NCBI GenBank assembly: GCA_031178355.1
Contig: JAPSJC010000009.1
Span: 1-61,012, forward strand
Source of the DNA: Ureibacillus sp.
GTDB taxonomy: Bacteria; Bacillota; Bacilli; Bacillales_A; Planococcaceae
Length of the DNA stretch: 61,012 nt
Direction: 5' to 3'
Part shown: positions 1 to 61,012 of the stretch, in pieces
Layout: each line of letters begins with the position of its first letter
Numbering within the stretch: the first letter of the stretch is position 1
Notes under the pieces: generated by a model
The model's input: the letters and a program-made list of their open reading frames with translations, nothing else
Database searches by the model: none
What the model was told of the DNA's origin: nothing
Position numbers and translations under genes: made by a program

Positions 1-3
1 CGT

Positions 4-432
4 TTATAATGATTTTTCCATTGTTCGATGGGGAATCCCTGCATCTAAAAATTCAGGAGAATTAATCTCATAATTTAGTTTTTCATAAAAGGGAATTGCA
101 TAGGACTGAGCGTTTAACTTTAATTTAGTAAAGTTATGCTCTATGGCATATTCTTCAATTGCATTCATAATAAGAATTCCTATTCTTTTCCCACGAAATT
201 CGGGTAGTACGCATACCCTCTCAACCTTACCAACTTTTGGTTCGTACTCTCTTATACGTGCAGCAGCAATCACGTGATCACCGTTATAGACAATGAAATG
301 TATTGCTGTAGCATCAAATTCATCTAATTCTATGTGTTCAGGTACGCCTTGTTCTTCAACGAAAACCTTTCTTCTCACTTCAAAGGCTTGTTGTAATTGT
401 TGTTCTGATTTAACTATTTTTACTTCATACAC
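4..432 (-). CDS. yjcF: GNAT family N-acetyltransferase (YjcF-like)
   Basis: A 142-residue single-domain GNAT acetyltransferase, expected to move an acetyl group from acetyl-CoA to an unknown small acceptor in the cytoplasm. The acetyl-CoA binding segment is seen as VCVLPEFRGKRIGILI (around residues 72-87), with the usual GNAT beta-strand order on either side. The start is a GTG two bases after the yjcG stop, so the two genes are probably translated together. It is the last gene of a minus-strand yjcH-yjcG-yjcF set, the same gene group as in B. subtilis. The substrate is unknown. The stop codon lies at the very edge of the window. Confidence 0.85.
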   Translation of the reverse strand: MYEVKIVKSEQQLQQAFEVRRKVFVEEQGVPEHIELDEFDATAIHFIVYNGDHVIAAARIREYEPKVGKVERVCVLPEFRGKRIGILIMNAIEEYAIEHNFTKLKLNAQSYAIPFYEKLNYEINSPEFLDAGIPHRTMEKSL

Positions 433-434
433 TA

Positions 435-953
435 TTAATCTTCAACTCCACCTAATTTATACGTTTCATATGCTGTCCATGACCCATCTTCTAATTGGTA
501 AAGTAAATGTATACGGTCAATTGTATCTTCTTCATTCACACCAAACATACGTAATTGACCATAGACATCATCATGTTCAGAATCTGTTAAATCCTGTGCA
601 ATGGTAACATGAGGAACAAAAACGTGTCTCGGCTTACCGATATTAATTTCCGCTTGTAATTCTTCGTGTAATTTTTTTAATTGTTCTGTTGGTTCGATTC
701 GGAAATAAATTACATTAGTGTTTGGGTAGAACGAACTAATACGAGAGGCATGAATTTTCAAAGGTGCGTAATTTTGCACAATATTTGATATTTTTTCAGA
801 TATCATTTTAATATCTGATTCATCTGCCTCGAATGCTTCTTTTAATGTAATATGAGGTGTCACTTTAGCATAATGAGAATCATAACGTTTTCGATACGTA
901 TTCGCTAAATCCTGTATTTTTTTAGATGGAAATGCAACAATACCAAATTTCAT
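435..953 (-). CDS. yjcG: 2H phosphoesterase superfamily protein (YjcG)
   Basis: A 172-residue member of the 2'-5' RNA ligase / 2H phosphoesterase superfamily, matching YjcG in length (about 171). The two signature H-x-T motifs are visible: PHIT with His34 and PHVT with His115. Together they form the catalytic pair that acts on 2',3'-cyclic or 2'-5' phosphodiester bonds in this superfamily; the substrate of YjcG itself is not known. A start six bases upstream (959) is possible, but the AGGGAGG ribosome site would then be only about two bases away, so 953 is preferred. It is the middle gene of the yjcHGF group. Confidence 0.87.
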   Translation of the reverse strand: MKFGIVAFPSKKIQDLANTYRKRYDSHYAKVTPHITLKEAFEADESDIKMISEKISNIVQNYAPLKIHASRISSFYPNTNVIYFRIEPTEQLKKLHEELQAEINIGKPRHVFVPHVTIAQDLTDSEHDDVYGQLRMFGVNEEDTIDRIHLLYQLEDGSWTAYETYKLGGVED

Positions 954-1040
954 TGTCATTACCTCCCTGTGCGAATTTTCTTACTCTTTTAAGTATATCA
1001 AAAGTTGAGGTAGATAAGAAACTAATATCTCCTATCAAAC

Positions 1041-1760
1041 TTAACTAAAATTTTCAATTAAAGCTCTTCTTAAATCAGGTTTCCAGTATTTCCAAGTATG
1101 GTTGCCTTCGAATTCCTCATAAAAAGTTTTATAGCCTTGATTGATTAATAACTGATGTAGTTGTCGATTAGGTGTTAAGAAATCTTTTATCGTTTTATCC
1201 ATTGTAAGTACTTCGTTTTCCTCTTTACCTACAATGTGGTAAACTGACACGAGTTCGACAGCTTTCGCTTCATTTACAATTGATAATACATGCTCGTCTA
1301 CATAGGGTGACTGTAAAATCGCTTTGCTAAAAATATTAGGATATTTGAGACAAGCGAGTAAAGAAGCAGTTGCTGCCATTGAATCTCCAATTAAACCTCT
1401 TGTTGATCCCATTTGAAGCGTTGAATATTCTCGATCTAAGAATGGCATGAGTTCATGGGCTAAAAATCGTAAATAGGCCTCGTGCTTTTCACCAGTTGGG
1501 ATATATTTGTTTTTCCTATCTTGTATATTTTTATATGGAACTCCCACGATTATTAGGTTCTCGATTTCATAATCTTCAATTAATTCGTCAGCTAGTTTTG
1601 TTATACCGCCTAACTGGAAGTAATCCTTTCCATCTGATGCGATTAAAATGTTATATTTATTTAAAGGAGTGTAATTAGCTGGTACATAAATTAATAGTTC
1701 AATTTCTTCCTGTAAAGCTTCACTATGGAAGGTTAAATCTTGAATTGTTCCTTTTGACAT
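1041..1760 (-). CDS. yjcH: Putative alpha/beta-hydrolase esterase (YjcH, esterase D/Enterochelin-esterase-like)
   Basis: A 239-residue alpha/beta hydrolase of the esterase D / enterochelin esterase-like family. The nucleophile elbow is GDSMAA in the middle of the protein, and the catalytic His is probably in EGNHTWKYW near the C-terminus. The longest open frame extends 52 residues upstream to 1916. An AGGAGG ribosome site ends just before the ATG at 1760 and the family length is about 240, so the longer N-terminus is rejected. It is the first gene of the minus-strand yjcHGF group and diverges from the PgpA-like gene at 1890. Its substrate is unknown. Confidence 0.85.
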   Translation of the reverse strand: MSKGTIQDLTFHSEALQEEIELLIYVPANYTPLNKYNILIASDGKDYFQLGGITKLADELIEDYEIENLIIVGVPYKNIQDRKNKYIPTGEKHEAYLRFLAHELMPFLDREYSTLQMGSTRGLIGDSMAATASLLACLKYPNIFSKAILQSPYVDEHVLSIVNEAKAVELVSVYHIVGKEENEVLTMDKTIKDFLTPNRQLHQLLINQGYKTFYEEFEGNHTWKYWKPDLRRALIENFS

Positions 1761-1889
1761 TAGGTCGCCTCCTAACATGATTAATACTCCCTGAAATTGT
1801 ATCATAATGAATTGTAACGGTGTACTATAGAAAAAGAATACAAGTACGAAATTGAATTTAAAAATTATAAGATAGAGTGAGGTTTTAGC

Positions 1890-2477
1890 ATGGGTAATAA
1901 ATATGTTCGTGTTCATTCAAATGATGTGACAACAGCTGCGAAAAATGCACTTATACGTCGAGGAGTTAAAATTGAAGATATTGCGGAAATTGTTTATGAA
2001 ATGCAAAAGCCATATAATGACGGTTTACAATTTGAACATTGTGTAAACTCTGTCGATCGTGTTTTACAAAAACGTGAAGTTCAACATGCAGTACTGGTTG
2101 GAATTGAGTTAGATGAACTAGCTGAAAAGAAATTATTATCTCAACCACTGCAAAGGATAATAGAATCCGACGAAGGGTTATTTGGTGTTGATGAGACCCT
2201 AGCTCTAGGAGCGGTTTTAACTTATGGTAGTATTGCCGTAACTACCTATGGTCATTTAGACAAGAAAAAAATTGGTATCATTGAGAAATTAGATACAAAA
2301 GTTGGGGAAAAAATCCATACTTTTTTAGATGACCTAGTTGCTAGTATCGCTGCCAGTGCAGCTTCAAGAATAGCACATAAACTGCGCGATCTTGAAGAAG
2401 ACGGGGAAACTTTTGCAGATATTCCTCCTGTTTCTTTAAGTAGTTCTGTATCAAATCCAAAAGATGAAAATGATTAA
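1890..2477 (+). CDS. yutG: Phosphatidylglycerophosphatase A family protein (YutG)
   Basis: A 195-residue protein of the PgpA family, close to B. subtilis YutG. PgpA enzymes remove phosphate from phosphatidylglycerophosphate to give phosphatidylglycerol. Conserved blocks seen are LTYGSIAVTTYGHLDK (about residues 109-124) and HTFLDDLVASIAASAASRIA (about residues 143-162). YutG-type proteins lack the strongly hydrophobic segments of E. coli PgpA and look mostly soluble or peripheral, so the lipid substrate is inferred from family membership. It has a good ribosome site (gagtgaggt) and a strong terminator directly after it, so it appears monocistronic. Confidence 0.83.
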   Translation: MGNKYVRVHSNDVTTAAKNALIRRGVKIEDIAEIVYEMQKPYNDGLQFEHCVNSVDRVLQKREVQHAVLVGIELDELAEKKLLSQPLQRIIESDEGLFGVDETLALGAVLTYGSIAVTTYGHLDKKKIGIIEKLDTKVGEKIHTFLDDLVASIAASAASRIAHKLRDLEEDGETFADIPPVSLSSSVSNPKDEND

Positions 2478-2485
2478 TAAGCCTT

Positions 2486-2529
2486 CAAAAAAATATACGT
2501 CATCTTTTATGATGGCGTATATTTTTTTA
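2486..2529 (+). terminator. Rho-independent terminator after yutG
   Basis: The stem ATATACGTCATC pairs with GATGGCGTATAT (one wobble) across a short TTTTA-type loop. Runs of A precede it and runs of T follow it. Confidence 0.85.
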
Positions 2530-2570
2530 TTTTATGTTATGTTTAAAGAGAAAATTTAATTTATGAGGTA

Positions 2571-3194
2571 ATGTTTATGAGTTTAAGTGATATTAGGACA
2601 ATTATTACAAGTGGTACTTTCATACTAGCAGTAGTGCTCTATTTGATATTTGTAAATGGTACAAAAAAAGATGAAACAGTTGTGCCAAAAAGCGACGCTG
2701 TCATCACTTCATCTTATGCCGAAGAAGTAACTGGCAATCAATTAATGGAAGCACAATATATTTCAACAAATGATGGGGATACTTTTAAAATGAAACTAAA
2801 TGGAGAAGAGCAGGGAATCCGTTTATTAATGGTTGATACACCAGAGATGAATTATAATGAGAATAATCCGATGCCATATGCAGAAGAGGCGAAAGAGTTT
2901 GCATCGAATATATTGCAAAATGCCAAGCAGATTGAAGTGTTGTTTGATGTAGGTCCAGAAACTGATAGTTATGGCCGGTTACTAAGTTATATCTTTGTCG
3001 ATGGAGTATTATTACAGGAACTTTTGTTAAAAGAAGGATATGCTGCAGTAAGGTATATTCATGAACCAAATAATACATTGGAGTATGAATTTAAAGAAAT
3101 AGAAGAACAAGCGAAAGAAAAAGGGTTGAATATTTGGAGCACGGAAAATTATTTACAAAATGATGGGTTTCATCCGGAAGTAATAGCAGAATAA
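2571..3194 (+). CDS. yncB: Secreted or membrane-anchored thermonuclease (SNase-like domain, YncB type)
   Basis: A 207-residue staphylococcal-nuclease-fold protein. Residues 1-30 form an uncleaved signal or membrane anchor (FILAVVLYLIFVNG). The SNase domain starts near residue 60. The active-site Arg/Asp/Glu block is seen as IRLLMVDTPEMN, and the second Arg block as DSYGRLLSYIFVDG, so the catalytic residues appear intact. It is expected to hydrolyse DNA/RNA outside the membrane with calcium. The ATG at 2571 follows a GAGGT site; an ATG six bases later is also possible. The symbol is by resemblance to B. subtilis YncB. Confidence 0.8.
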   Translation: MFMSLSDIRTIITSGTFILAVVLYLIFVNGTKKDETVVPKSDAVITSSYAEEVTGNQLMEAQYISTNDGDTFKMKLNGEEQGIRLLMVDTPEMNYNENNPMPYAEEAKEFASNILQNAKQIEVLFDVGPETDSYGRLLSYIFVDGVLLQELLLKEGYAAVRYIHEPNNTLEYEFKEIEEQAKEKGLNIWSTENYLQNDGFHPEVIAE

Positions 3195-3198
3195 ATGT

Positions 3199-3237
3199 AA
3201 AAACAAGGTCACCTTTTTGTAAGGAAACCTTGTTTTT
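3199..3237. terminator. Bidirectional terminator between yncB and the 3237-3731 gene
   Basis: AAAACAAGG pairs with CCTTGTTTT and the hairpin is A-rich before and T-rich after. It sits between two convergent genes and can serve both. Confidence 0.8.
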
Positions 3238-3731
3238 TAATTCATTGATTCATGTTTATAATAGTTCTCAGCTATTGAAGGTATAGTTGCGTAGTTTTCT
3301 AACATCATATTGGAAAGGTCGGTTTGATCTACTTTAAAGGACATGACTGTCAAGTTGTCATCTAATTTCCAATTAACAGTAAACGAAGTAATCTCTTCTA
3401 TTTTTGACGATTGTAGTAATATTGGATAGGTTTGTTTTAATAAGTTTTCTTCCGTTAGTATGTCATTACTTTGCAATATTAAAGATACATGTTCCTCTTC
3501 ACCTTCTGGAGATACTTGCAGGTCAAGAATAGAATCTTCCGAAATTTCTTCTTCAACAATTGCTGCAACTGTCATCATCGTTGTATAACCAGGTGTGTTA
3601 GCCATTACCATTGAATTTGGTAAATCAGGAGAAACAGAATCTTCGTCATTATCATTAACAAATACTCCTATTAAACCGAATACGATAAAGACTGTTAATA
3701 TAAAAATAAATACTAAGTTAAACTTTCTCAA
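3237..3731 (-). CDS. Hypothetical membrane-anchored protein
   Basis: A 164-residue protein that I do not recognise. Residues 1-26 are a basic-then-hydrophobic stretch (RKFNLVFIFILTVFIVFG) typical of a signal anchor, and the rest is acidic and extracytoplasmic in character. No lipobox cysteine follows the hydrophobic stretch. The ATG is preceded on the minus strand by GAGGAGGGG, a good ribosome site. It is convergent with the nuclease gene, and the small gene at 3823-3972 lies upstream on the same strand. No function can be assigned. Confidence 0.65.
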   Translation of the reverse strand: MRKFNLVFIFILTVFIVFGLIGVFVNDNDEDSVSPDLPNSMVMANTPGYTTMMTVAAIVEEEISEDSILDLQVSPEGEEEHVSLILQSNDILTEENLLKQTYPILLQSSKIEEITSFTVNWKLDDNLTVMSFKVDQTDLSNMMLENYATIPSIAENYYKHESMN

Positions 3732-3822
3732 GATTATCCCCTCCTCATAGTAAATTATATGAATAACGAGGAGGAAATAATAGCAATTCCTATTAAATTT
3801 TACAATACAAATTAATCATAAT

Positions 3823-3972
3823 TTATTCTGTTAGATTTTCTTCGTGTGGCAATTGTTCTTCCGTTAAGAATAAAAAAGATTCGTCGTCTAAAAGATGCAC
3901 TTTTTCCTCGTTAAGACCAATGGATAAAGGTCCAGAAAATATTTGCTCCCACCAGTTATCAGTCGAAATCAT
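3823..3972 (-). CDS. Small acidic hypothetical protein, 49 residues
   Basis: A short protein beginning MISTDNWWEQIFSGPLS and ending in a strongly acidic tail. The open frame extends further upstream, but AAAGGGGG lies at the right distance before the ATG at 3972, so the short form is chosen. No domain is recognised. It diverges from the aldehyde dehydrogenase gene, with about 190 bp between starts. Confidence 0.55.
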   Translation of the reverse strand: MISTDNWWEQIFSGPLSIGLNEEKVHLLDDESFLFLTEEQLPHEENLTE

Positions 3973-4059
3973 AAAATTGCCCCCTTTAAATTGTATCCCT
4001 TTCTTAACTAGCATTACACTCGCCAAAGAAAAGCTTGTTAGTTATGCTAGTAGAAGGAG

Positions 4060-4088
4060 ATTTACTACAACTACATTTGGTAGTAAAT
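4060..4088. promoter_or_regulatory. Inverted repeat upstream of the aldehyde dehydrogenase gene
   Basis: A perfect 9-bp inverted repeat, ATTTACTAC and GTAGTAAAT, separated by 11 bases. It lies about 75-100 bp before the aldehyde dehydrogenase start and between divergent genes. There is no T-run, so an operator is more likely than a terminator. The bound protein is unknown. Confidence 0.4.
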
Positions 4089-4161
4089 GTACACTGTTAT
4101 TATGAACAAGTAGTTTTTATTTTATGTAAAAAATAAAAAAATGAGAGGAAGAAGAGATACT

Positions 4162-5550
4162 ATGAGCCTAACTCCTCAAGAGGTAGAGAAATTAATAACC
4201 ATACAAAGAGATTATTTTTACTCAGGACAACCAAGATCCATTGATTTTCGAAGAAAACAACTTGAAAAACTAGCAGTGTCAATTAAAAAGTACGAAACAG
4301 ACATTTTAAAAGCATTGAATTTAGATTTAGGAAAAAGTGATTTCGAAGGTTATACAAATGAAATAGGAATTGTATTAAGTAGTATTCGTTATATGATGAA
4401 AAATATTGACGAATGGGTAAAACCGACAGAAGTTAAAACACCATTATCGCTACAACCTGCAAAAAGCTTTATAATAAGAGAACCGTATGGAGTTACTTTA
4501 ATTATCGCTCCGTTTAATTATCCATTTCAATTAGTAATGGAGCCACTTATTGGAGCGATGGTAGGAGGAAATACTGCTATTGTGAAACCATCAGAATCAG
4601 CAGTACATACTTGTGCAATTGTTAAACAAATCATTGAAGAAAACTTTGAGCCTGAATATATTAAAGTTGTTGAAGGTGAGAAAGAAGAAGTAACAGCTTT
4701 GATTAATGCTTCGTTTGATTACATTTTCTTTACTGGAAGTATTGCAGTTGGAAAGGTTATTATGCGAGCGGCTGCCGAAAAGCTAACACCTATTACATTA
4801 GAACTTGGTGGAAAAAGCCCTACGATTGTAGATCACACTGCAAATTTAGAATTAGCGGCTAAACGAATTGTCTGGGGTAAATTTAATAATAACGGACAAA
4901 CTTGCGTAGCCCCTGACTATGTTTTAGTACAACAGTCTGTGTATAACGAATTTGTTGAGCTCTTAAAGAAAACCATTACTCAATTTTTTGGTGAGGATGT
5001 ACAAAATAGTAAGGACTATGGAAGAATTATAAATGTAAGACAACTACAACGTCTTGTGAAATTATTGGATTTAGAAAAGGAACATATTACGTTTGGTGGA
5101 AAGTACGATGTTCATGATCGATATATTGAACCAACAATTTTAGAAAATATATCTTGGACGAATCCTATTATGGAAGACGAAATTTTCGGACCAATATTAC
5201 CAATTATACGATACGATCACCTGCAAAGCGCAGTGGATCAAGTGAGAAAATTACCAAAACCACTAGCAGCATATTTCTTCTCTGAACATGATAAAGCCAT
5301 TGAGTATTTTCTAGAACAATTGCCGTTTGGTGGAGGATGCATTAATGATACTGTTACTCATGTTGGAAATATGTATTTACCATTTGGAGGAGTAGGACCT
5401 TCTGGTGTAAATGCTTATCATGGTAAAGCGAGTTTTGAAAATTTCACACATGCTAAATCTATTATGCAGCGATCAACAAAAATAACGAATGATTTATTAT
5501 ACCCACCATATAAAAATAAAGTGAATTTAGTTCGAAAAGTATTGAAATAA
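4162..5550 (+). CDS. Aldehyde dehydrogenase (class 3 / YwdH-like)
   Basis: A 462-residue NAD(P)-dependent aldehyde dehydrogenase, oxidising an aldehyde to its acid. The catalytic Cys248 is in NNGQTCVAP and the general base Glu214 is in LELGGKSP. The cofactor-binding loop is FFTGSIAVGK, and the late conserved EIFGPILP is present. The short length and a C-terminal tail (YPPYKNKVNLVRKVLK) resemble the class 3 / fatty-aldehyde type such as YwdH. An ATG seven codons upstream is in frame, but GAGGAAG sits right for 4162. It appears monocistronic: an inverted repeat precedes it and a terminator follows. The aldehyde substrate is unknown. Confidence 0.88.
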   Translation: MSLTPQEVEKLITIQRDYFYSGQPRSIDFRRKQLEKLAVSIKKYETDILKALNLDLGKSDFEGYTNEIGIVLSSIRYMMKNIDEWVKPTEVKTPLSLQPAKSFIIREPYGVTLIIAPFNYPFQLVMEPLIGAMVGGNTAIVKPSESAVHTCAIVKQIIEENFEPEYIKVVEGEKEEVTALINASFDYIFFTGSIAVGKVIMRAAAEKLTPITLELGGKSPTIVDHTANLELAAKRIVWGKFNNNGQTCVAPDYVLVQQSVYNEFVELLKKTITQFFGEDVQNSKDYGRIINVRQLQRLVKLLDLEKEHITFGGKYDVHDRYIEPTILENISWTNPIMEDEIFGPILPIIRYDHLQSAVDQVRKLPKPLAAYFFSEHDKAIEYFLEQLPFGGGCINDTVTHVGNMYLPFGGVGPSGVNAYHGKASFENFTHAKSIMQRSTKITNDLLYPPYKNKVNLVRKVLK

Positions 5551-5556
5551 AGAATT

Positions 5557-5783
5557 TGAGGCTGGGACATAATTAAAAAAGTGTAATCCATCATTTGGTT
5601 TGGGTTATACTTTTTTGATATGCTGACAGGAATGATTCCTTAACGAGACTGCACTGCGTCTCCCACTAACAACTCACTAAAAAAAATAGGGAATAGTTAT
5701 TATTTCTAAATTGTCTTCCAGAAAAAACGAAGCTTGTCCCAACCACTTAGTAGATTAATCATAAGGAAATAAAATAATCTACT
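5557..5783. repeat. Intergenic element bounded by GAGGCTGGGACA and TGTCCCAAC, plus a second hairpin
   Basis: The 397-bp gap between the aldehyde dehydrogenase gene and murE holds no convincing gene. GAGGCTGGGACA (5558-5569) and TGTCCCAAC (about 5735-5743) are complementary in reverse and bracket about 165 bp, which also contains the terminator hairpin. A second inverted repeat, AGTAGATTA and TAATCTACT, spans 5749-5783. GAGGCTGGGACA-type words are familiar recurring intergenic sequences in low-GC Firmicutes. The remaining 160 bp before murE is AT-rich and presumably holds its promoter. Confidence 0.45.
5571..5617 (+). terminator. Terminator after the aldehyde dehydrogenase gene
   Basis: AAAAAAGTGTAATCCA pairs with TGGGTTATACTTTTTT along 16 positions, allowing two G-T wobbles, with a 10-base loop. 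Confidence 0.85.
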
Positions 5784-5947
5784 TATTTCATTTATTTGAT
5801 AGGTAGTAAGTGTAAAATAAGGATGTCGATTTTTACGAATTTTTGTTATAGTTAACTTTATTAGTATTAATTTGATTTTGTAGAAATGAGTACATAGATA
5901 AAAGTAGGTATTTGTAACTACCAAGGATTGATTGGAGGCTATTTAGG

Positions 5948-7423
5948 ATGTATGCAGAAGAATTGTTAAGTGTAATCCCTTTAAAAAAAGTTATTGGGCA
6001 GTTACCTAGTAATGTTAAAGATATATCAATCGATTCTAGAAGTGTGCAACCAAAAAGTTTATTTATATGTATTAAGGGTTACACAGTAGATGGACATGAT
6101 TTTGCACAAAAAGCAGTTGATTCGGGTGCAACAGTGATTGTAACTGAAAAAGAATTGCAATTAGAAGGACAGTTTGCCCAAGTAATAGTAAAAGATACAA
6201 ATAGAGCTCTTGGATTACTTTCAGCAAAGTTCTTTGACTACCCATCAAAAGATATAACCATGATTGGTGTAACGGGTACAAATGGAAAAACAAGTGTATC
6301 AGGTATTATACACAACATGTTAATCGGTTTGGGAGAAAAGTCAGCTTTAACTGGGACGATTGGGTTTAATCTAAATGGAGTTCTATATGAATCCGCAAAT
6401 ACAACAAGTGATGCACTCTCCACTCAGCAAATGATATTCCGTGCTAAAATGGAAGGTTGTAGAGCGATGGTTATGGAAGTTTCATCGCACGGGTTATCTC
6501 TGGGACGATTAGCCGGAGTAGATTATGATGTGGCGGTATTTACGAACTTAACACATGATCATTTAGATTTTCACGGGACAATGGAAGACTATGGAAATGC
6601 AAAAGGATTATTATTCTCACAAATGGGACAGGACTTAACGAAGAATAAGCATGTTGTTTTAAATGCAGATGATCCATGGTCAGAAAAATACGCTAAACTA
6701 ACACCTTACCCAGTTTGGACATATGGGTTAAAAAATGAGGCGGATTTCACTGCTACTAATTGTAATTATGATGATGGAATTACTACGTTTGATATGAACA
6801 CACCAGAAGGTAAATTCCCTGTAACCATGAAACTTTTAGGGGAATTTAATGTATATAATGTCTTGGCTGCTGCTGCTGTCTTTTATGGTAGAGGTTTTCC
6901 TATAGAGACAATATTAGAGCAAATTGAAGATTTGAACCCTGTTAGAGGTCGAATGGAGCGAGTCACAACAGACTTACCAATACAGATTTATATCGACTAT
7001 GCACATACTCCAGATGCAATTGAAAAAGCAATCAATGCCGCTATGCCATATAAAAAACCTGAAAATAAATTAATATTTTTAATAGGTACCGGTGGGAATC
7101 GGGATAAGTCGAAACGTCCTGCAATGGCTGAAAAGGCGTCAGTTGCAGATTACGTTGTATTAACAACAGATGACCCTCGTTATGAAGAATATGATAGTAT
7201 TACAAGTGATTTAGCAAAAGGTATGCTTCATGAGAACTATGTTTGTATTGGTGATCGAGGCGATGCTGTACGCCATGCAGTTTCAGTTGCTGAACCTGGT
7301 GATATCATCATATTTGCAGGAAAAGGACATGAAAATTACCAAATTATAGAGAATACAAAATATCCACATAGCGATGCAGATATTGCAATTGAATATGGCC
7401 AATTAAAATTCGTGAAAAAGTAA
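5948..7423 (+). CDS. murE: UDP-N-acetylmuramoyl-tripeptide synthetase (MurE; L-lysine- or DAP-adding)
   Basis: A 491-residue Mur ligase that adds the third amino acid to UDP-MurNAc-L-Ala-D-Glu with ATP in the cytoplasm. The ATP loop GVTGTNGKT is at residues 107-115, and the central-domain MEVSSHGL and the C-terminal GTGGNRDKSKR and GKGHE are all present. The substrate-specificity motif is D408-D-P-R411. DNPR is typical of diaminopimelate enzymes, while staphylococcal and streptococcal lysine enzymes carry DNPA or DDPN, so this one is a hybrid. It is not in a division cluster but sits beside prfC, an arrangement known for the lysine-adding MurE of Staphylococcus aureus. A terminator separates it from prfC. 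Lysine specificity is therefore plausible but not settled. Confidence 0.9.
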   Translation: MYAEELLSVIPLKKVIGQLPSNVKDISIDSRSVQPKSLFICIKGYTVDGHDFAQKAVDSGATVIVTEKELQLEGQFAQVIVKDTNRALGLLSAKFFDYPSKDITMIGVTGTNGKTSVSGIIHNMLIGLGEKSALTGTIGFNLNGVLYESANTTSDALSTQQMIFRAKMEGCRAMVMEVSSHGLSLGRLAGVDYDVAVFTNLTHDHLDFHGTMEDYGNAKGLLFSQMGQDLTKNKHVVLNADDPWSEKYAKLTPYPVWTYGLKNEADFTATNCNYDDGITTFDMNTPEGKFPVTMKLLGEFNVYNVLAAAAVFYGRGFPIETILEQIEDLNPVRGRMERVTTDLPIQIYIDYAHTPDAIEKAINAAMPYKKPENKLIFLIGTGGNRDKSKRPAMAEKASVADYVVLTTDDPRYEEYDSITSDLAKGMLHENYVCIGDRGDAVRHAVSVAEPGDIIIFAGKGHENYQIIENTKYPHSDADIAIEYGQLKFVKK

Positions 7424-7443
7424 ACGTATTGTTTAAATTGAGT

Positions 7444-7478
7444 ACCCTCTCTAACGATAAACTAGAGAGGGTTTCTTG
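7444..7478 (+). terminator. Terminator between murE and prfC
   Basis: ACCCTCTCTA pairs with TAGAGAGGGT, followed by a short T-rich stretch. It suggests that prfC also has its own promoter. Confidence 0.75.
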
Positions 7479-7583
7479 TTGGTACATTTCCGTTTTTTTG
7501 GATACATTACAGTATACAAAAAGGTTGTACGGAATAGGTACTTTCTTTTATTATTAGGTATGTAGAAAAAGGAGATTCGAAAA

Positions 7584-9161
7584 ATGACTTCAAAAATAGA
7601 GCAAGATATTTTATCGCGTCGTACATTTGCCATCATCTCTCACCCGGATGCAGGGAAAACGACAATTACTGAAAAATTATTATTATTTGGTGGCGCGATT
7701 CGCGATGCTGGTACTGTAAAAGGGAAGAAGAGTGGTAAATTTGCAACGAGTGACTGGATGGAAATTGAAAAGCAACGTGGAATTTCAGTTACTTCTTCTG
7801 TCATGCAATTCGATTATGATGGTTTTCGTGTCAACATTTTAGATACTCCAGGTCACCAAGACTTTTCAGAAGATACGTATCGTACTTTAATGGCTGTTGA
7901 CAGTGCAGTCATGGTAGTGGACGTAGCTAAAGGAATCGAGGCACAAACGCTTAAATTATTTAAAGTTTGTCGTATGCGTGGTATTCCAATCTTTACTTTT
8001 ATTAACAAACTAGATCGTCAAGGAAAAGAACCTCTTGAAATTATTGAAGAATTAGAAGAAGTTCTTGGCATTAATGCATATCCAATGAATTGGCCAATTG
8101 GTATGGGAAAAGAATTTTTAGGTATATACGATCGATACAATAAGCGTATCGAACAATTCCGTACAGATGAAGAACATCGATTCTTACCAATTGATGAAGC
8201 TGGTGAATTAGCAGTTGATCATCCGATGAAAGAAACGTCTTACTATACTCAGGCTTTGGATGATATTACATTGTTAAATGAAGCAGGAAATGAATTCTCA
8301 GAAGATGGGATACGCCGTGGAGAGTTGACACCAGTGTTCTTTGGATCAGCTCTAACGAATTTCGGTGTACAGACTTTCTTAGAAACTTATTTGAAGTTTG
8401 CTCCTGCTCCTCAACCTAGAATTACGGAGGATGAGCAATTTATCGATCCAGTGGAACATGATGATTTTTCAGGATTTATCTTTAAAATTCAAGCAAATAT
8501 GAATCCGGCTCACCGAGACCGTATCGCTTTTGTACGAATCGTTTCAGGTAAATTTGAGCGTGGAATGAACATGACACTGTCTCGTACAGGTAAATCATTT
8601 AAAGTTTCACAGTCTACACAATTTTTGGCGGATGATCGTGAAACAGTAGATGAAGCGGTTGCTGGTGATATTATTGGTTTGTATGATACTGGAACCTATC
8701 AAATTGGAGATACAGTAGTTGGTAGTAAGAAAACATTCCAATTTGAAAAATTACCACAATTTACCCCAGAATTATTTGTACGTGTAACAGCTAAGAATGT
8801 AATGAAACAAAAACAGTTCCATAAAGGGATACTACAATTAGTACAAGAAGGTGCAATACAATACTATAAAACATTGCACACTGAAGAAGTTATTCTTGGT
8901 GCTGTAGGTCAGCTTCAATTTGAGGTATTTGAACATCGTATGAAGAATGAATATAATACTGAAGTTCAAATGCAACCGATTGGAACGAAAATTGCTCGAT
9001 GGATTGAAAACGAAAAAGATGTTAAAGAATCTATGTCTTCAAGTCGTTCAATGCTTGTCAAGGACCGCTTTGATAATTTGGTATTCTTATTTGAAAATGA
9101 ATTTGCAATGCGCTGGTTCTCTGAGAAAAACGAAAACATTAAATTATATAGCTTATTATAA
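7584..9161 (+). CDS. prfC: Peptide chain release factor 3 (RF3)
   Basis: A 525-residue translational GTPase of the RF3 family, which recycles RF1/RF2 from the ribosome after termination. G1 is HPDAGKTT near residue 20, the switch/G3 segment is DTPGHQDF near residue 90, and G4 is NKLD. The EF-Tu-like domain 2 and the RF3 C-terminal domain follow ([17 protein letters not shown]). Its length equals that of other RF3 proteins. An AAAAGGAGA site precedes the ATG. It follows murE in the same direction, with a terminator between them. Confidence 0.95.
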
Positions 9162-9168
9162 AACGAGG

Positions 9169-9202
9169 TAAGATGTCTTGGAAATCAAGACATCTTATTT
9201 TT
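9169..9202 (+). terminator. Terminator after prfC
   Basis: TAAGATGTCTTG pairs perfectly with CAAGACATCTTA around a GAAAT loop, followed by TTTTT. Confidence 0.88.
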
Positions 9203-9391
9203 ATGTTTTAAAACTAAAGACTCTAATGTAAGCATTAAGAAGGAAAATAATGTTATATTGTTGTACAGAGGCTGTATACAAGTTTTTTTGAAACCTTATA
9301 TAAAGATTCGACGTTAATGAAACAAGTGGTAATCTATTTCGTAACTTAAATTAAGCAGGAAATTTGTTTACATAAAGATGGGGTGGGATTC

Positions 9392-10477
9392 ATGGGAATA
9401 CACTTTTTTACTGGCTTTCCTGGATTTATTACAAGTCAACTAGTACAAGAGATATTTAGAAAGAACTACACAGATCATATCTATGTTGTTGTATTAACTT
9501 CCGAAATACCAAAGGCAGAGCAAGTAAGTCAGCAGATTATGGACAACTTCCCGGGTAGAAAAATTACTATTATCGAAGGAGATATAACTTTAACTAATCT
9601 AGGAATTTCACCGGAAATTTTTCATTATTTTGCAGACAAAATTGAAGTGTTATGGCACTTAGCTGCAGTTTATGATTTAGCTGTTCGCAAAGAGGTTGCT
9701 TGGAAAGTGAACGTAGAAGGCACTCTTAATGTCAATGAATTTGTCAAACTACTACCGAATTTAAAGCGTTATATTTATTTCAGTACTGCTTATGTTGCTG
9801 GTAAAAGAGAGGGAGTCATTTTAGAGACAGAGCTTATTCGTCCAGAAGGCTTTAGAAACTACTATGAAGAAACGAAATTTGAGGCAGAACTGCTTGTAGA
9901 TGAAATAAAGTCAATTGTACCTACAACAATTATTCGTCCAGGTATTGTAAGAGGTAACTCAGTAACAGGCGAAACACAAAAATTTGATGGGCCATATTTC
10001 TTCTTGAATATGATAGATAAAATTAAATTTATGCCAGTTATTCCATATGTGGGACATACAACTGCATTTATAAATGTAGTACCAATCGATTATGTGATAG
10101 AATCAGCAGTTTTAATAAGTCAAGAACGCGAAGCAGAAGGTAAGACATTGCATTTAACTGATCCAAATCCTCATCCAGTAAGCGAAGTATATCGAATGAT
10201 GGTAAAACAAATGACAAATAAATTACCCCGTGGTCGAATTCCTTTGTCATTGACGAAAAAGTTCTTAAAAATAAAAAATGTTAGAAAAAGTTTAGGGGTA
10301 GAGATTGAAACGTTAGATTATTTAACTTGGAATGCATATTTTGATTGTAGAGAGTCAAAAAAAATATTATCAAAGGGTAAAATTAAGTGCCCTGATTTTC
10401 TTCAAACGATGCAACCTATGGTAAAATTTTATAATAAAAACAAGCATATTAAAGAATATCATATCGAGATAAAGTAA
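9392..10477 (+). CDS. Extended SDR family NAD(P)-dependent oxidoreductase (thioester-reductase / NAD-binding-4 type)
   Basis: A 361-residue extended short-chain dehydrogenase. The cofactor motif TGFPGFITSQLV is at residues 5-16. HLAAVYDLAV lies near residue 90, and the active-site Tyr-Lys pair is in NYYEETKFEAELL. The NAD-binding-4 family includes fatty-acyl and carboxylic-acid thioester reductases, but this protein is a stand-alone reductase-like domain with no carrier or adenylation domain, so its substrate is unknown. The frame opens with a GTG at 9383, but the ATG at 9392 has the better-spaced GGGGTGGG site. It seems monocistronic. Confidence 0.75.
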   Translation: MGIHFFTGFPGFITSQLVQEIFRKNYTDHIYVVVLTSEIPKAEQVSQQIMDNFPGRKITIIEGDITLTNLGISPEIFHYFADKIEVLWHLAAVYDLAVRKEVAWKVNVEGTLNVNEFVKLLPNLKRYIYFSTAYVAGKREGVILETELIRPEGFRNYYEETKFEAELLVDEIKSIVPTTIIRPGIVRGNSVTGETQKFDGPYFFLNMIDKIKFMPVIPYVGHTTAFINVVPIDYVIESAVLISQEREAEGKTLHLTDPNPHPVSEVYRMMVKQMTNKLPRGRIPLSLTKKFLKIKNVRKSLGVEIETLDYLTWNAYFDCRESKKILSKGKIKCPDFLQTMQPMVKFYNKNKHIKEYHIEIK

Positions 10478-10573
10478 TTTTTTTCTTGCATTTTTTAAGA
10501 TCTAATTGTAGCATGAGTTGGAGTGAAATTAGCTGTGGTAACTCTGATGCTGAACGTGTTGGAGTTTTACATC

Positions 10574-10675
10574 ATGAATAATTCTCACAGTCAGCTATTT
10601 AGGGAAAATTACTTGCAGTTTGTTAACAGGTTAGCAAGTGTACCAAAAATAAAAAACACATTCGAGCAATCATAA
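10574..10675 (+). CDS. Candidate small protein, 33 residues (uncertain)
   Basis: In the 319-bp gap after the SDR gene, an ATG at 10574 preceded by TTGGAG at a good distance opens a 33-codon frame (starts MNNSHSQLFREN, ends KNTFEQS). It overlaps the stop of a 22-codon frame (10513-10581, starts MSWSEISCGNSD) in another phase, which would permit translational coupling. Neither peptide is recognised. A terminator lies 25 bases after the second stop. Both could be chance frames or remains of a decayed gene. Confidence 0.28.
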   Translation: MNNSHSQLFRENYLQFVNRLASVPKIKNTFEQS

Positions 10676-10700
10676 TAAATGCCTATTATGTGAATTATAA

Positions 10701-10728
10701 GAGGAGCAGTTTTTACTGTTCCTCTTTT
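10701..10728 (+). terminator. Terminator upstream of the potassium channel gene
   Basis: GAGGAGCAGT pairs with ACTGTTCCTC (one wobble) around TTTT, followed by TTTT. It closes the transcript that covers the small frames at 10513-10675. Confidence 0.75.
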
Positions 10729-10796
10729 CATTTATAAATGAAGTTTATTATACTGTGAAGAGTTAGCTTAATTGATTATAAAAAGAAGGCGAGCAA

Positions 10797-12149
10797 ATGG
10801 TTAAATTATTAAAAGAACGGAAATACATTATTACACCTTTTCAATTAATCGTAACCTTTTATTTTATTGCAATTGCAATATCTTTCCTACTATTGCGAAT
10901 TCCTGCAGTATATAAAGAGGGAATCGAAGTTTCTTATATAGATAGTTTATTTACAGCAATTAGCGCAGTGAGTGTAACAGGACTGACAGTTTTTAATATT
11001 GCTGACACCTTTACTTCATTTGGACTCATTGTCTTGCTATTTATATGTCAAATTGGAGCAATTGGTATAATGTCTATTGGGACTTTTATTTGGATTATCT
11101 TTGGTAGAAAAATAGGTATGCGCGGTAGACAGCTAATTATGATTGACCATAATCAATATCATTTATCAGGTGTAGTTCATCTCTTAAAAGAAATAGTAAA
11201 ACTATTATTTGCTATTGAGATTGTTGGTGCGATTGTACTGTCTGTGCATTTTCTTCGTTATTACGATAACTGGTTAACTGCGGTAAAACATGGAGTATTC
11301 ACTTCTATTTCTGCCACTACAAATGGTGGCTTCAGTTTGAATGCTAATAGTTTACAGCCTTTTAGTACAGATTATTTCGTACAATTTGTAGTGATTATTC
11401 TAATATTATTAGGAGCAATTGGATTTCCTGTGTTAGTAGAGGTAAAGAGTTATCTTTCTCGAGAAGAACCTAACTTCAAGTTTAGTTTGTTCACGAAAAT
11501 AACAACTGCTACTTATGGTATTTTATTTTTTGTGGGAGCAATTGCTATATATTTAATTGAGTCATTCCAATCATTTCAAGGAATGGCATGGCATGAAAAA
11601 ATGTTTGTTTCTATCTTTCACTCAATATCTGCACGATCTGGTGGATTAGCAACAAGTGATATATCTAGTTTTAATGAAGCAACAGATATTTTCTTAAGCT
11701 TTCTTATGTTTATTGGTGCTTCACCTAGTTCAGCCGGTGGGGGGATTAGAACAACGACATTCGCTGTGGCTATCTTGTTTCTAATCAATTTTGCTAATGG
11801 TCGTCATGAAATCCAAATTTTCGGTCGTGAAATTCATCTATCAGACGTATATAAATCATTCGTAGTGATAATATTAGCTGCCTTTATGGTATTGTTTTCC
11901 ACTATGCTACTCTTAATTACTGAACCTTATGCATCGTTAAATGAAGTTATCTTTGAAATAACATCTGCATTTGGAACCTGTGGTTTATCATTAGGAATCA
12001 CAGAGAATTTATCGGTAGCTGGTAAGATTATTATCATGATCTTAATGTTTATCGGCCGTGTTGGGTTAATTTCGTTCTTATATTCATTAGGTGGTAAAGC
12101 AAACAAAACACAATATCGTTATCCAAAAGAAAGAGTAATAATTGGGTAG
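10797..12149 (+). CDS. TrkH/KtrB family potassium channel subunit (KtrD/KtrB-like)
   Basis: A 450-residue polytopic membrane protein of the SKT superfamily, the K+-conducting subunit of Ktr systems. The four pore repeats are recognisable, including SAVSVTGLTVFN near residue 60, SISATTNGGFSLN near residue 170, HSISARSGGLAT near residue 280 and TSAFGTCGLSLGI near residue 395. Ktr channels need a cytoplasmic RCK ring such as KtrA or KtrC; a ktrC gene lies 28 kb away in this window. A stand-alone channel gene is the arrangement of B. subtilis ktrD, but KtrB and KtrD cannot be told apart safely by eye. AAGAAGG provides the ribosome site. Confidence 0.85.
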   Translation: MVKLLKERKYIITPFQLIVTFYFIAIAISFLLLRIPAVYKEGIEVSYIDSLFTAISAVSVTGLTVFNIADTFTSFGLIVLLFICQIGAIGIMSIGTFIWIIFGRKIGMRGRQLIMIDHNQYHLSGVVHLLKEIVKLLFAIEIVGAIVLSVHFLRYYDNWLTAVKHGVFTSISATTNGGFSLNANSLQPFSTDYFVQFVVIILILLGAIGFPVLVEVKSYLSREEPNFKFSLFTKITTATYGILFFVGAIAIYLIESFQSFQGMAWHEKMFVSIFHSISARSGGLATSDISSFNEATDIFLSFLMFIGASPSSAGGGIRTTTFAVAILFLINFANGRHEIQIFGREIHLSDVYKSFVVIILAAFMVLFSTMLLLITEPYASLNEVIFEITSAFGTCGLSLGITENLSVAGKIIIMILMFIGRVGLISFLYSLGGKANKTQYRYPKERVIIG

Positions 12150-12159
12150 TCGTTGAGTT

Positions 12160-12195
12160 AAGGGTTGAAGATGAAAATCATTCAACCCTTTTTTA
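12160..12195 (+). terminator. Terminator after the potassium channel gene
   Basis: AAGGGTTGAA pairs perfectly with TTCAACCCTT around an 11-base loop, followed by TTTT. Confidence 0.85.
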
Positions 12196-12319
12196 TATTA
12201 AATTAAAATGTTGTAATTCTAATAAAACGACCCATTTTTTGTATTATAATAAACTTATAAATCGCAAAAATAACTAACACTTGACCTACTATATACATAT
12301 TATATGGAGGGTGATGAAG

Positions 12320-13075
12320 ATGATAAAAGTCGGTTATGATGCAGGGCATGGTCTTAATACTCCAGGTAAACGTACTCCTGATGGGGAGCGTGAATGGACT
12401 TTCAACAACAAAGTTGCGAAAGCTTTTGCTAAAGAACTTGCTCTTTATCGAGGGGTTACCAGTAAACGTTTTGATGATCCAACAGGCAAAAGAGATGTTC
12501 CATTAGAAGAACGGACGGACGGAGCCAATAGGTGGGGGGCAGATTATTATATTTCATTTCACCATAATGCCAATACTGCAAATTGGGGGAATTGGACAGG
12601 AATCGAAACTTTTGTGTATTTGAATAATAGATCTACTGAAAGTGGGAAACTTGCTGAGGCGATTCATCCTGCTGTTGTTAAAGCATATGGATTGAGAGAT
12701 AGAGGGATTAAAGAAGCGAATCTACACATTGTAAGAGAAACAAACATGCCCTCTATTTTAATTGAGGGAGGGTTTATGGACTCAACAATCGATATAAAGA
12801 AATTAAGAGATGATCGTGTTTTGACAAACGCAGGAAAATTAATTGCTCAAGCGTTTGCGCGTTATGTTGGATTAGAAAGGATTACTTTTGAAGATAAGGA
12901 GGAAGAGAACGTGCCGAATTTTTTAAATTCGACTGGTCGTGAAGAAGCAAAGCAACTTATCAAAAAAGGTGTAAAAGAAGGATTATTCAATGAAAAACAC
13001 GAAAATGTTGATAAATATAATGATGTTCAATTAATTAGTTATGCGTTAGCATATGTGAATCGGAAATCAAACTAA
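12320..13075 (+). CDS. N-acetylmuramoyl-L-alanine amidase (Amidase_3) with a small C-terminal domain
   Basis: A 251-residue zinc amidase that cleaves the bond between muramic acid and L-Ala in peptidoglycan. The zinc-ligand and catalytic blocks are GYDAGHG (residues 4-10), LEERTDGANRWGADYY, SFHHNA and ILIEGGFMD. A charged linker (EDKEEENVPNF) leads to a C-terminal domain of about 55 residues with two helices, possibly for wall binding or spore/phage targeting. No signal peptide is seen. Frames extend upstream to 12281, but GGAGGGTG fits the ATG at 12320. It resembles phage endolysins and cortex or mother-cell amidases, yet there are no phage genes nearby. Confidence 0.8.
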   Translation: MIKVGYDAGHGLNTPGKRTPDGEREWTFNNKVAKAFAKELALYRGVTSKRFDDPTGKRDVPLEERTDGANRWGADYYISFHHNANTANWGNWTGIETFVYLNNRSTESGKLAEAIHPAVVKAYGLRDRGIKEANLHIVRETNMPSILIEGGFMDSTIDIKKLRDDRVLTNAGKLIAQAFARYVGLERITFEDKEEENVPNFLNSTGREEAKQLIKKGVKEGLFNEKHENVDKYNDVQLISYALAYVNRKSN

Positions 13076-13081
13076 AAAGTT

Positions 13082-13126
13082 GAGGCTGTTAGAAAGGAAC
13101 ACCTTTCAATTCAGCCTCTCTTTTCC
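13082..13126 (+). terminator. Terminator after the amidase gene
   Basis: GAGGCTG pairs with CAGCCTC and an inner AGAAAGG pairs with CCTTTC. A TCTTTTCCTTT tail follows. Confidence 0.8.
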
Positions 13127-13229
13127 TTTGAATTCTTCTATGTTTGACTTTGTTTCGACAAATAATTAGCTAGATAAGATTATAACCAAGTATTCCACTA
13201 ACTTTTAGAAAATTGAAGCAGCAAAACAA

Positions 13230-13258
13230 TTGACAATAATTTCATGTTTTTATACTAT
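13230..13258 (+). promoter_or_regulatory. Sigma-A type promoter, long leader before the histidine kinase
   Basis: TTGACA (13230-13235), a 17-base spacer and TACTAT (13253-13258) form a near-consensus promoter in the 443-bp gap 13076-13518. The kinase start is about 255 bases downstream, so the transcript would carry a long AT-rich leader. Apart from the terminator at 13082 and this promoter I see nothing else convincing in the gap. Confidence 0.55.
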
Positions 13259-13518
13259 TTACTTGATAATATATAAACTTATAAATCTTTTAATTAATCA
13301 TTAGAAAAATTATATTCGTATAAACGTCTTTGGTTAGTTGAAATCGCACATTTTTATACAAGTAATAATGAGGAAATGCTAGATTTTGAATATACAGCTA
13401 GCAGATATTTTAAATACATAAGTGTTAATTTTACAAAAAACTCAATAATATTGTCATAATCTCCATGAAAGGTTAATAGATTATAAATATGTAATATATT
13501 GCAAATTACGAAGTAATC

Positions 13519-14943
13519 GTGGAAGGATTGGTGTTTCAAAAAATGGTGAAAGTTAATCCAATTTATAAAGAGTATCTTCAACCAATAAGCACTCCAATAA
13601 TAGTCTTAAACACTTCACGTCAAATTGAGTCTATAAATGACCAAGCCACCCATTTACTTCATTTGAAAGAAAATGATGTACTTCAATTGGACAAGTCATC
13701 TCAGGTTGTTTGGGATCGATTAATTAAACAACTCTCTCAGGATGAATACTACCACTGTGTCCTAAATGTAATATTAAAAGATCAAATTGAAAAATTTAAC
13801 TTTGTTTGTCACTTTGACCGCAAAAATTCACTAATTTACGCGAGAATTAAAAGACATACAAAGTATAATATGAACGTGAATAAGAAATTTGCGCAAGTTT
13901 ATTCTATGTTTAAAGATTTTCCTAATGGATTGCTAATTTCTGAATTAGATGGAGTTATTATTGATCTAAATGACAACTCCACAATTATGCTAGGATTAGA
14001 TAAATGCCAATTAATGAATAAACCCCATGAACAGATGTTTAGTCAATTTAATGATACACATCTTCAACTTCAATACTTCTGGGAATTATCTTGTAATGGA
14101 CAAGCAACTATTGAGTTATCTAGGACAGAGAATGATTCTATAAGATGGTATAAATTTGAGTCTAAAATAAACATCACTCATAAGTTGATCTATACAACAA
14201 TTACAGATGAAACTGAAAAGTATCAACTAAAGCAGGAGTTAGATCATCAAAATAGCCTTAAGTTATTAGGACAATTGGCCGCTACAATTGCTCACGAAAT
14301 ACGTAATCCTATGACTTCTATCAAAGGCTTTTTAGAGTTGGTTAAGTTGAATTCTACTGAAGAAAATATGAAATACTTAAATATAATGAAATCAGAATTG
14401 GTACGTATGGAGGAAATTCTTGCTGAAGTACTAGATTTATCTAAACCGGTTGAAAGAAAATTTGACTCGATATCAATACCTAAGATTGTTATGGAAGTGG
14501 AAGAAATTATGAAACCACTTGCAGCTATTCACCAGATAGTCATACAAGTTAAGGTGCCAAAAACACATTCTGCAGAAACTTTAGGAAATGCAAATCGCAT
14601 AAAACAAATGTTAATTAATCTTGTGAAAAATGCGGTAGAAGAAATGCATCATGGTGGGACGATTACAATCAGTGTAAGAATGGTAAATGGAAAAATACAA
14701 TTAGCAGTAAGTGATGAAGGTAAAGGCATTGAAAAAGATAAGTTAGCAAGATTGTTTACACCATTTTATACGACCAAATCAGATGGTACGGGTCTTGGAT
14801 TGCAGTTTGTTAAACAAGTAATGGAAGAACATAATGGTAGTATTCGTGTAAATAGTAAAGTTAATGAAGGATCTACTTTCGTTGCAGAGTTCCCGTGTTT
14901 AAAAGAATCTTCTCAACAGTTGTGGGAAAAACGCTCAATTTGA
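13519..14943 (+). CDS. PAS-domain sensor histidine kinase, soluble (sporulation-kinase type)
   Basis: A protein of up to 474 residues. Two PAS-like regions (about residues 20-110 and 130-235) are followed by a HisKA box with phospho-acceptor His259 in AATIAHEIRNPMTSIKG. A HATPase domain follows with N-box NLVKNAVEEM, G1 DEGKGIEKD, F-box FTPFYTTK and G2 DGTGLGLQF. No membrane segment is seen, so it senses a cytoplasmic signal. No response regulator is adjacent, which fits the orphan kinases that feed Spo0F/Spo0A in spore formers. The start is uncertain: GTG at 13519, GTG at 13531 and ATG at 13543 are all possible, with GGAAGGA at 13521. Confidence 0.82.
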   Translation: MEGLVFQKMVKVNPIYKEYLQPISTPIIVLNTSRQIESINDQATHLLHLKENDVLQLDKSSQVVWDRLIKQLSQDEYYHCVLNVILKDQIEKFNFVCHFDRKNSLIYARIKRHTKYNMNVNKKFAQVYSMFKDFPNGLLISELDGVIIDLNDNSTIMLGLDKCQLMNKPHEQMFSQFNDTHLQLQYFWELSCNGQATIELSRTENDSIRWYKFESKINITHKLIYTTITDETEKYQLKQELDHQNSLKLLGQLAATIAHEIRNPMTSIKGFLELVKLNSTEENMKYLNIMKSELVRMEEILAEVLDLSKPVERKFDSISIPKIVMEVEEIMKPLAAIHQIVIQVKVPKTHSAETLGNANRIKQMLINLVKNAVEEMHHGGTITISVRMVNGKIQLAVSDEGKGIEKDKLARLFTPFYTTKSDGTGLGLQFVKQVMEEHNGSIRVNSKVNEGSTFVAEFPCLKESSQQLWEKRSI

Positions 14944-15052
14944 AAAGGATACGAAATAGAAAAGAGTTGTAGTAATATAGGCTAAAAGTATTTTGACAAA
15001 TCTTATTATAAATCGATATAATGCTTATATTAGGAAAAAAGGATGATTTGTC

Positions 15053-15499
15053 ATGACTTCAGAAGAAATAAAACAATCTTTAAAACTTTATATCGTTCTT
15101 TCGCGTGCAAATAAGGCTATAAACGAAGTGACAAATCAATTTTTTCAACAAAATGGTTTGAACCCCACGGAATTTGCAGTTCTTGAATTACTTTATCATA
15201 AGGGAAAACAACCCTTACAACAAATTGGGAATAAAATTTTACTTGCGAGTGGTTCAATCACATATGTAATTGATAAACTTGAAAAAAGAGGTTTTTTAGC
15301 GAGGGTTTCTTGTCCAACGGATCGGCGCGTTACCTATGCAGAAATCACAGAAGCTGGGTCACAGTTTATGGATGAACTTTTCCCAGAACACGAACAACAT
15401 TTACATGAATTGTTAAGTGCTTTAACGCATGAAGAAAAAGACGTTACTATTAACTTGTTGAAAAAATTAGGATTATCAATTAAAGATTTGTCATATTAA
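15053..15499 (+). CDS. MarR family transcriptional regulator (MhqR/YkvE-like)
   Basis: A 148-residue winged-helix repressor. The recognition helix region is LQQIGNKILLASGSITYVID (about residues 58-77) and the wing is RVSCPTDRRVTYAEITEAG. It resembles the MhqR group of MarR regulators, which respond to quinones or other electrophiles. One cysteine (SCPTDRR) lies in the wing region. The paralogue is not certain and no obvious target operon is adjacent. AAAAGGATG precedes the ATG, and a TTGACA-type promoter (about 14992) lies in the 109-bp upstream gap. Confidence 0.8.
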   Translation: MTSEEIKQSLKLYIVLSRANKAINEVTNQFFQQNGLNPTEFAVLELLYHKGKQPLQQIGNKILLASGSITYVIDKLEKRGFLARVSCPTDRRVTYAEITEAGSQFMDELFPEHEQHLHELLSALTHEEKDVTINLLKKLGLSIKDLSY

Positions 15500-15589
15500 A
15501 ATAGTGTAATTATTTTAACACTTACACATTAGTTTAAATAGCTGGTGGGTGCGCTACAGTTCGGAAGTATACCATCTTAAATAATTAAA

Positions 15590-15630
15590 AGGCTGTCTAA
15601 GAAACATATTGTTTCTAGACAGCCTTTTTT
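15590..15630. terminator. Terminator after the MarR gene
   Basis: AGGCTGTCTA and GAAAC pair with GTTTC and TAGACAGCCT, with one bulged A, followed by TTTTTT. It lies between convergent genes. The rest of the 231-bp gap shows nothing else. Confidence 0.88.
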
Positions 15631-15730
15631 ATTTTTTTCATGACATCTGATAACTAACTGCTGCTATTTGATAATAATTTAATAAAAAATGTAGTTGACC
15701 AAGCTAGTATTAACATACAGTTAATTAAAG

Positions 15731-16402
15731 TTAGTTATGTGTAATAGTTAGACCCATTTTAATTAAAGCATCTGAGTAGTCAGCTACAGGGTCATCATAG
15801 ATTGTTAAACGAACAAGTTGTTGATCCTTTTCGTAGACAATTGACATGACAACTTGATCGATTAAGTCAACTTTGTACGCAGCAAAGTTTGAAATATTTG
15901 GTACATTATCAACATAAGACTGAATATCAAATTCCATATAGTCAGTGTTCTCATCAACTGCATTCATTAAATCTTCTGTATTCCTTTGTAAATCTTCGAA
16001 GGATGTTTCATTTGTTGTTAAGTATTCAATCCGCATTGAGACTGAATCGTTTTCTGTTAAATAAAGTAAGTCTTTTCCAGGTTCCTCGGCAGTAAGAGTG
16101 AAGTTTGGTAATACTTGAATAGAATATTGTTGTTCATTACTGGTTACTGAAGTTGTCTCTTCTGTTTTTTGTTCGCCATTAGATGTATATGTGATACGAT
16201 TTGTTTCATTTTCATTAACTTGCTCATCATCATCATGTGGATCTGAAGATGTTTGATTTTCATCCTTTTCTATATTGCCATTACTAGCATTTGTACCCTC
16301 AGTTGGTGTAGGGGTTGTTGTAGATTGTTCAGCAGTATTACATGCAACAAGTGCAATTAAAGCAATACATAATATGACATACATTTTGAACTGTTTTTTC
16401 AT
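15731..16402 (-). CDS. Hypothetical lipoprotein
   Basis: A 223-residue secreted lipoprotein. The signal peptide is MKKQFKMYVILCIALIAL with lipobox LVAC, cysteine about residue 21. A Thr/Ser/Asn/Asp-rich linker follows (about residues 22-75), then a compact acidic domain of about 145 residues. The domain is not recognised with certainty. GGAGGAATTC gives a good ribosome site. It lies 77 bp downstream of the CPBP protease gene on the same strand and may share its transcript. Confidence 0.72.
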   Translation of the reverse strand: MKKQFKMYVILCIALIALVACNTAEQSTTTPTPTEGTNASNGNIEKDENQTSSDPHDDDEQVNENETNRITYTSNGEQKTEETTSVTSNEQQYSIQVLPNFTLTAEEPGKDLLYLTENDSVSMRIEYLTTNETSFEDLQRNTEDLMNAVDENTDYMEFDIQSYVDNVPNISNFAAYKVDLIDQVVMSIVYEKDQQLVRLTIYDDPVADYSDALIKMGLTITHN

Positions 16403-16479
16403 GTTGAATTCCTCCTTAATGAATTAAACGTATGGGATAGATGAAAGTTTCACTAGAATTGTCATAAAAATTCAAATAC

Positions 16480-17091
16480 CTATGTAAATGGCATTATTAG
16501 GAATAAAAGGATGATGAATGTTTCGTGGGCAACGATGATTAGTGGCATACTTTTTTTCCACTCATAAATTGCTCCTAAATAAAGACTTGTTACAAATGTG
16601 ATTAACCCATAACTATAGTATCCGTTAACAAAGAATGCTCCAGCAAATAGTAAGCTACTAATAATGATTGAGGTAAATGGAGTTGTCCAACTTTTTAAGG
16701 CTTGTTGTACATAACCTCGCCAAAATAACTCTTCACCAATAACGATAATAAAAATAAGTAATACAAAATGCCAAATTGTATTTGGACCATATGTTACAAA
16801 ATATTTAGAAATAGAATTTGAAAATTCATTACTGATAGAATTGAGTATAATGTATAATAGTCGAATAATCCCGTATAGAATTACGCCATAGCCAATTCCA
16901 AATAATAAGCATTTCCAAATGGGAACTTCATCTTTTTTATCAGAAGTCAATATTGCAATAGCTGATCCAATGAGAAGGGTAAAAGTATATAAGTACCAAA
17001 AAATTGCAGATTCATCTAACGTGTAAGTGAGAAAAAAATAAAAAAATATAATTGAAAGTATTAGTCCAATTAGGTTTTTGGATATTTTCAA
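16480..17091 (-). CDS. CPBP family intramembrane metalloprotease
   Basis: A 203-residue membrane protein with about six hydrophobic segments and the CPBP (Abi) motifs. Motif 1 is EELFWRGYVQQAL (EExxxR), a later TM segment has SSLLFAGAFF, and the last motif is IVAHETF with the metal-binding His. Relatives process prenylated proteins or act in bacteriocin immunity; the role here is unknown. The open frame reaches an ATG at 17142, but AAGGAGGT is spaced correctly for a TTG at 17091 and the resulting N-terminus (MKISKNLIGLIL) looks natural. Confidence 0.75.
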   Translation of the reverse strand: MKISKNLIGLILSIIFFYFFLTYTLDESAIFWYLYTFTLLIGSAIAILTSDKKDEVPIWKCLLFGIGYGVILYGIIRLLYIILNSISNEFSNSISKYFVTYGPNTIWHFVLLIFIIVIGEELFWRGYVQQALKSWTTPFTSIIISSLLFAGAFFVNGYYSYGLITFVTSLYLGAIYEWKKSMPLIIVAHETFIILLFLIMPFT

Positions 17092-17177
17092 AAGTATGAC
17101 CTCCTTGCTCTTTATTATATTAACACAAAAAAAATTTCCCAATCATCATTTGAAAAGATGTAAAGGGAAATCTATTA

Positions 17178-17369
17178 CTAAAAAGTATCTCTATTTAATA
17201 TTTTATATTTTTTATGATTTACTACTGTCTTTTCTTCTAATTCAAGGTCGTGGAAATTTTCCATAATAGTTAAATCTACAATAACGGAGTTTTCATTTAC
17301 TTTTTCGACGATTCCTTGTAATTTACCGTCTTTAAACTCAATAATATTTCCTACTTCAGCTATTTTCAT
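17178..17369 (-). CDS. ykvS: DUF2187 family protein (YkvS-like)
   Basis: A 63-residue protein of the DUF2187/YkvS family, a small KOW-like beta-barrel (GNIIEFKDGKLQGIVEKV, then a valine-rich strand). The function is unknown. TGGAGGAG is well spaced before the ATG at 17369, so the longer frame to 17411 is rejected. It diverges from the small gene at 17494. Confidence 0.78.
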   Translation of the reverse strand: MKIAEVGNIIEFKDGKLQGIVEKVNENSVIVDLTIMENFHDLELEEKTVVNHKKYKILNRDTF

Positions 17370-17493
17370 AACAGCAGCTCCTCCATTGGATAATATTAAA
17401 AAAGTTTGCATGAAAAAATAGCAATTGTAAAGAGTTTTTTTAATAATTAAGCGTTAATAACTATGTTTTTACTAGTAAGAAAGGTGATTTTAT

Positions 17494-17682
17494 ATGGAAA
17501 AGTATAAAAATATGATTGAACAGTTAAAAAATGGAGAAATTGAAAGTATAGAAGTAACCAAAGATGAATTTTTACAATTTCGAGCAATTTTAGTGAAACA
17601 TGAGTTGTTTAAACATTTCCGTGGAGAAGGGAAACAAGGAGGAAATATTGTTTACACATTTATGGAAAGTCCGAGAAGTTAA
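17494..17682 (+). CDS. Small hypothetical protein, 62 residues
   Basis: An unrecognised small charged protein (KNGEIESIEVTKDEFLQFR, then HFRGEGKQGG). AAAGGTG precedes the ATG. The pattern, an alpha-helix with a Glu/Lys-rich middle and a basic Gly-rich turn, suggests a small nucleic-acid or protein binder, but this is a guess. It is 52 bp upstream of the Spo0E-like gene in the same direction and may be co-transcribed with it. Confidence 0.6.
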   Translation: MEKYKNMIEQLKNGEIESIEVTKDEFLQFRAILVKHELFKHFRGEGKQGGNIVYTFMESPRS

Positions 17683-17734
17683 TACATCTAAATAGTGAAC
17701 TCTTCTATAAAAATCCATTAAAAGGAGGGGTTTT

Positions 17735-17914
17735 GTGAAAGACGGGGCTTTAAAAAAAATGGAATTAAAAAGAAATTTAATGATAAAGTCAGGAATAGAA
17801 AATGGTCTCCAAAATCCTAAAACAATCCGTTTAAGTCGGGAGTTAGATCGACTTATGAATCAATATGAGTTAGAACTAATTCATGAAAGATTGAAGTTAC
17901 CCATGGTTGATTAA
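17735..17914 (+). CDS. Spo0E-like aspartyl-phosphate phosphatase, 59 residues
   Basis: A 59-residue protein beginning with GTG after a strong AAAGGAGGGG site. It carries the Spo0E-family signature SRELDRLMNQYE near residues 34-45, within a predicted two-helix hairpin. Family members bind Spo0A-P and remove the phosphate, delaying sporulation. The two-helix length matches the short Spo0E/YisI/YnzD group. It is preceded by the 62-residue gene and followed by a strong terminator. The hydrophobic pattern fits the family, but which response regulator it serves is not known. Confidence 0.78.
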   Translation: MKDGALKKMELKRNLMIKSGIENGLQNPKTIRLSRELDRLMNQYELELIHERLKLPMVD

Positions 17915-18004
17915 AAAAAGAAAATTTTTTTTGAAATGATGTTTAATAAATATAATTTTGGTTAAATTATATTTGAACACAGCAACATTCTCATTTCCCC
18001 CTTT

Positions 18005-18041
18005 AAGAGCTGAAAACATAAAGTTTTCAGCTCTCTTTTTT
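18005..18041 (+). terminator. Terminator after the Spo0E-like gene
   Basis: AGAGCTGAAAAC pairs perfectly with GTTTTCAGCTCT around ATAAA, followed by CTTTTTTT. Confidence 0.9.
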
Positions 18042-18191
18042 TATTTTTGATATACGTTTAAAAACTGAGGATGTATAAAAATAGGATGTTTTGTAAATTT
18101 GAAGTAATTTTTTTAAAAATTACCTAACAAATGAACTATTATTTGCTAAACTACAAGAAAGTGATACTAATTATTAACTGGGGTGAACTAT

Positions 18192-19064
18192 ATGTCACAT
18201 AATAAAAAAATTGCATTTATTGGTACTGGTGTAATGGGGACAAGTATTGTGAAGCATTTATTAAACGCGGATTATGAAGTAACAGTTTATACAAGAACAA
18301 AAGAAAAAGCACAGTCCCTAATAGAGATGGGTGCAAAATGGTCTGAAACACCTGCACAAGCATCCGAAGATAAGGACATCATTTTTACCATGGTCGGTTT
18401 TCCACAGGATGTTGAGGAAGTTTATTGTGGAGAGTATGGGATCTTCAAGACTGCCAAAGAAGGATCAATCGTTGTTGATTTAACAACTTCTGAGCCTACT
18501 TTAGCTAAAAAATTGTATTCAATTGCCAAGGATAAAGGAATCTCATCACTAGATGCTCCTGTTTCCGGCGGAGATATAGGTGCACAGAATGGGACATTAT
18601 CTATCATGGTAGGTGGAGATCAAATAGCCTTCGAACAGCTAGTTCCTGTGTTCGAAACCTTTGGTGCAAATATCGTTTACCAAGGTGAAGCTGGAAATGG
18701 GCAGCATACAAAGATGTGTAACCAACTATTAATTGCTTCAAATATGATTGGAGTTTGTGAGTCAATTGCCTATGCTATGAAAGCGGGATTAGATTTGGAG
18801 AAAGTAATGAAGTCAATTTCAACAGGAGCTGCAGGTTCATGGTCTTTATCGAATTTAGGACCTAAGATGATTGGTGGTAACTTAGAGCCAGGTTTTTATA
18901 TAAAGCATTTTATTAAAGATATGAAAATTGCAATTGATGAAGCAGAACGAATGAAATTAGATTTACCAGGTGTTAAGCTCTCTAAAGAAATTTATAATAC
19001 TCTATTAGAGAGAGGCTATGGAGATAACGGTACCCAAGCATTAATTAAATATTATGTTGACTAA
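18192..19064 (+). CDS. ykwC: Beta-hydroxyacid dehydrogenase, 3-hydroxyisobutyrate dehydrogenase family (YkwC)
   Basis: A 290-residue NAD(P)-dependent oxidoreductase. The N-terminal Rossmann motif is IAFIGTGVMGTSI (residues 6-18). The family substrate-binding block is LDAPVSGGDIGAQNGTLSIM, and the catalytic Lys lies in GNGQHTKMCNQLL. The C-terminal helical dimerisation domain is complete. These enzymes oxidise beta-hydroxyacids (3-hydroxyisobutyrate, tartronate semialdehyde or related); the exact substrate is not clear. A GTG three codons upstream is in frame, but TGGGGTG fits the ATG at 18192. It may be co-transcribed with the MFS gene that follows 67 bp later. Confidence 0.85.
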   Translation: MSHNKKIAFIGTGVMGTSIVKHLLNADYEVTVYTRTKEKAQSLIEMGAKWSETPAQASEDKDIIFTMVGFPQDVEEVYCGEYGIFKTAKEGSIVVDLTTSEPTLAKKLYSIAKDKGISSLDAPVSGGDIGAQNGTLSIMVGGDQIAFEQLVPVFETFGANIVYQGEAGNGQHTKMCNQLLIASNMIGVCESIAYAMKAGLDLEKVMKSISTGAAGSWSLSNLGPKMIGGNLEPGFYIKHFIKDMKIAIDEAERMKLDLPGVKLSKEIYNTLLERGYGDNGTQALIKYYVD

Positions 19065-19131
19065 TGTAAGGTATTTTAGATTTGAAAGGATTCATACAAT
19101 GAAGTAAGTCAAAACTTGAGGAGCGCAAGTG

Positions 19132-20454
19132 ATGGGGAACTCTCAAAGTAAACGTATGCCAGGTGAACGCAGTAATTTAGCGTTGTATATGTCTTTACCC
19201 ATTTTATCCTGGGCATTTTATGACTTTGCAAATACAATTTTTTCTTCTAATATAACGACTGTGTTTTTCCCATTCTATACAAACGAAGTAATAGGGACGA
19301 ATGAGGTCATGCAGCAAGTAGCGAGTACATTTATTTCCTATGCTAATGCTGTAGCAAGTTTCTTTATCGTATTGTTTTCACCACTTTTTGGTGTATGGAT
19401 TGATAACACTGGTTATAAGAAACGATTTATTGTATGGTTTGCTTCATGTTCGATTTTCTTTACCTTTTTAATGGGGATACTAGCTGAAATAGATACCAAT
19501 ATATTAATAGGAGGTATCCCGCTAACTTTTTTACTAGTCGTTATAAGTTTTGTAATCGCAAAGTTTTTCTATAATTCGAGTTTAGTATTTTATGACTCAA
19601 TGATGGGTGACCTTGGAACGAAAAAAGAGATGCCCTTAATTTCTGGGTTTGGAGTTGCGTTAGGATATTTAGGTACAATCTTTGGGTTATTAGTTTATTT
19701 ACTAGTAGCCGATGGGGGATACCATCGTGCTTTTATTCCGACCGCAATTATGTTTTTATTATTCTCTTTACCATTATTTTTGCTGAACAAGGATAATCCA
19801 ATTCCTAAAGAACAACGTAAAAAAATCGGATTTTTAGATGGCTATAAGGAAATAGTAAAAACTTTTCAAGAAATGAAAACCTATAAATCGATATTCATCT
19901 TTATGATTGCATATTTCTTTTTAAATGATGCTATTGCTACAACAATTGCAATGATGACAGTATATGCAACGGCTATTGTCGGATTTACCTCAGGGGAATT
20001 TATCATTCTTTATTTAGTGAGTACAGTAGCTTCTGTTATCGGTTCCTTTGTATTTGGTTATATCACAAAAGGGATAGGTGCAAGAAAAGCGATTTCTATT
20101 GTCGCAATTATAATGATTGTAGCTCTATTCATAGGAGTATTTGCAAATGCTAAGTGGATGTTTTGGATTGCTGGCAGTATGTTTGGGATTTCCTTAGGCT
20201 CAATGTGGGTAACTTCTAGAACATTAATTATACAAATCAGCCCTGAAGACAAACGTGGTCAATTTTTTGGACTTTTTGCTTTGTCGGGGAAGGTATCAGC
20301 TATAGTCGGTCCGGCTGTTTATGGTACCATTACACTTCTTTTTGCGGAATATGGTGCATTAGCAAGTCGATTAGCTTTTGGCTCCTTAATCGTTATGACA
20401 ATTATTGGTTTAATCATTCATTTGCAGGTTAAAACCAACGAAAATAGCTTGTAG
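19132..20454 (+). CDS. MFS transporter, UMF1/Atg22-like family
   Basis: A 440-residue protein with about 12 hydrophobic segments and the UMF1 family opening SWAFYDFANTIFSSNITTVFF. MFS loop signatures are seen at FGVWIDNTGYKKRF and again at KGIGARKA. The substrate is unknown; Atg22 relatives in yeast export amino acids from vacuoles. GTG at 19129 and ATG at 19132 are both possible starts after GAGGAG; the ATG has better spacing. It may be co-transcribed with ykwC. Confidence 0.8.
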   Translation: MGNSQSKRMPGERSNLALYMSLPILSWAFYDFANTIFSSNITTVFFPFYTNEVIGTNEVMQQVASTFISYANAVASFFIVLFSPLFGVWIDNTGYKKRFIVWFASCSIFFTFLMGILAEIDTNILIGGIPLTFLLVVISFVIAKFFYNSSLVFYDSMMGDLGTKKEMPLISGFGVALGYLGTIFGLLVYLLVADGGYHRAFIPTAIMFLLFSLPLFLLNKDNPIPKEQRKKIGFLDGYKEIVKTFQEMKTYKSIFIFMIAYFFLNDAIATTIAMMTVYATAIVGFTSGEFIILYLVSTVASVIGSFVFGYITKGIGARKAISIVAIIMIVALFIGVFANAKWMFWIAGSMFGISLGSMWVTSRTLIIQISPEDKRGQFFGLFALSGKVSAIVGPAVYGTITLLFAEYGALASRLAFGSLIVMTIIGLIIHLQVKTNENSL

Positions 20455-20520
20455 GAGAAAAGATTGTACTATGATACAATTTATTATAGCTTTATAGGTT
20501 AAGAAAGGGGCAACACCATT

Positions 20521-21423
20521 TTGGAGCCGAAGGGAATTTTACTAGAAAGTGGAACCAATGAATTAGAAATCGTCGAATTCCATGTTGCTAACAATAAATT
20601 TGGAATAAATGTTATAAAGGTCAAAGAAATTATTCAACCAATACCTGTTACTTTCATCCCACATGCACATCCTTTTGTTGAAGGAATTATACAACTACGT
20701 GGAGAAGTGTTACCTGTAGTGAACATGTTGAAAGTATTAGGGGTACCAAATACTACATTCAATACAACTCATAAATATATTATTGCTGAATTTAATAAAC
20801 AAAAGGTTGTATTTCATGTAGATAACGTGACACAAATCCACCGCATATCTTGGGAACAAATTGAAAGACCAACAGATATGTACCAAGGTGGCTCCTCGCA
20901 AGTAATTGGGGTTATAAAAGACTATGATCAGATGATTCTATTACTAGATTTTGAAAAAATAATGGTAGACATTAATCCGGATTCGGGTATTCGTGTTGAC
21001 GCTATTAAGAAATTAGGTAAACGAACTCGCTCTGAAAAAAGAATCGTCATCGCAGAGGATTCACCTTTGTTAAGGAATTTGTTAAACGATACATTTAACG
21101 AGGCAGGATACGTAAACCTAGAATTCTTTGAAAATGGAAAAGATGCTTATGAATACTTAGAATCCATCGCAAACTCAGGACTGGATATTGCTAGTACAGT
21201 ACAATTGGTCGTAACAGATATAGAGATGCCACAAATGGACGGTCATCATCTAACAAAGAAGATTAAGTTAAACTCTAAATTACAAAAACTACCTGTCATT
21301 ATCTTTTCGAGCTTAATTACAGATGATCTTCGACATAAAGGGATAGAAGTTGGAGCCCAAGAGCAGATTAGCAAACCAGAAATCGCTGAACTTATTCTAA
21401 AGGTCGATAAACTCGTATTATAA
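20521..21423 (+). CDS. cheV: Chemotaxis coupling protein CheV (CheW domain plus receiver)
   Basis: A 300-residue two-domain protein, the usual CheV length. An N-terminal CheW-like domain (about residues 15-155; FGINVIKVKEIIQPIPVT, LRGEVLPVVNM) couples chemoreceptors to the kinase CheA. A C-terminal receiver domain (about residues 172-300) has acidic residues in IAEDSP, the phosphorylated Asp in VVTDIEMPQMDG, and a conserved Lys in QISKPE. It mediates adaptation in chemotaxis. The start is TTG, supported by AAAGGGG about eight bases before it. It stands alone without other che genes. Confidence 0.92.
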   Translation: MEPKGILLESGTNELEIVEFHVANNKFGINVIKVKEIIQPIPVTFIPHAHPFVEGIIQLRGEVLPVVNMLKVLGVPNTTFNTTHKYIIAEFNKQKVVFHVDNVTQIHRISWEQIERPTDMYQGGSSQVIGVIKDYDQMILLLDFEKIMVDINPDSGIRVDAIKKLGKRTRSEKRIVIAEDSPLLRNLLNDTFNEAGYVNLEFFENGKDAYEYLESIANSGLDIASTVQLVVTDIEMPQMDGHHLTKKIKLNSKLQKLPVIIFSSLITDDLRHKGIEVGAQEQISKPEIAELILKVDKLVL

Positions 21424-21471
21424 AAACCAAATCTTCAATGGTATTCAATAGATTCGTATAGGGAAATACAT

Positions 21472-21510
21472 AAAGTCGGATACCTATGATAGGCTTCCGA
21501 CTTTTTATTA
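21472..21510 (+). terminator. Terminator after cheV
   Basis: AAAGTCGGA pairs with TCCGACTTT, with an inner CTAT/ATAG pair, followed by TTTATTATTT. The remaining 180 bp before ppx shows nothing further. Confidence 0.83.
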
Positions 21511-21692
21511 TTTATAGTTTAATTAAGATAGTATTGCACTATTCTATACATAAAGTGAACTTGCAATCAGTAGGGACTATGCACAAAAAAGAAAGTTATG
21601 ACGTTTTACTGGGTTAAGAATGGTAAGAGTCATTACATAACCTTATTGATCTGGACTAACTTAATCTTGCAAGGAAAAGAGAAGTGAATCAT

Positions 21693-23228
21693 ATGAAGAG
21701 ATTAAAGACAGCAATTATTGATATTGGTTCAAATACAATTCGACTTGTTTTTTATCAATATGATAAAAATGAAGGGCTACATGAATTGGGAAATATAAAA
21801 ACAGTGGCACGTTTGCGTAGTTATATAGAATCCACTGGCGACATGTCTGAAGAAGGTATCCAGGTATTAGCCAGCACACTCAAATCCTTTAAGAAAATTA
21901 TTGAGGATTACGAAATAATTGATGTTAAAGCAGTTGCAACAGCTGCTATCAGACAAGCGAAAAATTCAAAAAAAATCATTTCCAGAATGAAACAAGAAAC
22001 TGGTATTAAGATAGACCTACTATCAGAAGAGGAAGAGGCTTATTTTGGATTTCTAGCAGTAGCTCATTCTATGGATACATCCTCTGCAGTTACAATTGAT
22101 ATTGGTGGAGGCTCCACTGAAATTACTCTTTATGATGAAAAGAAACTACAGAAGACCATTAGTTTTCCTTTCGGAACTGTTTCATTAAAACAAAATTTTG
22201 TAAGTGATGACGTAATCAATGAAACTGAAAAAAAAGCATTAAGACAGTTTATTAAAAAACAATTCTTAAGTATTCCATGGTTACAAAATGTAAACTATCC
22301 AATTGTTGCAATTGGAGGTAGCGCACGTAATGTTGCACAAGTACATCAACACAAGATAGATTATCCTATTTCAGGTGTACATCAATATGAAATGAGTATA
22401 GAAGATTTGGAAGTACTGAATACTTTCTTAGGTAAAATGTCTATTGAACAGTTAAAACAATTAGATGGTCTTTCATCTGACCGTGCAGATATAATCGGCA
22501 TTGCAATAGAAGTGTTTATCGTTTTAATGGAAGTTGTTAATTCAAAAGTATTTCAAGTAAGTAAAAAGGGACTGCGAGAAGGTTTAATCATTAACCGTGT
22601 ACTTCATACCAATCCAGAAGCCTTTGATAAATACAACGTATTCGAAGAAAATGCTAGAAGATTAGCGTTTGAATATGGAAGAACAGAAGAAGAATCCGAA
22701 ACTTTAAGCTTATTAGCTGAACAATTATATCGAGAGAGCTGTGAGTTAAATATATTTGAATTTAATGTTGATGATTATGATTTAGTAAAAAGAGCTGCAA
22801 AGGTATATTCCATAGGAGAATATATTGAGCTGGATTCTGCTAGTCAGCATACTTTCTATATTTTAGCAAATCAATCTGTCGCTGGCATGAATCATAAAGA
22901 TCGAGTTAAATTGGCACTATTAGCATCTTATAAAAATCGAGATTATTTTAGAAGATTTTCTACACCTTTTGGATCATGGATCACGCGAGAAGAATTAAAA
23001 AAATTAAGAGATTATGGCGCATTACTTAAATTTGTTTATGCACTAAATATTTCAAAACGAAATATTGTTAAGCGTATTAAACTAACTAAAGGTGAGAACG
23101 GTATTATCGTCGCAATTAGTGCCATTAAAAGTGCTGGTGCTGAGAAGTATCAGGCGGAACGACAGAAAAAGCATATTGAACGATTATTTAAACTACCAGT
23201 ATCGATTCAATTTATTGAGGAAGGGTGA
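21693..23228 (+). CDS. ppx: Exopolyphosphatase (Ppx/GppA family)
   Basis: A 511-residue ASKHA-fold phosphatase that removes terminal phosphate from inorganic polyphosphate (or pppGpp in the GppA branch). The phosphate-1 motif IDIGSNTIRLVFY is at residues 8-20, phosphate-2 is TIDIGGGSTEITLYD, and the catalytic Glu is expected near EEEAYFGFL. The C-terminal half is an HD-type helical region. The stop overlaps the leader of ppk, giving a tight ppx-ppk operon in which synthesis and breakdown of polyphosphate are coupled. Pairing with ppk favours polyphosphate as substrate. A GTG three codons upstream is the alternative start. Confidence 0.9.
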   Translation: MKRLKTAIIDIGSNTIRLVFYQYDKNEGLHELGNIKTVARLRSYIESTGDMSEEGIQVLASTLKSFKKIIEDYEIIDVKAVATAAIRQAKNSKKIISRMKQETGIKIDLLSEEEEAYFGFLAVAHSMDTSSAVTIDIGGGSTEITLYDEKKLQKTISFPFGTVSLKQNFVSDDVINETEKKALRQFIKKQFLSIPWLQNVNYPIVAIGGSARNVAQVHQHKIDYPISGVHQYEMSIEDLEVLNTFLGKMSIEQLKQLDGLSSDRADIIGIAIEVFIVLMEVVNSKVFQVSKKGLREGLIINRVLHTNPEAFDKYNVFEENARRLAFEYGRTEEESETLSLLAEQLYRESCELNIFEFNVDDYDLVKRAAKVYSIGEYIELDSASQHTFYILANQSVAGMNHKDRVKLALLASYKNRDYFRRFSTPFGSWITREELKKLRDYGALLKFVYALNISKRNIVKRIKLTKGENGIIVAISAIKSAGAEKYQAERQKKHIERLFKLPVSIQFIEEG

Positions 23229-23233
23229 ACTGT

Positions 23234-25417
23234 ATGAATATAGAACTGGACAAAAGTTCCATTGAACAAAACCAAAGTATTCAAAGAGAAGTGCAAAAAG
23301 TTGAAGATGATCAATATCTATCCCTTTTAGAAGAGATAGCAAAGCCTCAATATTATAACAACCGTGAGTTAAGTTGGCTTGCTTTTAATGAGCGAGTCCT
23401 AGAAGAAGCTGAAGATAAGAGTAACCCTCTTCTAGAACGTTTGAAATTTAACGCTATTTTCAGCTCAAATTTAGATGAATTTTTTATGGTGCGTGTTGCA
23501 GGCCTACAAGATCAAGTCCGTGCGGGATTCCATAAACCTGAAAATAAAGCAGGTTTAACACCTACTGAGCAATTATCAAGAATAGCAGAGCGTACACAAA
23601 AACTTGTTAAAAGACAGATGGAAGTATTTCGCCATTTAGTTTATGATTTATTACCAAAAGAAAATGTTTTTTTAAGAGAATTTAAATCGTTAAATATAGA
23701 GCAAAAGAGATATATTGATGAGCTTTTTGAAGAAACAATATTTCCAGTCTTAACACCTGTAGCGGTCGATGCTTATCGACCATTTCCGACATTATTAGGA
23801 AAAACGTTAAATCTATTAGTGATGTTAGAAGACCACAGTGCTGGAGCAGAACATAACGAACGTGTTGCAATTGTACAAGTACCATCCGTATTAGATCGAT
23901 TTATAGAAGTTCCTAGTGATAATGGCGAAAAAGTATTTGTCTTATTAGAAGATGTAATCACTAGCCATATTGACCAATTATTCTACGGATATAAAGTGAA
24001 ATCAGCCCAAGCATTCCGTTTAACAAGAAATGCAGACTTAACAATTCATGAAGAAGGTGCCCAAGATTTACTTGTGGAAATCGAAAAAGAATTGAAGAAG
24101 CGTAAATGGGGATTAGGTAGCCGTTTAGAAGTACGAGATGGTGAGATGAATGATGAAGTTCTTGATTACTTATTGGAAGAATTTGAAATAGAAGAATCCG
24201 ACGTATTTAAGATTGATGGACCACTGGATTTGACCTTCTTATTTGGTTTCGTAAAGAAAATCACTTCTGGACGTGAACATCTAGTATATGAAAGCTTTAT
24301 GCCTCAACGTCCACAAGATTTGGATTCAGACGAGGATATTTTTGAAAAAGCACTTTCTCAAGATATCTTTTTCCATCATCCATATGAATCATTTGGACCA
24401 ATAGTAGATTTTGTAGCAGATGCTGCGGTTGATCCGACAGTACTTGCAATCAAACAAACGTTATATCGAGTTAGTGGTAATTCACCAATTATTCAAGCTT
24501 TAAAACAGGCTGCAGAGAACGGTAAACAGGTGACTGTTTTAGTTGAGCTTAAAGCACGATTTGATGAAGAAAATAATGTGCATTGGGCGAAAGAGCTTGA
24601 GCAAGCAGGCTGTCTAGTAATTTACGGCATGAATAATCTAAAAACGCATTCTAAGATTACATTAGTTGTCCGTCGTAAACAAGGTAGAATCGAACGCTTT
24701 GTTCACCTTGGAACAGGTAATTATAATGACGCAACGGCAAAAACTTACACAGACATGGGTATCATCACAACAGATAAAGAATTTGGGATAGACGCAACCA
24801 ATTTCTTTAATTATCTAAGTGGATATACCGAAAAGCCAAAATTTAATCATCTAGTAGTATCGCCATTTGATATAAGAGATGAATTCATTAAATTGATTGA
24901 AGAAGAAATTCAGTGTCATAAACAATACGGAAATGGTTATATTCGTGCAAAAATGAATTCTTTAACCGATAAAGATCTAATTATGAAATTTTACGAAGCT
25001 TCAATTAACGGTGTACAAATTGAACTACTTGTTCGTGGTATTTGCTGCCTTCGTCCAGGGATTCCAGGTATTAGTGAAAATATAACGGTATCTAGTATTG
25101 TTGGGAGATTTTTGGAGCATACTCGTATCTATTGGTTCCATCATAATGGAGAAGACAAAGTGTTTTTATCTTCCGCAGATATGATGACGCGTAATATGGT
25201 TAAGCGCGTTGAAATTTTGTTCCCTATCTTTGCCATAGAAACGAAAGAGCGTTTAATGAACATTTTGCTGGTTCAATTAGCAGATAACGTAAAAGCTCGT
25301 GTACAAGATTCAACCGGTAAATATCACTATAAAGAAGTAGAAAGGCAAACAAATACAATAAATAGCCAACAATTATTTATTGAAGAAGCGATGAGTAATG
25401 TAATCGTCGAGGATTAG
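23234..25417 (+). CDS. ppk: Polyphosphate kinase 1
   Basis: A 727-residue PPK1, which makes inorganic polyphosphate from ATP through a phosphohistidine. The N-terminal domain begins YYNNRELSWLAFNERVLEEA. The catalytic region contains RRKQGRIERFVHLGTGNYND, where the His is the probable phosphorylated residue, LRPGIPGISENI, and EHTRIYWFHHNGED with the second conserved His. The length is typical. The ATG at 23234 has GAGGAAGGG before it; the frame also opens at a GTG overlapping the ppx stop. It is the second gene of the ppx-ppk operon. Confidence 0.95.
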   Translation: MNIELDKSSIEQNQSIQREVQKVEDDQYLSLLEEIAKPQYYNNRELSWLAFNERVLEEAEDKSNPLLERLKFNAIFSSNLDEFFMVRVAGLQDQVRAGFHKPENKAGLTPTEQLSRIAERTQKLVKRQMEVFRHLVYDLLPKENVFLREFKSLNIEQKRYIDELFEETIFPVLTPVAVDAYRPFPTLLGKTLNLLVMLEDHSAGAEHNERVAIVQVPSVLDRFIEVPSDNGEKVFVLLEDVITSHIDQLFYGYKVKSAQAFRLTRNADLTIHEEGAQDLLVEIEKELKKRKWGLGSRLEVRDGEMNDEVLDYLLEEFEIEESDVFKIDGPLDLTFLFGFVKKITSGREHLVYESFMPQRPQDLDSDEDIFEKALSQDIFFHHPYESFGPIVDFVADAAVDPTVLAIKQTLYRVSGNSPIIQALKQAAENGKQVTVLVELKARFDEENNVHWAKELEQAGCLVIYGMNNLKTHSKITLVVRRKQGRIERFVHLGTGNYNDATAKTYTDMGIITTDKEFGIDATNFFNYLSGYTEKPKFNHLVVSPFDIRDEFIKLIEEEIQCHKQYGNGYIRAKMNSLTDKDLIMKFYEASINGVQIELLVRGICCLRPGIPGISENITVSSIVGRFLEHTRIYWFHHNGEDKVFLSSADMMTRNMVKRVEILFPIFAIETKERLMNILLVQLADNVKARVQDSTGKYHYKEVERQTNTINSQQLFIEEAMSNVIVED

Positions 25418-25512
25418 TAAATAGGGAGAAATTGTGTTATCGGCTATAAATTTACTATCACGTATTACACTACATATGAATGGATTGTCATTCGCCTTTA
25501 ATGGAGGAATAT

Positions 25513-27204
25513 ATGTCACACATACAACCTAATTATATAAAGAATATTTTAAGCGAAATCATTAAACTAAATCCATTCGATGCTGTGGTTATTGTAAAAG
25601 GGATGAATAATAATTATTATGTTGAAATGGTTAATGCACAAGCGGCAAAACTTTCTCATAATATCACCATTGAAAATGGCAAAACATTTGCAAAGGACTT
25701 TTTTCATTTTTACAAATGGGAACAACTAAAACCACTATTTAATACAAAACAAAACCAAGTAGAGTTCATTTTGCAAAAAGATTCAAAAAAATTAACAGCC
25801 GTACTTGTGCAAGCTATTGGCATTGAAGATGAAGCTTACTTTTCCGTCATAATACGCGAAGATTATAAGAATACTATAAATGAGGAGTTAGATCTTTACA
25901 GTACTGAGAGTAATTCTTTTCAACTAATTAGTTATCGAGATGATTTGACAGGATTATTAAATCGTAAGGCGTTAAATGAACAATGGTCGAATGACATCAG
26001 TACTTTTAAAGATGGCCGAAATGTAGCTTTACTACTTGTAGATGTTGATCGTTTTAAAAAATATAATGAATCTTTAGGTCAAAATGCTGCTGATAGTTTA
26101 CTTAAACTGCTAAGTAAACGGCTATTGCATTTTAGTAATGAATACTGTGAAATATATCGATATAATGGCGACGAATTTGTCATTGTCCTTCGTTACTTAA
26201 AGAGAGAAGAAATCGAAAACTTAGCTAATCATATTTTGGCTATTTTTAAAGAGCCATTCTTAATTGAAGAACAAGAGTACTTTTTAACTTCTTCAATTGG
26301 GATTTCTCTTAGCTCATATGGTCTTAACGACGATTTAGAAACAGTTTTACATCAAGCAGAACAAGCGGTTTATTACGCAAAGAATAATGGACGCTTTCAT
26401 TATCGATTCTTTAGAAGCGAGATGAGTCAATCTTTTCCAAATGAAGTATTAATGGAGGCACACTTAAGACGGGCAATTGAATTTGATGAACTAACAATAA
26501 ACTTACAACCACAAATAGACTTATATACCGATGTAATTGACAGTTTTGAGGCACTAATCCGATGGAATAATCGAAAGTTTGGTTATGTACCACCATCACA
26601 GTTCATACCTTTAGCAGAAAGTTCAGGCCTAATTATACAGATAGGGGACTGGGTGTTAGAACAGGTTTGCAAACATCTACAAGAGTGGAAACTAAAGGGG
26701 TATCGTCCAGTTAGAATTGCTGTAAATATCTCACCAAAGCAATTTAAAGAAAAGAATTTCGCGCTGAAAATTGAGCATCTATTAACAAAATACCAAATAG
26801 AACCAAAATATTTAGAGCTAGAAATTACGGAAAGCTCAATGGTTAATGTAGATGAAACACATTCAATTTTAACAAAGTTAAAACAGTTAGGGGTTTTTGT
26901 TTCTGTAGATGACTTTGGAACAGGATACTCTTCATTAAGTTACTTAAAGAAATATCCGATTGATATTATAAAAATTGACCAATCCTTTATTGCAGATATC
27001 AATAAAGATAAAAGAAATGAGGCTATAATAAAAGCCATCATTACACTTTCACACAATCTTGGAATGGAAGTAGTAGCAGAAGGTGTAGAAGAAAAATTAC
27101 AAGAACAATTTCTAAAGCAACATAATTGTAGAAAAGGTCAAGGTTATTTATACAATAAACCTCTACCAGTTGATGAGATTATTGAAGAATATTTTGTCAA
27201 TTAG
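25513..27204 (+). CDS. PAS-like/GGDEF/EAL protein, probable c-di-GMP phosphodiesterase
   Basis: A 563-residue soluble c-di-GMP protein. The N-terminal sensor-like domain (about residues 1-130) is PAS-like. The GGDEF domain (about 140-300) has a changed signature, N218-GDEF222 instead of GGDEF, and I see no RxxD inhibitory site before it. The EAL domain (about 320-560) is canonical: E346-A-L348 in FEALIRW, the catalytic DDFGTGYSSLSYL, the lysine in IIKIDQSF, and AEGVEE. The likely net activity is breakdown of c-di-GMP with the GGDEF part as a GTP-binding regulator. It occupies the place of the EAL gene ykuI upstream of cbpB in B. subtilis. GGAGG fits the ATG at 25513. Confidence 0.85.
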   Translation: MSHIQPNYIKNILSEIIKLNPFDAVVIVKGMNNNYYVEMVNAQAAKLSHNITIENGKTFAKDFFHFYKWEQLKPLFNTKQNQVEFILQKDSKKLTAVLVQAIGIEDEAYFSVIIREDYKNTINEELDLYSTESNSFQLISYRDDLTGLLNRKALNEQWSNDISTFKDGRNVALLLVDVDRFKKYNESLGQNAADSLLKLLSKRLLHFSNEYCEIYRYNGDEFVIVLRYLKREEIENLANHILAIFKEPFLIEEQEYFLTSSIGISLSSYGLNDDLETVLHQAEQAVYYAKNNGRFHYRFFRSEMSQSFPNEVLMEAHLRRAIEFDELTINLQPQIDLYTDVIDSFEALIRWNNRKFGYVPPSQFIPLAESSGLIIQIGDWVLEQVCKHLQEWKLKGYRPVRIAVNISPKQFKEKNFALKIEHLLTKYQIEPKYLELEITESSMVNVDETHSILTKLKQLGVFVSVDDFGTGYSSLSYLKKYPIDIIKIDQSFIADINKDKRNEAIIKAIITLSHNLGMEVVAEGVEEKLQEQFLKQHNCRKGQGYLYNKPLPVDEIIEEYFVN

Positions 27205-27381
27205 GGCTAACTAAAAAAGTGTGTGGCGGTAACTCTTATGGATTGTAGTTTACCGTCACAATATGAGGTTACTAAATATGTTCCAATAAAGAGATCTAGA
27301 TGGCAATAAACCAAACGTTTCGAATAAAAAGGCTTCTTTCGTTGAATACTATCAGTACTTTTAGCAAAGGAGCGTGAGCAC

Positions 27382-27621
27382 ATGACAATGTGGACGATTT
27401 TAGGAATTATTGCAGTAGTGATCATCATTGGAATTGCATATTATTCCACAGTTGGTGTCATGAAAAGGACAGCCCAAAGAGCATCAGCATCAGACACACC
27501 GATTAGTAAGGCTGTTCAGGAAAATCCAATCTTGATGAACCCAATAATTCTTATGTACATCGTCTTTGGTTTATTTACAGGCATAATCATTTTTTATTAC
27601 TGGGCTCAATATGGATATTAG
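27382..27621 (+). CDS. Small two-helix membrane protein, hypothetical
   Basis: A 79-residue protein with two hydrophobic segments (about residues 4-25 and 52-73) joined by a polar basic loop containing KRTAQRASASD. An AAAGGAGCG site precedes the ATG. No function is recognised. It lies between the GGDEF-EAL gene and cbpB and has its own downstream terminator. Confidence 0.65.
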   Translation: MTMWTILGIIAVVIIIGIAYYSTVGVMKRTAQRASASDTPISKAVQENPILMNPIILMYIVFGLFTGIIIFYYWAQYGY

Positions 27622-27655
27622 TTACCTACAATAAATTGTTATTAATAAAGCAATT

Positions 27656-27703
27656 AACAAGCAATAGAATTCATGTTAGAACACTGAATTTCTATTGCTT
27701 GTT
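27656..27703 (+). terminator. Terminator after the small membrane protein gene
   Basis: AACAAGCAATAGAA and TTCA pair with TGAA and TTCTATTGCTTGTT, a long stem followed by a moderately T-rich tail. Confidence 0.8.
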
Positions 27704-27773
27704 TGTTACTTTATTCTGCAGATGTTTCGCTCTTTCATTATAGAGGAATAAGTGTATTTGTATAAATATTTGA

Positions 27774-27787
27774 TGAAAACGTTTCCA
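27774..27787 (+). promoter_or_regulatory. Candidate cre site (CcpA operator) upstream of cbpB-ccpC
   Basis: TGAAAACGTTTCCA matches the cre consensus TGWAANCGNTNWCA at all but one fixed position. It lies about 110 bases before the cbpB start. In B. subtilis, transcription from the promoter upstream of ykuL (cbpB), which reads into ccpC, is known to be repressed by CcpA, so the site is probably conserved in function. Confidence 0.7.
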
Positions 27788-27895
27788 AAATTCTTAAAAT
27801 ACTAAGGTTGTTGTCATGGTCATAATTTGGTCAATTATGATATGATAATAATAGTAGTACCTGTTCTGAATTGAGCAGAAAAGGGGTAATGGGAA

Positions 27896-28336
27896 ATGAT
27901 TTCTTATAATACAAAAGCTTTATTAGATAGACCAATCAGTGATTTTATTATACCATCGGAGAAAGTAGCTCATGTGCAGGTTGGTAATAGTGCAGAACAT
28001 GCATTACTTGTTTTAACGAAAACCGGGTATTCATCTGTACCTGTTTTAGATGTAAAATATCGTCTTCAAGGTTTATTAAGCATGAAAATGATTACCGAAT
28101 CTATATTAGGATTAGAACGAATTGAATACGATAAGTTGGGCTCCATTAAAGTAGACGATGCGATGGATCGGGATGTCATGTATTTAAAAAGTACAGATAC
28201 TTTTCAAAAAGCGCTAGATTTAGTGATTAATCATGCTTTTCTTTGTGTGGTAGATGAAGAAGGTACGTTTGCTGGAATTTTAACGAGACGTGTAATTTTG
28301 AAACAATTAAAAAAGTATATATATCAAGTAGATTAA
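27896..28336 (+). CDS. cbpB: Cyclic-di-AMP-binding CBS protein CbpB/DarB (YkuL)
   Basis: A 146-residue protein made of a tandem CBS pair (about residues 18-75 and 85-142), matching YkuL. The B. subtilis protein (DarB) and Listeria CbpB bind c-di-AMP. When free of the nucleotide they activate the stringent-response enzyme Rel, and DarB also activates pyruvate carboxylase. Segments seen are VGNSAEHALLVLTKTGYSSVPV and FLCVVDEEGTFAGILTRRVI. It is the first gene of cbpB-ccpC, as in B. subtilis, with a cre-like site upstream and a terminator-like hairpin before ccpC. Confidence 0.92.
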   Translation: MISYNTKALLDRPISDFIIPSEKVAHVQVGNSAEHALLVLTKTGYSSVPVLDVKYRLQGLLSMKMITESILGLERIEYDKLGSIKVDDAMDRDVMYLKSTDTFQKALDLVINHAFLCVVDEEGTFAGILTRRVILKQLKKYIYQVD

Positions 28337-28360
28337 TAGACTGTTGAATATGAATCGGCA

Positions 28361-28404
28361 AATCGGCAAAATCCTTAACTCTTGGATTTTGTCGATTTTT
28401 TTGA
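28361..28404 (+). terminator. Terminator-like hairpin between cbpB and ccpC
   Basis: AATCGGCAAAATCC pairs with GGATTTTGTCGATT (one wobble) and is followed by TTTTT, ending just before the ccpC ribosome site. It would limit read-through from cbpB into ccpC. Confidence 0.8.
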
Positions 28405-28418
28405 AAGGGTGAGCAATT

Positions 28419-29297
28419 GTGACAACAACTGAGGCAGAGATTATTAAAATACTTGCTGAAGAAAAAAATATGAGAAAAGCAGCGGAAAGATTGTTCCTTA
28501 CTCAACCTGCATTATCACAACGTTTACAAACAATAGAAAAATATTGGGGTGCAACGCTCTTTATTCGATCTCAAAAAGGATTAACCCCTACACCAGCAGG
28601 AGAGTTAGTTATACAATATGCAATTGAGTCCATTGCAAAGAAGGAGGAAGTCTTTGAAACGATTCAAGCTTTGAACTCAAAAGTCCATGGCACATTAAAA
28701 ATTGCCTGTGCTTCAATTGTAGGTCAAAACTGGTTACCGAAAGTATTAAAGGACTTTGTCACAAAATACCCTGATGCTAAAATTTCTTTAATTACAGGAT
28801 GGAGTTCTGAAATTGTAAAAGCTCTTTATGAAGGAGAAGCCCATGTAGGAATTGTGCGTGGACAAGCAGAGTGGAAAGGAAAAAAGATTCATCTATTCCA
28901 AGATATGATGTATTTAGTGGATAGAGAAATTACAAAAATTGATGAAATACTTACGACGGATCGTCCATTCATACAATTTAAAAGTGATTCAAACTATTAT
29001 CGAGAAATTCAACTATGGTGGCAAAGACATTTTTCTTCCAACCCCAGAAGACAAATTATCGTGGACCAAATTGAAACGTGTAAACAAATGGCGATGAATG
29101 GAATAGGGTACGCAATCTTACCATCCATTACTTTAAATGGGGAAGAACATGTGAATAAAATCCCGCTTTCCAATACGGACAAGGATATTGGTTTAACCCG
29201 TGATACATGGTTAATAGGCTATGATTCAGTCTTTAAACTAAGACAAGTCGAAGCATTTGTAAATGTTGTAAAAGGTCATGCAAACCATGATTTATAA
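28419..29297 (+). CDS. ccpC: LysR-type regulator CcpC
   Basis: A 292-residue LysR-family regulator very like B. subtilis CcpC, which represses the early TCA genes citZ and citB and responds to citrate. The HTH is AEEKNMRKAAERLFLTQPAL with the recognition helix in SQRLQTIEKYWG. Effector-domain blocks strongly conserved with CcpC are KVLKDFVTKYPDAKISLITG and the segment VDQIETCKQMAMNGIGYAIL. The start is GTG after AAAGGGTGAG. The first 10 residues differ from the B. subtilis protein. Confidence 0.93.
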   Translation: MTTTEAEIIKILAEEKNMRKAAERLFLTQPALSQRLQTIEKYWGATLFIRSQKGLTPTPAGELVIQYAIESIAKKEEVFETIQALNSKVHGTLKIACASIVGQNWLPKVLKDFVTKYPDAKISLITGWSSEIVKALYEGEAHVGIVRGQAEWKGKKIHLFQDMMYLVDREITKIDEILTTDRPFIQFKSDSNYYREIQLWWQRHFSSNPRRQIIVDQIETCKQMAMNGIGYAILPSITLNGEEHVNKIPLSNTDKDIGLTRDTWLIGYDSVFKLRQVEAFVNVVKGHANHDL

Positions 29298-29395
29298 CAT
29301 TTAATAAGAGAAATAAGGATTAATTTCGTGCTATTTATTCGAAAATTTAGTACAATCATGACATGCAAAAAACTACATAGTTAGGGGATTTTTAT

Positions 29396-30112
29396 ATGAC
29401 TGAAAAATTAAACGCACAACAAATTATTGAATTTATCTCAAACTCTAAAAAAGTTACACCTGTAAAAGTATATGTAAAAGGTGATAACGTAGCAAATTTA
29501 TCTTTTGGTGAAAATACAAAAGTATTTGGTGAAAATAATAGTGCAGTAGTGTTTGGGGAATGGAATGTTATTGAATCAGCTTTACAAGAACATGCTGCTC
29601 TAATTACAGAATATGTTGTAGAAAATGACCGTCGTAACTCAGGTGTACCTTTACTTGACTTAAAACATCAAAATGCACGAATCGAGCCTGGTGCGATTAT
29701 CCGTGATCAAGTAACAATAGGCGATAATGCTGTCATCATGATGGGTGCTATTATTAATATTGGTGCTGAAATCGGTGAAAAAACGATGATTGATATGGGT
29801 GCTGTTTTAGGTGGAAGAGCAACTGTAGGTAAAAACTGTCATATTGGGGCTGGCACAGTTTTAGCTGGTGTAATCGAGCCACCTTCTGCACAACCAGTTA
29901 TTATAGAAGATGACGTTGTTATTGGTGCAAATGCAGTTGTTTTAGAGGGTGTTCGTGTTGGAAAAGGAGCGGTAGTAGCTGCTGGAGCAATCGTAATCTC
30001 TGACGTAGAACCTTACACAGTTGTTGGAGGGGTACCTGCGAGAGTTCTTAAGAAAATGGATGATAAAACAAAGTCAAAAACTGAAATTATTGATGCACTA
30101 AGAAACATCTAA
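29396..30112 (+). CDS. dapH: 2,3,4,5-tetrahydropyridine-2,6-dicarboxylate N-acetyltransferase
   Basis: A 238-residue left-handed beta-helix acyltransferase. It acetylates tetrahydrodipicolinate, the entry step of the acetyl branch of diaminopimelate and lysine synthesis. Hexapeptide repeats run through about residues 95-215 (for example [20 protein letters not shown]). The N-terminal domain and length are typical of DapH/YkuQ. It is followed 12 bp later by dapL, giving the dapH-dapL operon known from B. subtilis. The product supports both lysine and the dipicolinate/DAP needed for spores. Confidence 0.95.
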
Positions 30113-30124
30113 GAAGGTGTGTCC

Positions 30125-31243
30125 ATGAATTCACTAATCCAAATTCGTAGAGATCTACATCAAATACCTGAACTAGGTTTTCAAGAATATAAAACACAGG
30201 AATATCTGCTAGATCGATTAAATCAACTACCTCAGGATTATATATCGATTACAACTTGGGAGACAGGAATTATTGTAAAAATTTCTGGTAGTGACCCTTC
30301 AAAAACAATTGGTTGGCGTACAGATATAGATGGTCTTCCTATAGTAGAGGAAACAGATTTACCTTTTGCATCAATCCATGAAGGAAAGATGCATGCATGT
30401 GGTCATGATTGTCATATGACGATTGCTTTCGGTTTAGTTAGTGCTTTTGCTACAACTCAACCAAAACAAAATGTAATTGTATATTTTCAACCTGCAGAAG
30501 AAGGACCTGGAGGAGCAGAACCAATGTTAAATTGGTTAAAGTCAGAGCGCCCAGACCTTTTACCGGATGAGATTTATGCATTACATATTGCCCCTGAATA
30601 TCCTGTGGGGACTATAGCGACTCGTGCTGGTTTATTATTTGCTAATACATCGGAACTTTTCATAGATCTAAAAGGGATAGGGGGGCATGCAGCATATCCT
30701 CATAAAACTAGAGATATGACGGTTGCTGCTGCGAATTTAATTATTCAATTACAAACAATTATAAGTCGCAATGTTGACCCAATGGAAAGCGCAGTTATTA
30801 CAATTGGTAAATTAACATCGGGGACTGTACAAAATATTATCGCGGAAAATGCAAGATTAGAAGGTACAATCCGTACATTAAATGCTGAAGCGATGCAAGA
30901 TGTTAAAAAGAGAATTGAAGCAATATGTGCTGGTATAGAGGCTTCTTTCGAATGCTCTATTACGATTGATTATGGCTCTATGTATTATGAAGTAAATAAT
31001 AATGAAGAGTGTGCAAATAAATTACTTTCGTTCGCTGAACAATTTGAAGGATGTAACGCGGTAATCAGTCCAGCTGCAATGACTGGAGAGGATTTCGGAT
31101 ATTTCTTAAGAGAAATTCCAGGTGCACTATTTTGGGCTGGGGCAAACTGCGATTATGGTTTGCACCATGCAAAAATAACACCAGATGAAAATCTTCTATC
31201 TATTAATACGAATTTTGTAGAACGGTTTATTCGATCATTATAA
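30125..31243 (+). CDS. dapL: N-acetyldiaminopimelate deacetylase
   Basis: A 372-residue M20 family metallohydrolase that removes the acetyl group from N-acetyl-LL-diaminopimelate. Metal and catalytic blocks are [34 protein letters not shown], and late TGEDFGYFL. It sits immediately after dapH. A GTG two codons upstream (30119) is the alternative start; AGAAGGTG fits the ATG at 30125 better. No terminator with a clear T-run follows, only a short hairpin (31247-31270) and then the structured element described separately. Confidence 0.93.
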
Positions 31244-31246
31244 AAA

Positions 31247-31270
31247 TAGTAGTAACATTAGCTACTACTA
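31247..31270 (+). terminator. Weak hairpin after dapL
   Basis: TAGTAGTA pairs with TACTACTA around ACATTAGC. There is no T-run, so it is only a possible terminator. Confidence 0.4.
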
Positions 31271-31282
31271 TATTAGCAAGAG

Positions 31283-31464
31283 GTTCGTTGAGATGCAGGC
31301 GGAGACTCGTTCGAAAATGCTAAAGCATTTCCTCCTGCGATGTAAATTCAGTGAAGTTTTCCTTGTCCTACAGGAAAAAACAAGCAATGTCGAGCCCACA
31401 CATAGTGTACTAGTGTGGGCTCGAGGGTTGCCTGATGAAAGCGAAGCCTGCATCGGAAACGAAC
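31283..31464. repeat. Long inverted-repeat element with three internal hairpins
   Basis: Outer arms GTTCGTTGAGATGCAGGC (31284-31301) and GCCTGCATCGGAAACGAAC (about 31446-31464) are complementary except at the middle. Inside are AAATGCTAAAGCATTT, a TTTTCCT/AGGAAAA hairpin, and a very strong CGAGCCCACAC/GTGTGGGCTCG hairpin (about 31397-31432). The whole would fold into a cloverleaf of about 180 nt. It lies between convergent dapL and the 3-hydroxybutyrate dehydrogenase gene. It may be a dispersed repeat, a non-coding RNA or a bidirectional terminator. Confidence 0.6.
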
Positions 31465-31517
31465 TGTACGATATCAATAGCGTAAATACCATTTATGATA
31501 TCCTAATATTTTTTATT

Positions 31518-32285
31518 TTACTGCACGGTATATCCGCCATCTAACACAACTGCTTGACCAGTCATACCTTTTGCTTCATCACTAGCAATAAATAACACTA
31601 AATTCGCCACTTCTTTCACATCAAGTAAACGTTTTTGTGGTACCAGTGGATAAATGACTTCTTCTAGCACACTTTCTAATGGTACATTACGTGTCTTTGC
31701 TAAATCGATTAATTGATTACGAACTAGTGGAGTATCTACATATCCTGGACAGATTGCATTAACTGTAATGCCATCTGTTGCTGTTTCTAAAGCAGCTACC
31801 TTTGTCAAACCAATTACTCCATGTTTTGCTGAATTATAGGCAGCCTTTCCAGCAAAACCAACTAAGCCATTAATGGATGCAATATTCATAATTCGTCCGA
31901 ATTTTTGTTTTCTCATATGTGGGAGAACGTGCTTCGTCGTTACAAATGGTGCAGTTAACATGATCTTAATTAAAAGTTCAAATCGGTCAGTTGGAAAATC
32001 TTCAATCATTGCTACATGTTGCATACCTGCATTATTAATTAAAACATCAATACGTCCGAATTGTTCAATTGCAGAATGAATTGCTGTAATAATTTCTTCT
32101 TCGTTCGTTACATCGCAAGTGAGACCCATCGCTCGTTCTCCGAGTGAATTCGCAGCTTCTTTAACCTTTTCTTCGTTTTTATCCGTTAAAACAAGGAATG
32201 AACCCTTTGAGTGAAATTCTTTTGCAATTTCAAAACCAATTCCCTGCGCTGAACCTGTAATGAACACAACCTTATTTTTTACCAC
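31518..32285 (-). CDS. 3-hydroxybutyrate dehydrogenase (SDR family)
   Basis: A 255-residue classical SDR that interconverts (R)-3-hydroxybutyrate and acetoacetate with NAD. The cofactor motif is TGSAQGIGFEIA, NNAG is present, and the catalytic pair is in YNSAKHGVIGLTK. The segments HVLPHMRKQKFGRIMNIASI and CPGYVDTPLVRNQL are typical of 3-hydroxybutyrate dehydrogenases. It lies 50 bp downstream of a GntP-type permease on the same strand, echoing B. subtilis yxjC and yxjF, so it most likely serves uptake and oxidation of hydroxybutyrate. Confidence 0.88.
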   Translation of the reverse strand: MVKNKVVFITGSAQGIGFEIAKEFHSKGSFLVLTDKNEEKVKEAANSLGERAMGLTCDVTNEEEIITAIHSAIEQFGRIDVLINNAGMQHVAMIEDFPTDRFELLIKIMLTAPFVTTKHVLPHMRKQKFGRIMNIASINGLVGFAGKAAYNSAKHGVIGLTKVAALETATDGITVNAICPGYVDTPLVRNQLIDLAKTRNVPLESVLEEVIYPLVPQKRLLDVKEVANLVLFIASDEAKGMTGQAVVLDGGYTVQ

Positions 32286-32335
32286 TTAAATCATCCCCCT
32301 AAAAGAAGAGCCATGTAAAACGGCTTTCATAAAAA

Positions 32336-33673
32336 TTATAGCCCCAAACCAACCGAGAATAAGATTATTGCTATCACTAGGCCGATTATAGGTGTAACTA
32401 CAGTTGTTGCAGCTACAGCCCAGTAAGCATCTTTATGTTTTTCACCACAGACAGATTGAATTGTTGTCACAACATAACCATTATGTGGTAATGAGTCTAA
32501 AGCACCAGAAGAAATGGCGACGACCCGGTGAAGTGCTTCTGGGTTTACTCCAGCATCAATATAACCAGGTGCAATTAATGGTAATGCGATCGTTTGACCA
32601 CCAGATGCTGAGCCTGTCATCCCAGCAATAACTGAAACAGCTACAGCGGCACCAATTAATGGAGATCCTGGAATACTTGTCATTGCATCAACTGCAACTT
32701 TAAATGCTGGTACTGCCTTTGCAACACCACCAAAACCGACCACCGCAGCTGTATTACCAATAGCAACAATTGCTCCAATTGTTCCTTGAGAAACAGCCTC
32801 CCATGGGTTTTTGAAAAATTTCCAGCTCACGATGAACGTTGTAATAATCCCACCTAATAATGCAAGAATGAGAGCAGACTGTGCTAAATTATCATGGAAA
32901 ATAAAGGAGATGATTAATACTATCACTAAAGGAATCATCGAAACAATTGGATTAGGTAAAACACGTGTTGCATCGACTTTCGGATCTGAATCACGGGCAA
33001 TAAATCTTTCACCTTTGTCTACAGCCTTTTTAACGATTCGCTTCAACCACCAATAACCAAATACAGCCATAAATACAGCTACTATTAAACTTACTTCCCA
33101 TCCAGCTAAATGGGTAGTACCTAAATGTTCAATTGGAATCCAGTTTTGAATCTCTGGAGAACCTGCAGATGTCATAGTAAACGTAACAGACCCTAAGGCT
33201 AGTGTGGCTGGGATAAAACGACGTGGTAAATCAGCTTCTTTGAATAAAGAAATTGCCATTGGATATACAGCAAAGGCTACAACGAAAAGTGAAACCCCAC
33301 CATAAGTTAAGATAGCACAGGCAATAACAATTGATAGAGTCGCATATTTCATTCCTAGTTTATCAACAATGAATTTTGCAACTGCATCTGCAGCACCACT
33401 ATCTTCCATTACTTTACCAAAAACTGCACCTAATAAGAACATTAAATACCATGACATGATAAAACCAGTAAATCCGGTCATGTAACTAGTTACAAAGTTC
33501 GCAACTCCTTCCTCTGCTAGCTGTGGGAAGAGCGGCATTCCAGATAAAACTGCTACAAACAATGCAGAGATTGGACCTACAATAATGATATTGATTCCTT
33601 TCATTGTTAACCAAATTAGTAGGATAAGTCCACCTACAAGACCAATCATGCTTAAAATCGTACTTGCATCCAT
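32336..33673 (-). CDS. GntP family permease, probable 3-hydroxybutyrate transporter
   Basis: A 445-residue polytopic permease of the GntP family with about 12 hydrophobic segments. GGVSLFVVAFAVYPMA and GSASGGQTIALPL are family-like. The linked 3-hydroxybutyrate dehydrogenase suggests it imports hydroxybutyrate or a related carboxylate rather than gluconate. AAAGGGGG precedes the ATG at 33673. A cre-like site and two palindromic motifs lie upstream, and the AAA+ regulator gene is next upstream on the same strand, ending with its own terminator. Confidence 0.82.
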   Translation of the reverse strand: MDASTILSMIGLVGGLILLIWLTMKGINIIIVGPISALFVAVLSGMPLFPQLAEEGVANFVTSYMTGFTGFIMSWYLMFLLGAVFGKVMEDSGAADAVAKFIVDKLGMKYATLSIVIACAILTYGGVSLFVVAFAVYPMAISLFKEADLPRRFIPATLALGSVTFTMTSAGSPEIQNWIPIEHLGTTHLAGWEVSLIVAVFMAVFGYWWLKRIVKKAVDKGERFIARDSDPKVDATRVLPNPIVSMIPLVIVLIISFIFHDNLAQSALILALLGGIITTFIVSWKFFKNPWEAVSQGTIGAIVAIGNTAAVVGFGGVAKAVPAFKVAVDAMTSIPGSPLIGAAVAVSVIAGMTGSASGGQTIALPLIAPGYIDAGVNPEALHRVVAISSGALDSLPHNGYVVTTIQSVCGEKHKDAYWAVAATTVVTPIIGLVIAIILFSVGLGL

Positions 33674-33802
33674 CTAATAAACCCCCTTTAAAATAGATAA
33701 GACCAAAAACTAAAAGATAAGAAAATAATCGCATTTAAGTCTAAATATCATTAATTAAAAGCTTGTCCCTGCTTTTTAATAAATCACTCCTTTTAAAATT
33801 TT

Positions 33803-33816
33803 TAAAAACGCTTCCA
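33803..33816 (-). promoter_or_regulatory. Candidate cre site upstream of the gntP-type permease gene
   Basis: TAAAAACGCTTCCA read on the + strand fits TGWAANCGNTNWCA except at two positions and shares its right half with the better site before cbpB. It lies about 130 bases before the permease start, so catabolite repression of hydroxybutyrate uptake is plausible. Confidence 0.45.
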
Positions 33817-33879
33817 AAATAACTTATTTTAGATAATCTACTATATGCTGTTATATGTTACTAAAATGTGAACAAGGTA

Positions 33880-33988
33880 TTGGAACCTCAGTCCAGAAGT
33901 TCGGATTTGTAGATTTCAATATTTTAGAACATGCAGTAAATCAACCAATAAAAAATCCAATACTTCGGAATACAGTCCGAAATATTGG
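33880..33988. promoter_or_regulatory. Two related palindromic motifs between regulator and permease genes
   Basis: Motif A (33880-33899) is TTGGAACCTCAGTCCAGAAG. Motif B (33957-33988) is a longer perfect-arm hairpin whose core is TTCGGAATACAGTCCGAA. They share CAGTCCrGAA and a nearby ATTGGAA. Motif B also follows the regulator stop and has a T-run on the minus strand, so it can act as that gene's terminator. Both could be operators for the regulator. The rest of this 323-bp gap shows no gene. Confidence 0.45.
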
Positions 33989-33996
33989 AATTTAGG

Positions 33997-35334
33997 TCAT
34001 AAGTTGTGTTTTTTAATTTTTTCGTAAAGAGTAGAACGGCTAATACCAAGTTTTTCTGCAATTTTACTTTTGTCTTTTTCAACTTCAAGGTACTCTTGAA
34101 TTACTTGTCCTTCAACATGTAAGAGTATCTCTTCTAAAGTTCCGTTTGTTCGATTGAAACTTTTATGTCGACGTTTGATATGAAGAGGCAAAACATCCTC
34201 AGTAATAATATCCCCACCAACTAGATGCACAATTGCGTGAATTACGTTTTGTAACTCACGTATATTTCCTGGCCAGGTATAATTTTGTAGGATCCACAGT
34301 GCCTTTCTATGAACTTTAATACCACGTCTACCTGTTTCATGACAATATTGCGTTAGAAATGTATGAATTAATTCAGGTAAATCTTCAATTCTTTCACGCA
34401 GGGGAGGGATTTGTATTGTAATAGACTGGATACGATAAAATAAATCCTCCCGAAAAAGTTTGGATTTGACTAATTCTAATAAAGACATATTTGAACTAAT
34501 GATCACTCGAGTATTGATTGCTATTTCATGATCGGTGCCAACAGGTTGAATAGTACTTTCTTGTATTAATTTTAGTAGTTTTGCTTGAATTGTAATTGGC
34601 AATTCATTAACTTCCTCAAAATAAACCGTACCACCTTCAGCAAGCTGTATTCTTCCTTTTTTTAGCGTCGTCCCATCCCAATTACCAAACAATTCATATT
34701 CTAATAATTCTTTAGGGATAGTTGAGCAATCAATTTTAATAAATGGATTTTCTGTACGATCTGAAAGTTGATGTATGCTTTTAGCACAAATTTCCTTACC
34801 CGTCCCAATTTCACCTTCGATTACAATAGGAAGGTCTGTTGGTGCAATCATAGATATGGTTTCTTTTATTTTTCTAATTGAACTAGAGGAACCTACCATA
34901 TCAGATAAACTATAAAATGCACCTTCATAAGATTTTAAGTTTTTACCGATTTTTTCGAGTGTATTCCTTACGTGTGAACTTAACTTCTTCCAGTCATTAA
35001 CATCGCGGAAAATAACACTTCCAAATGCTCCGACAATTTCTCCATCAATGTATAACGGCACTCGGTTTGCTAACATATAATTCCCTTTTATAAATTGAGG
35101 TGCAGCGATGTCCGTTTTACCTCTTTCCATGACAAGATGCATTTCTGAATTTTCAATCACTTCAGTAACTGGTTTACCGATCGCTTCCTCACGTTTTACT
35201 TCAAGGAAATTACAATATTCTTCATTGATATAAAGAATCCGTGCATTACGATCAACTAATACAAACCAAAAAAATGCAGTTTCAAGTATTTGTTCAATAA
35301 CCGGTGTTGATAACTTTCTTATCCAATCCTCCAT
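33997..35334 (-). CDS. PAS / AAA+ / Fis-type HTH regulator lacking the sigma-54 GAFTGA loop
   Basis: A 445-residue protein with the layout of sigma-54 activators: PAS (about residues 15-110), AAA+ (about 145-370) and a C-terminal Fis-like HTH (KIAEKLGISRSTLYEKIKKH). Walker A is GEIGTGKE with Lys180. Walker B is GGTVYFEEV with Glu replacing the usual Asp. The loop that should read GAFTGA is replaced by residues 217-227 (GNWDGTTLKKG), so contact with sigma-54 should be lost. The related E. coli TyrR and similar regulators also lost this motif and act at sigma-70 promoters. It is probably the regulator of the adjacent hydroxybutyrate genes, acting on sigma-A promoters. Confidence 0.85.
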   Translation of the reverse strand: MEDWIRKLSTPVIEQILETAFFWFVLVDRNARILYINEEYCNFLEVKREEAIGKPVTEVIENSEMHLVMERGKTDIAAPQFIKGNYMLANRVPLYIDGEIVGAFGSVIFRDVNDWKKLSSHVRNTLEKIGKNLKSYEGAFYSLSDMVGSSSSIRKIKETISMIAPTDLPIVIEGEIGTGKEICAKSIHQLSDRTENPFIKIDCSTIPKELLEYELFGNWDGTTLKKGRIQLAEGGTVYFEEVNELPITIQAKLLKLIQESTIQPVGTDHEIAINTRVIISSNMSLLELVKSKLFREDLFYRIQSITIQIPPLRERIEDLPELIHTFLTQYCHETGRRGIKVHRKALWILQNYTWPGNIRELQNVIHAIVHLVGGDIITEDVLPLHIKRRHKSFNRTNGTLEEILLHVEGQVIQEYLEVEKDKSKIAEKLGISRSTLYEKIKKHNL

Positions 35335-35461
35335 ATATTCACCCCATCTATTTAAATAGGTAGTTTTTTACTATATTATATGAGTAAGTTGATAGAGAAA
35401 ATGAATAATAGGTTATATAAGAAATGTTAAGTTAATTAGAATAAAAAGAAGGGAACAAAAA

Positions 35462-35496
35462 AGCAGTAGCAAAGGCATTACTTTTGCTACTGCTTT
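35462..35496 (-). terminator. Terminator after the efflux-type MFS gene
   Basis: GCAGTAGCAAA pairs with TTTGCTACTGC (extended by flanking bases). Read on the minus strand it is followed by TTTTTTG. Confidence 0.88.
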
Positions 35497-35498
35497 GA

Positions 35499-36719
35499 TT
35501 ATTTAACTTCGGCATGCATAAGGGAAGGAGCTTTCATACGTGTCCAGCCATATGCTAAAACAAAACAACCAATTAATATAATTGCACCTAATATAAACGG
35601 TGATGGTAAACTCCATTCAAGCAGAACTCCTGCTAAAGCTGGACCAATCATATTACCTAAACTCATATAAGCATTATTCATACCGGCTGCAAATCCTTGA
35701 TCTTTACCAGCCATTTTGGAGATTAATGTGTTTACAGCTGGGCGGATGAAAACGGTAGCAATTTGGAACAAAGTCGCTACTGCTAAGATTGCGAAGTAAC
35801 CATTTACAAAAATCATTAATAACATAGTGATTGCAGCTGCAATTAGATTTATTAAAATGACTTTCATTTCACCAAATCGTTTAAATAATAGGTCAATGAT
35901 GAACATTTGAAGAATAACACCAACAAACCCACCAATTGTAATAACAATTGCAATATCCGTTGGAGTATAATCAAATTTTAAAGTTAAAAACATAGATAAA
36001 GTGGCTTGGAAATTGGCAATCCCAAAACTAAAAGTAAATACGACAATCAGTAAAATAAAGTATGGCGTTTTAACAGAACGTACTAATTGTTGCCATAAAT
36101 TATCCCGATGAGGACGTGCTTTCCCATCCGGTTGTAAATCGCCCTGAATCTTTGGTTGTGGTTTAACATTAGGTAAAATGACCATAGATAGGATCGCAGC
36201 TACTAAAGCTGTCACACCTGATGCATAAAATGGAAAATGTAAATCAACTCCTGCTAAAAAGCCTCCAATTCCTGGCCCTATCATAAAGCCTAGGGAAATA
36301 GCAGCACCTAACATTCCCATTCCTTTACCTCTTTCTTCATCCGTAGTTATATCTGCAACATATGCCATAATCGGAGGCATAATAAATGCTGCTCCTACGC
36401 CTGTTAAGAATCTACCTACGAATAAGACCCAAACTTCAGTTGCTAAGCCAAATATTATTTGGGAGCAACCATAAATAATCAGACCAATAATGACAAAAAT
36501 CTTTCTGCCATATCTGTCCGATAAATCACCTGCAATAGGTGAGAGTAAAAATTGTGCCAAAGCAAAAAAAGCAATTAAAAAACCGAGTATCTGGCCACCA
36601 ACACCAAATATCTCGAGGTACGAAGGTAACACTGGAACTACAATCCCAATACCACCCATAGTAATAAACATGTTAAACATCAAAATCATTAAGGCAAGCT
36701 TTTTTGTTTTTTGAGACAT
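35499..36719 (-). CDS. MFS drug-efflux-type transporter (NorA/Bmr/YkuC-like)
   Basis: A 406-residue 12-TM antiporter of the DHA1 group. Motif A is seen as GDLSDRYGRKIF between TM2 and TM3, and the antiporter motif C region reads GFMIGPGIGGFLAG in TM5. A central hydrophilic loop (about residues 192-212) separates the two halves. The family exports dyes, quinolones and other lipophilic compounds by proton antiport; the actual substrate here is unknown. It ends in a strong terminator and stands alone. A 464-bp gap separates it from divergent ykuV. Confidence 0.8.
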   Translation of the reverse strand: MSQKTKKLALMILMFNMFITMGGIGIVVPVLPSYLEIFGVGGQILGFLIAFFALAQFLLSPIAGDLSDRYGRKIFVIIGLIIYGCSQIIFGLATEVWVLFVGRFLTGVGAAFIMPPIMAYVADITTDEERGKGMGMLGAAISLGFMIGPGIGGFLAGVDLHFPFYASGVTALVAAILSMVILPNVKPQPKIQGDLQPDGKARPHRDNLWQQLVRSVKTPYFILLIVVFTFSFGIANFQATLSMFLTLKFDYTPTDIAIVITIGGFVGVILQMFIIDLLFKRFGEMKVILINLIAAAITMLLMIFVNGYFAILAVATLFQIATVFIRPAVNTLISKMAGKDQGFAAGMNNAYMSLGNMIGPALAGVLLEWSLPSPFILGAIILIGCFVLAYGWTRMKAPSLMHAEVK

Positions 36720-37128
36720 GATCGTTCACCTACCCTTTAGTAATCCCAAAACGAATTTAATAATCAATAGCTTAACATAATATGACATATAGGACTACAA
36801 TTATTAACAATACATAATAAGAATAATTCATCCACATAGAAGCGAATAGACCATATTATACGAATAATTAAGGACATCTTTAATGGAAGAAAAATTCATT
36901 GTATTTTCCTAACCACTCTAAACTGAAATTCTCCAAAAACTTCATAATTAATGCATATGAGAGAGTATACCTGATGCAAATCCTAGCTATACAACAATAA
37001 TTGTAAATAATATAAGGGAACTCGCTCCAATTACTCCAATAGAAATCCGACTTACTACATTGAAATGAATCTTAGAAAATGAGCTATAAGTTGTAAGAAC
37101 CGAATAACAGGAAATTGAATTTATTAGT

Positions 37129-37157
37129 AATATCCCAAATACGGTTTTGGGATATTT
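37129..37157 (+). promoter_or_regulatory. Hairpin immediately upstream of the ykuV ribosome site
   Basis: AATATCCCAAA pairs perfectly with TTTGGGATATT around a 6-base loop, followed by TTCCGTGAATTGAGGAGG. It sits 27 bases before the start codon and could be an attenuator or mRNA-stability hairpin. The rest of the 464-bp gap (36720-37183) is AT-rich and holds only an unconvincing reverse-strand frame and, presumably, two divergent promoters. Confidence 0.5.
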
Positions 37158-37183
37158 TCCGTGAATTGAGGAGGTAATTACAA

Positions 37184-37624
37184 ATGAAGTTAAGGGCACC
37201 TATGCCAGAACTTTACGGAGCTACAACATGGTTAAATAGGGAAGTTAAGCGTGAAGAATTAATCGGAAATAAGCCAACTTTAATACACTTTTGGTCAGTT
37301 AGTTGTTACTTGTGTAAAGAGGAAATGCCTTCAATTCAAAACCTTATACAACGTTATAAAGATTCATTGAACATCTTATCTGTCCATATGCCACTTAAGA
37401 AAGAAGATATGGAATTAACAAAGGTAAAAGAAGTTGCGTCAAGGTTTTATATGAAGCAACCGATTTATGTTGATCATTCTTTATATTTAACAAATTATTT
37501 TAATAATCAATATGTACCGTCATATTATCTTTTTGATAAAACGGGTATTCTACGACATTACCAAACTGGTGGAACAGGTATGAGAATGCTAGAACAACGG
37601 ATTCTTCGTTTGCTAAATGAATAA
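37184..37624 (+). CDS. ykuV: Thiol-disulfide oxidoreductase YkuV
   Basis: A 146-residue thioredoxin-fold protein, same length as and strongly similar to B. subtilis YkuV. The redox motif is CYLC in IHFWSVSCYLCKEEMPS (about residues 36-52), and the cis-Pro is in YVPSYYLFDKTG. There is no signal peptide, so it acts in the cytoplasm. YkuV is a thioredoxin/TlpA-like reductase. GAGGAGG precedes the ATG, and a perfect hairpin lies just upstream of it. Confidence 0.9.
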   Translation: MKLRAPMPELYGATTWLNREVKREELIGNKPTLIHFWSVSCYLCKEEMPSIQNLIQRYKDSLNILSVHMPLKKEDMELTKVKEVASRFYMKQPIYVDHSLYLTNYFNNQYVPSYYLFDKTGILRHYQTGGTGMRMLEQRILRLLNE

Positions 37625-37646
37625 ATTTGAATAGGTAAAATTTTTT

Positions 37647-37688
37647 AGAAACACAAGAGCTAACATGCTTTTGTGTTTCTTTCTTTAT
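37647..37688 (+). terminator. Terminator after ykuV
   Basis: AGAAACACAA pairs perfectly with TTGTGTTTCT, followed by TTCTTTATTCTT. Confidence 0.82.
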
Positions 37689-37786
37689 TCTTATTACTTA
37701 AAGTAATAAATACTATCGAAAATTAGTTGTACAAGTTATATCGAATTTCCAATATAATCAAGTTAATTTATTAAGGGGGAATTTGT

Positions 37787-38560
37787 ATGACTGGAAAAGA
37801 ATTGAAAAATTATTGGAATCCATATCTATATGATCAAAGCCATTCATTTGTATCGGAGTATGGTAAGAGTTTAATTGAATTCCTTAATCCAAAAGAAGGG
37901 GAAAGAATTCTAGATTTAGGATGTGGAACAGGTGATTTGACGATGAAGTTAGCAGAACTTGGAGCAACTGTCATCGGTATCGATCAATCTGAAAACATGA
38001 TCTTACAAGCTCAGAACAAATACCCTGACATCAAATTCGATATTCAAGACGCAACGGATTTACAATTTGAAGACATGTTTGATGGGGTATTTTCAAATGC
38101 CACACTTCATTGGGTAAAACCTCCTAAAAAAGCATTAGAATGTATTTATACAGGTTTAAAAACAGGTGGACGCTTTGTTGCGGAATTTGGTGGTAAAGGG
38201 AATGTACAAACAATCACAAGTGAAATTATCAAAGAAATTAAAAAAGAGAATATTGAATTTTCCTATAGTAATTTCCCTTGGTACTACCCTAGTATTGGTG
38301 ATTATACTACTTTAATGGAAAGTGTAGGTTTTCGTGTTACCTTCGCTCAACATTATGATAGACCAACTCCATTAGATGGTGAGGAAGGACTGAAGAATTG
38401 GATTAGGATGTTTGGTAATCAGTTATTTGAAGGAATTAATGAAAGGCAAAAAGAAGAAATTATTTCCCGAGTTGAAGCATCGTTAAAACCAGTGTTATTT
38501 GATGGTGAGAAATGGTTAGCGGACTATAAACGAATACGCGTAATAGGTATAAAAGAATAA
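37787..38560 (+). CDS. Class I SAM-dependent methyltransferase
   Basis: A 257-residue methyltransferase. SAM motif I is ILDLGCGTGDLTMKLAELGA (residues 41-60), motif II is VIGIDQSENMI, and FDGVFSNATLHWVKPPKKAL corresponds to the post-II/III region. It resembles trans-aconitate/malonyl-ACP-type small-molecule methyltransferases in layout, but the acceptor is unknown. AAGGGGGAA precedes the ATG. A peptidase fragment begins only 16 bp after its stop. Confidence 0.83.
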   Translation: MTGKELKNYWNPYLYDQSHSFVSEYGKSLIEFLNPKEGERILDLGCGTGDLTMKLAELGATVIGIDQSENMILQAQNKYPDIKFDIQDATDLQFEDMFDGVFSNATLHWVKPPKKALECIYTGLKTGGRFVAEFGGKGNVQTITSEIIKEIKKENIEFSYSNFPWYYPSIGDYTTLMESVGFRVTFAQHYDRPTPLDGEEGLKNWIRMFGNQLFEGINERQKEEIISRVEASLKPVLFDGEKWLADYKRIRVIGIKE

Positions 38561-38576
38561 AAAAAGAGGTCATAGA

Positions 38577-38663
38577 ATGAAACAAATTATTGCACTAGGT
38601 GGGGGAGGCTTCTCAATGGAGCCGGATAATCTTGTACTTGAACAATATATATTAGGAATATAA
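38577..38663 (+). pseudogene. Truncated peptidase S51 (dipeptidase E-like) gene, N-terminal fragment
   Basis: An AAAGAGGT site and ATG open a 28-codon frame whose residues MKQIIALGGGGFSMEPDN match the very characteristic N-terminus of peptidase S51 family proteins such as B. subtilis YgaJ (normally over 200 residues). It stops at 38663. The catalytic GGGN/Ser region that follows in the family is absent, and ktrC starts 80 bp later. It is best read as the remains of a gene lost by deletion. Confidence 0.65.
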
Positions 38664-38745
38664 CTCTCAAAAATCTGATTTTTTACAAACGAGAGGCAGT
38701 GAGTTAAAATGGCAAGAGTACTACTTCTTAGCACGGAGGTTAATG

Positions 38746-39405
38746 ATGAAAAAAGAATTTGTAGTCATCGGATTAGGACGGTTTGGTGGTAGCATTGTTC
38801 GTGAGCTAATCCGTTTAGGTGCTGATGTCATGGCAATTGATGCTCACTCTGAACGTGTTGATGCATATGCAAAGATTGCAACTCAAGCAATTATTGCAGA
38901 TTCAACGGATGAAGAAGTCATTAAATCGTTAGGTATACGGAATTTTGAACACGTTATTGTAGCAATTGGTGAGAATATACAAGCGAGTATCCTCACAACA
39001 TTAATATTAAAAGAACTTGGTGTGCCAAACGTAACGGTTAAAGCGCAAAATGATTATCACGCAAAAGTGTTGAAAAAAATAGGTGCAGACCAGATTATTC
39101 ACCCTGAAAGAGATATGGGAAATCGAATTGCTAATAATTTAATGTCAAGTAATGTACTTGATTATTTAGAGTTGTCTGATGAGCATTCCATTATGGAAAT
39201 AAAAGCGAATGATCGAATAGCAGGCTATTCTATAAAAGACTTAGATATTCGGGCAAATTACGGGATTAATATTGTCGGAATAAAAAGGGATGAATCTATT
39301 ATCATTTCGCCTAATGCGGATCAAAAAATATTAATAGGTGATATATTGCTTGTAATTGGGGCAGTTGTAGACATTAATCGTTTTGTGAAAAAAGCAATGG
39401 GGTAA
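38746..39405 (+). CDS. ktrC: Ktr potassium uptake system regulatory subunit KtrC
   Basis: A 219-residue RCK protein. The RCK_N Rossmann motif is VIGLGRFGGSIVREL (residues 6-20), and IQASILTTLILKELGV and HPERDMGNRIANNL are conserved with B. subtilis KtrC. The C-terminal RCK_C domain (about 135-219) is the c-di-AMP binding part in the family. KtrC forms a cytoplasmic ring that gates KtrD or KtrB channels. An ATG one codon earlier is less well spaced from GGAGG. It is convergent with rnjA, as in B. subtilis, sharing a terminator. Confidence 0.93.
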   Translation: MKKEFVVIGLGRFGGSIVRELIRLGADVMAIDAHSERVDAYAKIATQAIIADSTDEEVIKSLGIRNFEHVIVAIGENIQASILTTLILKELGVPNVTVKAQNDYHAKVLKKIGADQIIHPERDMGNRIANNLMSSNVLDYLELSDEHSIMEIKANDRIAGYSIKDLDIRANYGINIVGIKRDESIIISPNADQKILIGDILLVIGAVVDINRFVKKAMG

Positions 39406-39426
39406 TGAAACTTTTTCAAAATTAAA

Positions 39427-39474
39427 AAGGGTTGTATACAAGATGTGGTTATCTTATATACAACTCTTTTTTAA
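39427..39474. terminator. Bidirectional terminator between ktrC and rnjA
   Basis: GGGTTGTATA-CAAGAT pairs with ATCTTA-TATACAACTC over about 15 positions, with A-runs before and T-runs after. Confidence 0.85.
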
Positions 39475-41142
39475 TTAAACTTCCATAATGATTGGTAAAA
39501 TCATTGGTCGTCGTTTTGTTTTTTCAAATAAATAAGGACCTAAAACGTCGTTTATTTCATTTTTCAGTTCAGTCCACTGAGTTGATTTTTCTTGAATCAT
39601 TCCATTTAAATGAATGGATAACATTTTTTGTGCTTCACTAATCATTGTACCTGATTCACGCATATATACGAATCCTCGTGAAATAATATCAGGTCCTGCA
39701 ACAACTTTTTGTTTTTTCATATCAACACTAACAACGACGATTACTAAGCCTTCCTCAGAAAGGATACGACGGTCTCTTAAGACAATATTTCCAATATCTC
39801 CAATACCACTTCCGTCAATATAAACATCTCCAGAAGGTAGGCGACCAGCTACATGTGCATCGTTTGGACTTAATGCAAGTACGTCACCATTTTCCATGAC
39901 AAAAGTATTTTCTACAGGAACGTCACAGTCAACGGCTAAGTGAGTATGCATTTTTAGCATGCGATATTCACCATGTATTGGCATGAAATATTTCGGTTTA
40001 ATTAATCGAAGCATTAGCTTTTGTTCTTCTTGAGAACCGTGACCAGAAGTATGGATATTATTTAAAGAACCATGAATAACTTCTGCACCGGCTCTGAACA
40101 ATAAGTTGATAATTTTATTTACACTTGTTGTATTACCAGGAATTGGTGAAGAAGAAAATACAACTGTATCTCCTGGCTGAATTTGGATTTGTCTATGTGT
40201 ACCATTTGCAATACGTGAAAGAGCAGCCATAGGTTCTCCTTGAGAGCCTGTACATAAAATCATAACTTCATTAGCAGGAAGTCGATTGATTGCCTGTGCA
40301 TCTACAAATGTTTCTTTAGGAGCTGTAATGTAACCAAGTTCACGGCCAATTGTAATAGCGTTATCCATTGAACGACCAAAAACAGCGATTTTACGTCCGT
40401 ATTGTGCAGCAGCATCAGTTACTTGTTGTAATCGATGGATATTTGAAGCGAAAGTAGCAAAAATAATACGTCCTTCTACTTTTCTAAAAATATCATGGAT
40501 ACTTTCTCCAACTTTTCTTTCAGACATTGTGAAATTCGGAACTTCTGCATTCGTACTATCAGATAGTAAACATAGCACACCATCGCGACCGATTTCCGCC
40601 ATTTTTGTTATATTTGCTGGCTCGCCAACCGGTGTAAAATCAAACTTAAAGTCCCCTGTATGAACAATGTTCCCAGGTGGTGTTTTAACTACAATCCCGA
40701 AAGCATCTGGAATACTATGTGTAGTACGGAAAAAGCTCACAGATGTTTTGCGGAATTTAATAATGTCTTCTTCTTTAATTTCGATTAATTTCGTGGAACG
40801 TAGTAATCCATGTTCTTCTAACTTATTGCGTAATAGACCTAATGCTAATTTACCGCCATAAACAGGAATATTCACTTGACGCAATAAATAAGGAATGCCC
40901 CCAATATGATCTTCGTGACCATGGGTAATGAATAGACCTTTAATTTTGTCTGCATTACGTACTAAATAAGTGTAATCTGGTATTACGTAATCAATTCCCA
41001 ACAGATCATCCTCTGGAAATTTAATACCAGCATCAATTACGATAATTTCGTCTTGGAATTGAACTGCATATGTGTTTTTACCAATTTCGCCCAGTCCGCC
41101 AAGCGCGAAAACGGCTGCTTGATCATTTTTTACAAATTTCAT
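39475..41142 (-). CDS. rnjA: Ribonuclease J1
   Basis: A 555-residue metallo-beta-lactamase/beta-CASP nuclease, with both 5'-to-3' exo- and endonuclease activity in mRNA decay and rRNA maturation. The metal motif HGHEDHIGG is near residue 74 and HTGDFKFD near residue 163. The beta-CASP motifs include [19 protein letters not shown] and SSSPIPGN, with HTSGHG near residue 368. The length is identical to the family norm. It follows rpoY with 5 bp spacing, the arrangement conserved across Bacillales. Confidence 0.97.
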
Positions 41143-41147
41143 GTTAA

Positions 41148-41357
41148 TTAAGCATTCTCCAATCGGAAATTAGGGCTATTTTTTTCATAATCTAAATAAT
41201 TACCCTCTAATAATTGAATGTATTCAATATTGTAGTTACGGTCTTTTAAATATTGGCGTACTTCTCGTTCCGAAGAAGCTTCTAAATAAAGACTTTTTGT
41301 GTTTTCGCGGACTGGTACTTCGTGTGCATTTTCTTGAAAATAAACTTTGTAAATCAT
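41148..41357 (-). CDS. rpoY: RNA polymerase epsilon subunit (RpoY/YkzG)
   Basis: A 69-residue protein of the RpoY family (formerly DUF1447), the small epsilon subunit of RNA polymerase in Firmicutes. Characteristic segments are [10 protein letters not shown] at the start and [26 protein letters not shown] precedes the ATG. It is immediately upstream of rnjA, the usual operon. Confidence 0.95.
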
Positions 41358-41640
41358 ATTCTCTCTCCTTTAATACGAACATTTTGCATTTTTCACTCAC
41401 TGTTATAAATGTGAATCTAACTAATTCAAATTAGTTGAACGTTACTTTTCAAAACAATCTGTACAAGTTGCAGATTCACTAATTATATAACTTTGTTGAG
41501 ATTTCGGTTAATTTTTACAAAATCTTATAAGAACAATATACAACAATTTAGTATGATAAAAATGTTGGGAAATCTTCTAAACAAAGTTAAAAATAAAATG
41601 CATTTCCTTTATATTATCATGTGACTGATTTAAAATAAAG

Positions 41641-41666
41641 AAAAGCCCTTCTAATAGAAGGGCTTA
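41641..41666 (-). terminator. Terminator of the small cationic peptide gene
   Basis: AAGCCCTTCT pairs perfectly with AGAAGGGCTT around AAT. Read on the minus strand it is followed by TTTTCTTTATTTT and overlaps the peptide's stop codon. Confidence 0.85.
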
Positions 41667-41735
41667 AGCGATAGATTTTTTTCCGAGGATGCCATTTAAT
41701 CGTTTCAAAATTCTCTTTTTGAGTCGTTTTAACAT
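41664..41735 (-). CDS. 23-residue cationic amphipathic peptide, undescribed
   Basis: A complete short gene: ATG at 41735 with AGGGAG nine bases before it, 23 codons, and a stop inside the stem of a terminator. The peptide starts MLKRLKKRILKRL and ends GKKSIA. It has nine Lys/Arg and no Asp/Glu. Hydrophobic residues at 2, 5, 9, 10, 13, 16 and 17 line one face of an ideal helix, so an amphipathic membrane- or nucleic-acid-binding helix is expected. It could resemble SpoVM-like membrane-curvature peptides, cationic antimicrobial or signalling peptides, or leaderless bacteriocin-like molecules, but it matches none that I know. It lies between rpoY and ykrA. Confidence 0.6.
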   Translation of the reverse strand: MLKRLKKRILKRLNGILGKKSIA

Positions 41736-41756
41736 GGCACATCACTCCCTATATTC

Positions 41757-41785
41757 ATTATATTGGAGACGTATTTATACGTAAA
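41757..41785 (-). promoter_or_regulatory. Sigma-A promoter of the small peptide gene
   Basis: On the minus strand TTTACG (41785-41780), 17 bases and a perfect TATAAT (41762-41757). The expected start near 41750 leaves a leader of only about 15 nt holding just the ribosome site. A 14-bp palindrome, ACGTATTTATACGT (41769-41782), overlaps the -35 and spacer and could be an operator. Confidence 0.65.
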
Positions 41786-41829
41786 GTGTTTTTCGTTTGC
41801 TTTTAATTATACATGGAAAGGATTAGGCT

Positions 41830-42600
41830 ATGACTAAAATATTGTTTTTTGATATAGATGGTACGCTATATAACAGTGAGAAGAAAATACCCCAATCTTC
41901 AAAAGAGGCTATTTTACAAGCGAGGGCTAATGGTTATGAGATTGCTATAGCAACAGGTCGTGCACCGTTTATGATCCAACAGGTAATAGAGGAACTAGAA
42001 ATTGATACATACGTTACATTTAATGGTCAATATGTTGTATTTAAAGGTGAAGTGATATTTACAGACGGTGTACCAAAACATCAGCTCTCGGAAATTATTC
42101 ATTTTGGTCACGAAAGAAATCATCCAGTTGTATTTATTGATGATAAAAAAATGATTGCATCTGTTGAAGAAGACTCTTTTATACTAGAAAGCCTTCATAC
42201 GTTAAAGCATCCATACCCTGTTATAGATCCTTTATTCTATGAGGAAAACAATGTATATCAAACATTAATCTTTATGGAAGAAAATGATGAACCACTTTAT
42301 GTTGAACGATTCCCTGAAGTCAAATTTGTGCGTTGGCATCCATATTCTTGCGATATTCTTCCTAAAGATGGTTCAAAGGCGAGAGGAATACAAAAGCTTC
42401 TCCAAAAAATGAACATACCAATATCAAATGTTTATGCATTTGGCGATGGGTTGAACGATATTGAAATGTTACAAGCGGTAGGTGTAGGTGTTGCAATGGG
42501 AAATGCACATGAAAAAACAAAAGCCGTTGCGGATGTGATTGCTGATCATGTAGATGAAGATGGTCTTGCAAAAATATTAAAAGATTTAAAAATAATTTAA
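41830..42600 (+). CDS. ykrA: Cof-type HAD superfamily phosphatase (YkrA)
   Basis: A 256-residue Cof/HAD-IIB hydrolase. Motif I is FFDIDGTLYNS (residues 6-16), motif II is ATGRAPF, and motif III/IV is KDGSKARGI plus FGDGLNDIEML near residue 207. Such enzymes dephosphorylate sugar phosphates, nucleotides or cofactors such as FMN. The position beside rpoY-rnjA and def is that of ykrA in B. subtilis. GGAAAGGATTAGG provides the ribosome site. Confidence 0.9.
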   Translation: MTKILFFDIDGTLYNSEKKIPQSSKEAILQARANGYEIAIATGRAPFMIQQVIEELEIDTYVTFNGQYVVFKGEVIFTDGVPKHQLSEIIHFGHERNHPVVFIDDKKMIASVEEDSFILESLHTLKHPYPVIDPLFYEENNVYQTLIFMEENDEPLYVERFPEVKFVRWHPYSCDILPKDGSKARGIQKLLQKMNIPISNVYAFGDGLNDIEMLQAVGVGVAMGNAHEKTKAVADVIADHVDEDGLAKILKDLKII

Positions 42601-42619
42601 TTATACTTATATTATAAGC

Positions 42620-42653
42620 AAGGAGATGCCTTTTACTTGGGCATCTCCTTTAA
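42620..42653. terminator. Terminator hairpin 1 between ykrA and def
   Basis: AAGGAGATGCC pairs perfectly with GGCATCTCCTT around TTTTACTTG, T-rich after on both strands. It is closely similar to a second hairpin at 42778. Confidence 0.85.
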
Positions 42654-42777
42654 TTACTTTTATCACAGATAAGTTTGCAATTATATGTGGAGTGATATAC
42701 CATCTCTCGAGCACAATTTTGACGCGCTTATTAAAATTATCTCGACACTACATTACCGCGAGAATTCTATATATTAG

Positions 42778-42815
42778 AAAAAGAGATGCCTTTTAGTAAG
42801 GCATCTCTTTTATTT
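42778..42815. terminator. Terminator hairpin 2 between ykrA and def
   Basis: AAAAGAGATGCC pairs with GGCATCTCTTTT around TTTTAGTAA. It shares nearly the whole stem and the loop start with hairpin 1. The 263-bp gap between convergent ykrA and def otherwise shows nothing. Confidence 0.85.
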
Positions 42816-42863
42816 CTAAATTAAATACTCTCTATAGTTCTAAAGTATCGTGGTGAAAAATTT

Positions 42864-43421
42864 TTATTTTTCACCAAAAGGTATAGCGTCAGGAACAGGC
42901 TCAAATGGATTTTCTTCGTTAATATGATCGTAGAACATAACGCCATTTAAGTGATCTAATTCATGTTGAAAAGCTATAGCTGGTAAACCGTTTAAACGCA
43001 TTTTTTGCTCTTGCCCATCAACATTGAAGAATTTCACAGTTATTCTTGCGTAACGCGGGACGTAGCCAGGAACTGTTCGATCAACAGATAAACATCCTTC
43101 ACCTGTAGTAAGATAAGTTTTTTCAACGGAATGACTAGCGATTTTAGGGTTGATAGCAACAAAACTTAAAAGTTCGCCTTTTTCGTTTTCTAAATGTAAG
43201 GCGAACATCCGCTTTAATGAATTCACTTGGTTAGCAGCAAGCCCAATTCCAGGACGTAAACCGTATTTTTCAGCTGTTTCTGGGTTTTGACTATTAATTA
43301 AATACTCTAACATATCTGTAGCTAACTTTTTATCTTCTTCCGTTAAAGGGAATTTAACTTCTTCGGCTTTTATTCTCAAAGAAGGATGACCTTCACGAAT
43401 GATATGTTCCATTAAAATCAT
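42864..43421 (-). CDS. def: Peptide deformylase
   Basis: A 185-residue metal-dependent deformylase that removes formyl from the N-terminal Met of new proteins. All three motifs are present: GIGLAANQV (motif 1), EGCLSV with the metal Cys (motif 2), and the HELDH motif in FQHELDHLNGVMFYD (motif 3). The length and insertions match the type II enzyme DefB/YkrB. The frame reaches 43442, but AAGGAAGAAG fits the ATG at 43421. It is convergent with ykrA and divergent from pdhA. Confidence 0.96.
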   Translation of the reverse strand: MILMEHIIREGHPSLRIKAEEVKFPLTEEDKKLATDMLEYLINSQNPETAEKYGLRPGIGLAANQVNSLKRMFALHLENEKGELLSFVAINPKIASHSVEKTYLTTGEGCLSVDRTVPGYVPRYARITVKFFNVDGQEQKMRLNGLPAIAFQHELDHLNGVMFYDHINEENPFEPVPDAIPFGEK

Positions 43422-43625
43422 ATAACTTCTTCTTCCTTTCAAATTTGACTATCTTATTTAATAACAGGATTGAAACTATTTATTTCTCCTTTAATAAAAT
43501 AACATATGAATATGAATAAAACTTATGAAATATTATTAAATCTTTTACTTAAAGGGTAATCTATATGTGGTTTTAAGAAATGTTTAATACCCTATAATAT
43601 TCGAATAAAACACAAGGAAAGGGTG

Positions 43626-43662
43626 GCTGTTATAACACAGACAAAATTTACTCTATAACAGC
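43626..43662. promoter_or_regulatory. Inverted repeat upstream of the pdh promoter
   Basis: GCTGTTATA and TATAACAGC form a perfect 9-bp inverted repeat 19 bases apart, ending 51 bases before the pdhA -35. Without a T-run it is a candidate operator or upstream hairpin. The rest of the 389-bp def-pdhA gap is AT-rich, with no gene seen. Confidence 0.4.
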
Positions 43663-43713
43663 AAATGTAATCGAAATTTACAAAAAAATGATGAATATGA
43701 GAATAATAAGTGA

Positions 43714-43742
43714 TTGACCGATTGGAAAAATTTATATATACT
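43714..43742 (+). promoter_or_regulatory. Sigma-A promoter of the pdh operon
   Basis: TTGACC (43714-43719), 17 bases and TATACT (43737-43742). The likely start is about 60 bases before the pdhA start codon. Confidence 0.65.
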
Positions 43743-43777
43743 TTATTTCAAGAGCGGTTGTACCATTAAAAAATTAA

Positions 43778-44923
<1,146 letters not shown>

Positions 44924-44926
44924 CCT

Positions 44927-45904
44927 ATGGCACAAATGACAATGATTCAAGCAATTACAGATGCTCTTCGCTGCGAATTAAAAAACGATGAAAATGTTTT
45001 AGTATTTGGAGAAGACGTTGGTGTAAACGGAGGCGTATTCCGTGCTACTGAAGGACTTCAACAAGAATTTGGTGAGAGCAGAGTGTTTGATACACCCCTT
45101 GCTGAATCTGGAATCGGTGGTTTGGCGGTAGGTTTGGCTTTAACAGGTTATCGACCAGTACCTGAGATTCAATTCTTTGGTTTCGTGTTTGAAGTAATGG
45201 ATTCAATTAGTGGTCAATTAGCTCGTATGCGTTATCGTAGTGGGGGCGTATATAGTGCGCCAGTAACGATTCGCTCTCCGTTTGGAGGGGGCGTTCATAC
45301 TCCTGAAATGCACTCTGATAGTTTAGAAGGCTTAATGGCGCAATCACCGGGGTTAAAAGTAGTTATACCATCAACGCCGTATGATGCGAAAGGGTTATTA
45401 ATCTCTTCAATTAGAGATAACGATCCTGTTATTTTCTTAGAGCATCTAAAACTTTACCGTTCTATAAAAGAAGAAGTACCGGAAGAATCTTATACAATTC
45501 CGATTGGTAAAGCAGATGTGAAACGTGAAGGATCAGACTTATCAATCTTTGCTTACGGTTTAATGGTGCATGAAAGTTTAAGAGCCGCAGAAGAACTTGA
45601 GAAGGAAGGCTATTCAGTAGAAGTCGTTGATTTACGTACTGTTCAACCTTTAGATATTGAAACAATTATTGCATCAGTTGAAAAAACAAATCGTGCTATT
45701 GTTGTACAAGAAGCGCAAAAACAAGCTGGAATTGCAGCGAATGTAGTAGCTGAAATTACTGAAAGAGCAATTTTAAGTTTAGAAGCACCAGTTTTACGTG
45801 TTACAGCGCCAGATACAGTGTATCCATTCCCACAAGCGGAAAATGTTTGGTTACCAAATTACAAAGACATTTTAGAAACTGCTAAAAAGGTACTAACATT
45901 CTAA
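44927..45904 (+). CDS. pdhB: Pyruvate dehydrogenase E1 component subunit beta
   Basis: A 325-residue E1-beta subunit, full length. Typical segments are [19 protein letters not shown] near residue 26 (with the ThDP-activating Glu), [35 protein letters not shown] and the C-terminal transketolase-like domain. It starts three bases after the pdhA stop, with GGAGTCGAG as its ribosome site. Confidence 0.97.
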
Positions 45905-45981
45905 TTGTCATTCTGATCGAAGTAAATAAAAGCATGATATGAAGGAAAACTAACATTGGACGAATGAAAGGGTGAAAGACT

Positions 45982-47331
45982 ATGGCGTTTGAATTCCGCA
46001 TGCCTGATATTGGTGAGGGTATCCATGAGGGTGAAATCGTAAAATGGTTTGTTAAAGTTGGAGAGACTGTAAAAGAAGACGACGTTCTTTGTGAAATACA
46101 AAATGATAAAGCTGTTGTTGAAATGCCTTCACCAGTAGAAGGAAAAGTTGAAGAAATTGTTGTTGGTGAAGGAAGCGTTGCAGTTGTTGGAGATGTAATC
46201 ATTCGAATTGATGCTCCTGGTTACGAGAATTTAAAACTAAAAGGCGACATTCATCATGAAGAAAAAACATCATCAGCTCCAGCGCCTCAAGTGCAAGCAA
46301 GCTATGAACAAGTTAAAACGAATCCAGATCCAGAAGCGAAGCCAGCTGAGATTCCAGTAGAGGTGGAAGCTGAGAAGTCAGTAGATACAACTAAACGAGT
46401 GATTGCAATGCCATCTGTAAGAAAATATGCACGTGAAAATAATGTGGAAATTCATTCAGTTAATGGCTCTGGGAAAAATGGTCGTGTTTTAAAAGAAGAT
46501 ATCGTTAACTTCTTAAATGGTGACAACAAACAAACTGATGTTCAAGCAGTTGAAACTGTTGAAGCTAAAGAGGTAGAAGTGACTGAATCTCCTCAAGTTC
46601 AAACGGTTCCTGTTGCCCTTGAAGGCGAATTCCCTGAAACTAGAGAAAAAATGTCAGGTATTAGAAAAGCTATTGCTAAAGCAATGGTACATTCAAAACA
46701 AACTGCACCTCATGTTACGTTAATGGACGAAGTAGATGTAACTGAGCTAGTAGCTCATCGTAAAAAATTCAAAGAGCGTGCATCAGAAAAAGGTATTAAA
46801 CTAACGTATTTACCTTATGTTGTTAAAGCATTAGTTTCAACTTTAAAAGAATTCCCTGAATTTAATCGTTCATTTGAAGACGCAACTAGTGAAATTATTC
46901 AAAAACATTATTACAATATAGGTATAGCTGCAGATACTGAAAAAGGATTATTAGTTCCAGTTATTAAACACGCTGATCGTAAATCAATCTTTAGTATTTC
47001 AGCTGAAATCAATGAGCTTGCAACGAAAGCACGTGATGGGAAACTTGCACCGCATGAAATGAAGGGTGCATCTTGCTCAATCACAAATATAGGTTCTGCA
47101 GGTGGTCAATGGTTCACTCCTGTCATTAACCATCCTGAAGTAGCTATTTTAGGTATCGGTAGAATTTCAGAAAAACCTATAATAAAAAATGGTGAAATTG
47201 TAGCTGCACCTGTGTTAGCATTATCATTGAGCTTTGATCATCGAATGATCGACGGTGCGACTGCGCAATATGCTTTAAATCATTTAAAACGTTTGCTAGC
47301 TGAGCCGGAACTTTTATTAATGGAGGCGTAA
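45982..47331 (+). CDS. pdhC: Dihydrolipoyllysine-residue acetyltransferase (PDH E2)
   Basis: A 449-residue E2 core protein. A single lipoyl domain (residues 1-80) has lipoylated Lys43 in [12 protein letters not shown] Pro/Ala/Glu linker leads to the E1/E3-binding domain (about 138-175; [24 protein letters not shown]). The catalytic domain (about 215-449) ends with the active-site His in [17 protein letters not shown] 77-bp spacer separates it from pdhB, wider than between the other pdh genes, leaving room for an internal promoter as in B. subtilis. Confidence 0.97.
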
Positions 47332-47335
47332 GAAA

Positions 47336-48748
47336 ATGGTAGTAGGAGATTTTGCAATTGAAATTGATACTCTCGTAGTTGGTGCAGGTCCTGGTGGATA
47401 TGTTGCAGCAATTCGTGCAGCACAAACTGGACAAAAAGTAACTGTTGTAGAGAGAGCTGAAGTAGGTGGCGTATGCTTAAATGTTGGATGTATTCCTTCT
47501 AAAGCATTAATTTCGGTAGGTCACCGTTTTGAACAAGCTAAACATTCAGAGGATATGGGGGTTTTCTCTTCTGAAGTTAAACTTGATTTTACAAAAGTTC
47601 AAGAATTTAAAAATAGTGTTGTAAATAAACTAACTGGCGGAGTTGCTGGTTTATTAAAAGGAAATAAAATTGAAACTGTAAAAGGTGAAGCATATTTTGT
47701 AGATGCTAACACAGTACGTGTTGTAAATGGCGATTCAGCTCAAACATACACATTTAAAAATGCAATTTTAGCAACGGGTTCTCGTCCTGTTGAAATTCCA
47801 ACATTTAAATTCTCAAAACGCGTTCTTAGTTCAACAGGTGCATTAAATTTACCTGAGTTACCTGGTAAATTAGTTGTTATTGGTGGAGGATACATCGGTA
47901 CTGAGCTTGGTTCGGCATTTGCTAACTTTGGTTCAGAAGTAACAATTATTGAAGGTGGTAAGGATATTTTAGCTGGTTTTGAGAAAGCAATGACTCAAAT
48001 CGTTAAAAAAGGCCTTAAGAAAAAAGGTGTTACTATTGAAGTAAATGCTTCTGCAAAAGGTGTAGAAGAAACTGAAAATGGTGTTGTTGTTACTTATGAA
48101 GCTGGTGGCGAAGAGAAGAAAGTTGAAGCTGATTATGTATTAGTAACAGTTGGACGCAGACCAAATACTGATGAATTAGGCCTAGAACAAATTGGTATTC
48201 AATTTGGGGAGCGCGGTCTAATCAACGTCGACAAACAATGCCGTACAAATATCTCTAATATCTATGCGATTGGTGATATTGTTGCTGGACCACAACTAGC
48301 TCATAAAGCTTCTTACGAAGGTAAAATTGCAGCAGAAGCAATTGCTGGACATCATTCAGTAGTTGATTACCTTGCTATTCCTGCAGTTTGCTTCACTGAT
48401 CCAGAAATGGCAACTGTTGGTTATAACGAAGAGGAAGCTAAAGCAGAAGGTTTTGAAGTGTCAGTTGCGAAGTTCCCGTTTGCAGCAAATGGCCGTGCTC
48501 TTGCATTAAACCAAACTGAAGGCTTCGTTAAACTTGTTGCACGTAAAGAAGATGGTTTATTAATCGGTGCACAAATTATTGGTGCAGGTGCTTCTGATAT
48601 GATTTCAGAAATGTGTTTAGCAATTGAAGGTGGCATGACTGCTGAAGACGTTGCATTAACAATCCACCCTCACCCAACTTTAGGTGAAATTACAATGGAA
48701 ACTGCTGAAGTTTTACTTGGCAATCCAATTCACATTATCTCTAAATAA
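47336..48748 (+). CDS. pdhD: Dihydrolipoyl dehydrogenase (PDH E3)
   Basis: A 470-residue flavoprotein disulfide reductase that reoxidises lipoyl groups with NAD. FAD motif [17 protein letters not shown], redox-active disulfide [15 protein letters not shown] (near residues 44-58), NAD motif [15 protein letters not shown], and the His-Glu pair in [15 protein letters not shown] are all present. It follows pdhC by 4 bp and ends the operon at a strong terminator. Confidence 0.97.
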
Positions 48749-48770
48749 CAAACGTATTTTTAATATACTA

Positions 48771-48813
48771 AAAAGGGCTCAGATCATTAATTGAACTGAG
48801 TCCTTTTTCTATT
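48771..48813 (+). terminator. Terminator of the pdh operon
   Basis: AAAAGGGCTCAG pairs with CTGAGTCCTTTT (one wobble), with inner AATT pairing, followed by TTTCT. Confidence 0.85.
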
Positions 48814-48974
48814 AGCTCCACCCAATCACATTTAATAGTAAGCTAACATCGATTGTGGGAACTTATGGGAGACTGTTCATATATGTTGTGGCAAATAACA
48901 CTACCTTTAACTTAAGCATTTTTTCTATTATAATAAGTTAAAAAATCAGAAGATTTCAATATTGGGGGTTTTTA

Positions 48975-50582
48975 ATGAAGTTTTCTTCTTTGCGGTCAAA
49001 ATTTTTTATGTATATAGTATTGATTATTTTTTTAATAACGATTGTAACAGGGATATCATTTTACTATACACTTTCGGATGCGATAAAGGAGGAAGTTGGG
49101 CTCAAAGCATTACATATCGCAAAAACAACAGCTAGCCGTCCTGATATTGTTGAAGGATTTTATCATGAGAATCCTACTGAAGTGCTCCAACCCATCGCTG
49201 AAAAGATTCGCTTAGAAACGGAAGCAGAATATGTTGTAATTGGTGATAAGGATGGTATTCGTTACGCTCATCCAGTGGAAGATCGAATTGGGAAAGAAAT
49301 GGTTGGTGGTGATAATGAGGGTGCATTAGTTCATGGATTATCTTACATATCAGAAAGTACGGGAACCCTTGGACCTGCTATAAGAGGGAAAGTTCCAGTT
49401 TATGGGTATGACGGAGAAATTATTGGTGTTGTATCTGTCGGTTATTTAAAGAAAAATATAATAAACTTACTATTTTTGGACTACATCGACAATATTATTA
49501 TAATTGTTGTATTTGGTATTATAATCGGAGTGATTTGCTCCTTCCTACTATCTAAACGTATAAAAAAAGATCTGCTAAATTATGAACCAATTGAAATAGC
49601 CGAATTATTAAAACAAAGAAATGCGTTGATCGAATCGGTAAGGGAAGGAATTATTATGGTTAACCAAGAAGGGGTAATAACAGTTGCCAATTCAGCTGCT
49701 TATAAAACATTATCCATTAGTGAAAATGACCCATTGATTGGTAAAGGCATTCGAGCTGTTATTCCCAATACAAATATGTTTGAAGTGTTAAAATACGGGG
49801 AGAAACATCTTGATAAACCAACAGAAATCGCCGGGAAACAAACGATTGTGAACCGAATTCCCATTTGGAATGGTGATAAAGTAGTTGGGGCGGTTGCAAG
49901 TTTTAGACTACAATCTGAAATAGACAGTTTGGTGATGGAATTATCACAGGTGAAAAAATATACAGAAGCTTTAAGAGCTCAAACGCATGAATACAATAAT
50001 TTTTTATATACAATCTCAGGATTAGTGCAACTAGGAAATTATGATGAGGCACTAAGTCTCATCCATAGTGAACGTGCGGAACAAGGAAGTTTGATTCATT
50101 TTATATCTCAACGCATTAGAGATTCATTTATTAATGGTATATTAATAGGTTTTTTTAATAGAGCAAAAGAATTAAAAGTGAGATTTATCATAGACGAGGA
50201 TAGTCAATTAGATGATCTACCGAAAGATATACAAAAGCATCTTCTTGTGTCAATATTAGGTAACTTATTAACAAATGCATTTGAAGCAGTTGAACATCTA
50301 GATGAAAAAAATAGGATTGTTCGTGTTCTTGTAGTAGATCAAGGTAGAGATTTAGTCATTGAAGTTGAAGATAGTGGAAAAGGATTAGATGAAGAATTAA
50401 AAGGGGCTCTTTTTGAAAAAAGAATTTCAACTAAGGCGAAAAATAGCGAACAACATGGTTATGGATTGGTAAAAGTAAGTGAAAATGTGAAAGAATTAGG
50501 TGGTGAAATCTTTATAGAGCATGGGGATTTAGGGGGAGCGTTGTTTCTCATCGTGATTAATAAAGGGGGGGATCAATCATGA
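48975..50582 (+). CDS. CitA/DcuS-family sensor histidine kinase
   Basis: A 535-residue membrane kinase. TM1 (about 9-31), an extracytoplasmic sCache/CitAP-type sensor (about 35-170, with GDKDGIRYAHP) and TM2 (about 172-196) are followed by a cytoplasmic PAS domain (about 215-320). The HisKA-like box has phospho-His in RAQTHEYNNFLYTISGLVQL. HATPase motifs are NLLTNAFEAVEHL, DSGKGLDEEL and HGYGLVKV. The family senses C4/C6 carboxylates. It overlaps the response regulator by 4 bp and is followed by a tripartite tricarboxylate transporter, so it probably senses that transporter's substrate. Confidence 0.9.
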   Translation: MKFSSLRSKFFMYIVLIIFLITIVTGISFYYTLSDAIKEEVGLKALHIAKTTASRPDIVEGFYHENPTEVLQPIAEKIRLETEAEYVVIGDKDGIRYAHPVEDRIGKEMVGGDNEGALVHGLSYISESTGTLGPAIRGKVPVYGYDGEIIGVVSVGYLKKNIINLLFLDYIDNIIIIVVFGIIIGVICSFLLSKRIKKDLLNYEPIEIAELLKQRNALIESVREGIIMVNQEGVITVANSAAYKTLSISENDPLIGKGIRAVIPNTNMFEVLKYGEKHLDKPTEIAGKQTIVNRIPIWNGDKVVGAVASFRLQSEIDSLVMELSQVKKYTEALRAQTHEYNNFLYTISGLVQLGNYDEALSLIHSERAEQGSLIHFISQRIRDSFINGILIGFFNRAKELKVRFIIDEDSQLDDLPKDIQKHLLVSILGNLLTNAFEAVEHLDEKNRIVRVLVVDQGRDLVIEVEDSGKGLDEELKGALFEKRISTKAKNSEQHGYGLVKVSENVKELGGEIFIEHGDLGGALFLIVINKGGDQS

Positions 50583-51265
50583 ATGAGGTCATTGAAGTAT
50601 TAATTGTCGAAGATGATAAAAGAATTGCCAGTATTCATCAAAAGTTTATTGAAAAAATAAGTGGTTTTAAAAATATTGGAATTGCTTTATCCATTGAAGA
50701 AGCAAAAGAATGGATTGATTCATTTGAACCGCATTTAGTTTTACTAGATGTTTTTTTTCCAGACAAGCTAGGAACTGAAATTTTGGAATATATAAAAAGA
50801 AATAGTCCTGAAACCGACGTTATTTTTATAACCGCCGCATCAGAGTCCGATATTCTCAAAAAGGCTTTTCGGGGTGGAGTTGCCGATTATTTATTAAAAC
50901 CAATTACCTTTGAGAGGTTTAAGGAAAGCTTAGAAACATATCGTACAAAAAGAATACTCTTAGAAAAAAATACCCATTTTGGGGAAGAGGAAATTAAAGA
51001 AATTTGGACTACTACAAAAGAGGCACAATTGAGTCAGTCTACACCTAAGGGGATTGACGTAATTACTAGAGGAAAGGTATATGAATTTTTAAAATCATGT
51101 GCGGAAGGTATAACGGCAGAAAAGCTAGGGGTAGAACTTGGAATTAGTCGATCTACTGCAAGACGCTATCTAGAGCATCTAGTATCGGAAAATAAAGTAT
51201 ACACCGATTTAATATATGGAACGGTAGGTAGACCAGAAAGAAGATATTTTATTAATAAATCTTAA
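50579..51265 (+). CDS. CitB/DcuR-family response regulator
   Basis: A 228-residue response regulator. The receiver domain (about 1-125) has acidic residues in LIVEDDKR, the phosphorylated Asp in LVLLDVFFPDK, Thr/Ser at ITAASE and Lys in LLKPITF. The C-terminal DNA-binding domain (about 165-225) has an HTH in AEKLGVELGISRSTARRYLE. It starts ATGA-overlapped with the kinase gene. The likely target is the tctCBA operon directly downstream. A terminator follows, so the transporter has a separate, regulated promoter. Confidence 0.92.
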   Translation: MNEVIEVLIVEDDKRIASIHQKFIEKISGFKNIGIALSIEEAKEWIDSFEPHLVLLDVFFPDKLGTEILEYIKRNSPETDVIFITAASESDILKKAFRGGVADYLLKPITFERFKESLETYRTKRILLEKNTHFGEEEIKEIWTTTKEAQLSQSTPKGIDVITRGKVYEFLKSCAEGITAEKLGVELGISRSTARRYLEHLVSENKVYTDLIYGTVGRPERRYFINKS

Positions 51266-51269
51266 CTAG

Positions 51270-51312
51270 GGGTGTTTTGGAAAGTAAAACTTTCAAAACA
51301 CCTTTCCTTTTT
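51270..51312 (+). terminator. Terminator after the two-component system
   Basis: GGTGTTTTGGAAAG pairs with CTTTCAAAACACC (one bulged G) around TAAAA, followed by TTTCCTTTTT. Confidence 0.85.
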
Positions 51313-51443
51313 GAAAAAAAACCCTAATTAACTTTTCGAACAGTCCTAAGGTTTAGAATTAGAATTCCTAAATTGTTGTGAACAAAATGAACAAAATAGG
51401 CATTATAGAAAGAATATCATTTAATTTCCCTTTTATTGTATAA

Positions 51444-51457
51444 AGTATGCGCTTTCA
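51444..51457 (+). promoter_or_regulatory. Candidate cre site upstream of tctC
   Basis: AGTATGCGCTTTCA fits the cre consensus TGWAANCGNTNWCA except at two positions. It lies about 60 bases before the tctC start. An imperfect inverted repeat, TTATACATCC and GGTGTATAA (about 51469-51498), is just downstream and could be the response regulator's site or part of the leader. Confidence 0.45.
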
Positions 51458-51514
51458 TTATCTTAAACTTATACATCCAATGAAATTTAGGTGTATAACA
51501 AAGGGGGAAAATAG

Positions 51515-52537
51515 ATGAAAAAGAAAATATTAACTTTATGTATGATGTTAATCCTTGCCATTGTATTAGCGGCTTGCGGAAGTAACTCAACGACAAGCAG
51601 TACATCTGGGAATGGGTCCTCAAGTTATCCAGAAAGAAACATTACGATTGTTGCACCATCTGGGGCAGGTGGAGGATGGGATTTAACAGCACGTTCGATT
51701 GCTAAAATTATGTCTGAAACAAAATTGGTCGAAAAATCAATTACAGTAGAAAATAGAGCAGGTGGTGGTGGAGCAGTATTCATGGCAGAGTACGCTACAA
51801 AAGAAGCTGCTAATGATTATATGCTAATGACGAAATCACCACCTATTATTATTAACAACTTAAAAGCAGAAGGAAATAGTCCATATGGTTATAAAGATAC
51901 AACTCCACTTGCGCAGTTAACAAAAGATTACGGTGCAATTGTTGTCAAAGCTGATTCACCGTTTAATAGCTTAACAGAATTATTAGATGCAATTAAAGCT
52001 GATCCTACTTCAATTACGCTTGCAGGGGGCTCTGCTCCAGGTTCTATGGACCATTTAGTAGGGGTATTACCTGCTTATGCATATGGTATTGATCCAAAAC
52101 AAGTAAAGTATGTATCGTATGATGGTGGTGGTGAAGCAATTGCAGCCCTTTTAGGAAGTAACGCAGATGTGATTGCAACAGATGCTTCATCAATTGGTGA
52201 ATATGTTAAATCTGGCGATGTAAAAGTATTAGCTGTAAGTTCTACGGAACGTTTAACAGGTGATTTAAAAGATGTTCCAACATTTAAAGAACTTGGTTTA
52301 GATGCTGAATTTACAATTTGGAGAGGTCTATTTGGACCAAAGGAGATGTCTGAGGAAGCATTTAACTATTGGACATCAAAGTTAAATGAATTGGTTGAAA
52401 CTGATGAGTGGAAAAGTGAACTTGAAAGAAGTGGATGGCAGTATGAATATCGAAATGCTGAAGAATTCACTGCATTTCTACAGGAGCAAGAAGCAGTAAT
52501 TGGAGATTTATTAAAAGCTCTTGATATGCATAAATAG
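51515..52537 (+). CDS. tctC: Tripartite tricarboxylate transporter substrate-binding lipoprotein (TctC family)
   Basis: A 340-residue extracytoplasmic solute receptor. The signal peptide has lipobox LAAC with the lipid-bearing Cys at about residue 21, then a Ser/Thr/Gly linker. The Bug/TctC fold opens YPERNITIVAPSGAGGGWDLTAR, and the ligand-loop block LAGGSAPGSMDHL is seen. It delivers citrate or a related di/tricarboxylate to TctAB. AAAGGGGGAAA precedes the ATG. It is the first gene of tctCBA. Confidence 0.9.
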   Translation: MKKKILTLCMMLILAIVLAACGSNSTTSSTSGNGSSSYPERNITIVAPSGAGGGWDLTARSIAKIMSETKLVEKSITVENRAGGGGAVFMAEYATKEAANDYMLMTKSPPIIINNLKAEGNSPYGYKDTTPLAQLTKDYGAIVVKADSPFNSLTELLDAIKADPTSITLAGGSAPGSMDHLVGVLPAYAYGIDPKQVKYVSYDGGGEAIAALLGSNADVIATDASSIGEYVKSGDVKVLAVSSTERLTGDLKDVPTFKELGLDAEFTIWRGLFGPKEMSEEAFNYWTSKLNELVETDEWKSELERSGWQYEYRNAEEFTAFLQEQEAVIGDLLKALDMHK

Positions 52538-52597
52538 TTACCAGCTAAAAGGAGCGATATGTTATGCTCCTTTTTCCACTTTGGAGGTGTACGAGAA

Positions 52598-53047
52598 ATG
52601 AGTAAAACGTTCGATAAATTTGCAGGAATAATATTTCTATTAATTAGCATTTTGTTTATTTTTGAAAGTTTAAAAATATCAGGAAGTGCGTATGGCTCAT
52701 CCGTTGGGCCACAGACATTTCCCGTTATATTAGGAGTAGTCCTTGGGCTTCTAAGTATAAGGTTATTATATGAATCATTTAGATCGAAATCAGAAAATGG
52801 AGAAAAAGAAACATTTAACTATAAAAAGTTTGGCATCATTTTTGTTTCAGCAGTGATGTATGTCCTTTTATTAGAAATAATCGGTTACGTACTATCAACC
52901 CTTATCTTTTTAATAGTAGCCTTCCAAACAATGGAACGTGGAAAAATTCTTTCTACACTAATTATTTCAGCATGTTTTACATTCGGTGTTTATCTGATAT
53001 TCGTTCAATTACTTGGAGGCGCTTTACCAAAATTTCCGTTATTTTAA
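52598..53047 (+). CDS. tctB: Tripartite tricarboxylate transporter small membrane subunit (TctB family)
   Basis: A 149-residue protein with four hydrophobic segments, the normal size and layout of TctB (DUF1468). SSVGPQTFPVILGVVLGLLS near the N-terminus is family-like. The open frame extends to 52559, but TTGGAGG fits the ATG at 52598. It lies between tctC and tctA and is required with TctA for transport. Confidence 0.88.
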   Translation: MSKTFDKFAGIIFLLISILFIFESLKISGSAYGSSVGPQTFPVILGVVLGLLSIRLLYESFRSKSENGEKETFNYKKFGIIFVSAVMYVLLLEIIGYVLSTLIFLIVAFQTMERGKILSTLIISACFTFGVYLIFVQLLGGALPKFPLF

Positions 53048-53065
53048 AGGGGGGACATTGTAACG

Positions 53066-54592
53066 ATGGAAACAATCTCATATCTATTAGATGGATTCGC
53101 TGTTGCATTTCAATTTCATAATATAATGTTTGCACTAGTTGGTGTAATCATAGGTACTGCAGTCGGAGTACTTCCTGGTATTGGACCTATGAGTGGTGTT
53201 GCCTTATTAATTCCAGTTACAGCAACATTAACATCTGGTATGCCAACGGAAGCTGCTGCTGCTAGTTCAATTATACTTCTAGCAGGAGTGTATTACGGTG
53301 CCATGTATGGAGGATCTACAACGTCAATTTTAATCAATACTCCAGGAGAATCTTCTTCAGTTGTAACAGCACTGGATGGTTATCAAATGGCTCAGCAAGG
53401 ACGTGCAGGGGCAGCGCTATCGATTGCTGCGATTGGCTCTTTTGCTGCTGGTATTATTTCTCTAATAGGATTAATTTTATTAGCAAAACCACTATCTGAT
53501 TTAGCATTACAATTTGGACCTGCTGAATATTTTTCACTAATGTTATTAGGTCTATGTGCTGTAAGTGGTCTTGCAGGGAAATCAATGACAAAAGCGTTAA
53601 TTATGACTGTAGTTGGGCTAATGCTTGGAACAGTTGGAATTGATATTGTATCAGGTATTGCACGATTTACATATGATCAACCAGTATTATATGGTGGATT
53701 TGAATTTTTAACGATTGCCGTAGGGTTATTTGCATTAGGAGAAGTATTTAAAACGATATTAGAAGAAGACGGTAGCGCTCAATCTGTTACAAAAATTAAG
53801 CGAATTTTACCGACAAAGCAAGATTTAAAAGATAGCGCAATGCCAATTACGAGAGGTTCCCTGTTAGGTTTTTTTATCGGGGTTTTACCTGGAGCAGGAG
53901 CTTCAATAGCTTCTTTCTTTTCATATATTACAGAGAAAAAGTTAAGTAAGAATCCGGATTCATTCGGTAAGGGAAATATCGCGGGTGTTGCTGGGCCAGA
54001 GTCAGCAAACAACGCTGCCTCTGGTGGAGCAATGATTCCTTTATTAACATTAGGAATACCTGGTTCAGGGACTACCGCTATTTTGATGGGTGCATTTATC
54101 ATGTACAATGTTCAGCCAGGTCCACTATTATTTGATGATCATCCTGAAGTTGCTTGGGGATTGATAGCAAGTATGTTTATAGGAAATTTAATCTTATTAT
54201 TATTAAATATGCCGTTAGTTAAAGTTTTTGCAAAAATAATTCAAACACCTCAAAAGTATTTATTACCAATTATTATTGCTATTTCGTTCTTTGGAGTATA
54301 TGCGGTACAATATACTACTTTTGATTTGTATTTACTTATTACTTGTGGATTTTTAGGGTATATTTTAACAAAACATGATTACCCTGTTGCGCCGCTAGTA
54401 CTTGCGTTAGTACTTGGACCAATGCTTGAAAATAATATGAGACGAGCGTTAACAATTTCAAATGGCGATTGGAGCATATTTATTACTCAACCACTTTCTT
54501 TACTATTTATTTTAATAGCAGTTGCTTGGATTATAGTACCAATCATACTTAAGCTTATAGGACGTAAAGTAATTGTAACGGATGAAGGATAA
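53066..54592 (+). CDS. tctA: Tripartite tricarboxylate transporter large membrane subunit (TctA family)
   Basis: A 508-residue polytopic permease of the TctA family with about 12 hydrophobic segments. Two inverted-repeat style motifs are visible, VGVLPGIGPMSGVALLIP (about 33-50) and IGVLPGAGASIASFFSY (about 270-286). STTSILINTPGESSSVVTALDGYQMA is also characteristic, as is PLLTLGIPGSGTTA. It is the ion-coupled transport subunit. It follows tctB by 18 bp with AAAGGGGGGAC. Confidence 0.93.
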   Translation: METISYLLDGFAVAFQFHNIMFALVGVIIGTAVGVLPGIGPMSGVALLIPVTATLTSGMPTEAAAASSIILLAGVYYGAMYGGSTTSILINTPGESSSVVTALDGYQMAQQGRAGAALSIAAIGSFAAGIISLIGLILLAKPLSDLALQFGPAEYFSLMLLGLCAVSGLAGKSMTKALIMTVVGLMLGTVGIDIVSGIARFTYDQPVLYGGFEFLTIAVGLFALGEVFKTILEEDGSAQSVTKIKRILPTKQDLKDSAMPITRGSLLGFFIGVLPGAGASIASFFSYITEKKLSKNPDSFGKGNIAGVAGPESANNAASGGAMIPLLTLGIPGSGTTAILMGAFIMYNVQPGPLLFDDHPEVAWGLIASMFIGNLILLLLNMPLVKVFAKIIQTPQKYLLPIIIAISFFGVYAVQYTTFDLYLLITCGFLGYILTKHDYPVAPLVLALVLGPMLENNMRRALTISNGDWSIFITQPLSLLFILIAVAWIIVPIILKLIGRKVIVTDEG

Positions 54593-54624
54593 ATTTGAAT
54601 AATCACATAGCTTTATAGATTTTT

Positions 54625-54652
54625 GGTGGCCGAAATGGTCACTTTTTTTATT
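54625..54652 (+). terminator. Terminator after tctA
   Basis: GTGGCC pairs with GGTCAC (one wobble) around GAAAT, followed by TTTTTTT. Confidence 0.7.
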
Positions 54653-54770
54653 TTTTCCATGATCTGAGGAAATGTCTACTTCAAAAGCTATTTTGTACAA
54701 TCAGTAGATTTTTATTTTTCAGTGATAGACATATAGTCAATAGGAGGCGTAAAATATCGTTTATGGGGAG

Positions 54771-55268
54771 GTGAATGGCATTTTAAAGGAATCATTACAA
54801 TCTAAGATCATTCGAGCTATTCGTACTGTTTTACAAATAATGATATTATTTGCATTTCAATATATAGGTGTCTTAATTACTTCAGTAACTAAAATACCAT
54901 TACCTCCAAGCATTATTGGATTTATTTTATTATTTATTTGTTTACTGCTCCAATGGATAAAAGTTGATTTTATTCGTGATGGGGCTAGTTTTTTAATTAG
55001 CTCTATGTTAATTTTTTATATTCCTCCTTTGATAGGGATCATCGAATATCCTCAATTATTGTCTCTAACTGGGATTAGTTTATTTGGTGCGGTCATAATA
55101 AGTACACTTTTTTCACTATTAATGACTAGTTATTTAAGCCAAAAAATAGAGAAAAAAGAAGAGTTGCTAAAACTGAGATCTACTAAAGTTGAAGAAACAA
55201 ACGAAATATTAAATGAACAGGATAAGAAAGGAGAAGAGGAAGTTGAACGTAATTTTATCAATCATTAG
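54771..55268 (+). CDS. lrgA: CidA/LrgA family membrane protein (possible pyruvate-uptake subunit)
   Basis: A protein of about 165 residues with four hydrophobic segments and the CidA/LrgA signature IPLPPSIIGFILLFICLLLQW. A charged C-terminal tail of about 45 residues is longer than usual. Once called holin-like, LrgAB-type pairs such as B. subtilis PftAB transport pyruvate. No ATG is in place: the frame opens with GTG at 54771, which overlaps a GGGGAGG ribosome site, and an ATT at 54780 would be better spaced. It overlaps lrgB. Confidence 0.78.
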   Translation: MNGILKESLQSKIIRAIRTVLQIMILFAFQYIGVLITSVTKIPLPPSIIGFILLFICLLLQWIKVDFIRDGASFLISSMLIFYIPPLIGIIEYPQLLSLTGISLFGAVIISTLFSLLMTSYLSQKIEKKEELLKLRSTKVEETNEILNEQDKKGEEEVERNFINH

Positions 55269-55920
55269 CACTATTATCGTTTATTTACTAATGGCTAAGG
55301 TTTATAAGCGTTTTAATTACCCTTTCCTGATTCCGGTTGTAACAGCTTCTGTTTTCTTAATTGTTGCACTTCTAGTTCTGGATATACCTTATGCGGTTTA
55401 TATGGAAGGTGGAAAGTGGTTACAACATTTATTAGGTCCTGCTATTGTTGGTCTTGCCTATCCTCTGTACAATCAACGACATCTATTAATAAAATACAAA
55501 TATAGTATTCTATCTGGTTTATTCATAGCTATGATGAGTGGGTTAATTAGTGTATATGTATTGTTAGTTTTATTAAATGTTGAAAAAGAGTTGATTTTAA
55601 CAGCATTACCTAAATCTTTAACCACACCGATTGCGATGCAAGTAAGTGAAACGATAGGTGGGATTGCACCTCTTACAGCGGCTCTAGTAATGATAGCGGG
55701 GTTCACCGGTGCAATTTTTGGCCCCTATATCTATAAACTAGCAAAAATAAACTCGGCTATTAGTCGTGGGGTTTCAATGGGAAGTACTAGTCATGGGGTT
55801 GGTATTTCGAAACTAAATGAATATGGCGAAGAGGATTTATCTATTGGTTCAGTTTCAATGAGTCTTAGTGCGGTTCTTGGGGCAGTCATCTGTCCTATTT
55901 TTGCCCTAATAATTTCATAA
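55243..55920 (+). CDS. lrgB: CidB/LrgB family membrane protein (possible pyruvate-uptake subunit)
   Basis: A 225-residue membrane protein of the LrgB/CidB family with about six hydrophobic segments. The family blocks LPKSLTTPIAMQVSETIGGI and SRGVSMGSTSHGVGISK near the C-terminus are present. The start is probably TTG at 55243, with AAAGGAG nine bases before it, overlapping the end of lrgA by 26 bases. With the pdh operon and carboxylate transport genes on one side, pyruvate uptake as in PftAB is a reasonable inference, but a role in cell lysis or overflow control is not excluded. Confidence 0.85.
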   Translation: MNVILSIISTIIVYLLMAKVYKRFNYPFLIPVVTASVFLIVALLVLDIPYAVYMEGGKWLQHLLGPAIVGLAYPLYNQRHLLIKYKYSILSGLFIAMMSGLISVYVLLVLLNVEKELILTALPKSLTTPIAMQVSETIGGIAPLTAALVMIAGFTGAIFGPYIYKLAKINSAISRGVSMGSTSHGVGISKLNEYGEEDLSIGSVSMSLSAVLGAVICPIFALIIS

Positions 55921-55951
55921 AGTACCAGAATAAATGAATAATACAAATACA

Positions 55952-56005
55952 GAAAAAGCGGTAATCAAACAGTTTAGAAGAAACTATTTGAATTGCCGCT
56001 TTTTA
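55952..56005. terminator. Bidirectional terminator between lrgB and speA
   Basis: AAAAAGCGGTAAT and CAAACAGTTT pair with AAACTATTTG and ATTGCCGCTTTTT, giving a very long stem with A/T runs at both ends. Confidence 0.9.
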
Positions 56006-56006
56006 A

Positions 56007-57476
56007 CTAAAATATTGGTTTACGTTCTTTAATAACTTTAATATTTTTTAAAGTTGGATCTTCAGGACCTTGCACTGGAAGACCAGCATCGATATTCATT
56101 TGGATATATTTAATATTATCTTCTGCAATAATTTCCCCAGGAATAAATATAGGAATTCCTGGTGGATATACCATGATAAATTCGGCGCAAATATACCCAG
56201 CAGCTTCGCTTATTGGTATCATTTCAGTTTGAGCATAAAATGCATTTCTAGGTGACATTGCTAAAGCGGGAATATCAGGAAGTCTAACATTTGATTCAAC
56301 CACAGTAGCTTCTGAATCATAAGCTTGAGACATACGTTGTAATGCGTTAATTAATAGGTTAACTTCTTTTTTCGTATCCCCTAAAGTAATAATACAAAGT
56401 ATATTATAAAGGTCAGATAATTCAACCTCAATATTTGCATTATGTCGTAACCATTCCTCAGCTTGATGACCAGTAATACCTAAATCTTTTACACTAATTA
56501 ATAATTTAGTTGGATCCATATCAAATGTAGCAGACGAATTAAGCTTTTCACGTCCAGCACATTTCAAATGTGGAATTTTATTAATACGTTTTCGTGCATC
56601 TTTTGCAAGTCGAATAGCATTATCAATTAGTTCATATCCGCTGACCGCTAATTGGCGTCTAGCAGTGTCTAATGAAGCTAAAATTGGATATGAAGTTGAA
56701 GTTGTTGTTAACATTGAAAATACTGATTGTACACGATTAATTGATACAAGACCTTCACGAACATTTAGTACAGAACTTTGTGTCATTGAACCCCCAAGCT
56801 TATGAACACTGGTAGCAGCCATATCTGCACCAGCTTGCATAGCTGAAATAGGAAGTTCATCATGAAACTTTATATGAACACCATGCGCTTCGTCTACAAC
56901 AACAGGGATATTGCGTCCATGAGCAATATCAACAATTTTTTTCAAGTCCGCTGCAAATCCAAAATAAGTAGGGTTGATCACAAGCACTGCTTTTGCATCT
57001 GGATACGTATTCAATGCTTTTTCAACTGCTTCAGCTGAAATACCATGGGAAATGCCATAGTACGTATCAATTTCCGGAGCAATAAAAATAGGGATGGCAC
57101 CTGCTAAAACGATCGCTGACATGATTGATTTATGAACATTTCGTGGAACGATTATTTTATCTCCAGGACCAACAACAGTCAGTATCATTGTCATGATGGC
57201 GCCACTAGTTCCTTGAACGGAGAAAAATGTATGGTCAGCACCAAAGGCTTCAGCAGCTAATTTTTGTGCTTCTTTAATGACACCTTTAGGTGAGTGTAAA
57301 TCATCTAGTGGAGCAATGTTAATTAAATCAATTGATAAAACGTTGTCGCCGACAAACTCTCGAAAAGCACTATCCATACCTTGACCTTTTTTATGTCCAG
57401 GGATATGAAATTGGATTGGGTGTCTATTTCGATGTTTGAGTAATGCGTCGAACAAAGGAGTTTCTAACTGTGACAA
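56007..57476 (-). CDS. speA: Arginine decarboxylase (SpeA, Orn/Lys/Arg decarboxylase family)
   Basis: A 489-residue PLP-dependent fold-I decarboxylase, very like B. subtilis SpeA, which converts arginine to agmatine for polyamine synthesis. The N-terminal block QFHIPGHKKGQGMD, the PLP-binding VVVDEAHGVH, the Schiff-base Lys in TSVHKLGGSMTQSS and the C-terminal YPPGIPIFIPGE are seen. The frame starts with GTG at 57488, but the B. subtilis protein begins MSQ-ETPL and the TTG at 57476, nine bases after GAGGTG, gives exactly that N-terminus. Lysine or ornithine specificity cannot be fully excluded by eye. Confidence 0.9.
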   Translation of the reverse strand: MSQLETPLFDALLKHRNRHPIQFHIPGHKKGQGMDSAFREFVGDNVLSIDLINIAPLDDLHSPKGVIKEAQKLAAEAFGADHTFFSVQGTSGAIMTMILTVVGPGDKIIVPRNVHKSIMSAIVLAGAIPIFIAPEIDTYYGISHGISAEAVEKALNTYPDAKAVLVINPTYFGFAADLKKIVDIAHGRNIPVVVDEAHGVHIKFHDELPISAMQAGADMAATSVHKLGGSMTQSSVLNVREGLVSINRVQSVFSMLTTTSTSYPILASLDTARRQLAVSGYELIDNAIRLAKDARKRINKIPHLKCAGREKLNSSATFDMDPTKLLISVKDLGITGHQAEEWLRHNANIEVELSDLYNILCIITLGDTKKEVNLLINALQRMSQAYDSEATVVESNVRLPDIPALAMSPRNAFYAQTEMIPISEAAGYICAEFIMVYPPGIPIFIPGEIIAEDNIKYIQMNIDAGLPVQGPEDPTLKNIKVIKERKPIF

Positions 57477-57620
57477 CGCAGGTACCACCTCACTTTTCTT
57501 AATTTCAAAACAAGAAGAATTATAACACCTCTTGGCCTTTGTGACTATAAAAAAATAAAGGAAAATTAAATTCTATTGGAGAAAGGTTATATATAGGGAC
57601 TTTTAACGGGGGGAATCAAT

Positions 57621-58580
57621 ATGAAATGGGATACAAGAGTTACAAAATTACTAGGTATAAAATATCCAATAATACAAGGTGGCCTCGCATACCTAGCTTA
57701 CTCAGAACTAGCCGCAGCTGTTTCTGAAGCAGGGGGCTTGGGTCAAATTACTGCCTTAAGTTTAAAATCTCCAGAAGCGTTACGTGAAGAAATTCAAAAA
57801 GTACGATTGAAAACAGATAAACCTTTTGGTGTAAATTTTGCATTTGGTAATTACGGAAAAGGCTATGAGGGAATGGTTCAAGTTGCAATCGAAGAAAAAG
57901 TACCAGTTGTGTCAATGACTGGTGGAAATCCAGCACCTCTCTTTAAAATGTTAGAAGGAACAGATTGTAAAAAGTTAGTTTTAGTTGCAGCTCGCAGACA
58001 AGCACAAAAAGCAGAGGAACTTGGGGCGGATGCTGTCATGGTTGTTGGGCAAGAGGGCGGTGGACATTTAGGACGAGATGATGTCGGTACAATGGTGTTA
58101 GTACCACAAGTTGTAGATAGTGTTTCGATTCCTGTCATAGCTTCTGGTGGTATTGGGGACGGTCGTGGGTGGATGGCAGCTCATGCCCTTGGAGCAGAAG
58201 GAATAGAGATGGGTACAAGATTTATCGCGACGAAAGAATGTGTACATGCATCAGGAGCTTATATTGCCGCATTATTAAAAAGTAGTGAAACAGATACTAC
58301 AATCATTAAACGATCCATTGGGACACCTGCACGTGCTTTAAAAAGCGAATTTACAGACAAAATTCTAGAAATAGAAACGAAAACTCCTACGTATGAAGCT
58401 TTAAAATCCTTTATTAGTGGCGATGCAAATAAAAAGTTGATTTATGATGGGGATGAGACAAACGGTTTCGGTTGGGCAGGTCAAGTAACAGGAATGATCA
58501 AGGATGTTCCTTCTGTATCTGAATTAATTCAACGAATGGTTGCACAAGCGGAGCAAATACGTTTAAAATGGGGTCAATAA
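57621..58580 (+). CDS. Nitronate monooxygenase family flavoprotein
   Basis: A 319-residue TIM-barrel FMN protein of the nitronate monooxygenase / FabK-like family. Seen are YPIIQGGLAYLAYSELAAAV, the FMN-binding VVGQEGGGHLGRDDVGTM with the conserved His, and IPVIASGGIGDGRGWMAAHA with the phosphate-binding ALGAEGIEMGTRF. It probably oxidises alkyl nitronates; the FabK enoyl-ACP reductase activity belongs to the same superfamily, so it is an alternative. GGGGGGAA precedes the ATG. It is divergent from speA and 44 bp upstream of yktA. Confidence 0.85.
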   Translation: MKWDTRVTKLLGIKYPIIQGGLAYLAYSELAAAVSEAGGLGQITALSLKSPEALREEIQKVRLKTDKPFGVNFAFGNYGKGYEGMVQVAIEEKVPVVSMTGGNPAPLFKMLEGTDCKKLVLVAARRQAQKAEELGADAVMVVGQEGGGHLGRDDVGTMVLVPQVVDSVSIPVIASGGIGDGRGWMAAHALGAEGIEMGTRFIATKECVHASGAYIAALLKSSETDTTIIKRSIGTPARALKSEFTDKILEIETKTPTYEALKSFISGDANKKLIYDGDETNGFGWAGQVTGMIKDVPSVSELIQRMVAQAEQIRLKWGQ

Positions 58581-58624
58581 AAAGATAAAATTGGGGATAA
58601 TAAAACTAAAAGGCAGGGTTTACT

Positions 58625-58903
58625 ATGGAATACTCTTATCCATTTTCAACTGATTGGACAACTGATGAAATTGTTGGTGTTGTTCAGTTCTTTGAAGGTG
58701 TTGAAAAAGCATATGAAAAAGGAATTAAACGAGAAGATATGTTAGCATTATATAGACGCTTTAAAGAGATTGTTCCTTCTCAAGCTCAAGAAAAGTCTGT
58801 TTTTCGTGAATTTGAAGAAGAAAGTGGTTATGTAAGTTATATAGTAGTAAAACAAGCAAAAGAATTAGAAAATGGACAAATCATTCGAGTTACTAAAAAA
58901 TAA
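58625..58903 (+). CDS. yktA: UPF0223 family protein YktA
   Basis: A 92-residue helical protein of the UPF0223 family, size and sequence as B. subtilis YktA. YSYPFSTDWTTDEIVGVVQFF opens the protein, and the FKEIVPSQAQEK segment is conserved. Its function is unknown. It keeps the speA-yktA-yktB-suhB neighbourhood. A strong terminator follows. Confidence 0.9.
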   Translation: MEYSYPFSTDWTTDEIVGVVQFFEGVEKAYEKGIKREDMLALYRRFKEIVPSQAQEKSVFREFEEESGYVSYIVVKQAKELENGQIIRVTKK

Positions 58904-58904
58904 T

Positions 58905-58951
58905 AAAAAGGATGTGGTTTAGCTTGTGAAAGCAACTACATCCTTTTTTAT
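58905..58951 (+). terminator. Terminator after yktA
   Basis: AAAAAGGATGT pairs with ACATCCTTTTT, with further inner pairing (GTTTAGCTT and AAGCAAC), followed by a T-run. Confidence 0.88.
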
Positions 58952-59080
58952 AAAATATTCAAAATGTTACTGATTTTTTTGTAAAAATAAATAAAGAAAT
59001 TAAGTAGAAAAATGTAATGTTTGCTAATGATTAGTGCATATTAATTATACAACACAAAAAATCAAACTATTAATATTCAG

Positions 59081-59710
59081 CTACTTACCAATCATTACAT
59101 TGTAAATCGGTAAGAGTGTTTCAAATGTATCATCAGCAAGTTTCAAGAAATCATCAGGAGTTAGTTGAACTGCTTCTTCACGAGATATATAACGACCAAC
59201 TAAGAAATCACTTTTCTTCACGTCGCGTAATCTAGTTAGTGCTTGTTCTAATTGACTGTCAAGACCTATTTCTAAAGATATAACTTCTTGAGACATATGA
59301 TTACCTGAAAATATATAATTTTTTGGCAATTTTTTGAACAATTCGTATTGATCAAGAAGTCGTTCTGCCATAACAGTTTTTTGTGGAGCCTCATAAATAA
59401 TCGCTACAATTATGAATAAATATGTGTCCCATAGACCAATTTGAAAATGAGGAAGTGATTTATAACCACGTTTATAGGATGAGAAGGCTACCCAAGAATC
59501 CTTAGGAGGGTTTACAGTTCTTCTTGCATGTTTTGCTATATGTGGAAAAAATTCTTCCCCTAAATTGACACTTAAAAAATTTGAATATCGTTCACCTAAT
59601 AGTTGAAATTTTGGCCGAACAATTGATGTTAAAGCTTCCATTCGTTGTTCTAGACCATCAATAGTGAATACGTCAAAATCTTCTTTTGTCCATTGAATTT
59701 TATTTAGCAT
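59081..59710 (-). CDS. yktB: UPF0637 family protein YktB
   Basis: A 209-residue DUF1054/UPF0637 protein, close to the 212 residues of B. subtilis YktB. The segments LNKIQWTKEDFDVFTIDGL and KDSWVAFSSYKRGYKSLPHFQIG are characteristic. Its function is unknown. A GTG four codons upstream overlaps the AAGGTGGT ribosome site, so the ATG at 59710 is chosen. It is divergent from ykzI. Confidence 0.88.
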   Translation of the reverse strand: MLNKIQWTKEDFDVFTIDGLEQRMEALTSIVRPKFQLLGERYSNFLSVNLGEEFFPHIAKHARRTVNPPKDSWVAFSSYKRGYKSLPHFQIGLWDTYLFIIVAIIYEAPQKTVMAERLLDQYELFKKLPKNYIFSGNHMSQEVISLEIGLDSQLEQALTRLRDVKKSDFLVGRYISREEAVQLTPDDFLKLADDTFETLLPIYNVMIGK

Positions 59711-59823
59711 TTTTAGTACCACCTTTCAAAAACAGTGTTTATTTTCTGAAGTTTTTGGGAAAAATCTTGTAACAATAGCTTTTCGTGAAAAAGTTTTCTA
59801 ATTAGGAAAGGGAAGTGATTCAT

Positions 59824-60021
59824 ATGAAACAGATGATAAAAATTATACGTAAAGTCGACATTGAAAAGCAATACGAACATGTTTTACGTTTAGAACTTGA
59901 TTATGAATTAGCCTCACTTTATTCCGCTATGCAAGAGAATGATGAGACAGAGATGGAGAAATGTAAAAAACGCCTAAAGGAGATCCAAGACGAGTTAGAT
60001 GGTCTTCACGCGTATGTATGA
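59824..60021 (+). CDS. ykzI: Small charged helical protein (YkzI-like)
   Basis: A 65-residue protein, nearly all predicted helix, rich in Glu and Lys (ALEL-type heptads in YEHVLRLELDYELASLY, then KCKKRLKEIQDEL), suggesting a coiled coil. Its place between yktB and suhB is that of ykzI in B. subtilis. Its function is unknown. GGAAAGGGAAGTG precedes the ATG at 59824; an in-frame GTG nine bases earlier is less likely. Confidence 0.72.
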   Translation: MKQMIKIIRKVDIEKQYEHVLRLELDYELASLYSAMQENDETEMEKCKKRLKEIQDELDGLHAYV

Positions 60022-60037
60022 TAAACTATATACGCAA

Positions 60038-60080
60038 TAAAAATCACTTGCAAACATAAATGCTTGCAAGTGATTTTTTG
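60038..60080 (+). terminator. Terminator after ykzI
   Basis: AAAAATCACTTGCAA pairs perfectly with TTGCAAGTGATTTTT around an ACATAAATGC loop, followed by further T. Confidence 0.92.
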
Positions 60081-60254
60081 TTATAATAAAAGAGGGGTAA
60101 GTGAAAAGATCTTTTGAGGCGACCCTTGAGCTTTGAGGATGGTGACAATTTAAGGTGACCACCGCAGGAGCATATGTTTTGATTGTGACGAAATTTTGCG
60201 ACAGTCACAATAGTCTTCAGCGTTCATTTATTTTAAGAGGTGGTGCGGGGGAGT
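60079..60254 (+). promoter_or_regulatory. suhB: Extended -10 promoter and structured leader of suhB
   Basis: TGTTATAAT (60079-60087) is an extended -10 element right after the ykzI terminator, giving a start near 60094 and a leader of about 160 nt. The leader can form three stems in a row: AGGGGT with ACCCTT (60093-60127), GCTTT/GGAGC enclosing GGTG/CACC (about 60130-60171), and GATTGTGAC with GTCACAAT (60181-60211). No T-run follows them, so any control would act on translation or stability. It matches no riboswitch class that I recognise. Confidence 0.5.
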
Positions 60255-61012
60255 ATGGATATACATCAAATTGACCATTTTGCTAAGGATATGATTTTTG
60301 AAGCTGGTAGGCGAATTCGGGAATCTTTTTCTTACGATATGGTAGTAGAAACTAAATCGGATCCAAATGATTTGGTGACAAATATTGATCGTGAAACAGA
60401 GTTATTCTTTATTGAAACTATTAAAAGTTTACATCCAGATCACAAAATTTTAGGCGAAGAGGGTATGGGTGAGGAAATTGAAAACCTAGAAGGTGCAGTT
60501 TGGATTATAGATCCAATTGATGGGACGATGAATTTCATTAAACAACATCGTCACTTTATGATTACTATTGGCTTTTTTGTGGATGGTGTTGGAAAGTTAG
60601 GCTACATATTTGATGTAATGAAAGAGGATTTATTTTATGCAATAGCTGGGGAAGGTGCTTGGTATAATGACTCGTTATTGCGTAAGTTAAAACCTATTCC
60701 CCTATCTGAGGCGGTAATTGGTATTAATTCAAGCTGGGTTATACCAAATCGTAGAGTGAATCATGAAAAAATTATCGATTTAGTAAGGTCAGTTCGAGGT
60801 ACTCGTTCTTATGGCTCAGCTGCGATGGAAATTGCCTTTGTGGTAAGCGGTAAATTAGATGCTTATATCTCAATGAGGTTATCACCTTGGGATATTGCAG
60901 GAGGTACTATTATTGCGAAAGAAGTAGGAGCAATTGCGACGAACTTTAAAGGAAATGAATCTGATTTGTTATCAACGGATACATTTATTATTGCAAATCC
61001 TTCGATTCATCA
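60255..61012 (+). CDS. suhB: Inositol monophosphatase family protein (SuhB/YktC), cut by the window end
   Basis: An open frame of 252 codons runs off the right edge, so the C-terminus is missing (the family is about 265 residues). Motifs of the Mg-dependent inositol-phosphatase superfamily are present: KILGEEG with the metal Glu, WIIDPIDGTMNFIK, and SPWDIAGGTIIAKE. It hydrolyses inositol phosphates and possibly related sugar phosphates or PAP. GGGGGAG precedes the ATG. It ends the speA-yktA-yktB-ykzI-suhB neighbourhood shared with B. subtilis, and it has a structured leader. Confidence 0.93.
   Translation, partial: MDIHQIDHFAKDMIFEAGRRIRESFSYDMVVETKSDPNDLVTNIDRETELFFIETIKSLHPDHKILGEEGMGEEIENLEGAVWIIDPIDGTMNFIKQHRHFMITIGFFVDGVGKLGYIFDVMKEDLFYAIAGEGAWYNDSLLRKLKPIPLSEAVIGINSSWVIPNRRVNHEKIIDLVRSVRGTRSYGSAAMEIAFVVSGKLDAYISMRLSPWDIAGGTIIAKEVGAIATNFKGNESDLLSTDTFIIANPSIH

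Follow-up and report, generated by a model that had tools for sequence, protein, structure and literature searches.

The window, a 61,012-nucleotide stretch of Ureibacillus sp. DNA, carries a 23-codon gene on its minus strand between the rpoY-rnjA pair and a gene for a HAD hydrolase. The promoter, ribosome site, 23-codon frame and terminator starting at the stop that the initial annotation placed here are all found on this strand, and no gene overlaps the frame (41735-41664). In translation the product has nine lysine or arginine residues and no aspartate or glutamate, so the cationic character ascribed to it at the outset is clear. The features of the locus are the following.

39475-41142, minus strand: rnjA, ribonuclease J1 (PF22505, PF17770; the name J1 is given by homology and place)
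41148-41357, minus strand: rpoY, RNA polymerase epsilon subunit (PF07288, E 3.3e-30), the constant downstream neighbor
41611-41639, minus strand: separate promoter-like element of rpoY-rnjA, TTTATT-N14-TGATAATAT, with an extended -10
41643-41665, minus strand: intrinsic terminator of the peptide gene, AAGCCCTTCT-ATT-AGAAGGGCTT, a 10-bp stem with a 3-nt loop, then a T-rich tail
41664-41735, minus strand: 23-codon peptide gene, ATG to TAA, product MLKRLKKRILKRLNGILGKKSIA
41741-41749, minus strand: ribosome site of the peptide gene, GGGAGTGAT (AAGGAGTGAT and AAGGAGATGATC in relatives)
41757-41785, minus strand: sigma-A-type promoter of the peptide gene, TTTACG-17-TATAAT, 10 of 12 consensus matches
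41769-41782, no strand assigned: imperfect 14-nt inverted repeat ACGTATAAATACGT, overlapping the -35
41830-42600, plus strand: HAD hydrolase gene (ykrA-like; PF08282, E 4.7e-67), the divergent upstream neighbor, often but not always kept

The terminator stem (41665-41643) overlaps the end of the frame and thus begins within the stop codon. The segment 41770-41635 folds better than 200 of 200 shuffles (z -3.79). From the stop codon to rpoY the distance is 306 nt in the window and 104-660 nt among the loci listed in a DNA-pattern scan, which is described below. A long hairpin with arms GTGAATCT...AGATTCAC (-18.9 kcal/mol, z -3.14) lies in the rpoY leader at 41484-41408 on the minus strand.

Distribution of the gene and its place upstream of rpoY

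A protein search with E up to 1 matched the peptide in 38 of 61 genomes, comprising 24 of 25 from the same genus (the window's own counted), 11 of 12 from the family's other genera and three weak matches outside. The sole same-genus genome without a match, G010, has no rpoY match either. When the family was searched with a profile, 192 of 200 genomes matched, the window's own again counted; the total is 192 rather than 193 because the match in G032 (E 0.12) has no frame at the locus. The weakest of the 192 is a 25-residue form in G148 (E 0.0034), and position at the rpoY locus was checked in part of these genomes. In the genus of G349, taken to be Bacillus, 39 of 41 genomes match, the exceptions being G471 and G504. 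One chromosome of this genus (4,215,606 bases, presumably that of B. subtilis 168) encodes the peptide MLRKLRKKLRRQWNGMLRKKAIA at 1525122-1525190 on the minus strand, where a terminator-like hairpin at the stop is followed by what, judged by eye, is an rpoY-like start, MIYKVFYQEK.

Across the class (299 genomes, 124 of which have rpoY), a profile built partly from loci already found beside rpoY gave 52 matches with E ≤ 5.3e-4. Each of these, like one further match at E 0.016, has rpoY 94-398 nt downstream in the same orientation. Nine more class-wide matches listed (E ≥ 0.0079) are at other places and look like chance. A degenerate DNA pattern, blind to rpoY and run over named GTDB genomes, returned at least 119 loci, including Bacillus mojavensis, Bacillus inaquosorum, Cytobacillus, Neobacillus, Mesobacillus, Anoxybacillus and Heyndrickxia, as well as Priestia koreensis, Domibacillus, Jeotgalibacillus, Sporosarcina, Planococcus, Psychrobacillus and Caryophanon. 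In 115 of the 119 loci listed, rpoY follows in the same orientation, and the other four stop too early (L114, L125, L150 and L182 end before rpoY and were excluded from the rpoY count; the duplicate L197 was counted once). Among the listed loci with at least 1.2 kb available downstream, rpoY was found in 104 of 104. Upstream of the peptide gene, a HAD match occurs within 1.5 kb in 65 of 92 testable loci listed, and def in 76 of 92. The small-protein gene is inherited vertically and is common to Bacillaceae and Caryophanaceae. The constancy of its neighborhood can also stem from slow rearrangement.

The frame is absent from seven family genomes in which rpoY is present, namely G074 and G032 (g9), G075, G091, G114 and G123 (g10), and G089 (g7); other g10 and g7 genomes retain it. 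The four g10 genomes (L237-L240) have a TTAGC...GCTAA hairpin where the frame would be, about 195-75 nt before rpoY, and, by eye, both promoter and terminator are retained around this non-coding hairpin. G089 retains the terminator, and the loss at L236 was judged from the ORF list alone. Regions that keep the hairpin and have lost the frame, named in the initial annotation as evidence against a gene, give a mixed picture: five inspected family loci keep the terminator, four of them also the promoter, as against the 192 of 200 genomes that match the frame. Given seven losses, four of which leave promoter and terminator in place, the gene is dispensable in places and its transcript can outlive the frame. 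Among 20 rpoY regions that were inspected, chosen mostly where the profile gave no match, a homologue is absent in 14 and present in six, so neither RpoY nor RNase J1 needs the peptide in general. The peptide is a clade-specific component that is occasionally dispensable.

Some variants score poorly and nonetheless remain in frame: the forms in L231, L232 and L234 have 25 residues, and that in L235 starts with TTG. C-terminally extended forms of 32-45 residues occur in two lineages (L092-L094 and L108). In the first of these, the core is followed by a shared [IV]PTT motif. The charges of extended forms differ (+7 to +13 in the filtered set). A link to sporulation was also considered. Spo0A is present in 20 of 22 genomes, and the frame is missing both from g10 and g7 genomes that have Spo0A and from two g9 genomes that do not. 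Spo0A does not follow the presence of the frame across these 22 genomes, and such a link appears doubtful.

Selection on the peptide and conservation of its expression signals

Compared with 23 same-genus loci, the frame in the window has a pS of 0.192 and a pN of 0.022 (pN/pS 0.11). A broader set of 101 loci was assembled from the best-scoring matches of protein or profile searches alone; it comprises 87 distinct DNAs and 39 distinct peptides. Here, where no codon pattern was used, the entropies at codon positions 1 to 3 are 0.68, 0.53 and 1.39. The 489 close pairs in this set give a pN/pS of 0.125. These values replace those from the loci found with the DNA pattern, which fixes nine positions as basic-type and several as hydrophobic-type codons, requires K20, A23 and the stop, and leaves third positions free. 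Such demands inflate the codon entropy, the column conservation and the ratio from 1922 pairs (0.143) in that set, as well as the charge (+8 to +10) and the hydrophobic moment (three-quarters of 103 peptides beat 95% of shuffles); the helix figures are weaker in the repeat on the 101 loci.

As a control, 37 mechanically called ORFs of 20-60 codons in 40167-43235 were followed through the same-genus loci, and only two are kept in 23 of 23. One is the peptide frame. The other, 40529-40663, is antisense to rnjA and has a ratio of 0.08, a low value that we tentatively ascribe to its register over the rnjA wobble positions. A second frame that overlaps the peptide gene (41617-41745) is kept in 10 loci and has a ratio of 0.82. 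What selection maintains here is the peptide, not the RNA.

The signals around the frame are conserved as well. Over 181 regions, the best promoter score upstream of the frame averages 9.85, compared with 7.26 in shuffles. Of the 164 regions that score at least 9, 148 have the end of the -10 at 21-23 nt from the ATG. GGAG is found near the start codon at 99 of 101 loci. A terminator-like hairpin lies within 100 nt past the stop at 161 of 181 loci versus 25 of 181 shuffles, with a median offset of 6 nt. Conservation, codon-level selection and the conserved promoter, strong ribosome site and terminator together support the initial view of a real, self-contained small gene.

Behind the terminator, an element with an extended -10 shape, TTTATT-N14-TGNTAWTAT, occurs in 57 of 68 same-family loci, in 39 of 139 other loci and in none of the shuffles. 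In the window it lies at 41639-41611 on the minus strand, and judging from its form and place it is likely the own promoter of rpoY-rnjA. A generic promoter score in short spacers before rpoY (32 loci) is at chance level, 8.06 versus 7.73, and the separate rpoY promoter consequently rests on the conserved TTTATT-N14-TGNTAWTAT block. At L006, L007, L009 and L012 the terminator after the frame differs in sequence, and the rpoY element starts 128-152 nt after the stop. In many family loci the element is followed by AAAGGAAATGCA.

The 14-bp palindrome reported over the -35 is present as ACGTATAAATACGT, in the form of two 6-bp arms around AA. A function for it is not supported: the window is the only one of 24 same-genus loci that carries it, and it was rejected as an operator. 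A different inverted repeat, ATGTAAA-N9..11-TTTACAT, covers the -35 of this gene in 20 of these 24 loci (it is absent from the window, L005, L018 and L019), in 6 of 183 others and in 0 of 4800 shuffles. This repeat is a possible candidate operator.

Properties of the peptide and searches for known families

The 39 distinct peptides of the 101 loci have net charges of +7 to +10, the range of the unextended forms, with L045 and L090 at +7. M1, L5, K20 and A23 are invariant among them, and position 13 is leucine in 32 and tryptophan in the other seven. Their mean hydrophobic moment over residues 1-18 reaches its maximum, 0.659, at 95 degrees, a helix-like period that fits an alpha helix. Taken singly, 17 of the 39 have a larger moment than 95% of shuffles of the same peptide (median 0.068). 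The moment of the window peptide is reached by 1476 of 20000 shuffles, which leaves it below the 95% mark. The helix with its hydrophobic residues on one face that had been proposed for the window peptide shows in the mean of the 39 and stays short of that mark in the window peptide by itself; we regard an amphipathic helix as moderately supported. On the Eisenberg scale, the window peptide has a low mean hydrophobicity, -0.26.

The window peptide matches no Pfam family at E up to 10, and five variants gave only one match, to DUF5302, below the cut-off (E 0.26). No match was found in NCBIfam for 19 members, in PHROGs for three peptides, or in Rfam for the window and for the peptide transcript in four relatives. 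Searches against PDB sequences returned two weak matches in each of two cases (best E 0.37 and 0.66) and none in a third, which is chance level. None of five peptide strings was found in open-access text; the literature searched, PMC11780869 included, yielded no description of the peptide or its gene. That there is no described family, as first claimed, holds for Pfam, NCBIfam, PHROGs, Rfam, PDB sequences and the literature searched, and we read the peptide as a new small-protein family without counterpart in these libraries.

Some published material touches on the locus. The neighbor ykrA is listed in tables of RosA- or RoxS-responsive proteins or genes (PMC8216469, PMC10433868), which is uninformative on the peptide. 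Dozens of unannotated short coding ORFs were predicted in B. subtilis small RNAs in a 2017 study (PMC5521070), and the peptide frame may be among them. The peptide RNA may further appear under a segment name in catalogues of strain 168 transcripts. In Ureibacillus manganicus, two copies of the Bacillaceae-1 RNA (RF01690) flank the peptide gene (L164, 3472-3539 and 6919-6981); no copy reaches the threshold in the window.

Candidate roles of the product

So, what might a peptide of this kind do? We consider it probable that two things hold together: a gene with its own conserved promoter, usually a terminator, peptide-level selection and a place upstream of rpoY-rnjA, and a product that acts in trans as a cationic helix. 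Inside the cell, the product would probably form a short cationic helix, presumably an amphipathic one, that docks on an anionic partner through its charge and its leucine/tryptophan face. More tentatively, this partner could be RNA or an RNA-protein machine that serves transcription, translation or decay, such as RNase J1, RNA polymerase or the ribosome. We prefer RNA to a membrane as the partner because the mean hydrophobicity is low, because the charge stays in a narrow range despite interchange of lysine and arginine, and because the neighbors are rpoY and rnjA; the preference is an argument from composition and neighborhood. It is more doubtful, going by sequence and place, that the peptide would be, in Bacillaceae and Caryophanaceae, a dedicated miniature partner of the products of its neighbor genes, a clamp of 23 residues that grips RNase J1, RNA polymerase or their RNA substrates. 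Such a clamp would have been overlooked because it is too small for annotation and routine proteomics.

There is a precedent for a small protein that aids the action of RNase J1. As described in PMC8152036, SR1P of B. subtilis binds GapA and promotes the interaction of GapA with RNase J1, SR7P binds enolase, and the two are encoded by dual-function or antisense RNAs. The peptide resembles them as a small protein from a short transcript, but what is conserved here is the coding sense. An SR1P-like modulator of RNase J1 is a putative role to which only the constant place beside rnjA points.

The alternative that fares best is a membrane-surface peptide, an amphipathic helix that would lie on the inner face of the anionic membrane, like SpoVM, and recruit or sense something. 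SpoVM of Bacillus is a cationic amphipathic helix of about 26 residues that binds curved membranes and is made from a stand-alone tiny gene. The peptide shares with it a tiny free-standing gene and, probably, a single cationic amphipathic helix as the product, while the charge of the peptide is higher and its locus is another. The high charge, the maximum of the mean moment at the alpha-helical period and the leucine or tryptophan that always occupies position 13 would suit a membrane surface, but the low mean hydrophobicity of the window peptide would not. Pfam presumably contains a SpoVM model, and neither the window peptide nor the five variants matched anything there beyond the sub-threshold DUF5302 hit. 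The peptide gene also differs from SpoVM in its sigma-A-type promoter and in losses that do not follow Spo0A, the frame-less g10 and g7 genomes having retained Spo0A, so it is unlikely to be a strict sporulation gene. We regard a membrane role as possible, though on the unlikely side.

Leader-peptide attenuators, too, combine a short frame with a terminator close behind it, upstream of an operon. Translation of the lysine- and arginine-rich frame could accordingly be imagined to control readthrough of the terminator into rpoY-rnjA, and the fixed location ahead of rpoY in the same orientation, the terminator close behind the stop and the nine lysine or arginine codons in the window fit this picture. 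However, rpoY-rnjA has its own promoter-like element past the terminator in most family loci (in fewer of the others, and with the generic score at chance), and the four loci whose terminator differs in sequence have this element well separated from the stop. In addition, synonymous codons are free, and it is the whole peptide that is kept rather than a run of codons, as the contrast of pS with pN indicates. Base pairing between the ribosome site and the frame's end is likewise not under selection. We therefore judge a leader peptide rather improbable.

In the predicted fold of the window transcript, the ribosome site is paired to the end of the frame. An RNA lock of this type was tried and rejected: over 176 loci the mean duplex energy is -5.21, compared with -5.37 after synonymous recoding, and the accessibility of the ribosome site is about equal, 0.338 versus 0.362 (60 of 207 loci).

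A regulatory or dual-function RNA in which the frame is secondary appears quite improbable. The four g10 genomes that retain promoter and terminator around a hairpin instead of the frame speak for such an RNA, but amino acids are held elsewhere while third codon positions vary. The -10 also lies so close to the ATG that there is little 5' leader besides the ribosome site, and Rfam has no match in the window or at the transcript in four relatives.

A toxin, bacteriocin or other secreted antibacterial peptide, including the weapon against rival cells that the initial annotation entertained, is very improbable: the composition is like that of cationic amphipathic antimicrobial peptides, but nearly all genomes of the family carry the gene, as a rule as a single strong match and at a constant chromosomal position, the four neighboring genes checked are housekeeping or hydrolase genes, and a plasmid search returned no match on plasmids. 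A type I toxin fits poorly, as the peptide is not hydrophobic and membrane-spanning (mean hydrophobicity -0.26, charge +7 to +10). So does a bacteriocin; instead of a patchy distribution with immunity or transport genes, the peptide is found in 192 of 200 family genomes with fixed neighbors.

Returning to the preferred reading of a cationic helix that acts in trans, we conclude that the 23-codon gene is probably a real, undescribed component of the cell. A peptide under strong selection in two large families, the B. subtilis group included, and next to rpoY-rnjA at all testable loci would be a core component that is absent from the protein-family libraries searched. Binding to RNase J1 or RNA polymerase would make it a small new partner of long-studied machines; binding to the membrane would make it a helix tied to a housekeeping locus.
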